Shown: piece by piece, positions 1 to 31,460 of the stretch | How the letters are laid out: every line of letters starts with the position of its first letter | How positions within the stretch are numbered: the first letter of the stretch is position 1 | Virus record (IMG/VR): IMGVR_UViG_3300017917_002041 | Location: 1-31,460 of that record | Reading direction: 5' to 3' (one strand) | DNA: 31,460 nucleotides | Source: a virus | The notes under the pieces: model-generated | Database searches by the model: none | Told to the model about the DNA's origin: nothing | Seen by the model: only the letters and a program-made list of their open reading frames with translations | Position numbers and translations under genes: made by a program

Positions 1-144
1 AGTAGAAATAAATTCAGTTTTACCTTCATAACATTTTTCACATAATTGTCCTGCTCCCTCTATATAACCGTATCTAAGGTCAATATGAGTTTCAAAATCG
101 TAAGGTGTTTCTACACCGCACATTATACAAGTGTCTTTTGCCAT
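1..144 (-). CDS. Small CxxC zinc-finger-like protein (partial, runs off left edge)
   Basis: The ATG is at 144 and the frame stays open for 48 codons to the window edge, so the C-terminus is missing. The readable part starts MAKDTCIMCGVETPYDF and has a CIMC pair near residues 6-9 and a CEKC pair near residues 35-38. Two CxxC pairs about 25 residues apart suggest a small zinc ribbon. The gene sits one base after the stop of the 88-residue ORF to its right, as expected in a compact minus-strand operon. Function unknown; a nucleic-acid-binding or structural zinc role is inference only. Confidence 0.6.
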   Translation of the reverse strand, partial: MAKDTCIMCGVETPYDFETHIDLRYGYIEGAGQLCEKCYEGKTEFIST

Positions 145-145
145 G

Positions 146-412
146 TTAAAATCGTTTTGATAGTTTAATAATTAAATCTGTTTCTTCGTTTGATAAAGCA
201 TAATAGTTTTGTTTTAATTTATCCATAGCCTCATCAAACTCCCAACTCGAGCGACCTGATGATATTCTTAATTGAGTTGCATAGCCATTTTTTACTAGCA
301 ATCTAAACATTTCTCTTTTATCGCTATCATCCATTTCCTCATAATATTCATCTACATCTATGTTCATTACTACGTCTACTTCAACGTCTTGATAATCTGA
401 AAATTGTGGCAT
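146..412 (-). CDS. Hypothetical protein, 88 aa, acidic N-terminal half
   Basis: An 88-residue ORF. The first 35 residues are very acidic (VEVDVVMNIDVDEYYEEMDD), and the rest is a mixed helical-looking region ending KLSKRF. It has no signal peptide, membrane segment, cysteine motif or known catalytic motif that I recognise. It starts three bases after the stop of the HAD/nucleotidyltransferase gene and ends one base before the zinc-ribbon ORF, so it is co-transcribed with them. Spacing and strand support a real gene. Function unknown. Confidence 0.6.
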   Translation of the reverse strand: MPQFSDYQDVEVDVVMNIDVDEYYEEMDDSDKREMFRLLVKNGYATQLRISSGRSSWEFDEAMDKLKQNYYALSNEETDLIIKLSKRF

Positions 413-415
413 AAC

Positions 416-1789
416 TTATTTTTTATTTTCTATAAAATAACGAAGATCTTCGGGGGTTCCCAAACCCCACATTTTATCTATATGAAATGTTTTGATTTTC
501 TTTCCAACACTTATAGCTTCATTAAACACAGGACACACATAAAATTCATTATTAACGCGAATATTTTTATCAATCATTTGTTCTGCGTATTTTACATAAT
601 CAGAACCTTTAGCCCAATAATAAACACCAACAGTAGCAATATCCGATATTGGATTTTTTTCTGCTACTTCAGTTACATATCCATTTTTTACTTTAGCAAA
701 TGACCATTTAGGGTGAGTTGCAGTAAACGTAACTATGCCTCCGTCTGCTTCACTTTCATTCATTTTATACATGAAATCGTTTGAATCCCATACTAAAAAT
801 TGGTCAGAATTAGCCATTAATAAAGGGGCATCATTGTTTATATACTCTTTAGATAATAATGTTGTAACGGCTGCACCTTCTGTAACGCCATCTACTTCTA
901 CTATTTTGCATCCTGGAGTAATTAGATTTAGTAATGTGTCTAAATTATATTTTTCACGATGTGATTTTTGGACAATGAATATAAAATTGGCATCTATATT
1001 TAAATTGTCAACTACAACTTGTATCATTGGTTTTCCTTCAACATCAATTAATGGTTTAGGAAATGTATAACCTGCTTGTTCAAATCTAGAACCAGCACCA
1101 GCCATTGGAATTAATACATTTAATCTATCATCACTCCATTTAGGTATTGTAAAACTACCTTCGTTGTGTATTTCAAATAATTTAGCCATAATTTTACTAT
1201 AAGTAACTTCTTGTGGATTTTTTACTCGTAACACATTAGCATTGCTTCCGTAAGCAGCTCGTAAACCATAAGGACTATCCTCAACAATTAATGTTTCTTC
1301 AGGTAGTACACTCATTTCACTCATTGCCTTCCAATACATTTCGGGATGTGGTTTACTGTTTTTTACATCTTCATTTGATATAATTAAATCAATAAACCCA
1401 ATAATACCTAATTTAGATAATATTGTTAATACAGTTTTGCGAATTGAATTAGAACATACAGCTATTTTATATCCATCGTTAATTAAAGAACTTATGCATA
1501 CTTTTAGTTGATTAGATTCCTTTAAGTTAGATATTGCTTTAATTGTTAATTGTTGCTTTCTATCCCATATAGTTTCATATGTGTCTCTATGTAAACCTTT
1601 ATATTGAGTAAGTAATTCTAATTTTTGATTGGTTTTTAAACCATCATAAGTTGATAAATGCTCACTTTCAGTTATAACATATTTGTTGCTTTTACCAATT
1701 TCCCAAAGTGCTTGATTTAAAGCATCAAAGTGTATTTGTTTTGCTTCAACCAACACACCATCCATATCAAATATAATTAACTTTACCAT
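416..1789 (-). CDS. Bifunctional HAD-family phosphatase / sugar nucleotidyltransferase fusion
   Basis: The 457-residue protein has two enzyme domains. Residues 1 to about 205 are a HAD subfamily I (beta-phosphoglucomutase-like) domain: motif I is FDMDGVLVE with D8 and D10, motif II is CSNS (112-115), motif III is the Lys of SKPHPEMY (about 146), and motif IV is VEDSPYG (169-175). Residues 222-457 are an NTP_transferase (RfbA/GlmU-like) domain with GAGSRF (231-236), PKPLI (244-248), a metal-site candidate SDQF (328-331) and WGLGTPEDL (441-449). The likely job is dephosphorylating a sugar phosphate and activating a sugar-1-phosphate to NDP-sugar; the substrate cannot be read from sequence. It overlaps the upstream glycosyltransferase-like gene by 7 bases, which suggests a shared glycan pathway. 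Confidence 0.88.
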   Translation of the reverse strand: MVKLIIFDMDGVLVEAKQIHFDALNQALWEIGKSNKYVITESEHLSTYDGLKTNQKLELLTQYKGLHRDTYETIWDRKQQLTIKAISNLKESNQLKVCISSLINDGYKIAVCSNSIRKTVLTILSKLGIIGFIDLIISNEDVKNSKPHPEMYWKAMSEMSVLPEETLIVEDSPYGLRAAYGSNANVLRVKNPQEVTYSKIMAKLFEIHNEGSFTIPKWSDDRLNVLIPMAGAGSRFEQAGYTFPKPLIDVEGKPMIQVVVDNLNIDANFIFIVQKSHREKYNLDTLLNLITPGCKIVEVDGVTEGAAVTTLLSKEYINNDAPLLMANSDQFLVWDSNDFMYKMNESEADGGIVTFTATHPKWSFAKVKNGYVTEVAEKNPISDIATVGVYYWAKGSDYVKYAEQMIDKNIRVNNEFYVCPVFNEAISVGKKIKTFHIDKMWGLGTPEDLRYFIENKK

Positions 1790-2610
1790 GTGATTAATGC
1801 TTTATCAAACCCAATATATTTGTTATATTCAGGTTTATTATGTAAATCGTTTTTTTTAATCAACTGTTTTAAAAATTTATCTTGGTATGTGTTTTCCATG
1901 TGGTCATGTCCATTTAAAGCCATTAAGAAGGCACCGTGGCGTATTATTTCAACGTATTCTATAATAAAATATTCTGGGGGGCAACATCCATCATATATTT
2001 TAAAGTTAGTACATACTAATTTATATTGATCTTTATTACTTAGTTTAGAATTATCCATATCATGCAAACTAGCTTCAGGATTGTCCGCTAGTAATTGTTG
2101 TAATGATGATTTTTTCCAAATACAAGGTTGAACACTATATGCGTGTACATATTGATTGTCTGTTTGATAGAATATATTTTTTTCAAAGTTATAATCAGAA
2201 TATGATATATCAAATATAGGCCATTTGTTAGTGATAGGATATGACGATGCAAACGAAAACATATCTACATTATTATCTTGTATTAATTTAAGTAGATTTT
2301 CTAATGCATTTACATCTATTGGACGATTCAATATGTAGTCTTCACAAAAATAAAATATATAATCTTCATTTATTTGAGGAAGCACATTAATTAATGTTTG
2401 TGAAAAGTGCCTTCCATTATTATGGAAAGGCACATCTCCAGCAATATATTTTACTTTATCTAAATACGGTAAATTAATTTTTGTAAACTTATTACTTACA
2501 ACGTATATTGGTAGATTAAAGTTTGGGTTGTATTTAAAAAAATAATCTAAAAATAATTGTAGTATAGGTATATTAGTTTCATTTGTATAAACTACGATAG
2601 CTAAATTCAT
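1783..2610 (-). CDS. Glycosyltransferase-like protein (putative GT-A fold)
   Basis: A 275-residue protein beginning MNLAIVVYTNETNIPILQLFLDYFF, the typical opening strand and helix of a nucleotide-sugar transferase. A hydrophobic strand ends in an acidic motif, IFYFCEDYILNR (about residues 85-96), which could be the metal/nucleotide-binding DxD equivalent. Later segments include QPCIWKKSSL and a C-terminal HGAFLMALNGHDHMENTYQDKF that resembles the acceptor end of such enzymes. It shares one base (TAATG) with the 82-aa gene before it and overlaps the sugar-nucleotide fusion gene after it, so it is probably translationally coupled to both. No membrane segment is seen. Family assignment is by pattern only; target (DNA base, virion protein or host surface) is unknown. 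Confidence 0.6.
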   Translation of the reverse strand: MNLAIVVYTNETNIPILQLFLDYFFKYNPNFNLPIYVVSNKFTKINLPYLDKVKYIAGDVPFHNNGRHFSQTLINVLPQINEDYIFYFCEDYILNRPIDVNALENLLKLIQDNNVDMFSFASSYPITNKWPIFDISYSDYNFEKNIFYQTDNQYVHAYSVQPCIWKKSSLQQLLADNPEASLHDMDNSKLSNKDQYKLVCTNFKIYDGCCPPEYFIIEYVEIIRHGAFLMALNGHDHMENTYQDKFLKQLIKKNDLHNKPEYNKYIGFDKALITW

Positions 2611-2858
2611 TATTTCTTTTTAGTTTTTTTAGGTACTGCTTTTTTAGCTTTTGGTTTTGGTTCTTCGATTTCCTCTAGGAATGAAAACTCAGTATCGTCT
2701 TGATAACACTGATCGTCTTGAAGACGAGTAATACCATCACACATTCCATCAGGGCAATCTTCAACCATTTCAATTGCTGTTTCATAATCATCAGCTTCAA
2801 CTATATAAGTCCAAGCTTCTACAAGGGTACGTTCACCCATAATTTTGTACTTAGGCAT
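2610..2858 (-). CDS. Hypothetical protein, 82 aa, Lys-rich tail
   Basis: A short protein. The first 40 residues (YKIMGERTLVEAWTYIVEAD, then DYETAIEMVED) follow a pattern common in small bacterial and phage proteins, where a beta hairpin is followed by a VEA.xxxEAIE helix. An acidic cysteine-containing middle (CPDGMC, DDQC) precedes a strongly basic tail (KPKAKKAVPKKTKKK). The basic tail could bind nucleic acid, but this is inference. It overlaps the Tat-signal-like gene by 8 bases and shares one base with the glycosyltransferase-like gene. Confidence 0.6.
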   Translation of the reverse strand: MPKYKIMGERTLVEAWTYIVEADDYETAIEMVEDCPDGMCDGITRLQDDQCYQDDTEFSFLEEIEEPKPKAKKAVPKKTKKK

Positions 2859-3189
2859 TTAATTTACGTGGCTTTTTAGGATGGTGAATTGATAATATAG
2901 TTTCTGGTTGTTTATAGCTTCCCATTGTTGCAAATCCATGTTCATTAATTCTCATTCTTTCATTTGGATCAAAGCTAGATGATGTTGGTGCTTTAAGTTC
3001 TTCTTTTTTAGGAACTACAACCATATTATACTCATTACCGTCTTTATCCTTTACTACTACTGATTCGGCAACTTGTAATTCTTCTTCTTTCTTTTTAGGG
3101 GTGTAGCTTGCTATTTTAGCACCAATTACTCCGGCAGCAAATAAGCCTAATGCTTTAAAAAAGTCTCTTCTATTTTCCATATTATACAT
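2851..3189 (-). CDS. Hypothetical protein with twin-arginine (Tat)-like leader
   Basis: A 112-residue protein starting MYNMENRRDFFKALGLFAAG. NRRDFFK matches the twin-arginine consensus (S/T)RRxFLK, and the following GLFAAGVIGAKIAS stretch is a moderately hydrophobic h-region. The rest is a polar chain with KKKEEE, a KDKDGNEYNMVVVPKK hairpin-like region and a basic C-terminus (HHPKKPRKLNA). A second ATG at 3180 (MENRRDFF) would avoid the 8-base overlap with queE and is equally plausible. Known Tat leaders send folded, often cofactor-containing proteins across the inner membrane, but no cofactor motif is visible here and I do not recognise the family. It may instead be a membrane-anchored protein. 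Confidence 0.6.
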   Translation of the reverse strand: MYNMENRRDFFKALGLFAAGVIGAKIASYTPKKKEEELQVAESVVVKDKDGNEYNMVVVPKKEELKAPTSSSFDPNERMRINEHGFATMGSYKQPETILSIHHPKKPRKLNA

Positions 3190-4015
3190 TTAATGTTTTA
3201 TCCCAAGCGGCAATATGTAATCTAGTTAAACCACGGAAACGATATTTCTTAGCCATTTCCATTACAAATCGAGTACGCTCTTCAAAGTTAGAAGCATCAT
3301 CTAAACCAGGCATGCAAACAACATTTTTAAGCGGTATTTCAAATGGTTCTACGAAATCACGGAATAATTCCTTAACATCATCTTCTGTACTAATAACGAA
3401 TTTAAATTGGTAGTTATCATGTTCCATAATACGCTCAATTGCTTTAGGAACAATACGTTGTTTAGCTGTCATACCTGAATTTTCTAGCTTAGGTGAGCAG
3501 TTAATTTGATCTAAAGATTGAAATAATTCTTCTTCAATATAGTTAGTACCGTTAGTTTCTATTTCATAAAAAGTATTACGTAAAGATCCTTCTACATCCA
3601 TCCAGTACTCTGTAAAGTTATTAATTGCTACTTGGTGTCCTTTAATTGTTGGTTCACCGCCTGTCCAAATAATGTGAACTAAACCATTTAAAATATCATC
3701 ATACACGCCTTCTTCTTTAAAGCGATCAAGTAAATATTGAAAGTCTTTATCTTTGCCTCTCCACAACCACTGAGATGTAGAATCACAAGTCCAAGTAGCT
3801 TTACCTTCCTTAACTAAATCACCTTCGAATATTTCACCATCTTCTAATGATGCTTCTTTCATTAAAGCATTAGTAAATGCTCTACTCATACCACAAGTTA
3901 AATTACAGATACCTAAACGTACAAAATACGCAGGAATACCTGATGAAATGCCTTCACCTTGAATCGTATAAAAATCACTACTGATAAGTAGTTTATTTGG
4001 GTCAATTTTGCTCAT
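3182..4015 (-). CDS. queE: QueE-like 7-carboxy-7-deazaguanine synthase (radical SAM)
   Basis: QueE converts 6-carboxytetrahydropterin to 7-carboxy-7-deazaguanine, the ring-contraction step toward preQ0. The 277-residue protein shows the QueE opening DFYTIQGEGISSGIPAYFVRLG (no longer segment quoted), then C37 and C41 in GICNLTCG, and TGGEPTI (118-124), the radical SAM GGE motif. The third cluster cysteine appears to be C77 in ATWTCDSTSQW, so the usual CxxxCxxC is stretched to C-x3-C-x35-C by an insertion of about 33 residues. IETNGT (about 150) and INCSPKL (about 171) are further QueE landmarks. The start ATG overlaps the stop of the 44-aa ORF (ATGA). It acts with queD and queC in this window. 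Confidence 0.9.
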   Translation of the reverse strand: MSKIDPNKLLISSDFYTIQGEGISSGIPAYFVRLGICNLTCGMSRAFTNALMKEASLEDGEIFEGDLVKEGKATWTCDSTSQWLWRGKDKDFQYLLDRFKEEGVYDDILNGLVHIIWTGGEPTIKGHQVAINNFTEYWMDVEGSLRNTFYEIETNGTNYIEEELFQSLDQINCSPKLENSGMTAKQRIVPKAIERIMEHDNYQFKFVISTEDDVKELFRDFVEPFEIPLKNVVCMPGLDDASNFEERTRFVMEMAKKYRFRGLTRLHIAAWDKTLNV

Positions 4016-4146
4016 TTGAATATTGTTTTTATATAATTGAAGATAACACTAATATTTGGGTTTTCAACAAGTATAATTAAAAGATTTATATGTTTTTCTC
4101 CACATAATCCTAATGTGTGTTCTATAATATGTAATAATTCATGCAT
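4012..4146 (-). CDS. Small conserved-looking protein, 44 aa
   Basis: A 44-residue ORF that fills the only gap between queE and the 58-aa gene. It starts MHELLHIIEHTLGLCGEKHI and ends YIKTIFK. The stop TGA overlaps the queE ATG (ATGA), and the start lies two bases after the neighbour's stop, both typical of coupled phage genes. The TLGLCGEKH segment resembles small proteins I recall from marine phage metagenomes, but I cannot verify that. One Cys and three His residues are present; metal binding is speculative. Function unknown. Confidence 0.6.
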   Translation of the reverse strand: MHELLHIIEHTLGLCGEKHINLLIILVENPNISVIFNYIKTIFK

Positions 4147-4147
4147 A

Positions 4148-4324
4148 TTATTTAGTTTCTTCTGTTACTGGAGCTGGTTTTTTAAATTGTGCTTTCCACT
4201 CTGTCTTTGGAATAAATTTCCAATAACCGTTATTTACTTTTTCATCCGCTTCAACATCGTTTACTCTACGGATTTCATTTAATTCATAGCTTTTAGCTAC
4301 TTTTATACATTTAATACACTTCAT
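4148..4324 (-). CDS. Small protein with CxxC start, 58 aa
   Basis: I chose the ATG at 4324 (MKCIKCIKVAKSYELNEIRR) because a strong Shine-Dalgarno, GGAGG, lies 9 bases upstream. An in-frame ATG at 4366 would start inside a terminator hairpin and is unlikely. The protein has a CIKC pair at residues 3-6, a charged middle (VNDVEADEKVNNGYWKFIP) and a KTEWKAQFKKPAP tail. With one CxxC pair only, it may be a half zinc finger or simply a small structural protein. Strong SD sites are uncommon in this window, which suggests high translation. Confidence 0.65.
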   Translation of the reverse strand: MKCIKCIKVAKSYELNEIRRVNDVEADEKVNNGYWKFIPKTEWKAQFKKPAPVTEETK

Positions 4325-4357
4325 AGGTTGTTTCCTCCATGTTTTTGATTGATAATA

Positions 4358-4388
4358 ATAAAACATCCCCTTTTTTAAGGGGGATGTT
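4358..4388 (-). terminator. Rho-independent terminator after the HTH-like gene
   Basis: On the minus strand a 9-bp stem (AACATCCCC with GGGGATGTT on the plus strand, 4362-4370 and 4380-4388) closes a 9-base loop and is followed by TTTTATTATT. It lies 22 bases after the stop of the 68-aa gene and before the SD of the next gene, so it ends that transcript. Its loop (TTTTTTAAG on the plus strand) is identical to that of the terminator at 4769-4793. Confidence 0.8.
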
Positions 4389-4409
4389 GGGGTTTAATAA
4401 ATTAGTTTT

Positions 4410-4616
4410 TTAAGCTAATTCACTGTTTTTAACACGACGACGAGTTAAGTTGTACATTGCATCTGCTAATACATCGTTAACACTTCTTTCGCCAGCTAAT
4501 ACATAGTTTACAAAACGAGTTGTGTAACCTGTGTTTTCAGCTAAACGAGCTGTGTCGCCTTGGCGTTTACGAGCTGTGTAAAATGCCAATTTAGCGGTTT
4601 TGTTTAATTTTGCCAT
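4410..4616 (-). CDS. Small basic helix-turn-helix-like protein, 68 aa
   Basis: A basic 68-residue protein, all helical in appearance. The segment RQGDTARLAENTGYTTRFVN followed by YVLAGERSVNDVLADAMY reads like a Cro/XRE-type helix-turn-helix (LAENTGYTTRFVNYVLAG), so DNA binding is plausible. It stands alone between its own promoter-like site (4651-4682) and a terminator (4358-4388), which makes it a single-gene unit beside the tRNA. It may be a phage transcription regulator or a small DNA-binding protein. The exact family is not recognised. Confidence 0.7.
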   Translation of the reverse strand: MAKLNKTAKLAFYTARKRQGDTARLAENTGYTTRFVNYVLAGERSVNDVLADAMYNLTRRRVKNSELA

Positions 4617-4627
4617 AACGGTTTTTT

Positions 4628-4645
4628 ATTTGTTTAAATAATTAA
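4628..4645 (-). repeat. 18-base leader repeat, copy 1
   Basis: The 18 bases TTAATTATTTAAACAAAT (minus strand) occur here, 11 bases before the start of the HTH-like gene, and again at 6260-6277, where they run into the queC start codon. The identity is exact. AT-rich sequence makes chance matches easier, but both copies sit at start codons, so a shared leader or translational element is plausible. Confidence 0.45.
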
Positions 4646-4650
4646 TTAAT

Positions 4651-4682
4651 TAAAGATACAAAGTAGGAATTTGGTTTCCAAA
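4651..4682 (-). promoter_or_regulatory. Bacteroidota-type promoter for the HTH-like gene
   Basis: On the minus strand TTTG (4679-4682), a spacer of exactly 20 bases, then TATCTTTA (4651-4658), 35 bases before the ATG at 4616. It matches the Bacteroidota -33 TTTG / -7 TAnnTTTG pattern with the last G replaced by A. The -33 side reads TTTGGAAACC, like the three other strong copies in this window. Confidence 0.7.
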
Positions 4683-4686
4683 TTTG

Positions 4687-4758
4687 TTGTTATACTAGGA
4701 ATCGAACCTAGACTTTACGGACCGGGACCGTACGTACTATCCATTATACTATACAACA
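4687..4758 (-). tRNA. tRNA, anticodon CCG by position (Arg)
   Basis: A complete cloverleaf of 72 bases. The acceptor stem TGTTGTA/TATAACA has 7 pairs (one G-T), followed by discriminator A. The D-arm is GTAT/GTAC with loop AATGGATA, which contains the conserved GG. The anticodon stem is TACGG/CCGTA with loop TCCCGGT, the variable loop AAGT, and the T-arm CTAGG/CCTAG with canonical loop TTCGATT. Counting the 7-base loop gives anticodon CCG (reads CGG, Arg), but position 33 is C rather than the almost universal U, so the identity is less certain than the fold. CCA is not encoded. It lies between a terminator (upstream) and the HTH gene promoter (downstream). Confidence 0.85.
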
Positions 4759-4764
4759 AAGAGT

Positions 4765-4793
4765 AAAAAAAGGGGCTTTTTTAAGGCCCCTTT
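4765..4793 (-). terminator. Rho-independent terminator between the structured RNA and the tRNA
   Basis: An 8-bp perfect stem AAAGGGGC (4769-4776) / GCCCCTTT (4786-4793) with 9-base loop TTTTTTAAG (plus strand). On the minus strand the hairpin is followed by seven T residues (4765-4771). It would end transcripts of the structured region at 4804-5033, or read from upstream, before the tRNA. Confidence 0.85.
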
Positions 4794-4803
4794 ATGAGTA
4801 CAA

Positions 4804-5033
4804 AGACAATAAAAATTGTCTGTGGTTTGTAACAACTCGCAAAGGGTTCTCTGTAAGAGCTCAAACCACGGACGTACTTGCGTTTCCGAAGCTGAGCCGC
4901 CAGTCGGGCGTGAGCCGACACCTCTTCCGGTCGGAGTGGAAGGCTTCTACATTGAACTACGGCGGCGAGTATCTTATAAGGATACTCAAACCTGCCTTGC
5001 GACAGTTTATTCGAGTTGTCTTCTCTAGATAGC
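4804..5033 (-). ncRNA. Putative GC-rich structured non-coding RNA with tRNA-like core
   Basis: No plausible protein lies here, yet the GC content is far above the AT-rich flanks and almost every base falls in a stem. Minus-strand order: an AAAC..GTTT stem with CTGTC/GGCAG closed by a GCAA tetraloop (about 4987-5014); a 7-bp, 7-base-loop hairpin (GAGTATC/GATACTC, 4967-4987); a tRNA-like cloverleaf (4895-4966); a small GGA/TCC hairpin (about 4871-4887); a 9-bp stem CGTGGTTTG/CAAACCACA (4821-4829 with 4862-4870) holding further short stems; a 6-bp GACAAT/ATTGTC hairpin (4805-4820); then a terminator. The GNRA loop and the poly-U position both favour the minus strand. I do not recognise a known RNA family. 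Confidence 0.6.
4895..4966 (-). other. tRNA-like cloverleaf within the structured region
   Basis: Exactly 72 bases fold as a tRNA. The acceptor stem GCCGCCG/TGGCGGC has 7 pairs (one G-T). Next come TA at positions 8-9, a weakened D-arm (TTC/GAA, loop AATGTA with one G instead of GG), an anticodon-like arm around CTTCC/GGAAG containing CTCCGAC (CCG, Arg-like), a 5-base variable loop, and a T-stem GTCGG/CCGAC. The T-loop is CTCACGC, which lacks the conserved A58 and T54. It may be a highly divergent tRNA-Arg, a decayed tRNA gene, or a tRNA-like domain of a larger RNA. The degenerate D- and T-loops argue against ordinary translation use. Confidence 0.55.
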
Positions 5034-5074
5034 TAAAAAAACCGATTTGGTCGGTAAGGATTAATGCTATCTAG
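5025..5074. repeat. Perfect 9-bp inverted repeat enclosing a hairpin
   Basis: CTAGATAGC (5025-5033) is exactly complementary to GCTATCTAG (5066-5074). Between them lies the 5-bp ACCGA/TCGGT terminator hairpin. In the minus-strand transcript the two arms could close around the terminator, putting them at the 5' boundary of the structured RNA. Confidence 0.6.
5035..5055 (-). terminator. Terminator-like hairpin downstream of the membrane protein gene
   Basis: On the minus strand ACCGA-CCAAA-TCGGT is followed by a run of seven T (5035-5041). The stem is short (5 bp) but the U-tract is good. It lies about 55 bases after the stop of the 113-aa membrane protein and at the upstream boundary of the structured RNA, so it may separate the two transcripts or act as an attenuator. 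Confidence 0.6.
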
Positions 5075-5108
5075 TCCCTTTGTTGTATTTTTTGTGTATA
5101 TGAATATA

Positions 5109-5450
5109 CTAACCAAAAATCGCTACTCCAACTACTGTTCCGATAGTTGCTGAAATAAGAAAAATTATTTGGTCAATTCTAGTTCCATAAACCATTCTTT
5201 GGACATTCATCATAAACGATATCCAAAAGAAAAATGCTACTACTACTAATAAAGCATCAGCCTGCATACTGCCAGATGCCCATCTAGAACTAATATTACT
5301 TCTCATTAGAGCATGTAAAAATGCTGATGTGAAGGCTATAATAAATGTAATAGGATTGTATGTATTTACTTTTAAATATTGAGTAAATAGTGATTTATTA
5401 CCTTGTGTTAATACTTTTTTTACTTTTGGTTTTGTTTGTTTATTTTCCAT
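5109..5450 (-). CDS. Three-helix inner-membrane protein, 113 aa
   Basis: A basic cytoplasmic-looking N-terminus of about 30 residues (KPKVKKVLTQGNK) precedes three hydrophobic segments: about 32-50 (NPITFIIAFTSAFLHALM), 65-84 (ADALLVVVAFFFWISFMMNV) and 92-112 (DQIIFLISATIGTVVGVAIF). The size and three membrane spans fit a class I holin, but no lysis gene is adjacent, so that is only a possibility. It overlaps the end of queC by 11 bases and is therefore coupled to the 7-deazaguanine operon. Family not recognised. Confidence 0.65.
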   Translation of the reverse strand: MENKQTKPKVKKVLTQGNKSLFTQYLKVNTYNPITFIIAFTSAFLHALMRSNISSRWASGSMQADALLVVVAFFFWISFMMNVQRMVYGTRIDQIIFLISATIGTVVGVAIFG

Positions 5451-6261
5451 AACTGTCTAAGACTTTTTGTACTGATTCTTTTACTTCATCCCATTTTACT
5501 GTACGAATACCACCGTTTTCTAATACTTCACCGTATTGTACAGGATCAGGACGACCTAATTTAATAAATGCTTCTACGCGTTCAACAGATGCTGCTGACT
5601 TATAATCAGATAACCAGATATCATCTGTTAATTTAATTGGTTTGTATGATGTATTTGTACGTTTGTATACTTCATCAAAATCTAATCCTAATTTATTACA
5701 TGATGCTAATCCATCTTGTAAAATTTCAAATTTATTTACTTCAAGATATGGAGTATAAACTGTAACTAACTCTGAATCCCAGTTTCCTTGTTTAAAGGCT
5801 TCCATATCTATATCTCTAAACTCTTGTCTGCAATCAGGGTAAATAGCATGATCGCCTGCATGAATTCCCATTGCAATAGCACATTCTTGCTTTTCACCTT
5901 TAGTAGCAACTGATAATGCTACAGCTTGAATAATTGAACTGAATATTTTATTACGATTAGGTACAACTGTCTCTTTCATGTTGTCTTGCTCGTAGTGTCC
6001 TTCTGGTACATCAGCACCACCTGTTACTAAAGCTGAGTTTAATAATTGAGATAAACCATCTAATTTAATAATTTGATGTGTTACGGGTTGATTGTTTTCT
6101 TTTAGATAATGTACTAATGATTTAGCACGCTCTAATTCTACTTTGTGCTTTTGGCCATAATCAAAACCTAATGCTGTTACTTTATAGCCATTAGCTAATA
6201 GGTGTAATAATAATGAACTGCTGTCCATTCCACCTGACAGTGATAATACTGCTTGTTTCAT
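5440..6261 (-). CDS. queC: QueC-like 7-cyano-7-deazaguanine (preQ0) synthase
   Basis: QueC is an ATP-dependent amidoligase/nitrile-forming enzyme that turns 7-carboxy-7-deazaguanine into preQ0. The 273-residue protein has the PP-loop SGGMDS (9-14), GFDYGQKH (32-39), VPNRNKIF (100-107) and the GIHAGDHAIYPDCR segment (132-145). The canonical C-terminal zinc site (SCY...CGxCxxC before VERxxAF) is replaced by NTSYK (203-207) and LSDYKSAASVERVEAF (217-232), so all four cysteine ligands are missing. The active-site motifs are intact, so I still call it QueC. It lies in one operon with queD, queE and a DpdA-like gene. Confidence 0.9.
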   Translation of the reverse strand: MKQAVLSLSGGMDSSSLLLHLLANGYKVTALGFDYGQKHKVELERAKSLVHYLKENNQPVTHQIIKLDGLSQLLNSALVTGGADVPEGHYEQDNMKETVVPNRNKIFSSIIQAVALSVATKGEKQECAIAMGIHAGDHAIYPDCRQEFRDIDMEAFKQGNWDSELVTVYTPYLEVNKFEILQDGLASCNKLGLDFDEVYKRTNTSYKPIKLTDDIWLSDYKSAASVERVEAFIKLGRPDPVQYGEVLENGGIRTVKWDEVKESVQKVLDSYGK

Positions 6262-6277
6262 TTGTTTAAATAATTAA
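6260..6277 (-). repeat. 18-base leader repeat, copy 2 (at queC start)
   Basis: Exact copy of TTAATTATTTAAACAAAT (minus strand), ending on the first two bases of the queC ATG. The other copy is at 4628-4645 ahead of the HTH-like gene. The gap 6262-6322 between queC and the 90-aa gene holds this leader and no recognisable terminator. Confidence 0.45.
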
Positions 6278-6322
6278 AATTTAGAGCGTATTATTTTGTA
6301 TATCGATTAGCTCCATAACCGA

Positions 6323-6595
6323 TTAATATATTCTCTTTTCAGCTTGTTTAAAACTGTCTTCCATTAATTGAGTATTTAACTCATCAATATCTATTTCATC
6401 AGTTTGATTTGATGTAAAGTACTCATCTAAAAATTCAGATGGGTAGAGCAATACATCTCCTTGATATTTTTTATTAGACACATAACGTTTATGAGGTATA
6501 ATGTTTTTTGTTTTAGCATATTCAGCTACTTGTTTACCTAATGGTGAACCTGCTGCTTCTCCTAAATAATCGTAAAGTGAAATGTAATCGGACAT
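6323..6595 (-). CDS. Hypothetical protein, 90 aa
   Basis: A soluble 90-residue protein starting MSDYISLYDYLGEAAGSPLG, with KKYQGDVLLYPSEFLDEYF in the middle and an acidic C-terminal third (TDEIDIDELNTQLMED). The SLYDYLGxAAGSxLGxxV and LYPxxFLDEYF patterns resemble small proteins I recall from uncultured marine phages, which I cannot check here. It sits between the Trx-like gene (three-base gap) and queC. Function unknown. Confidence 0.65.
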   Translation of the reverse strand: MSDYISLYDYLGEAAGSPLGKQVAEYAKTKNIIPHKRYVSNKKYQGDVLLYPSEFLDEYFTSNQTDEIDIDELNTQLMEDSFKQAEKRIY

Positions 6596-6598
6596 AAC

Positions 6599-6853
6599 TT
6601 ATTGTAATTTTAATGCCTGAAGGTAATAATCTTTAGTTTGGACTCCACTGTTTCTTCCAACTTCATTTCCATTTTCAAATACAACAATAGTGGGAACACT
6701 AGTAACTTTATAGGTATGGTGTAATTCAGGATCGTAATCGATATTAACTTTTTTAATACGATTAGGATGTGCTTTAGCAATTTCATCTACAATTGTTTCC
6801 ATTAGTTGACATGCTTCAACACCAGGTGAGTAAAAGTATAACATTTGTCTCAT
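6599..6853 (-). CDS. Thioredoxin-fold protein lacking the nucleophilic cysteine
   Basis: An 84-residue single-domain thioredoxin fold: LYFYSPGVEACQLMETIVDE aligns with the neighbouring thioredoxin LYFSAPWCGPCKMLAPIMEE. The WCGPC motif has become GVEAC, so only the second (resolving) cysteine remains. The cis-proline loop is present (TSVPTIVVFENG). Without the N-terminal cysteine it cannot carry out a normal dithiol exchange alone. It could form mixed disulfides, chaperone a partner or act structurally. It lies directly after the canonical thioredoxin gene and probably arose by duplication. Confidence 0.8.
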   Translation of the reverse strand: MRQMLYFYSPGVEACQLMETIVDEIAKAHPNRIKKVNIDYDPELHHTYKVTSVPTIVVFENGNEVGRNSGVQTKDYYLQALKLQ

Positions 6854-6859
6854 AGGATA

Positions 6860-7102
6860 TTATTTGAATAATTGAAGATAATAACTCTTTGGCTGGGCTC
6901 CTACCTTTCTTTCAGTTTCTTTTCCATTAACTAATAAAATAGTAGTAGGAATAGATGAAATACTATACTCACGAGCTAAATCTGATTGAGTATCAATATT
7001 AATCTTTTTAATAGGATATGTTTGTGATAATTCTTCCATTATAGGAGCTAACATTTTGCATGGTCCACACCATGGTGCTGAAAAGTATAATAATTGTTTC
7101 AT
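6860..7102 (-). CDS. trxA: Thioredoxin, 80 aa
   Basis: A compact thioredoxin: FSAPWCGPCKMLAPIMEEL contains the canonical WCGPC active site at about residues 11-15, and SSIPTTILLVNG holds the cis-proline. At 80 residues it is shorter than the usual roughly 105, lacking the N-terminal strand and helix, as in phage mini-thioredoxins. The likely role is recycling the C-terminal cysteines of the class II ribonucleotide reductase encoded further upstream (8994-10865). It shares one base (TAATG) with the gene before it. Confidence 0.88.
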   Translation of the reverse strand: MKQLLYFSAPWCGPCKMLAPIMEELSQTYPIKKINIDTQSDLAREYSISSIPTTILLVNGKETERKVGAQPKSYYLQLFK

Positions 7103-7386
7103 TATTGGTAGTGTTTTAATTTTTTCTTTAATCTATCGATTCTAATTTGACAATACCATTTACCCATATTGCTAGAGGCGTTGGTATATCTTTCTTCCCA
7201 ATACTTGATTGCTTGATTTGTTTTTTCATTTGCTTTTTCAAGTATGTCAATATCATAGTAACTATGAGGCTCAAGCATTGCTTCTTCCCATTCTTTTTGA
7301 TCTATGGGTTTCGATTGTTCATATTCCTCACGAAGCATTTTGCGACGAGATTTTTCTTGATTTTTTTCAAACTTTTTATCGCTCAT
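7102..7386 (-). CDS. Hypothetical protein, 94 aa, highly charged and helical
   Basis: I chose the ATG at 7386 (MSDKKFEKNQEKSRRKMLRE) because it gives an 11-base overlap with queD, like its neighbours; the in-frame ATG at 7416 would overlap by 41 bases. The protein is almost wholly charged helix with KSRRKMLREEYEQSK, AIKYWEERYTNASSN and a basic end (IRIDRLKKKLKHYQ), suggesting coiled-coil or nucleic-acid contacts. No family recognised. It lies between queD and the thioredoxin. Confidence 0.65.
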   Translation of the reverse strand: MSDKKFEKNQEKSRRKMLREEYEQSKPIDQKEWEEAMLEPHSYYDIDILEKANEKTNQAIKYWEERYTNASSNMGKWYCQIRIDRLKKKLKHYQ

Positions 7387-7840
7387 ATATAGCTGTATTT
7401 TTGTTGTGTTCAGCAAATTCTACTCTAATAACACTAACTCTACCGTTTGTTTCTTCTTGAACAAATGCATCTAATTTTTCAAACACATACTTAGCAAATT
7501 GTTCAGCGCCTACACTAGGTAAAATTCTAATTTGAGCTGCACCTACTTTTCCCATTTCTATAAATGCATTTATGAATGGATCATCTTCTGCAATAATAGT
7601 AGTGTGATCAAACATGTAATCCATCCATGCTTTAGGATTCATACCATCAATAGTACCTTTAGCTCTTTTCATACCACCGAAGTCCCATACCCAATTACGT
7701 TCATCTAAATCACCTTCGAACCATATTTTAAATGATACTCCATACCCGTGAATGTATTTACAGTGAGTACCTTCTGCTTTCCATTGACGGAATACTGTAC
7801 TGAATCCATCAAATATTTTTGTTGATTGAAATTTTGGCAT
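7376..7840 (-). CDS. queD: QueD-like 6-carboxytetrahydropterin synthase
   Basis: QueD (T-fold, PTPS family) makes 6-carboxytetrahydropterin from dihydroneopterin triphosphate. In the 154-residue protein the catalytic Cys is C27 in GTHCKYIHGY, followed by WVWDFGGMK (50-58), FDHTTIIAEDDP (77-88, the catalytic Asp-His), VGAEQFAKYVF (110-120) and VEFAEHNKNTAIY at the end. Canonical zinc ligands are one His in FxxAH plus HGH. Here the first is F17 (FSTVFRQW) and HGH is HGY (H31, Y33), so two of three histidines are changed. This looks like a divergent subfamily rather than a dead copy, because the rest is well kept. It is 5 bases from the DpdA-like gene. Confidence 0.87.
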   Translation of the reverse strand: MPKFQSTKIFDGFSTVFRQWKAEGTHCKYIHGYGVSFKIWFEGDLDERNWVWDFGGMKRAKGTIDGMNPKAWMDYMFDHTTIIAEDDPFINAFIEMGKVGAAQIRILPSVGAEQFAKYVFEKLDAFVQEETNGRVSVIRVEFAEHNKNTAIYER

Positions 7841-7845
7841 ATACT

Positions 7846-8634
7846 TTATTTTATAAATTGTTTAAACATGTTAACATTGAATATAATATCTTCTAATTGG
7901 TCACTCAAATCTTTTTCAAAATAGTGCTCTAATTTTTCTTTTGGTTTCCATGGTATACCACTATCAGTATATCTTTGATTTTCAGCTCCAACTAAAATTG
8001 GATTAGATGTGTCCACTGATTTAATAAATTTCCAATCTTTATATGACATGAATTCTTGTGGTAATGAACATCCTAATAAATGGTGATAATGCGATTTTCT
8101 AATAGTGCCTGATTGTACTAGGCGTCTAATAAACTCCATTCTACCATACATTTGTGCTTTTAAATCAGGCATAGCACCGTCATATTCTTTTCTATAGGCA
8201 ATACTAGAATGATTAAATGCAATGTGGGTATAACCTATGTCAACTAGTGTTTGATAGGTTGTAACTAACTCACCCATATCATTACCCTGACATACTGCCA
8301 TTAAGTTAACATCTTCTGGAATATGTTGTTTGTAATTGATCATCCAACTTTTAGCATTTACTAAAGTTGTATTAGCATCATTCCAAGCATCAGGAACGAT
8401 AAACACATTAGGATGAATTAAATTAATTTTTTCTAATAAGTCTTCTGTTGTGTGAGTTACTCCTTCAAATAAACCATTATCCATGATAATAAAACGTTTA
8501 TCTAAACGTGATTTTTGGAAAAACAATTTGTATTGATCGTAATGATCAATTAAATGGGGAAGACAATAATCATAATCGTTCCACTTATAAGCATTGTGCA
8601 TTAAGCTGAGAGGTAGTTCGTGGCTAATTTTCAT
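7846..8634 (-). CDS. dpdA: TGT/DpdA-like 7-deazaguanine transglycosylase
   Basis: This 262-residue protein resembles the tRNA-guanine transglycosylase fold seen in DpdA enzymes, which swap guanine in DNA for a 7-deazaguanine base. Landmarks: FIIMDNGLFEG (Asp about residue 52, candidate acid/base), IVPDAWND, LMAVCQGND, YTHIAFNHSS, HHLLGCSLPQEF (like the LLG..P motif of TGTs) and SVDTSNPILVG (Asp about 208, candidate nucleophile). The TGT zinc cysteine motif is missing, as in phage DpdAs. I chose ATG 8634 (MKISHELPLSL); ATG 8667 would add 11 unlikely residues and a longer overlap. Its position beside queD, with queC and queE downstream, supports DNA rather than tRNA modification. Family assignment is by motif recall. 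Confidence 0.72.
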   Translation of the reverse strand: MKISHELPLSLMHNAYKWNDYDYCLPHLIDHYDQYKLFFQKSRLDKRFIIMDNGLFEGVTHTTEDLLEKINLIHPNVFIVPDAWNDANTTLVNAKSWMINYKQHIPEDVNLMAVCQGNDMGELVTTYQTLVDIGYTHIAFNHSSIAYRKEYDGAMPDLKAQMYGRMEFIRRLVQSGTIRKSHYHHLLGCSLPQEFMSYKDWKFIKSVDTSNPILVGAENQRYTDSGIPWKPKEKLEHYFEKDLSDQLEDIIFNVNMFKQFIK

Positions 8635-8797
8635 CTTGTTCAATTGGTTTAATATTCTCAAAATCACCTATTACTTTATCTAGGATTTCCAAAACACGAT
8701 CAACATCAGCTTTTGTAGGGTCTGCAATCATTTGTTCTAGTTCTTCTTTTAGTTTAGGGAGATCGTCTATTACTTTAGATAGTTCTTTATCGTCCAT
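8624..8797 (-). CDS. Small acidic protein, 57 aa
   Basis: A short ORF filling the gap between the DUF5522 gene and the DpdA-like gene. It reads MDDKELSKVIDDLPKLKEEL, then EQMIADPTKADVDRVLEILD, and ends PIEQDEN. It is fully helical in appearance and acidic, with heptad-like hydrophobic spacing suggesting a small coiled coil. Its stop overlaps the chosen DpdA-like start by 11 bases, the usual coupling in this operon. Function unknown. Confidence 0.6.
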   Translation of the reverse strand: MDDKELSKVIDDLPKLKEELEQMIADPTKADVDRVLEILDKVIGDFENIKPIEQDEN

Positions 8798-8812
8798 ATT
8801 ATTAAATTTAAG

Positions 8813-9007
8813 TTAATTATTTAGATTTTCCAAATATTTTTCTTGAAGATTTGTTTTTCCTTTTGTATGTTTAGGATCAAAGGGGCAATGGCGACAGCCA
8901 TTTCCACAACATAATCCTCTATTAATATGGAAGAGCGCAGAAAAAATCACGCGCTCTCCCTCCATATAGTAATGAATACCTTCTATAAAATCTTTAGACG
9001 ATTTCAC
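8813..9007 (-). CDS. DUF5522 cysteine-rich protein (GTG start)
   Basis: The core YYMEGERVIFSALFHINRGL followed by CCGNGCRHCPF is the hallmark of DUF5522, small proteins common in Bacteroidota, with four cysteines that probably bind metal. No ATG precedes the core closely. The GTG at 9007 has a strong SD (AGGAGGT, 9012-9018) five bases upstream and is my preferred start, giving 64 residues; a GTG at 9022 is possible. The start lies inside the last codons of the ribonucleotide reductase gene, 11 bases before its stop, so it is translationally coupled. Role unknown; the link to RNR may be redox or metal related. Confidence 0.85.
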   Translation of the reverse strand: MKSSKDFIEGIHYYMEGERVIFSALFHINRGLCCGNGCRHCPFDPKHTKGKTNLQEKYLENLNN

Positions 9008-10865
9008 AAGCACCTCCTGCACACGCTGCTTGGTCCATTAAATTTGTTTCGTCATTAAATTCAACTACTTTAGTCAAATCTAAACCTTGTAAATGTGAAG
9101 CCATTTCATTAAACTGTTCTTCAGTAATATCTTCAAATGGAGCTTGAATGTAACTTCCTCCAAAGTAAGGTAATACTGATAATCCGTTAAATGTGTCTTT
9201 ATTTTCCCACATCCATTTACCTACTTCTTCCCACTCGGTTTCAGTAATAGATACTGTAGCAGATACGTTATTTGTGTTTGCTCCTTTTCTATGTCCTTTT
9301 TTAACCCATTCTACGTTAAATTTGCGAACACGCTCTAACATTTCAAGTGCTGATTCGCTTCTTAAAATAGCATTTTCAGGTGCTTTTTGAGGAACTGAAA
9401 TTACAGCCTGGATAGTTGGTTTAAAGTATTCATCTTCAACTAATTCAGGGTGATTAATTGATAGGTAAGTGTATAATGCTTCATTTTTACCTACTCTCAT
9501 TCTACGAACGTAGTATGGAGCGTGCCACGCATGAATACCACTTGATGTGCCTAATACTAATGAACTAGTACCAGATGGTTTAACTGTAGTTACACGAGCT
9601 GCTTTGTTAATACCAATTAATTCAGCAACACGAGCGTTTTCTGCTTTAGCAACGTCTGCTGCTTCTTTTAAGTTGTAATTTAATACAACACCAGATCCAA
9701 TACCTGTTTGTCCAACACCAATTAATGCATCCTTTTCAGTTGTTTTACGCCATATATCACGTAAGTAATGGAAATCAGTATATGATGCTTGTAAAGTACC
9801 AATAAGAGCAGCTGCGCGAGATCTTTCATTTAAGTCTTCTTGTGATTCAACATCTGAAGCATTCAATTCACATAAGTTACAGAATTGATAAGGGCGAAGT
9901 GCAATTTCACAACATGGATTTGTTCCCCAATCTTTATCATTGCTAAAGTATAGCCCTGGTTCTCCAGATCCACTCGCTTCAATTTTCTTCCATAATTTGA
10001 AGAATTCTTCTTCTGTAATTTTGTGGCGTAAGATAACTGCAGAGTTATTTGCTCTACCTCTTTGTGGGTTTGCTTCCCACCAGTTTCCAAATTTACTTGT
10101 CAACATATCTTCATCATCCAAGTTGAATAATGAGATTAATGCTGCACGTCTGATACCACCACTTAATACTGCATCAGCGATATGGCAAACAATATCATGT
10201 GCTTCAAGTGATGACAATTTATCTCCATTTTGTTTACGATCAAATATCTTTTGAATTTGGAATAAACACTCTTTTAATGGTTCAGGACCAGGTGCTTTAC
10301 CACCAGCTGTAATTAAACGAGCTCCTTTTGGTCTGATGTCTCTAAAATCAAATAATGGTAATGGAGATCCTGTAAAATATGCTTTAACTAATATTTTAAC
10401 TGCATCTGCCCAACCTTCAATACTATCACTAACTAAATATCTTTTATGTTTAGTTGGTACTTTAATTTCAGGTAATTCTCCAATGTGATGTTGTTGAACA
10501 CTAAATCCAACTCCTGTTCCTGATAATAATAGGAACATTGTTTCACTAAATGAACGATAATCATCAATTGGTAAATAAGCACAGTTGTATATACGTGTGT
10601 TATTTATTTCAATTGGTTTTCCTGCGAATTGTAACGAACGCATTGACGGTAGTATCTTCTTGTCATAAACTAGCTCATATGCTTTTGTGATTTCGTCTTT
10701 TAATTGTGGAAACTTAGATATATGCATATCTCTGTTTCTTGTAACAATTTCTTCCCATGTCTCTCTTCTCTGTAACTCTGGATTAAACTTGGCATATTTG
10801 TTATATACCGTAATATCTGAAAGAATACTTACCGAAGGATGAACAGATTGTTTTCCTTTACTCAT
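8994..10865 (-). CDS. nrdJ: Adenosylcobalamin-dependent (class II) ribonucleotide reductase, monomeric type
   Basis: Class II RNR reduces ribonucleotides to deoxyribonucleotides with a B12-generated thiyl radical and needs no oxygen. The 623-residue protein has C95 in RIYNCAYLP (one of the reducing cysteine pair), NPCCEIAL (316-323, C318 being the likely thiyl cysteine), FCNLCELN (328-335), GVGFSVQQHHIG (about 118-129), VKPSGTSSLVLGTSSGIH for substrate binding, and a C-terminal redox pair C615/C620 in CAGGACEIV, as in the CEGGAC tail of the Lactobacillus leichmannii enzyme. It is somewhat shorter than that enzyme. Thioredoxins lie downstream. The host must supply cobalamin, or the phage must exploit it. 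Confidence 0.95.
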   Translation of the reverse strand: MSKGKQSVHPSVSILSDITVYNKYAKFNPELQRRETWEEIVTRNRDMHISKFPQLKDEITKAYELVYDKKILPSMRSLQFAGKPIEINNTRIYNCAYLPIDDYRSFSETMFLLLSGTGVGFSVQQHHIGELPEIKVPTKHKRYLVSDSIEGWADAVKILVKAYFTGSPLPLFDFRDIRPKGARLITAGGKAPGPEPLKECLFQIQKIFDRKQNGDKLSSLEAHDIVCHIADAVLSGGIRRAALISLFNLDDEDMLTSKFGNWWEANPQRGRANNSAVILRHKITEEEFFKLWKKIEASGSGEPGLYFSNDKDWGTNPCCEIALRPYQFCNLCELNASDVESQEDLNERSRAAALIGTLQASYTDFHYLRDIWRKTTEKDALIGVGQTGIGSGVVLNYNLKEAADVAKAENARVAELIGINKAARVTTVKPSGTSSLVLGTSSGIHAWHAPYYVRRMRVGKNEALYTYLSINHPELVEDEYFKPTIQAVISVPQKAPENAILRSESALEMLERVRKFNVEWVKKGHRKGANTNNVSATVSITETEWEEVGKWMWENKDTFNGLSVLPYFGGSYIQAPFEDITEEQFNEMASHLQGLDLTKVVEFNDETNLMDQAACAGGACEIV

Positions 10866-10904
10866 AGCGTAATTAAATTTTTAACTTGATTTTTTAAATG
10901 TGTT

Positions 10905-10914
10905 TATAAATACA
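10905..10914 (-). promoter_or_regulatory. Weak late-type motif upstream of RNR
   Basis: The minus strand reads TGTATTTATA 40 bases before the RNR ATG, in a gene-free gap (10866-10926). It differs by one base from the AATATTTATA motif found ahead of the virion genes. No TTTG is found 20 bases upstream. It is a weaker match. Confidence 0.35.
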
Positions 10915-10926
10915 ATATATACAATG

Positions 10927-12294
10927 TTAATCTGAATTAGTGATAAAGTTCTTTAAGAAGTCTTTTTCATCTTTATCTAATGCATTGTAATCAGTTGGTT
11001 TCTTAGGAGAACCGTTTTGAGGCGTGTCTATATTTAAGAAATCTTCATATATCTCTATATGCCCTGTTGATGTATCTATTTTAGAATCAAACGTCATACC
11101 GTCAGCACCTAATCTATTCTTCATAACGTGCCAACGTCCTGTTCCGTTTAGTTTATCGTTTCTATTTCTAGCTAAAGATACGACAATATCTCCAATCATC
11201 AACTTAGAATAAGAACCAGCAATATTACTTCCTTCAATAATCTCACTGTTAGCTCCTGTTCTATTTGCTTGTGAAGGAGTAACAATAGGTAATGCTAATT
11301 CTCTAGCTAAACCTCTGATACTTGTATATATGTCTTCTGTTCCTTCCAATCTATCTCTAGCTGAATTTTTCAATAAGTCGATATAATCAATAAAGATAAT
11401 ATCTGGTATGAATTCATATTGTGTCTTTAATTGTTCAATATGTTGTTCAATAGTATCTAATGTTGTTTTACCTGATGGGAATTCTTTTACTTTAATTTTA
11501 CCAGGTAAATTTTCAACTAATTGTTCAATTTCAGCTCTATGTGATAATATTTTGTCTACAGGCACATTAAGTAAATTAGCGTCAATACGTCTTGCAACAT
11601 ATGTTTCACTTAATTCTAGTGTGTAATATAAAACATTAAATCCTAATTTAGCAGCGTGAGCAGCCATAGCAATAATTGCCCAAGACTTACCACCACCTGG
11701 ATTTCCGAATACAATACCTAATTCGCCCTTACCAATTCCACCTTGTGTAATATCGTTGAATACAGGCCAAGGGAATGGGATAGGTCCTCTATTATCTTCG
11801 CGATAACGCGTTTCAACATCTTTTTCATACTCGTGGCCGATTGATCGTACTTCGCCGATTTTTAGCGCATTAAGAATGATTTGACGTATAGAATCAAAAT
11901 CGTTTGTGCTCAATAAATCTGCAGACGTAACAATCGCTTTCTTCATTTGTTGATTCTTACAGAAACCTAAAAATTCATCTTTGATGTACTGAATGTCTGT
12001 TTGTTCTGATTCACGGTATGCTTGTGCTAATTGTTCTTTAATAGCAATTTTTAATACATCATTGTCTATTTTTTGTACTTCAACTTTAATAGCGTCCATT
12101 GAAGGAACAGTATGATACTTGTTAAAGTATTTAAGAATTTCTTTAATAATCCATTGGTGTGATGTATTTTCAAAAAATTCATCACTTAGTGATTCTGAAA
12201 TTGTAATTAGAAAATCTCTATCCGTCAATAGGGCGCCAATTACTTTTACTTGGAAAGTAGGGCCATACTGCGATAATTTCGACAGTGTTGTCAT
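10927..12294 (-). CDS. Replicative DNA helicase, DnaB/gp41-like
   Basis: A 455-residue hexameric 5'-3' helicase that unwinds DNA at the fork. Residues 1-150 form the helical N-terminal region (GALLTDRDFLITISESLSDE and so on). The RecA-fold C-terminal domain begins near 170 with a Walker A GNPGGGKS (197-204), a catalytic Glu candidate in YYTLELSE (224-231), a Walker B IIFIDYIDLL (299-308, D303) and TPSQANRTGANSE as the DNA/ATP sensor region. The size matches T4 gp41 and DnaB. Its place downstream of uvsX and the exonuclease matches the replication module. No primase is seen in this window. Confidence 0.92.
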   Translation of the reverse strand: MTTLSKLSQYGPTFQVKVIGALLTDRDFLITISESLSDEFFENTSHQWIIKEILKYFNKYHTVPSMDAIKVEVQKIDNDVLKIAIKEQLAQAYRESEQTDIQYIKDEFLGFCKNQQMKKAIVTSADLLSTNDFDSIRQIILNALKIGEVRSIGHEYEKDVETRYREDNRGPIPFPWPVFNDITQGGIGKGELGIVFGNPGGGKSWAIIAMAAHAAKLGFNVLYYTLELSETYVARRIDANLLNVPVDKILSHRAEIEQLVENLPGKIKVKEFPSGKTTLDTIEQHIEQLKTQYEFIPDIIFIDYIDLLKNSARDRLEGTEDIYTSIRGLARELALPIVTPSQANRTGANSEIIEGSNIAGSYSKLMIGDIVVSLARNRNDKLNGTGRWHVMKNRLGADGMTFDSKIDTSTGHIEIYEDFLNIDTPQNGSPKKPTDYNALDKDEKDFLKNFITNSD

Positions 12295-12327
12295 GCGTAA
12301 CTTGTTTTTATAACCTATTAATTAATC

Positions 12328-12516
12328 TTATTCTGCTACAGAGGCAATGTACATTACTCTGTACTGTCTTCCTGTAGGATCAGCAGCTTGTAATTCAGCT
12401 GCCTTAGCTTGCGCTTCTTCTTCTGTTGAATATTCATAAATAGGATCGTCAGGGGTTAAATGTGCTACCCAAATCTGATCATTTCCTGGTATGAATTGCA
12501 TTTGTACTTGATACAT
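12328..12516 (-). CDS. Hypothetical protein, 62 aa
   Basis: A 62-residue ORF with a strand-helix-strand look: QVQMQFIPGNDQIWVAHL, TPDDPIYEYSTEEEAQAKAAE, then GRQYRVMYIASV. The EEEAQAKAAELQ helix is typical of small SPOR-like or ferredoxin-fold domains, but the match is too weak to name. It has its own class A promoter (12536-12567) and lies 33 bases upstream of the helicase start, so it is the first gene of the helicase transcript. Function unknown. Confidence 0.65.
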   Translation of the reverse strand: MYQVQMQFIPGNDQIWVAHLTPDDPIYEYSTEEEAQAKAAELQAADPTGRQYRVMYIASVAE

Positions 12517-12535
12517 AATATTATATTTGTGGTCC

Positions 12536-12567
12536 TAAATATACTATCTTAGTATAAGGGATCCAAA
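12536..12567 (-). promoter_or_regulatory. Class A promoter for the 62-aa gene and helicase
   Basis: The minus strand has TTTG (12564-12567), exactly 20 bases, then TATATTTA (12536-12543), 20 bases before the ATG. The -33 region reads TTTGGATCCC. Its -7 box directly abuts the end of the exonuclease gene at 12544, and the -33 lies inside that gene. Confidence 0.75.
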
Positions 12568-13569
12568 AGTTTCTGAAAGCCAGGAATGAGTATTGCCAAT
12601 TGAATTTTTAAGACCATCAGCTTCATACAACATCATAAATGCTCCTATATTTAATGTATTTATATCTTCATTTAGCAATGATGTAATTTCTTCTTTATTA
12701 GGATCTGAAATGTTTGGTTGTCTTAGATCCATTAATTGGTAGTTAACATTTAATTGGTGTTTAAATTCTAAAACATTATTATACATTTTATTTCCGTTAA
12801 TGTTATCCTCACATATACTATATATTTCGTCTAGAGTATGTTCGTTATCATCACTTAATGGAAACAATTTAACTATCTTTTTAGGACCCAATCCTTTAAT
12901 TCCTGGAAGATTATCAGATGAATCCCCCATTAATGTTTTGTATAGCAAATAATTATTTGGATGTACTTCATATTCTTCTAATACATCTTGTGTTTTATAT
13001 GTTTTCTTTTTAGTAGGAGAATACACATGAACTTTATCAGATACTAATTGTAAGAAGTCTTTGTCTGCTGACATGATTGTAACTTCTTGACATTCTTTAT
13101 TTTTTTCAAAATGTTTAGCAATATATCCTATACTGTCATCTGCTTCTATTTTATCAATTGATACTAGAGTAACAGGTAATTGTTGTAAATACTGGATAAG
13201 ACGAGACATTTGATCAATCATTGCTTGACTTTCATCAACTTTAGTATCAAATACATCCCAATTAGTAATACGAGTAGTACTTCTATTAGCTTTATACTCA
13301 GGGTATAAATTCTTTTTATTATTACTATTACCTAATCCATCAAATACTAAAATTACTCGTGTAGGACGAAATGTTTTAACAGCGTATCCAATACTTCTTA
13401 AATACCCAACAAGACCACCAATGTGGTGGCCTGCTGGGTTGATAAAATTAACAGTAGAGAAACTACGAATAAAAGTATTCATTGAGTCTACTATTAGTAT
13501 TCTACTATTACGTGTAGGTTTTTCTCCTAACGAATTTATTATCTGGTTTAAAAATGCTTTATCAAACAT
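12544..13569 (-). CDS. 5'-3' exonuclease / flap nuclease (FEN family, T4 RNase H-like)
   Basis: Removes RNA primers and 5' flaps during lagging-strand synthesis. The 341-residue protein has acidic metal sites in ILIVDSMNTF (about 24-33), VILVFDGLGN, IEADDSIGYIAKHF and VTIMSADKDFLQLVS, then the helix-hairpin-helix region GDSSDNLPGIKGLGPKKIVK. The KNLYPEYKANR segment matches the helical gateway region. The length suits T4 rnh and phage 5' exonucleases. Its ATG shares one base with the uvsX stop, showing coupling. It probably serves the same fork as PolA, which has no 5' nuclease domain of its own. Confidence 0.92.
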   Translation of the reverse strand: MFDKAFLNQIINSLGEKPTRNSRILIVDSMNTFIRSFSTVNFINPAGHHIGGLVGYLRSIGYAVKTFRPTRVILVFDGLGNSNNKKNLYPEYKANRSTTRITNWDVFDTKVDESQAMIDQMSRLIQYLQQLPVTLVSIDKIEADDSIGYIAKHFEKNKECQEVTIMSADKDFLQLVSDKVHVYSPTKKKTYKTQDVLEEYEVHPNNYLLYKTLMGDSSDNLPGIKGLGPKKIVKLFPLSDDNEHTLDEIYSICEDNINGNKMYNNVLEFKHQLNVNYQLMDLRQPNISDPNKEEITSLLNEDINTLNIGAFMMLYEADGLKNSIGNTHSWLSETFGSLILR

Positions 13570-14651
13570 TATTCTGGTTCTTGTTGAAATCCTATATCAT
13601 CAATTAAATCATCTCTTTCAATAACAATATCGAAGTCAGATTCGCCTAACTTTGCTAACCATTCTGCTGAGTGGATTTTCTTATAATCATCGATGGCTTT
13701 TTTATCGTCATCAATAAATCCATGAGTAGTCATTATGATTGTTCCTTTTGATGAAATACCATTTACGTGGTTTTTCTCAACTTGAATTTTAGTACGTTTA
13801 GCGAACTCAACATCTTTACCGTTTTTAGTTGCTTTAATTTTGTTTGTACCAGCATTTGATACATTACCAAATGTAATGATAAATGTTGCATCATACCACA
13901 TTGCCATACCACCTTTATTCATCATCTTAGGTTGTGACATTGGTGTTTCTGCTTTAGCAGTCCAAACTTTATTAACACATACTAATGTATTTGTATAAGG
14001 ATAAGATTCTTTACGTGATAATAGAATTTTTTGGTTTACACCGTTTGAAAATTGAGTTGACATTGCTCCTGCAATCCACTCATTGTTATTTTTTCCTGAA
14101 TTTAATGACATTTGGCAAGTAATGCTACCAATTGAATCCCACAAGAATAATAAATCATGTGGTAAGTTACCTTTTTTCTGTTCATCTAATAAATCAGAAA
14201 TAAAAGCAGCTACATCTTCAACTGTGTTTAAATTGCTTCTGTCTGCAAATAGGAAAAATCCATTAAAATCAACTACTTCACCTGTATCAGGATCAGCAAT
14301 TTCATTAAATTGCAAGCCCATTTCACGAGCATGTTCCCAATTCCACTTCATCTCAGTAATAAGAAACACAGGTAATACTCCCATTTTTTGAGCATTAACT
14401 GCTGCTTCTAACATTGCTGTTGTTTTACCCGTATCCGAGTGGCCACGTAATAAGGAGATGTGGCCCATCGGGATACCAGGTACGGATGTAACGTCTTGAA
14501 AAGCTTGTGATAATGGAATCCATTTTTGTTCTTTAAACTTAACTGCAGTAGTTAAGTACTTGGATTTTTTAAAGGCATCTAGATCAAATGATTTAGATGA
14601 TCCTCTAATAGCAGACGATGCTGCTTCGTTTAAGCTTTTACTTTTAGCCAT
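13569..14651 (-). CDS. uvsX: RecA/UvsX-like recombinase
   Basis: Forms filaments on ssDNA and drives strand exchange and recombination-dependent replication. The 360-residue protein has Walker A GHSDTGKTT (70-78), the catalytic Glu region FLITEMKWNWE (E100), Walker B LLFLWDSIGSI (about 164-174) and a RecA-like KNHVNGISSKGTIIMTTHG region near 290. The N-terminus starts with a helical basic arm (MAKSKSLNEAASSAIRG) and the C-terminus is acidic. It lies two bases after the SSB gene and overlaps the exonuclease start by one base, the T4-like cluster of ssb, uvsX and nuclease. Confidence 0.93.
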   Translation of the reverse strand: MAKSKSLNEAASSAIRGSSKSFDLDAFKKSKYLTTAVKFKEQKWIPLSQAFQDVTSVPGIPMGHISLLRGHSDTGKTTAMLEAAVNAQKMGVLPVFLITEMKWNWEHAREMGLQFNEIADPDTGEVVDFNGFFLFADRSNLNTVEDVAAFISDLLDEQKKGNLPHDLLFLWDSIGSITCQMSLNSGKNNNEWIAGAMSTQFSNGVNQKILLSRKESYPYTNTLVCVNKVWTAKAETPMSQPKMMNKGGMAMWYDATFIITFGNVSNAGTNKIKATKNGKDVEFAKRTKIQVEKNHVNGISSKGTIIMTTHGFIDDDKKAIDDYKKIHSAEWLAKLGESDFDIVIERDDLIDDIGFQQEPE

Positions 14652-14653
14652 GG

Positions 14654-15457
14654 TTATTCTTCGTTAAATAAGTCGTTAAATTTGTCTGCTTTAGACTGTT
14701 TTACAGGAACTGTTGCATCTGCTTTCTTTTCCCAAGGTAAGTCACCTTCTTCTTCTTCATCTTTAGTGATGATTGGTTCTTCAGTGTCTTCTTCAGGATT
14801 AGCCCATTTTTGGAAGATTTCATTTAAGCTTTCATAAGTGTGATGCTTATTGATTGCTAAAATGTCTGGTTGTTCTTCCAACCATGTGTTTACTACGTCA
14901 GCTTCATCAGTAAGTGGTGTTGTTTTAACACGTGGTGTTAAATTACACTTAATACCTTTGCGACCTGCAACTTCTGCTTCAACGGCTTCAATAACGAAGT
15001 CACGACCATCCTGAATATCGGTATAGTCACCGTAATCTTCATTCATGGCAATGTTCATAAGTTGAGTGTAAATTTCCTTTCCAAATTCCCACAAGCGAAC
15101 ACCTACGCCTTCTTCACCACGAACAATAACAGGTGCAAATACTCTCATTTTTGGAGTAATTTTCTTTGCCATCTGCCAATGGTCAGGATTGTCTGATTTG
15201 CGTAATTTCTGTGCTGCTTCTACAATTGGGTCAGCTTCACCCCAGTTAGTTAACGCAAGGATTGGTCCTTTTGTGTAACCATAGTGAAAATAAATTTCAC
15301 GGAATGGAGTTGACTTGTTGAACTTAGAAGGAACGATACGAATCTGGTGTTTACCAGGTTTTGGTTTCCAGAAAATCTTTGTGTAGTCGATTTTCTCTTT
15401 AGCTTGGCCCTTGCTCTGGAAGGAGTCAAGCTTGTTTTTGATTAATGATAAATCCAT
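14654..15457 (-). CDS. Single-stranded DNA-binding protein, gp32-like
   Basis: I chose the internal ATG at 15457 (MDLSLIKNKLDSFQ), which is 24 bases after a class A -7 box; the upstream ATG at 15520 would lie inside the promoter and terminator. The 267-residue protein has an N-terminal basic helix for cooperativity, the core FWKPKPGKHQIRIVPSK and YGYTKGPILALTNWG (gp32-like OB core), and a strongly acidic C-terminal tail (DEEEEGDLPWEKK, KFNDLFNEE) that typically recruits replication proteins. No zinc-binding cysteine knot is seen, unlike T4 gp32. It is encoded with uvsX directly downstream. Confidence 0.88.
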   Translation of the reverse strand: MDLSLIKNKLDSFQSKGQAKEKIDYTKIFWKPKPGKHQIRIVPSKFNKSTPFREIYFHYGYTKGPILALTNWGEADPIVEAAQKLRKSDNPDHWQMAKKITPKMRVFAPVIVRGEEGVGVRLWEFGKEIYTQLMNIAMNEDYGDYTDIQDGRDFVIEAVEAEVAGRKGIKCNLTPRVKTTPLTDEADVVNTWLEEQPDILAINKHHTYESLNEIFQKWANPEEDTEEPIITKDEEEEGDLPWEKKADATVPVKQSKADKFNDLFNEE

Positions 15458-15480
15458 AACAGTTTTTATTTTATGTGATG

Positions 15481-15512
15481 TAAATATACGAACGTATAAT
15501 TGGGTATCCAAA
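15481..15512 (-). promoter_or_regulatory. Class A promoter for the SSB-uvsX-exonuclease transcript
   Basis: The minus strand has TTTG (15509-15512), a 20-base spacer and TATATTTA (15481-15488), 24 bases before the SSB ATG. The -33 region reads TTTGGATACC. The 11-mer CGTATATTTAC around the -7 box is identical to the one before PolA at 17938-17948. Confidence 0.8.
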
Positions 15513-15516
15513 GACA

Positions 15517-15541
15517 ACAAAAGCCTTCTTTTGGAAGGCTC
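15517..15541 (-). terminator. Terminator hairpin before the SSB promoter
   Basis: A 7-bp stem AGCCTTC (15522-15528) / GAAGGCT (15534-15540) with a 5-base loop. On the minus strand it is followed by TTTTGTTGTCTTTGG, a weak U-tract. It lies about 30 bases after the stop of the 193-aa gene and just upstream of the SSB promoter, so it separates two transcripts. Confidence 0.65.
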
Positions 15542-15571
15542 TTATTATTTTAATTATATTTGTGTTATGTA

Positions 15572-16153
15572 TTATCCTTCTTGCTCTAATTTAGCAATTT
15601 TTTGTTGACAGAAATTGATGATATCTTTTAAATACTCAATTTTATCTTCTATACTTTCAAAGTCACCTTGAAATAAATCTTGTTCAATATCATAATGGAT
15701 ACCGTCTTCTTCATTTAATTGACCTTCTTCGATATCTAAATCACCTAATACAGCGTTGATGTCAGGTCTTGGTCTAGATGTTTTAGGTTCTTGTTGTTTT
15801 GATGTGTATCCTTCTCTAGCAACTAATTCTTTAACTTCTAAGCTATTGAATATAGGATTAACTGCTGGTTGAGGTACGTTTCTTTCTACAGCGTAGTCAA
15901 TTTTTTGTACTCTTTTACCGTCTTTTTTAGCCTTAAATAAGAATACTAAAGCAGCAATTTCACTATTTTTAATACCTTCAGGTGCTTTACCTGCAGCTTT
16001 AGTTTGCTTTAAAATTTCTTCACCTTTTTCAGTGATTGTGTATGCACCACCCGTACCAGCTGTACGTGCCATTTCTGGAAGAGCCATTTCACTGATAGGC
16101 ATACCAGCTAATTTTTGCATTCTTTGTGCTTCAGATATAAGTTGTTGTTTCAT
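15572..16153 (-). CDS. Winged-helix-like protein, 193 aa
   Basis: I chose ATG 16153 (MKQQLISEAQRMQKLAG) because it lies 18 bases after a promoter-like motif; ATG 16192 would overlap it. The ISEAQRMQKLAG opening helix is a recurring N-terminal motif in phage virion-associated proteins, by recall. The middle (AYTITEKGEEILKQ, SEIAALVFLFKAKK, IDYAVERNVPQPAVNPIFNS, LVAREGYT) reads as a winged helix, which suggests DNA or protein binding. The C-terminal part is acidic and ends in a coiled-coil-like helix (EYLKDIINFCQQKIAKLEQ). Function unknown; regulator or scaffold are both possible. Confidence 0.65.
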   Translation of the reverse strand: MKQQLISEAQRMQKLAGMPISEMALPEMARTAGTGGAYTITEKGEEILKQTKAAGKAPEGIKNSEIAALVFLFKAKKDGKRVQKIDYAVERNVPQPAVNPIFNSLEVKELVAREGYTSKQQEPKTSRPRPDINAVLGDLDIEEGQLNEEDGIHYDIEQDLFQGDFESIEDKIEYLKDIINFCQQKIAKLEQEG

Positions 16154-16170
16154 GTATTTTTTATTGTGGT

Positions 16171-16180
16171 AATAAATATT
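16171..16180 (-). promoter_or_regulatory. Late-type motif AATATTTATT
   Basis: The minus strand AATATTTATT lies 18 bases before the ATG at 16153. There is no TTTG 20 bases upstream. It is the same motif as ahead of tube, sheath and tape measure genes, and supports the start at 16153. Confidence 0.55.
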
Positions 16181-16634
16181 AGAGCTCAACAATAGTATGG
16201 ATCTTGGTATGTACCTTTCTTAATCCACCGTCTTGCGTTAATAATATAGTATTTCTAAAATCAGGCCAACTAACTCTATAGTTAGTATCTAATACACCTC
16301 CGTTTAATTCACGGATTAATGTGTTAAGAGCATTAATTGTGTATAAGGTGTTTGATTCCTTCTTGCGATGTAGTAAAATTGTGCTTGGAAGCGCATTTTT
16401 TGAACTAGTGTTCATTACATCAATGTTGTAAGTCAATATTAGCTCATCAGTATCTGGTGATTCTAATACAAATATTTTATTATATAATATAGCGTAACGT
16501 TGGGTAAGAGTACCAATAACCTCTGTTAGTCTATTATGTTCAATAAAAGTGCAAAATAATTTATTCCCTGCCATGTCATCAATAACAATATTATCAAAAT
16601 TATAACTGGTCATAAATATGGGTGATTGGGGCAT
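16179..16634 (-). CDS. Hypothetical protein, 151 aa, in the replication cluster
   Basis: A soluble alpha/beta protein. It starts MPQSPIFMTSYNFDNIVIDD; a second ATG at 16613 (MTSYNFDN) is plausible. Strand-rich first half (NKLFCTFIEHNRL, AILYNKIFVLESPDTDELIL) and a helix NTLYTINALNTLIRELNGG followed by SWPDFRNTILLTQDG. It lies 10 bases after the PolA stop and so is probably co-transcribed with it. In T4 the RegA repressor lies near the polymerase, but I see no convincing RegA likeness, so no function is given. Confidence 0.6.
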   Translation of the reverse strand: MPQSPIFMTSYNFDNIVIDDMAGNKLFCTFIEHNRLTEVIGTLTQRYAILYNKIFVLESPDTDELILTYNIDVMNTSSKNALPSTILLHRKKESNTLYTINALNTLIRELNGGVLDTNYRVSWPDFRNTILLTQDGGLRKVHTKIHTIVEL

Positions 16635-16643
16635 AACTGTGTT

Positions 16644-17921
16644 TTATTTTAGTTCGTTGTAGTTTAATCCGGTTTTTATACGTACAGGGTATTGTAGTTT
16701 GGCGATTATTTCGCGTATTACGGGCAATTCTTCGCGTGACGCGTCAACTAATATGGAATCATATGTGTATAGTACAATGCGAGATTTTAGCGGTTTAAAT
16801 GCGCTAAATATGGAATCTAACTGCACTACATTCTGCGATGTTTCAAAGTTCTGTATGTAATAATTTAATAATTTTTGTGGTGTAGGATTATCAATATCTT
16901 TCAATTTAAATACTTTACCTGATGGCGTTTCGATACGCCCACTGTATTGAATTGTATTCCATAAATCTTCAGTAAATAAATGTACCTGTTTAAAGAATGA
17001 TTTATCTTGTAATTCAGGTCTTATACCTCCATATAAGTTCTGAAATGTTGTTTCTTTGACTTTAGGTACATCTTTAACCTTTAATATTTTAGCTATTTGC
17101 TCATATACATTGGTTTCATAATTAAAATTGTATCCAACTATTGTACCTAATAAACGCGGATGGTATCCGTTAAAGTCAAACTCAATAAACAAATCGTTAC
17201 GTGGAATATAACATGATCTTTCCCCGTTATCTTTATTTAATGCCGCGTAGTTTATACTGTTAAAGGCGTTAGAAGGGCGACCAGTAAGAGTATATAAATT
17301 ATAAGAAGTATAAGCAATTCCTTGTTTGATCGAAAAATGCGGCGTACGGTGTTCTTCATGGTATTTAATAAAACATTCTTTATCTAGTTTAATTCCTTCT
17401 CTTTCTATTTTATAAAACACATTAACTAATTTGTTAATATATTCTGTATTATTAGTAAGATATGGTTTTACTATATCATAAATATTTTCACAGTACTCAT
17501 AATGTTTGGAAATCGGTATTAATTCATTAACATTTTTTGAAGATCCGTAATCGCGGTAAAAATTAGAAATAATATTAGATTCGCATTCGCCAAAATCAAA
17601 TTTATCTCCGCCCTGCGCAATACGAACAAACGTTGCATCATGAATTGGCCCTTTAAAAAAATATCTTGTGTATTTTGAATCAACGGCATATAGCTCTTTT
17701 TCAGATAAATATTTGCGAACTGTTTGCCATTTAAGACTTAATGATTCATTATGACTTATACATAACATGTATCCTTTACCTGTAAACGGTTTCACATATA
17801 CAAGTGAAACTGTAGCAATAGCTGGATGGTAATTGTTATTGTTTGTAATTACGTGAACAAAACATTTATCAAACTCAGGTAAATTTTGTAGTTGAGATTC
17901 TTTTTCGATTAAATAAAACAT
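16644..17921 (-). CDS. Short, divergent family A DNA polymerase
   Basis: A 425-residue protein with the PolA palm and fingers: TGR motif in YTLTGRPSNAFN (210-221), motif A FIEFDFNGYHPRLLG (245-259, D249), the O-helix motif B KVKETTFQNLYGG (287-299; K, F/Y and G positions), IQNFETSQNVVQ (about 356-367) and motif C YTYDSILVD (385-393, D388). Motif C has Tyr where most PolA enzymes have His (HDE). Residues 1-150 (LVYVKPFTGKGYMLCISHNE and so on) look like a 3'-5' exonuclease domain in which the metal-binding Asp/Glu residues are not apparent. No 5' nuclease domain. As the only polymerase here it probably replicates the phage, but a repair role is possible. Confidence 0.85.
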   Translation of the reverse strand: MFYLIEKESQLQNLPEFDKCFVHVITNNNNYHPAIATVSLVYVKPFTGKGYMLCISHNESLSLKWQTVRKYLSEKELYAVDSKYTRYFFKGPIHDATFVRIAQGGDKFDFGECESNIISNFYRDYGSSKNVNELIPISKHYEYCENIYDIVKPYLTNNTEYINKLVNVFYKIEREGIKLDKECFIKYHEEHRTPHFSIKQGIAYTSYNLYTLTGRPSNAFNSINYAALNKDNGERSCYIPRNDLFIEFDFNGYHPRLLGTIVGYNFNYETNVYEQIAKILKVKDVPKVKETTFQNLYGGIRPELQDKSFFKQVHLFTEDLWNTIQYSGRIETPSGKVFKLKDIDNPTPQKLLNYYIQNFETSQNVVQLDSIFSAFKPLKSRIVLYTYDSILVDASREELPVIREIIAKLQYPVRIKTGLNYNELK

Positions 17922-17938
17922 AACCTTTGATTTGTACG

Positions 17939-17970
17939 TAAATATACGTTTAAATCTTTAGGTTACCAAA
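17939..17970 (-). promoter_or_regulatory. Class A promoter for the polymerase gene
   Basis: The minus strand has TTTG (17967-17970), 20 bases, then TATATTTA (17939-17946), 18 bases before the PolA ATG. The -33 region reads TTTGGTAACC and lies within the end of the 153-aa gene. Confidence 0.75.
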
Positions 17971-18419
17971 AAAGCTCTTAATCCAGGCATTTGTTTATCA
18001 ACTTCATCTAATGATTGAGTTGCTGAGTTGTATGATATGACTTGATAGTTTGGAGATAAAGTTCCAGCTAGTTTATTGTATGCGTCTTTATCTATTTCTT
18101 TTATTAGAATATCTTTAACAGTTAAATCTTTATGAAAATAACGAACAACATCTTTACTAGATACAGAATTTGCTTTAGTAACTATACTTCCAGCAGCGAC
18201 AACAACAGAAAAAGCAGCAGCTAATATATTATATCTTTCTAAAGGTCTAGATTTATCATCATATGTTCTACCTGTAAAATATTTGTTACCATTAATTATA
18301 ACATAAAACCCAATGTATGGTATTTTAGATCTAACAAAACGCAAAGCAAGATTTTTACCGATACCAGTTCCATTGGTGTATTGATTTTCTAATATTCTGC
18401 TTTTAGGTATCTGTATCAT
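17958..18419 (-). CDS. Hypothetical protein, 153 aa, adjacent to baseplate gene
   Basis: A 153-residue protein starting MIQIPKSRILENQYTNGTG. KIPYIGFYVIINGNKYFTG suggests a beta-hairpin docking segment, followed by SRPLERY and a hydrophobic helix ILAAAFSVVVAAGSIV, perhaps membrane or core contact. The C-terminal half is mixed (DILIKEIDKDAYNKLAGTLS). It is two bases after the stop of the 1125-aa baseplate protein and is the last gene of the virion block, so a virion or baseplate-assembly role is inferred from position only. No family recognised. Confidence 0.6.
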   Translation of the reverse strand: MIQIPKSRILENQYTNGTGIGKNLALRFVRSKIPYIGFYVIINGNKYFTGRTYDDKSRPLERYNILAAAFSVVVAAGSIVTKANSVSSKDVVRYFHKDLTVKDILIKEIDKDAYNKLAGTLSPNYQVISYNSATQSLDEVDKQMPGLRAFLVT

Positions 18420-18421
18420 TA

Positions 18422-21400
18422 TTATCTGTTAATAAATGTATTTACATTAGTAGTTAAAAAAGATGTTGGTGTTGATTTATTAGGAGTTACATATGATGGT
18501 TTATCTATTTTAGCTATATCTGTTAATAGAGTATTTCTGTTTATTGAGTATCCTCTACCAGCAAAAAAACTAATAATAAAATTTAAATAATCATCGTTTA
18601 CTTGAGCTCCAGTAGCATATGTTTTTAAATATGTTCCTAAATCAATACCTGCTTTATAATTTCTTTCTCTACCATTGACAACATCATTTAAAAATTTAAG
18701 TTGAACTTCAATACCTGCATCCAGTGTGTCATATGCTTTTGTACTTCCATCATCTATATTTCCTATATTTCCTGGGTTGTTTGTTCTAAATGATTTAGAT
18801 CCAGGGTAAAATCCTTCAAATTGAGCTTGTGCTGTTGCTAATACTCTTAAGCCTGTACTGATATTTATGCCTTTATTTTTTAAAGAAGTAATTGCGTTAT
18901 CTATTGATGGCCCGTATATATTTTCAATACTGGCTGTTGATGAAGGTATATTAACAACAGGAACACCACCTGCTGTTACAACAGTAGTTCCAGAATTAGG
19001 ATATTCATTATTGTTCCATTGTTTCCAAACACTATTTGCAGGTGCTGTTTCTAAAATAATAGGATATGCTTGTAGTGTAGTAGTCCAATCATTACCTTGT
19101 ATGTTATGTCCTATATTAGTAACAATATATCCTATCTTTCTATTAGATACACTTTTATATCCTTTAGGTATAATATCTTCATTAATTTGAAATAAATTAC
19201 CTATAATAATACCTCCAATACCATCTAAAGTAACAGTTAATTCTGTTGGTATAATAGATTTATATGCGTTTTGGGGATCGTATCTATCTAAAACTGATAG
19301 GAAATCTCTATATGCAAAATCTAAACCCCCATATAAGTAATTTGGGTTGTTATTTCCGTTACCATCTAGTGATTCAAAATATGTAAATATTTTAGTTAAG
19401 AAAGGTAATAAGAATGAACTTGGATTGCTCTCTCTATCTATTCGTATATTAGTAGAAAATGTCTTTTTAGGTATTAATCTGTCTGATATTCCATCATTCC
19501 AGGCAACCAATGTTGCGTTATCATACCCTAATTTACCAACACCAGTGGCATCTTGAGCACTAATTGCTATTATAGATCCCATTTCTGGGAATATTTTTGA
19601 ATTAAAGCTGTATGTTCTTACTATTGAATTTAGATTATGTATTTGTAAAGGAAATAAATTTACAGATGGGTCTCCAGTGTAATTAATATCTATAATTCTT
19701 CCAATAGCATTTCTGCTATCTACTTGTAAATCAAAATTGTTTATATTACCTAAGCTATTTTGGATATTTCTTAAAATGTTTTGAATATATTCTCTAATAG
19801 CAATTGTATTTTTACTTTGAGTATCGTTTGATGCTACGTTTTTAGAAACAGCTTGATCATATAAAAGATCTAAATTAACGTATATATTTTCAATGTATCC
19901 TAATGATTTAACATTTGCAGATGAATTAGGTAATAAAAATTGTAATGCTGCTTTAAAACCAGGTACATCAATTGCTGATTCAGAAATAGCACTAGCTACT
20001 GTTGATGTTTGATCGGCAATTTGTTTTGATAATAGTTCAGATAATGGATAATTGAAGAATATTTCTTTTATTTTTGCTGTAACAGCACCCTTAGTCCATG
20101 TTCTTCCTGTTATGTCTGTTATACTTGGATAGTCTTTTCCAAAGAAATCTATATAAGCAAATTCTAATTTTTTAGAAATATCATCAGCAATATAGAAGTA
20201 ATCAAAAAAGTTAACAAATGATGAAGGATTACTATTAGTTGAAATAAATGATCCTCCGTTACTAAATATAAATTGAGGTTTTAAATTATTTTCTTTTTTT
20301 ATTTCAACTTTAGAAATAGAGTTTAATAATTTATTAGCAATATCTTTTAAATCAGTTTCTAAATTTCCCGAATAGTTGTAAAATATTTTGTCTAATATTC
20401 TAAGAGAATTACCTAATTCAATAGGAACCTCTACTGGGGTTTCTGTTACTTTATTAGAAGTAAATCCTTTACTAATTGGAAAAAAATCTCTTTCTTGGAT
20501 AGCCTCTGTAATATATGTTGGTGTGGCAGTTGCTGCAACCCCTGTAAGTGCATTTTCTTCATTAGTGGCACTTTTTATTTCTTGAATGCTTAATGACTTC
20601 CAATTATCATTTCTAACAAAACAAATACCATAGTTAGTTGATAATGATAACGGACTAGCTATACATTCTAATGGTTTAGTTTTATCTATATTTCCATTTT
20701 CATCAGTATCGTATGTTGTTATTTGTGAAATTGGACTATTATTTCCATCTTTTAATAAAACATAATTATTAATTAATTCACATAAACTACCTAATGTTAT
20801 ATACGCTTCTGTTCTGACGTCACCTTTACCTAAGTATTTGTTTAATCCACCTCTACTTATTTTACTTATGTCTCCAAGTCTTTTAGACATGTATAAGTTA
20901 TACTTAGAACCGGGAAAATTAGGATCTTTAAATTCTCTAGAATAATTTAAATTATTACCGCTGTTTACTTTTTTATCCATGTAAAAAAATAATTCAGAAA
21001 GTAATCCAGGTATTATACCTCTTTCATAATGTGGTATTGGGTTAAAGTCTTCTTGAGGTCCGTATCCTAGTAATCCTTTTTTTTCAAATGCTTTTGTTTC
21101 CATTGGCACCCAGTTAACTTTTAGTGATTCTAATACCTCACCTAAAGAAATGATTGTTGTTGTACAATCATACCCACCATCATCACGAGCACTCCAATTA
21201 TAGTTTTTTACATATCCCAATAATGCATTGTAATTTCCATTATTACTACTTATCTTTTGATATAATTCTTTAAAAGCATCATTTAATGAAACACCTGTAT
21301 CAGCAGCAATATCTAATATATTGTATTTAGGTATTGGATTCACATAGCTCCATCCAAATTCTAAAAGTACAGTATATCCTGGGCGCATATAAAGTAATTC

Positions 21401-21799
21401 TAAATCTTCTAGTTGTCTTATATCCCAAGCAATAAATGATACTGTTGCTTCTTGTAATGAACCATAAGCGCCTTTAGATTGAACGCTTACGTTTGTAATA
21501 CCAGGCATTGGTCTAATACCTAATCTGTTTGGAGTACCTCCAGGAGAAGATACATCATAAGAACCATTAGCTCCTAAACCAAATCTTAAATTGTCTCCAT
21601 TCAAAACTCCCCCCTGCATCACATATTGTTTAGCTAAATCGTTGTTGCCAGTATAATTAACACCAGATGTCATCCTTACCCAAGATGATCTAGTATTTAA
21701 TTGATGTAGAAAAGCAGGAGTGCGAGCAAGCATTCCATCTTGTCTACGCTTTAATTCATTCTTGACGAATTGAGGAAAGGTTTCTTTGAATATAGACAT
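18422..21799 (-). CDS. Large baseplate/tail protein with C-terminal muralytic-like domain
   Basis: The 1125-residue protein opens MSIFKETFPQFVKNELKRRQ, then long beta-rich virion segments (VTVSLDG-like strands such as TELTVTLDGIGGIIIGNLFQ). The C-terminal 130 residues match phage lysozyme-like/transglycosylase domains: ATAQAQFEGFYPGSKSFRTN, NNPGNIGNID, YDTLDAGIEVQLKFLNDVVN, then ATGAQVNDDYLNF; the EGF-S-R-NNPGNI pattern is characteristic, with the Glu of QFEGF as a candidate catalytic residue. The likely role is a baseplate hub or spike-associated protein that cuts peptidoglycan on injection. It lies between a gp53-like wedge gene and a small protein. Confidence 0.8.
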   Translation of the reverse strand: MSIFKETFPQFVKNELKRRQDGMLARTPAFLHQLNTRSSWVRMTSGVNYTGNNDLAKQYVMQGGVLNGDNLRFGLGANGSYDVSSPGGTPNRLGIRPMPGITNVSVQSKGAYGSLQEATVSFIAWDIRQLEDLELLYMRPGYTVLLEFGWSYVNPIPKYNILDIAADTGVSLNDAFKELYQKISSNNGNYNALLGYVKNYNWSARDDGGYDCTTTIISLGEVLESLKVNWVPMETKAFEKKGLLGYGPQEDFNPIPHYERGIIPGLLSELFFYMDKKVNSGNNLNYSREFKDPNFPGSKYNLYMSKRLGDISKISRGGLNKYLGKGDVRTEAYITLGSLCELINNYVLLKDGNNSPISQITTYDTDENGNIDKTKPLECIASPLSLSTNYGICFVRNDNWKSLSIQEIKSATNEENALTGVAATATPTYITEAIQERDFFPISKGFTSNKVTETPVEVPIELGNSLRILDKIFYNYSGNLETDLKDIANKLLNSISKVEIKKENNLKPQFIFSNGGSFISTNSNPSSFVNFFDYFYIADDISKKLEFAYIDFFGKDYPSITDITGRTWTKGAVTAKIKEIFFNYPLSELLSKQIADQTSTVASAISESAIDVPGFKAALQFLLPNSSANVKSLGYIENIYVNLDLLYDQAVSKNVASNDTQSKNTIAIREYIQNILRNIQNSLGNINNFDLQVDSRNAIGRIIDINYTGDPSVNLFPLQIHNLNSIVRTYSFNSKIFPEMGSIIAISAQDATGVGKLGYDNATLVAWNDGISDRLIPKKTFSTNIRIDRESNPSSFLLPFLTKIFTYFESLDGNGNNNPNYLYGGLDFAYRDFLSVLDRYDPQNAYKSIIPTELTVTLDGIGGIIIGNLFQINEDIIPKGYKSVSNRKIGYIVTNIGHNIQGNDWTTTLQAYPIILETAPANSVWKQWNNNEYPNSGTTVVTAGGVPVVNIPSSTASIENIYGPSIDNAITSLKNKGINISTGLRVLATAQAQFEGFYPGSKSFRTNNPGNIGNIDDGSTKAYDTLDAGIEVQLKFLNDVVNGRERNYKAGIDLGTYLKTYATGAQVNDDYLNFIISFFAGRGYSINRNTLLTDIAKIDKPSYVTPNKSTPTSFLTTNVNTFINR

Positions 21800-21804
21800 A
21801 ACAT

Positions 21805-22107
21805 TTATCTCGTTTGATTTTCAGCATTAAACAGTTCCATAACAGTAGTTAAATCAATTGGTATTCTTAATTGAATACCAGGTTCAGGAAACATTGATCC
21901 GAATACAACATCATTATTAACCATAGCTATTATCCACCATAAAGTAGCATCTTTATAGTACGTATAAGCTAATAAATCTAATCTATCACCTTGTACAGTA
22001 ACAATATAAATGTCATTTTCAGATGGTGGTATAACAGGGTATTTTTTTTCCTTGTAGTATTGTTTGCCTGTTGATGTAACTAATATGTCTGAATTGTTAT
22101 ATCTCAT
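21805..22107 (-). CDS. LysM-like baseplate wedge protein (gp53-type)
   Basis: A 100-residue protein with one LysM-like fold: DIYIVTVQGDRLDLLAYTYY, KDATLWWIIAMVNND, then PEPGIQLRIP. The pattern of a strand, RLDxLAxxYY helix, WWxIAxxN and PGxxLRIP is that of T4 gp53-like wedge proteins and other tail LysM proteins that bind the baseplate. It shares one base with the 620-residue gene before it and is 5 bases from the large hub gene, so it belongs to the tail cluster. Confidence 0.85.
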   Translation of the reverse strand: MRYNNSDILVTSTGKQYYKEKKYPVIPPSENDIYIVTVQGDRLDLLAYTYYKDATLWWIIAMVNNDVVFGSMFPEPGIQLRIPIDLTTVMELFNAENQTR

Positions 22108-23969
22108 TAGATAAGATTATTGTTTATGGCTGTTCCGGCTGGTATATTACTATTTGTAAATATGTTGGTTAGCCAAGGATTATCTTCTGTTTCTCTATCT
22201 GTAACGAATGCTGGTAAGTTTCCTTGTTGTTTTAATGGGAATTTACGTGGTAAGAAATCATGGATTGGAGCGAATGTCATTGAAACATTTAATACGTGAG
22301 GTAATTCATATAAATTTCCTCTTTGTTCAGGATCTGTTATTGCAATCTCCCAAGGTGAATCGTTACTAATAGTATAATTTAATGATTTAATAATACCTGG
22401 TTGTCTGTACATGTAGTTACCAATAGTAAGTTTCATGTATGGTGCTCTCATCACATTGTTTGAGTAATCAGGCATTACGTTTGAATATAGATAATTTAAT
22501 TTCTGCCACATTGGTTGAAGCTCAGCTTCAGACATTGCCGCTACTTGAAAGTTAAATGAAACATTTCTTTCAAATCCGTTATAAATGTAAAATGGTTCTC
22601 CTCTACCAACATAATTAACTGTGTTCCATGATGGGTTAGGATTATCATTAATATCTTTTAAATATGCTCTGAATATCATCCAAACACTTTGGTTAGGAGC
22701 ATCATTATCTACAGCTTCAATTCTGAATTTAATTAAATCTCTTACATTACGTTGTTCACCATTTATAACAACAGTGGTACCTGGAGGTGCTTCTGATATA
22801 TACAGTGGTGTTAAATTAATTTGGTCTTGTTGTCCATTAGCACCACCTAATCCTAATCTTCCTTCAATGTTGTATTTAACTAAATCTAAATCTTTATTTC
22901 TACCACTATATGCTTTACCTGTGTATGCAAATGATATTGGTAATTCAACGTTACCATTTGCATTTTTTACTATATAAGCCGTACCAACTCTTGATCCTGT
23001 AATTTGAGTATCAATAGTTGATTTTAATTTATTGTATGTTCTACCAGCAGCAGGATAGTCAATAACATTTTGATCAATTTGAGATGGAGTTGATACTAAA
23101 GAACCTGTAATGATATTATTGTTAGCTGCTATTTGAGATAAACTACCATCAAAGTATTGTTCAGAAACTCCTTGCGCTAAAAAGTAATCAATATCTGGTG
23201 CTGGGCGTTGGTATAATATTGATGTGTTGCTAATTGAAGATATACTAATTGCTTCAGCTATTTCACCAGTGGCAAAATCAATAGATACAGCCTCTGTACG
23301 TTCTAAAGAAGCATACTGGTTGTATTGAACGTTACTTAATGTATTGTCATATCTTCTAATTATAGTAGTACCAATACCATCTATAGAACCAGGACCACCA
23401 ACATATTGTGCAATGTTAGAATCAGGATATATTTGTAATTTATCTTTTAAAGCAACTAATCTATTATTTCCTGCTATGTCGTTTGCTACAACTACTTTAG
23501 AATATAATTGTCCTTCATTTAAAATTGGAAATAACCCGTGTCTAGTGATGTGACCACCAAATGCATTGATAGGTATTTGCGCTAATGTATTAATACCTAA
23601 ATTATAGATACGAGTAGAACCTACTGCTCCAAGCAATTGACCTAAAGCATCAGTTCTAGTTTCTAACTTAGGATTAGATAATTGTAATCCAATTTGTTTT
23701 GCAACAAACAAGGGGCCTCTTGGAGCATCAGTAAGAAATTTTCCAATACGTGAAGTATCCAGTAGTGAAGCTCGTGCAGCACCAGCAAAACCACCTCTAA
23801 TTAAACCATTATCTGAATTCCAGATGTTAGTTGATGGTACTTGCTCTTGAAAAGCAGGAGGTATTCTTTGGGTAATGTAAGGTTCACCACTACTACCCCC
23901 ACCTGGTGTGTCACTACCGTACTTTAATGTTCTTAACGAAGTTAAAGCCGCTTGTGTTACTATTGCCAT
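22107..23969 (-). CDS. Large virion structural protein, 620 aa (tail/baseplate)
   Basis: A 620-residue protein with a Gly/Pro-rich start (DTPGGGSSGEPYITQRIPP), many short strands, and a C-terminal region SFNFQVAAMSEAELQPMWQK followed by PYMKLTIGNYMYRQPGIIKS and HVLNVSMTFAPIHDFLPRKF. That last part resembles domains of baseplate or tail-tube-associated proteins in which IGNYM...PGIIKSLNYTI strands pack on the tube; this is a pattern recollection. Its overlap with the gp53-like gene and its location between tape measure and hub support a baseplate role. No catalytic motif seen. Confidence 0.7.
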   Translation of the reverse strand: MAIVTQAALTSLRTLKYGSDTPGGGSSGEPYITQRIPPAFQEQVPSTNIWNSDNGLIRGGFAGAARASLLDTSRIGKFLTDAPRGPLFVAKQIGLQLSNPKLETRTDALGQLLGAVGSTRIYNLGINTLAQIPINAFGGHITRHGLFPILNEGQLYSKVVVANDIAGNNRLVALKDKLQIYPDSNIAQYVGGPGSIDGIGTTIIRRYDNTLSNVQYNQYASLERTEAVSIDFATGEIAEAISISSISNTSILYQRPAPDIDYFLAQGVSEQYFDGSLSQIAANNNIITGSLVSTPSQIDQNVIDYPAAGRTYNKLKSTIDTQITGSRVGTAYIVKNANGNVELPISFAYTGKAYSGRNKDLDLVKYNIEGRLGLGGANGQQDQINLTPLYISEAPPGTTVVINGEQRNVRDLIKFRIEAVDNDAPNQSVWMIFRAYLKDINDNPNPSWNTVNYVGRGEPFYIYNGFERNVSFNFQVAAMSEAELQPMWQKLNYLYSNVMPDYSNNVMRAPYMKLTIGNYMYRQPGIIKSLNYTISNDSPWEIAITDPEQRGNLYELPHVLNVSMTFAPIHDFLPRKFPLKQQGNLPAFVTDRETEDNPWLTNIFTNSNIPAGTAINNNLI

Positions 23970-24244
23970 TATCTAGGTAAGTTATCAGTATATTTTTTTC
24001 CTCTAGCGTTTCTATATACACTAGTATTTAAAGCATCACCTTCATCTAATGATGTAGGAGCTGGTTTTGGTGGAACAAATCCTGCACCAACCATGTTAAT
24101 TGTAGGATTCCCGTTAAGAGAATACTCATCATGGCGTGATCCTGGAGGATTTGGTTCTACTTTAGACATTTTGTTAGATGGAACTTTTCCACCACCCCAT
24201 CCTAGTCTACTTACACCGCCTGCTAATAAATTTAATAAGCCCAT
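23969..24244 (-). CDS. Small Gly/Pro-rich virion-cluster protein, 91 aa
   Basis: A 91-residue protein of low complexity: MGLLNLLAGGVSRLGWGGGK, then PNPPGSRHDEYSLNGNP and GAGFVPPKPAPTSLDEG. A hydrophobic N-terminal helix is followed by a Pro-rich unstructured chain. It shares one base with the 620-aa gene and begins 22 bases after a late-type motif that overlaps the tape measure stop codon. It is probably a minor virion or assembly protein. Family not recognised. Confidence 0.6.
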   Translation of the reverse strand: MGLLNLLAGGVSRLGWGGGKVPSNKMSKVEPNPPGSRHDEYSLNGNPTINMVGAGFVPPKPAPTSLDEGDALNTSVYRNARGKKYTDNLPR

Positions 24245-24265
24245 GTTTTTATTGTTTATGTTTGA

Positions 24266-24275
24266 TATAAATATT
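24266..24275 (-). promoter_or_regulatory. Late-type motif AATATTTATA
   Basis: The minus strand AATATTTATA is 22 bases before the ATG at 24244 and overlaps the tape measure stop codon at 24274. No TTTG at -33. Confidence 0.5.
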
Positions 24276-26604
24276 ATGCTAAGTTATAGTTGGTCATAAG
24301 TTGAGCAGTACCCACTTTTTGAGCTCCTATATATACTTTACCTTCTTTATTATTTAATTTATTTAAAGCATTATTTGTTTGTTCTGTTTTTGCTAAAAGA
24401 GCATCAAACTTTGCTATTAGTTCTGAATTGTCTTGTGCGACTATTGTTTGTTGGTTTGATCTAGATAATAAATCACCTATTCCTGGTGCTGCTGCTAAAT
24501 CATCATTATTACTTAGTTCAAATAGACCACCTTCTTTAGGTGATACTACTGTTTTACCATTAGATGAAAATAAGTCACCTGCTTGTTGTACATCTTCTTT
24601 AGCTTGAGCGTATTGGCTCATTATAGCGGCAATACTACCAACTACAAGTGCTGTTATTACACCCGCAGATAATGCTGCTGTTGCTGTAACTGCACCCGCA
24701 GCTAATATACCTGCTTGAACAGCAGATGCTGTTAATTGTATAATTAATTTTGTCATTGATATACCAGCCATAGCACCTAAAGCAATAGACACAAATGTAG
24801 TACTTTCAGCTAATGTAGCCATCATATCTACAAACTTACCTAAAGGACCACCAACTATTCTACCAATAACATCTTGTATTTTTTCCATTGCAAGATTAAA
24901 CTTATCTTGTGCATTTAATGCTTCCAATCTTTCAGCTACTTCTTTACCAGCTAGTGCTGTAACTTCAGCTTGAGATTTACCCATATACTGTTGTTTTAAC
25001 AACATATCTGATAGTTCATCTGAAGATAATCCTAATGCTGCTGCTACTTTATCTTGAGCAATAACATTCATATTTGAGAACTTATTAAAATCAATATTTT
25101 GATTGTTAAGTTCTTTCATTACTGTTGTTAAATCACCTGTTAAAGCAGCTGTTCTAGCTCTCTCTAAATTTAAACTTTGATTTATTAATAATTCAGCTTG
25201 TAATTCGCTTTCTATTGATGATTCAAAGTTAAGTAAAGAGGATGCTTGTTTACGTGCTATATCTAAATTAGTTCCTAATAATTTTGCTTGAGCAACTGCT
25301 TGAGCTAATGCTTGCGGATTAGCTTTAAACATTGCTAATGTCTGTCCTGATATTTTACCTATTTCTTCAAGTACTTCTCTTTGGTTTAATTGAATACCGT
25401 ATTGAGAAGATAAATTCTGAGATGTTTCTAGAGCAATATTTTTAGATTCCTCTAGTGTTCTACCTGTAGCAATAGATAATTTAGCTAAACCACCTGCTGC
25501 TTCTTCACTTAATCCAATTTGTTTAGTTAATTTAATAAACTGTGTATTTAAATCAGCTGTGAACTTAGAACTAAATCCTAATTGTTTTCCTAATTCAATA
25601 TTTGCTTCAACTAAACGAGCAGTATTAATAGCAACGTCACCAGAAGCAACTGCTATATTATTAAAATCTTGTCTTAAATCACGTGCTTCGTCTTTACTTA
25701 ATACTAAATTCTTTTGTAACTTAGTTGTTTGATCAGAAATAGCAAATGCAAATTTCTTAATTGCATCAAATATAACCAATAATGGGCTTGCTGCAGCGGC
25801 TGCTTCTTTAAGACCTTGACCAAATGTAGCAGCATTTTTACTTTGTAATTTCCCAAGTATAGTACTTTCTTTTTGTGCTTGTAAAAGTGCTTCTGCCTCT
25901 TTTAGTTCGTCTTCATATTGTTTTACTAAATTTTCATGAGAAGTAATTATACCGTCAACTTGTTGTTTTTCTTTTACTTTTTGACTTATAATTTTTTCAG
26001 TATTTTTAGACAGTATTTCAGAAACTTTTATTGTTTCTTGTTCTTCTTTAAGTTGCGTTTTTAATTGCTTTATTCTATCAGTAGCGTTTTTCTTTCCTGT
26101 TTGACTTATTACAGTTGCTGCTAATTCTTGTTGTTTTGCTATTTGTTGTTGAATAGCATCTATTCTAAGATCAGCATTTACAATGGTATCTCGTCTTTTG
26201 ATTTCATCCTTTTCTAACTGCGCTATTTCATCTTTAAGACTTTTTTGCTTTAAAAGAAATCTACCTGTACTTTTAAATGATGCTTCATTTTGGTAGATAT
26301 ATTTTTGATATTTTTCTTGAAGATTATTAATATGTTTTTGAACCTCTGTTTCTTTGGCTTTACCCGCTGCTACTTTTCTTGATATTTTATCTGTATCTTC
26401 TAATGCTTTTCTGTATTCATTGGTTGTTTTAACTAAATTATTATTAGCCGCTGCTGAAAATCTTAAGCTAGTAGGTAACGTTTCAACTAATTTAGATAAT
26501 TGTTTACTTAAATTAATTGATTCTTTTAGAGCATTATTAAAGTCATTTAACGATTTGTTTGAGTCGTTAATGTCTTTTTTATTTTGTTCAAAGTCTTCAG
26601 CCAT
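24274..26604 (-). CDS. Tail tape measure protein
   Basis: A 776-residue protein that would set tail length and sit inside the tube. The first 260 residues are dense coiled coil (KKDINDSNKSLNDFNNALKE, KQQELAATVISQTGKKN and long EQETI/KEKQQ heptads). The middle is Ala-rich helical repeats. Residues about 600-665 are a long hydrophobic stretch (FVSIALGAMAGISMTKLIIQ and AAGAVTATAALSAGVITALV), typical of tape measure membrane-insertion segments. The C-terminus has short polar helices (ALNKLNNKEG). At roughly 1.5 angstroms per residue this predicts a tail of about 115 nm. It follows the tail chaperone genes, as in most tailed phages. Confidence 0.92.
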   Translation of the reverse strand: MAEDFEQNKKDINDSNKSLNDFNNALKESINLSKQLSKLVETLPTSLRFSAAANNNLVKTTNEYRKALEDTDKISRKVAAGKAKETEVQKHINNLQEKYQKYIYQNEASFKSTGRFLLKQKSLKDEIAQLEKDEIKRRDTIVNADLRIDAIQQQIAKQQELAATVISQTGKKNATDRIKQLKTQLKEEQETIKVSEILSKNTEKIISQKVKEKQQVDGIITSHENLVKQYEDELKEAEALLQAQKESTILGKLQSKNAATFGQGLKEAAAAASPLLVIFDAIKKFAFAISDQTTKLQKNLVLSKDEARDLRQDFNNIAVASGDVAINTARLVEANIELGKQLGFSSKFTADLNTQFIKLTKQIGLSEEAAGGLAKLSIATGRTLEESKNIALETSQNLSSQYGIQLNQREVLEEIGKISGQTLAMFKANPQALAQAVAQAKLLGTNLDIARKQASSLLNFESSIESELQAELLINQSLNLERARTAALTGDLTTVMKELNNQNIDFNKFSNMNVIAQDKVAAALGLSSDELSDMLLKQQYMGKSQAEVTALAGKEVAERLEALNAQDKFNLAMEKIQDVIGRIVGGPLGKFVDMMATLAESTTFVSIALGAMAGISMTKLIIQLTASAVQAGILAAGAVTATAALSAGVITALVVGSIAAIMSQYAQAKEDVQQAGDLFSSNGKTVVSPKEGGLFELSNNDDLAAAPGIGDLLSRSNQQTIVAQDNSELIAKFDALLAKTEQTNNALNKLNNKEGKVYIGAQKVGTAQLMTNYNLA

Positions 26605-26620
26605 ATTATGATATTACGCA

Positions 26621-26630
26621 AATAAATATT
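26621..26630 (-). promoter_or_regulatory. Late-type motif AATATTTATT
   Basis: The minus strand AATATTTATT is 17 bases before the tape measure ATG at 26604, directly after the terminator hairpin 26633-26663. Same motif as before the tube and sheath genes. Confidence 0.55.
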
Positions 26631-26632
26631 GC

Positions 26633-26663
26633 AAAAGAGCACCTGTTATTTGGGTGCTCTTTT
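26633..26663 (-). terminator. Strong hairpin between the chaperone extension and tape measure
   Basis: An 11-bp perfect stem AAAAGAGCACC (26633-26643) / GGTGCTCTTTT (26653-26663) with a 9-base loop. The U-tract is mostly in the stem on both strands, so it can work in either direction. It overlaps the stop codon (26646-26648) of the frameshift extension ORF. Confidence 0.65.
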
Positions 26664-26912
26664 TGCGGTATAGGTCGGTTTTATATTGGGTTTTGCTGTT
26701 TGTGCCGTTTTGGACTTCAGTGCGTTTTGTTTTTGTATATTTTCTTCGTCTTTATTTTTCTTTTCGTAATGTGTTCTTATTTGATTGTAAATATAATCAC
26801 GATAACGAATTGGCATATTATATATAGTAGCCCAATCATATCCGCCGTTTCCATAAAATACTATTTCATGTATTCGGGAGAATATGTGTTCTCTATATCT
26901 AGGCGTCAGGCC
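26646..26912 (-). CDS. Tail assembly chaperone, frameshift extension (T-type)
   Basis: An 88-codon open frame that has no start codon before its conserved-looking part: GLTPRYREHIFSRIHEIVFY, GNGGYDWATIYNMPIRYRDY, then a basic tail ending AKRAPK. It overlaps the last three codons and stop of the upstream chaperone gene in the +1 (equivalently -2) frame. The shared stretch AAC TTT TTT TGG gives a seven-T slippery run (26913-26919) where P-site tRNA-Phe can re-pair. Position between tube and tape measure is exactly that of the G/GT-type chaperone pair. The fused product would be about 338 residues. The only internal ATG would drop the first 32 residues, so expression by shift is more likely. Confidence 0.8.
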   Translation of the reverse strand, partial: GLTPRYREHIFSRIHEIVFYGNGGYDWATIYNMPIRYRDYIYNQIRTHYEKKNKDEENIQKQNALKSKTAQTAKPNIKPTYTAKRAPK

Positions 26913-27654
26913 AAAAAAAGTTAATATTAATTGGTATAACTACGCCCTCCTGTACGTAGCTATCTTTATCGATTGTGATTTCAGTATCAATATCTGGTGA
27001 TATTTCATTGTAATATTTTTTAAATGCTCTAGAATCAGGAGCAAGTAATAAATTATCTACAAAATCACGAATTGATGCTTGATCTGCTTTGCCATTGATA
27101 GAAGTAATCATGTGTTTTAAACGAGTAGTACCTTCAAATGATCCATTTGGGTCTACTTTTTGCAAACCTTTAAGTTCAGCATCAATTGCTTTTTCGTCTT
27201 TACCTGTTAGTAATTTAAATGTAACAACATTACCTGATTTTGGTAAAGCAAACTTAAATTCGTTTTTACCTTTTTCAAATAATGTTTCGTCTAATTCTTT
27301 TTCTTTTAATTGAGTTAAATCTACAGTATAATTTTCATCTTTACCTGTTGATTCATTTCTAAACTTAATATCATAATCCTTACCGTATCCTAAAATACGA
27401 GCAGCAAATAGTACAGCGTTTTTATCGCCCGTAATTAAATCATCAATATCAATTGGTGATACAATTAATGATTTTAATAACTTGTCAATAGCTATACCTT
27501 GCTTGATAAAGTTAATGTTAGTTAAAATATCTTCATCTTTGGCGCTCATATAGCGCATTTCAATTTCGCCTGAAGATAACGGTGATGTTTCGGGATAAAC
27601 GAGACCTTTTGATGGTAGTGTGACTGTTTCTGTTGGAATTTTTAAATCTGCCAT
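26899..27654 (-). CDS. Tail assembly chaperone (G-type), 251 aa
   Basis: The 251-residue protein starts MADLKIPTETVTLPSKGLVY, then ETSPLSSGEIEMRYMSAKDE, and ends NINFFWPDA. The LPSKGxxYP, GEIEMRYMSAKDEDIL and GNVVTFKLLTGKDEKAI segments are typical of myophage tail assembly chaperones that coat the tape measure before the tube forms. It has a late-type motif 24 bases upstream and a strong terminator further upstream, so it starts a new transcript. The 3' end has a slippery T7 run giving a longer form. Confidence 0.82.
   Translation of the reverse strand: MADLKIPTETVTLPSKGLVYPETSPLSSGEIEMRYMSAKDEDILTNINFIKQGIAIDKLLKSLIVSPIDIDDLITGDKNAVLFAARILGYGKDYDIKFRNESTGKDENYTVDLTQLKEKELDETLFEKGKNEFKFALPKSGNVVTFKLLTGKDEKAIDAELKGLQKVDPNGSFEGTTRLKHMITSINGKADQASIRDFVDNLLLAPDSRAFKKYYNEISPDIDTEITIDKDSYVQEGVVIPININFFWPDA
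26913..26919 (-). promoter_or_regulatory. Slippery heptamer for +1/-2 ribosomal frameshift
   Basis: Seven consecutive T in the frame AAC TTT TTT TGG, 12 bases before the zero-frame stop codon at 26899-26901. A +1 slip of tRNA-Phe (TTT to TTT) or a -2 slip both re-pair perfectly and enter the 26646-26912 frame. A seven-T slip at a short distance before a stop is a familiar layout for phage tail chaperones, though -1 is the usual direction. Confidence 0.7.
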
Positions 27655-27677
27655 AAACTAATTTTAATTTGTGTATA

Positions 27678-27687
27678 TATAAATATA
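27678..27687 (-). promoter_or_regulatory. Late-type motif TATATTTATA
   Basis: The minus strand TATATTTATA is 24 bases before the chaperone ATG at 27654, in the gene-free gap 27655-27780 that also holds a terminator. There is no TTTG 20 bases upstream. Confidence 0.55.
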
Positions 27688-27705
27688 ATAAAATAAAATT
27701 TTTGC

Positions 27706-27734
27706 ATAAAAAAACCCGGTATTTCTACCGGGTT
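27706..27734 (-). terminator. Strong rho-independent terminator after the 99-aa gene
   Basis: A 9-bp perfect stem AACCCGGTA (27713-27721) / TACCGGGTT (27726-27734) with loop TTTC on the plus strand, followed on the minus strand by seven or more T (27708-27714). It ends the sheath-tube transcript ahead of the chaperone genes. Confidence 0.9.
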
Positions 27735-27780
27735 CTATACTCCAACGAGTGACACACCACATATCACTCATTTCACCTTG

Positions 27781-28080
27781 TTATTTTTCCATAGCATCGA
27801 ATGCTTTAGAATAAGCATCGTCGTTTGATGTTGGGTTTTCTAAATCATCGCTTTTAATTGTTTCTTTCAACTTTTTGTAAGCTTCAGCTAATTTTTTGTA
27901 TTTTGCTTTAGCTGCTTTTTCACCAGCAGCATATCCAGCACCATATACATCTTCTTCGCCTTTGTCTTTAGCATCTACATCTTTAGAGCCTTTATCTACA
28001 CGTTGAAATTCACTATATTTTTCGTCTAGTACTTCAGCGATGCACTCTTGTACTAATGAATGTAATTCTTGTCTTTTCAT
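27781..28080 (-). CDS. Small charged helical protein, 99 aa, after tube gene
   Basis: A 99-residue protein starting MKRQELHSLVQECIAEVLDE, a short amphipathic helix with LVQECIAEVL like the N-terminal helices of several phage virion proteins. A Lys/Asp-rich middle (KGSKDVDAKDKGEED) is followed by YGAGYAAGEKAAKAKYKKLA and a coiled-coil-like KLAEAYKKLKETIK. It lies 6 bases after the tail tube stop and before a terminator, so it is part of the sheath-tube transcript. Function unknown; minor virion or assembly protein is inferred from location. Confidence 0.65.
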   Translation of the reverse strand: MKRQELHSLVQECIAEVLDEKYSEFQRVDKGSKDVDAKDKGEEDVYGAGYAAGEKAAKAKYKKLAEAYKKLKETIKSDDLENPTSNDDAYSKAFDAMEK

Positions 28081-28086
28081 ATACTA

Positions 28087-28578
28087 TTAGTAGTTTAAGA
28101 TACAATAATCCATTCCAATAGTTACAGTTAAGTTAACTGCTTCTGTGTAAGTTGACCAATCGTAATCATCAAAGTTACCTGTTTTAATGAAGGCACCTTT
28201 AATAATCCATTCTGATACAACGTCACCTACTGGTCCTAAACCATTGAATGTTAAGTCTTTTTTATAGAAATCAGAGTAACCAGCTCTACCAGTTACTGAT
28301 TCGTATCCTAAACGAGCCCATTCCATTACTGCTTGAGCACCTGATGGAGCGATTGGATCGAATAATGTAAGAGTCATGTCACCCCAAATTCTCTTACCAC
28401 TGCGGATTTTTCTATAAGTGTTGATGTGATCAAGTACAATTTCACCGTCATCGAAGGTTACTGCACTTACACCCTTGATAATATATGCTGGAATACCGTC
28501 TACATATAGTATAAATCTATTTGGAACTTTAGGTTCATACTGTGTAAACATTATTTCGTTTGCGTCTAATACAGGCAT
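28087..28578 (-). CDS. Tail tube protein (gp19-like)
   Basis: The 163-residue protein has the T4 gp19-like fold pattern: MPVLDANEIMFTQYEPKVPN then RFILYVDGIPAYIIKGVSAV, VLDHINTYRKIRSGKRIWGD and MTLTLFDPIAPSGAQAVMEW. It ends in strands EAVNLTVTIGMDYCILNY. The N-terminal RF.LYVDGIPAYIIKG stretch and the paired strands are typical of myophage tube subunits. It lies directly downstream of the sheath gene with a late-type motif 23 bases before its ATG. It forms the inner tube through which DNA passes. Confidence 0.92.
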   Translation of the reverse strand: MPVLDANEIMFTQYEPKVPNRFILYVDGIPAYIIKGVSAVTFDDGEIVLDHINTYRKIRSGKRIWGDMTLTLFDPIAPSGAQAVMEWARLGYESVTGRAGYSDFYKKDLTFNGLGPVGDVVSEWIIKGAFIKTGNFDDYDWSTYTEAVNLTVTIGMDYCILNY

Positions 28579-28600
28579 TTTATGTTATGTTTTATTCTAT

Positions 28601-28610
28601 TATAAATATT
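28601..28610 (-). promoter_or_regulatory. Late-type motif AATATTTATA
   Basis: The minus strand AATATTTATA is 23 bases before the tail tube ATG. No TTTG at -33; the motif lies in the short gap between sheath and tube genes. Confidence 0.6.
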
Positions 28611-28612
28611 TG

Positions 28613-30382
28613 TTAAGCAGGGAATTCAACTCCTGTTGGTAATACTGTGAAATCCAAGATTACAAATTCAGCTGTCTTAGTTGGTTGAATATAGATTTGA
28701 CCAATTAATTGATTTCTATCTACAACATCTGGAGTGTTGATTGATTCATCCATTACAACTTTATAAGCGTATAAACCTTGTTTTTGTACAACATTATCTA
28801 AATAAGGGTTAACTTGATTCAAGAATTTATTTCTTGTTACAGCTGTATTTTGTTCAAATACTAATGTACGTCCTACAGCACCAATATAATTTTTAAGAGC
28901 AATCAATAAACGTCTAACATTTACTCTATCTAAAGCTGAAGCTTTTTGTTGTAATGTCTTTTGACCAAATACTACAACACCTTGTCCAGGGAATGTAGCT
29001 AATGGGTTAACATTGTCTGCGTATAATGTATTTCTATCGTTTAATGATAATTTTCTTTCTACTTTAACTACATTAGGAATAGTACCTCTAGTTAAACCTG
29101 CAGGAGCAAACCATGGAGCACTTACTTCATCTGTGAAAGCAAATACACCACCCATTACTACTGAAGCTGGAACCCATACTAATTTACCCATTGCTGAGCT
29201 AAATACTTGACACCAAGGCCAGTATGTAGCTGCATAGCTTGAATTTGAAGCGTTAGCTGCTGTTGAAGCACCTGTAATTGTACCACCATAAGGAACAGTA
29301 TCAACTACTGCTAATGCATCTGCTCTACCTTGAGCTACTGCGATTGGATCAGCATTGTTAGCACCAATGTTTATTGCTGTATTTCCACCAGCTAAGAATA
29401 AACCTGGAGTCATTAATAAATTAAACACATACTCATCTGTATTGTTCAATAAATTTAATGCTGGAGCGTAATCAGCTGTTGTGAAACCTTGAGCGTTTGA
29501 AACACCACTTACAATAGCTTCAAACATAAAACGAGATAAAGCTGTATCAGCTACACCACCATTAAATGCACCACCTACTGAGCCACTACCTGGGTTAGGT
29601 AAACTTGCACTGTATTGAGCTGCTTGATAAATACCATTGTTATTAACTGTGTTGTATTGAGCTTGAGCTACACTAGCTACTCTTACGTATCTTGAAGCAT
29701 TAGCAAAATCACCACTGTAATTAATATATCCTTGATTGTCAGTTGCTGAGTAAGTGTAAACAGGTTTTGTGTTACCAAGTACACGAGCAATGTAGTTAGG
29801 TTGGTTAACGTCCATAGACAAGTTAGTCCATGTTTCTAAAATATTCTTTTGAGCGTTATTGTCGTTACCACTTCTTACTAACAAAGTAAATGTACCTTGA
29901 GTGTAGTTAACGTTTGTTACTTCCCAACGAACATTTGTTGCGCTACCACTTGGTAAAGCACCAGAAACTTCAGTACCACCTTGGTTGTTCATTTGATTAC
30001 CCCAAGCTAATGTTTCTAATACAAAGCTTGTTGCTAATGAACCACTTGATGCTACACTTGCTGATGCAAAACTAGATAATGCTGTGCTACCAGTTCCTGC
30101 GTTTGTGATTCTTGTTACTAATAATGTGTTTCCACCATTTTCGAAATAGTTCTTTGCTGCAATTGATGTAAAATACTCTGCATCACCACTTGTTCCGTTA
30201 TTGAATGTAGTACCAAATTTAGCTACGTAGTCGCTATAAGATGTAACTACTGTTGGAACGTATGGAACACCATTTACGGTTGGACCTACAATAGCGGCAC
30301 CAACTGTAACAGGACCTAATGCTACTGCACTTTGGTCACTTTCATTGGTATATACACCAGGAGAGATAATTGCTTCTGCCAT
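28613..30382 (-). CDS. Contractile tail sheath protein
   Basis: The 589-residue sheath opens MAEAIISPGVYTNESDQSAV, the N-terminal handshake strand of sheath proteins, then VALGPVTVGAAIVGPTVNGV. The C-terminal domain is classic: LVFEQNTAVTRNKFLNQVNP, YLDNVVQKQGLYAYKVVMDE, INTPDVVDRNQLIGQIYIQP, then TKTAEFVILDFTVLPTGVEF. The middle, about 80-330, is a variable Ser/Ala/Asn-rich surface domain. It is the first of the tail-tube genes and starts 42 bases after a late-type motif. It powers contraction on host contact. Confidence 0.95.
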   Translation of the reverse strand: MAEAIISPGVYTNESDQSAVALGPVTVGAAIVGPTVNGVPYVPTVVTSYSDYVAKFGTTFNNGTSGDAEYFTSIAAKNYFENGGNTLLVTRITNAGTGSTALSSFASASVASSGSLATSFVLETLAWGNQMNNQGGTEVSGALPSGSATNVRWEVTNVNYTQGTFTLLVRSGNDNNAQKNILETWTNLSMDVNQPNYIARVLGNTKPVYTYSATDNQGYINYSGDFANASRYVRVASVAQAQYNTVNNNGIYQAAQYSASLPNPGSGSVGGAFNGGVADTALSRFMFEAIVSGVSNAQGFTTADYAPALNLLNNTDEYVFNLLMTPGLFLAGGNTAINIGANNADPIAVAQGRADALAVVDTVPYGGTITGASTAANASNSSYAATYWPWCQVFSSAMGKLVWVPASVVMGGVFAFTDEVSAPWFAPAGLTRGTIPNVVKVERKLSLNDRNTLYADNVNPLATFPGQGVVVFGQKTLQQKASALDRVNVRRLLIALKNYIGAVGRTLVFEQNTAVTRNKFLNQVNPYLDNVVQKQGLYAYKVVMDESINTPDVVDRNQLIGQIYIQPTKTAEFVILDFTVLPTGVEFPA

Positions 30383-30423
30383 GTTATATTTTTATTTTAA
30401 ATTTTAATTGGGTTTATTCTAAG

Positions 30424-30433
30424 TATAAATATT
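30424..30433 (-). promoter_or_regulatory. Late-type motif AATATTTATA
   Basis: The minus strand AATATTTATA is 42 bases before the sheath ATG at 30382, in the gap between the 97-aa gene and the sheath. No TTTG 20 bases upstream. Confidence 0.55.
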
Positions 30434-30450
30434 CTAAAACCCATACAAAA

Positions 30451-30744
30451 CTAAAACAAGTTGCCTGTTTCTAAATCAACTTGTCTGTTTCCGTATTTAT
30501 CTCCTAATTTAGCACTAATTTCTTGTTTTTGTATAGTAAGTGCTTTAATATGTGATAATAATGTATACTTTTCATCATTTAGTGAGTCAAGATTATGCTC
30601 CGTCTCATTAATGTTTATTTCTAACATTCCTAAATCAACAATAGCTTGCTGATAGGCTGTATAGTTTTGTTTAAATTCATTAAGTTCCTCAGCTGTTAAT
30701 TGAGGTGTTTCAATAACTTTTACAGGTTTTGTTTGTTTACTCAT
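30451..30744 (-). CDS. Small coiled-coil protein, 97 aa
   Basis: The 97-residue protein starts MSKQTKPVKVIETPQLTAEE, then a long helix with heptad spacing (LNEFKQNYTAYQQAIVDLGM, NETEHNLDSLNDEKYTLLSH, KALTIQKQEISAKLGDKYGN) and ends RQVDLETGNLF. It resembles small coiled-coil proteins encoded upstream of sheath genes in marine phages, by recall. It may be a virion or assembly protein. It has a promoter-like site 15 bases upstream (30759-30790). Confidence 0.65.
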   Translation of the reverse strand: MSKQTKPVKVIETPQLTAEELNEFKQNYTAYQQAIVDLGMLEININETEHNLDSLNDEKYTLLSHIKALTIQKQEISAKLGDKYGNRQVDLETGNLF

Positions 30745-30758
30745 AACAATTGTTTTGA

Positions 30759-30790
30759 TTAATATATGTGAATTTTATTAAATTTCCAAA
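30759..30790 (-). promoter_or_regulatory. Class A-like promoter for the coiled-coil gene
   Basis: The minus strand has TTTG (30787-30790), a 20-base spacer, and TATATTAA (30759-30766), one mismatch from TATATTTA, 15 bases before the ATG. The -33 side is TTTGGAAATT. It is the weakest of the class A sites. Confidence 0.5.
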
Positions 30791-30808
30791 TCTAATTATC
30801 TTTTATTA

Positions 30809-31460
30809 TTATACTGAACCATATCCTAATCCTATTTCAATATTATATGTAGTACCTGGAGATGGAGTAAAGCTATAGTATATACCAACCTCGCCTGAAT
30901 TAGTATTTGCGTTAGCAACTCTAGTGCCATTGAAATTTATAAATGAGAATATAGGAGTACAAGGAGAAGCACCATATCCATTAGAGAATGCTGATATAGT
31001 TACAGTATTACCTCCACGAACTGAAGCAGAACAACTACCTCCAAATGTTAAGAATGTACCATTATCTGCTCCTCTTTCAGTATTAGTCATAAAACCACCG
31101 CCAAAAGGTCCCTGATATCCACCGTTAGGATCTGTTGATTCAAAGTAACCATAAGAGTCTTCATTCATACTACAACCATCATATAATTGACCAACATTTT
31201 GAGACATATTAACAGTTGCAGGTATTAATGTTGGAGTTGGTGTTGGAGTTCTAGTACGAGTAATAGTAGGCGTTGCTGTTATTGTTGGTGTAACTGTTCT
31301 TGTTGGTGTAACTGTTCTTGTTGGTGTAACTGTTCTTGTTGGTGTAATAGTTCTTGTAGCAGTAATACTTGGTGTTATAGTCCGTGTTGGTGTAATAGTA
31401 GGAGTTGCAGTAATACTTGGTGTAATTGTTCTAGTTGGTGTTACTGACGGTGTTGGTGTA
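30809..31460 (-). CDS. Virion protein with Thr/Pro repeat region (partial, runs off right edge)
   Basis: The frame is open from the right edge to the stop at 30809, so the N-terminus is missing. Residues upstream of the Met at 31207 form a long Thr/Pro-rich repeat (TPTRTVTP-type units, roughly 70 residues visible), and are in the same frame, so that Met is not the real start. The last 132 residues (MSQNVGQLYDGCSMNEDSYG, GPFGGGFMTNTERGADNG, NFNGTRVANANTNSGEVG, ending IEIGLGYGSV) are beta-rich and Gly/Asn-rich with three Cys, like an exposed fibre or head-decoration domain. A flexible stalk plus globular tip is likely; receptor binding is inference. It lies just upstream of the tail genes. Confidence 0.75.
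   Translation of the reverse strand, partial: TPTPSVTPTRTITPSITATPTITPTRTITPSITATRTITPTRTVTPTRTVTPTRTVTPTITATPTITRTRTPTPTPTLIPATVNMSQNVGQLYDGCSMNEDSYGYFESTDPNGGYQGPFGGGFMTNTERGADNGTFLTFGGSCSASVRGGNTVTISAFSNGYGASPCTPIFSFINFNGTRVANANTNSGEVGIYYSFTPSPGTTYNIEIGLGYGSV
31283..31354 (-). repeat. 18-bp tandem repeats encoding TVTPTR
   Basis: Three exact 18-bp units (31283-31300, 31301-31318, 31319-31336; plus-strand unit TGTTGGTGTAACTGTTCT) and a fourth with a two-base change (31337-31354). They encode six-residue Thr/Pro repeats within the partial virion protein. Looser copies continue toward the right edge. Such repeats can change copy number by slippage. Confidence 0.85.

Follow-up and report, generated by a model that had tools for sequence, protein, structure and literature searches.

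Two kinds of phage-encoded RNA, ROOL and GOLLD, occur close to tRNA islands of phages and are heavily structured and pseudoknotted; their function is unknown, although GOLLD linkers sometimes hold tRNAs and GOLLD members often exceed 800 nt (PMC12286853). For most structured RNAs found near phage tRNAs, the function is likewise not known. Outside phages, tRNA-Other of Bacillus cereus is described as a tRNA-like element without a role in translation that forms part of a larger RNA, probably a regulatory one (PMC3399842). Why phages retain tRNA genes, even for scarcely used codons, is an old open question, and phage tRNAs have been argued to be counter-measures to anticodon nucleases (PMC10264068, PMC11555353). 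Here we describe a phage locus where a conserved scaffold with a tRNA-like arm stands beside a tRNA with an identical anticodon, a specific and testable example of how phage tRNA modules might act outside translation.

Genomic context of the locus

The DNA analysed (hereafter, the window) is the whole 31,460-base virus record IMGVR_UViG_3300017917_002041, whose replication and tail genes are T4-like. The host is probably a Bacteroidota bacterium, since the closest tail sheath is that of Flavobacterium phage immuto (52%). The minus strand carries every window gene used in this analysis. Between 3182 and 8667 these include queE, queC, queD and a 273-aa protein that we take to be DpdA/TGT-like (putative; Pfam returned no match for it), which suggests that the phage DNA carries a 7-deazaguanine modification. 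The intergenic gap noticed in the initial annotation is real and lies between ORFs 4410-4616 and 5109-5450. To the structured stretch described there we add a genuine tRNA-Arg(CCG), also within the gap. Our searches retrieved a single relative of the locus, L102 (IMGVR_UViG_3300008116_000011, 174,437 bases), which has the same order in the same gene slot: p113, RNA, tRNA-Arg(CCG) and a 68-aa gene (p68).

Table 1. Coordinates of the features discussed. Positions refer to the window unless another record is named.
Feature	Position	Strand	Remarks
queE	3182-4015	minus	7-deazaguanine gene
tRNA-Arg (CCG)	4758-4686	minus	ARAGORN and Rfam, 55.6 bits
Outer helix, 3' strand CUCUUUGUUGUAU	4763-4751	minus	overlaps acceptor 5' strand of tRNA-Arg
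Intrinsic terminator AAAGGGGC..GCCCC + U-run	4793-4765	minus	8 bp + U7
Pk, 3' strand CAAACCAC	4829-4822	minus
P1, 3' strand CGAGUUGUU	4839-4831	minus
Pk, 5' strand GUGGUUUG	4869-4862	minus	8 bp with CAAACCAC; crosses P1; invariant
tRNA-like cloverleaf, 72 nt	4966-4895	minus	Rfam tRNA match; pair-preserving changes in L102
P3, 7-bp hairpin	4987-4967	minus	from sequence; abuts cloverleaf directly; pairs invariant, loop length variable
P2, 5-bp hairpin, GCAA (GNRA) cap	5005-4992	minus	from sequence; invariant
P1, 5' strand GACAACUCG	5020-5012	minus	9 bp with 4839-4831; same in both sequences
P0 domain, 8-9 bp stem CUAGAUAGC/GCUAUCUAG	5074-5025	minus	encloses CCGA/UCGG hairpin + U-run; 96% identical in L102, loops included
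Outer helix, 5' strand AUACAACAAAGGG	5088-5076	minus	partner strand 4763-4751; 13 bp (window) or 12 bp (L102); both full-length MFE folds contain it
Promoter-like box TATATTCATA	5108-5099	minus	just past p113 stop codon; lineage-specific
p113, 113-aa putative membrane protein	5109-5450	minus	same accessory cassette as RNA; both present in L102
queC	5440-6261	minus	7-deazaguanine gene
queD	7376-7840	minus	7-deazaguanine gene
Putative DpdA/TGT-like protein	7846-8667	minus	273 aa
Phage tmRNA genes	L087 15979-16338; L088 17952-18311; L165 2379-2768	L165 minus	L087 and L088 copies in queC slot
AAAAAGGGTTT...CAAACCAGAAACCCTG motif sites	L178 2541; L179 1207; also L180, L181, L183, L185, L186
tRNA-like gene after ACCAAYGCTYGCTGTTA-closed domain	L087 15865-15955; L088 17840-17925; L101 18705-18788; L178 2634-2719
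Unnamed structured RNA in L102's record	L165 about 790-1110	minus	promoter-like box + terminator
tRNA gene array	L164 1027-2850		>20 tRNA genes

A candidate RNA gene with predicted transcription signals

The gap is best read as containing an independently transcribed structured RNA gene of ~300-320 nt on the minus strand, at about 5088-4765. The GC-rich, strongly folding stretch reported initially was borne out, with a GC content of 52% at 4822-5022 against 32% for the window; the window's GC-richest 200-nt stretch, also the most stable one on the minus strand, begins at ~4811-4821. The minus-strand fold of 311 nt (4765-5075) reached -105 kcal/mol, compared with -74.6 +/- 5.2 kcal/mol for shuffled sequences (z = -5.9), and none of 100 shuffles was as good. 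All the elements proposed earlier (a GNRA stem, a 7-bp hairpin, a 72-nt cloverleaf, a 9-bp stem and 3' hairpins) exist on this strand. The RNA had also been described as bounded by terminators, which is correct for its 3' end; the 5' candidate is a 5-bp hairpin plus U-run within the conserved 5' stem and provides no clean boundary. The 3' terminator of L102 carries one compensatory change (G-C to A-U).

The promoter-like box upstream of the RNA is likely a late promoter. In the L102 record, the motif TATATT[TC]ATA was found 17 times in sense and once in antisense orientation. Among the 17 sense boxes, 13 sit 13-32 nt before an ORF (2 of these 13 recognised by eye), one is intragenic and three precede non-coding RNA genes, namely this RNA, a tmRNA and an unnamed structured RNA. 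The window contains two boxes, both in sense orientation, at 5108-5099 and 27687, the latter before gene 26899-27654.

A coding role was rejected: the 70-aa plus-strand ORF at 4816-5028 is interrupted in L102, and reading frames are shifted by indels.

Conservation of the RNA and its tRNA-like cloverleaf

Between the window and L102, the RNA is 91.5% identical over its whole length, 96% in P0 and 94% in P1-P3 plus cloverleaf. The corresponding values are 79% for queC, 80% for p113, 73% for p68, 80% for queE, 77% for the dpdA-like gene, 82% for queD, 85% for the helicase and 80% for tRNA-Arg. Because its identity exceeds that of neighbouring genes and of tRNA-Arg, the RNA is the most conserved piece of its surroundings. 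L102 differs in its 3' part by a 24-nt tandem duplication, TGGTTTGAGCTTATACAAAGAACC, which covers the 5' Pk strand and its loop.

The cloverleaf scored 31.2 bits against the Rfam tRNA model (RF00005; gathering score 29), with E = 0.0075 for the whole window and all families. The initial statement that no known RNA family is matched is thus valid for the RNA as a whole and fails for this module. ARAGORN called the cloverleaf neither in the window nor in L102. Its anticodon-like loop, CUCCGAC in both sequences, has CCG at 4934-4932 together with U33 and A37; we took the anticodon-like stem as CUUCC/GGAAG, a register slightly unlike that of Rfam. Degenerate D and T loops had been claimed. The T-like loop (CUCACGC in the window, AUCAAGC in L102) is indeed degenerate and departs more, whereas the D-arm (UAGUUCAAUG-UAGAAG) matches an ordinary tRNA except for one missing G of the usual GG. 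A test for the canonical T-loop (TTCRANY) and D-loop GG was accordingly negative. Several E. coli arginine identity features are missing from the cloverleaf too, which counts against the mimic reading proposed below.

The cloverleaves of the two phages differ at eight positions, which yield two compensatory and two compatible pairs and break none; when the same changes were placed at random, an equally good outcome arose in 0.05% of trials (P about 0.0005). L102 thus supplies the homologue with compensatory changes by which the first description could be checked, and the comparison demonstrates that selection has preserved structure in a minus-strand RNA carrying a tRNA-like module. A plus-strand RNA was considered and rejected. 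It folds well (z = -4.8), but the same changes read on that strand break one cloverleaf pair, which favours the minus strand, and the promoter-like box and terminator also point to the latter.

The suggestion of a decayed tRNA array is not supported: nothing else in the region is as well conserved as this element, and pairing is maintained through its changes. More generally, a decaying tRNA or tRNA-derived debris devoid of current function could explain the ordinary D-arm lacking one G, the degenerate T-like loop and the tandem duplication in L102; this is nevertheless very improbable for an RNA with conservation above that of its coding neighbours, compensatory changes, and a promoter-like box and terminator of its own. 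The compensatory changes, the conservation of the element and the flanking signals all support a discrete structured RNA that contains a tRNA-like cloverleaf.

A putative pseudoknotted scaffold

Around the cloverleaf, helices P1 and Pk cross, so that they form either a pseudoknot or alternative helices. The MFE fold of window positions 4765-5075 uses Pk, and that of L102 uses P1. In our structural model, the scaffold is probably closed by a pseudoknot of these two helices, which presents the cloverleaf. The unit as a whole is closed by the outer helix. Covariation could be assessed on two sequences, in which the pairs of P1, P2, P3 and Pk are identical and hence lack covariation support; R-scape-grade covariation is out of reach because only these two sequences exist.

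The neighbouring tRNA-Arg(CCG)

The tRNA-Arg begins ~10 nt past the terminator U-run; lacking a promoter-like box of its own, it is probably produced by read-through. The codon CGG is absent from the window (0 of 9709 codons) and is the rarest in the L102 record (11 of 43630, 10 of them within one ORF). U33 is near-universal in tRNAs; the window copy of this tRNA has C33 and the L102 copy U33.

This arrangement raises the possibility of a cis-acting leader in which the RNA, together with its terminator and the outer helix, governs either read-through into tRNA-Arg(CCG) or the processing of that tRNA, with the outer helix hiding the 5' strand of the tRNA acceptor until a signal frees it. The short terminator-to-tRNA gap, through which the tRNA can be reached by read-through alone, is kept in L102, as is the outer helix of 12-13 bp with compatible changes, and both full-length folds prefer this helix over the acceptor stem. 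However, the tRNA acceptor in any case constrains sequence that the helix shares, conservation of the RNA is far higher than that of its supposed target tRNA, inspection by eye revealed no anti-terminator pairing in both sequences, and Rfam gave no T-box family match. We regard a leader, the strongest alternative to the reading proposed below, as possible but doubtful.

The cloverleaf CCG is also the anticodon of the neighbouring tRNA-Arg in both phages. Sharing this loop with a tRNA that lacks a codon in the window makes a tRNA-directed role of the RNA more plausible, though unproven; against such a role, the shared CCG could be a coincidence (about 1 in 64, and less unlikely in GC-rich sequence).

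An accessory module in a variable slot

L004/L082 are about 91% identical to the window over long nearby stretches, yet they lack the cassette, and ~30 bases separate their queC from the 68-aa gene; the cassette is therefore dispensable. Five other relatives (L087, L088, L090, L091 and L101) have different structured RNAs between queC and the 68-aa gene, and in the cultured phage immuto a related RNA follows queC, together with a gene that its record labels tRNA-Cys. Since the cassette is absent from this slot or replaced there by other RNAs in relatives, the slot downstream of queC is, on gene order, a hot spot where phages of this lineage carry tmRNAs or unnamed structured RNAs, and the window RNA is an accessory module.

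An element acting at the DNA level (a replication origin, or a packaging or recombination site) whose palindromes fold as RNA by chance would agree with the strong inverted repeats on both strands. It is extremely improbable, as the G-U-compatible changes fit a minus-strand RNA only, the cassette is dispensable and such sites would not be expected to fold like a tRNA.

Several further RNAs were observed in related records. The structured RNA ncB, located in the same slot in other relatives, was rejected as a homologue: it showed no visible sequence similarity and was not matched by the covariance model R1. A motif, AAAAAGGGTTT(A/G)TA(A/G)TAC-N5/6-CAAACCAGAAACCCTG, is common to phages of Flavobacterium, Vibrio and (by blastn) Bacillus and to several metagenomic phages; Rfam gave no match for the Flavobacterium and Vibrio copies. 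The immuto lineage has the motif inside a domain closed by ACCAAYGCTYGCTGTTA / AGRTTGGT. The tRNA-like gene that follows this domain has a normal acceptor stem and T-arm and a degenerate anticodon arm; ARAGORN did not call it, and it is annotated as tRNA-Cys in the immuto record. The unnamed RNA of L165 has a weak, sub-threshold manA match (19.8 bits vs 55.2). The tRNA array of L164 is broken up by several stretches that are structured, resemble tRNAs or are closed by a hairpin; ARAGORN left these uncalled.

Searches for homologues

Rfam, at the gathering cut-off and at E up to 5, returned only the two tRNAs and two weak sub-cut-off matches, none spanning the whole RNA. DNA-pattern scans retrieved, from the viral collection, the L102 record alone plus three records through the P0 pattern only, and no homologue from the genome collection. 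Blastn against phages and plasmids gave nothing beyond the tRNA and matches of 20-30 bases. Over about 100 related records, R1 matched only L102 and ordinary tRNAs, the latter via the cloverleaf; matches at 33.7 and 29.3 bits were rejected as tRNA-Gly and tRNA-Thr, and one in L111 at 19.8 bits overlaps a coding gene. With p113 as anchor, the viral collection returned no relative although L102 carries this gene; the collections searched may miss the nearest relatives. The RNA is best regarded, on these comparisons, as a new family with two members, the window and L102.

Possible function and comparison with known RNAs

We tentatively propose, with somewhat less than even confidence, that this accessory RNA, probably expressed late, is a tRNA mimic that takes no part in translation and acts on a protein that handles tRNAs. 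It would be transcribed from the promoter-like box to the terminator as a stand-alone minus-strand RNA, whose multi-helix and probably pseudoknotted scaffold would display the cloverleaf. With its degenerate T-like loop and a D-loop short of one G, the cloverleaf may be unfit for translation and might act in trans, tying up such a protein, for example a host enzyme that cleaves, modifies or aminoacylates tRNAs. Read-through of the same transcription unit would supply the codon-less tRNA-Arg(CCG), which could act together with this mimic. A more specific version, in which the CCG anticodon arm is bait for a host arginine-tRNA nuclease (with colicin-D-like specificity) or a similar defence and tRNA-Arg(CCG) is its partner, is distinctly improbable; if true, it would be the first dedicated RNA decoy against tRNA-targeting immunity. 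Phage tRNAs proposed to counter nucleases offer a parallel, as a tRNA kept beyond codon supply would fit tRNA-Arg(CCG) without CGG codons; they are whole tRNAs, whereas the mimic considered here is embedded in a larger RNA (PMC10264068, PMC11555353).

Like ROOL and GOLLD, the window RNA is phage-encoded, structured, putatively pseudoknotted and close to tRNA genes. By analogy, it might be an architectural RNA forming RNA-only multimers in which the tRNA-like arm serves as a structural module, a reading to which the tRNA-island setting, the pseudoknots and the occasional linker tRNAs of those families lend some weight (PMC12286853). It appears unlikely, because neither model matched at E up to 5 and the RNA does not reach half the size of those families; the same search on 4600-5120 gave no match to the T-box and HDV-like models.

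A tRNA-like domain in a larger RNA also recalls tmRNA, and relatives of the window phage carry real tmRNAs. However, tmRNA builds an alanyl tRNA-like domain from its 5' and 3' ends and contains a tag ORF, whereas the window cloverleaf is internal and contiguous, has an anticodon-like arm and comes with no tag ORF; neither ARAGORN nor Rfam (RF00023) found a tmRNA in the window. Theta ribozymes are structured RNAs adjoining phage tRNAs as well, but they are HDV-like and lie at tRNA 3' ends (PMC10879173), whereas the window RNA is located 5' of its tRNA, and its helix order is unlike the HDV-like nested pseudoknot. tRNA-Other offers a precedent for a tRNA-like element within a larger regulatory RNA; it resides on a bacterial genomic island instead of a phage, and its abstract mentions no pseudoknotted scaffold (PMC3399842). 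With its tRNA-like fold and predicted signals of a transcription unit, the window RNA is a candidate for the tRNA-Other type, which would require a non-translational fold of this kind within a longer transcript.
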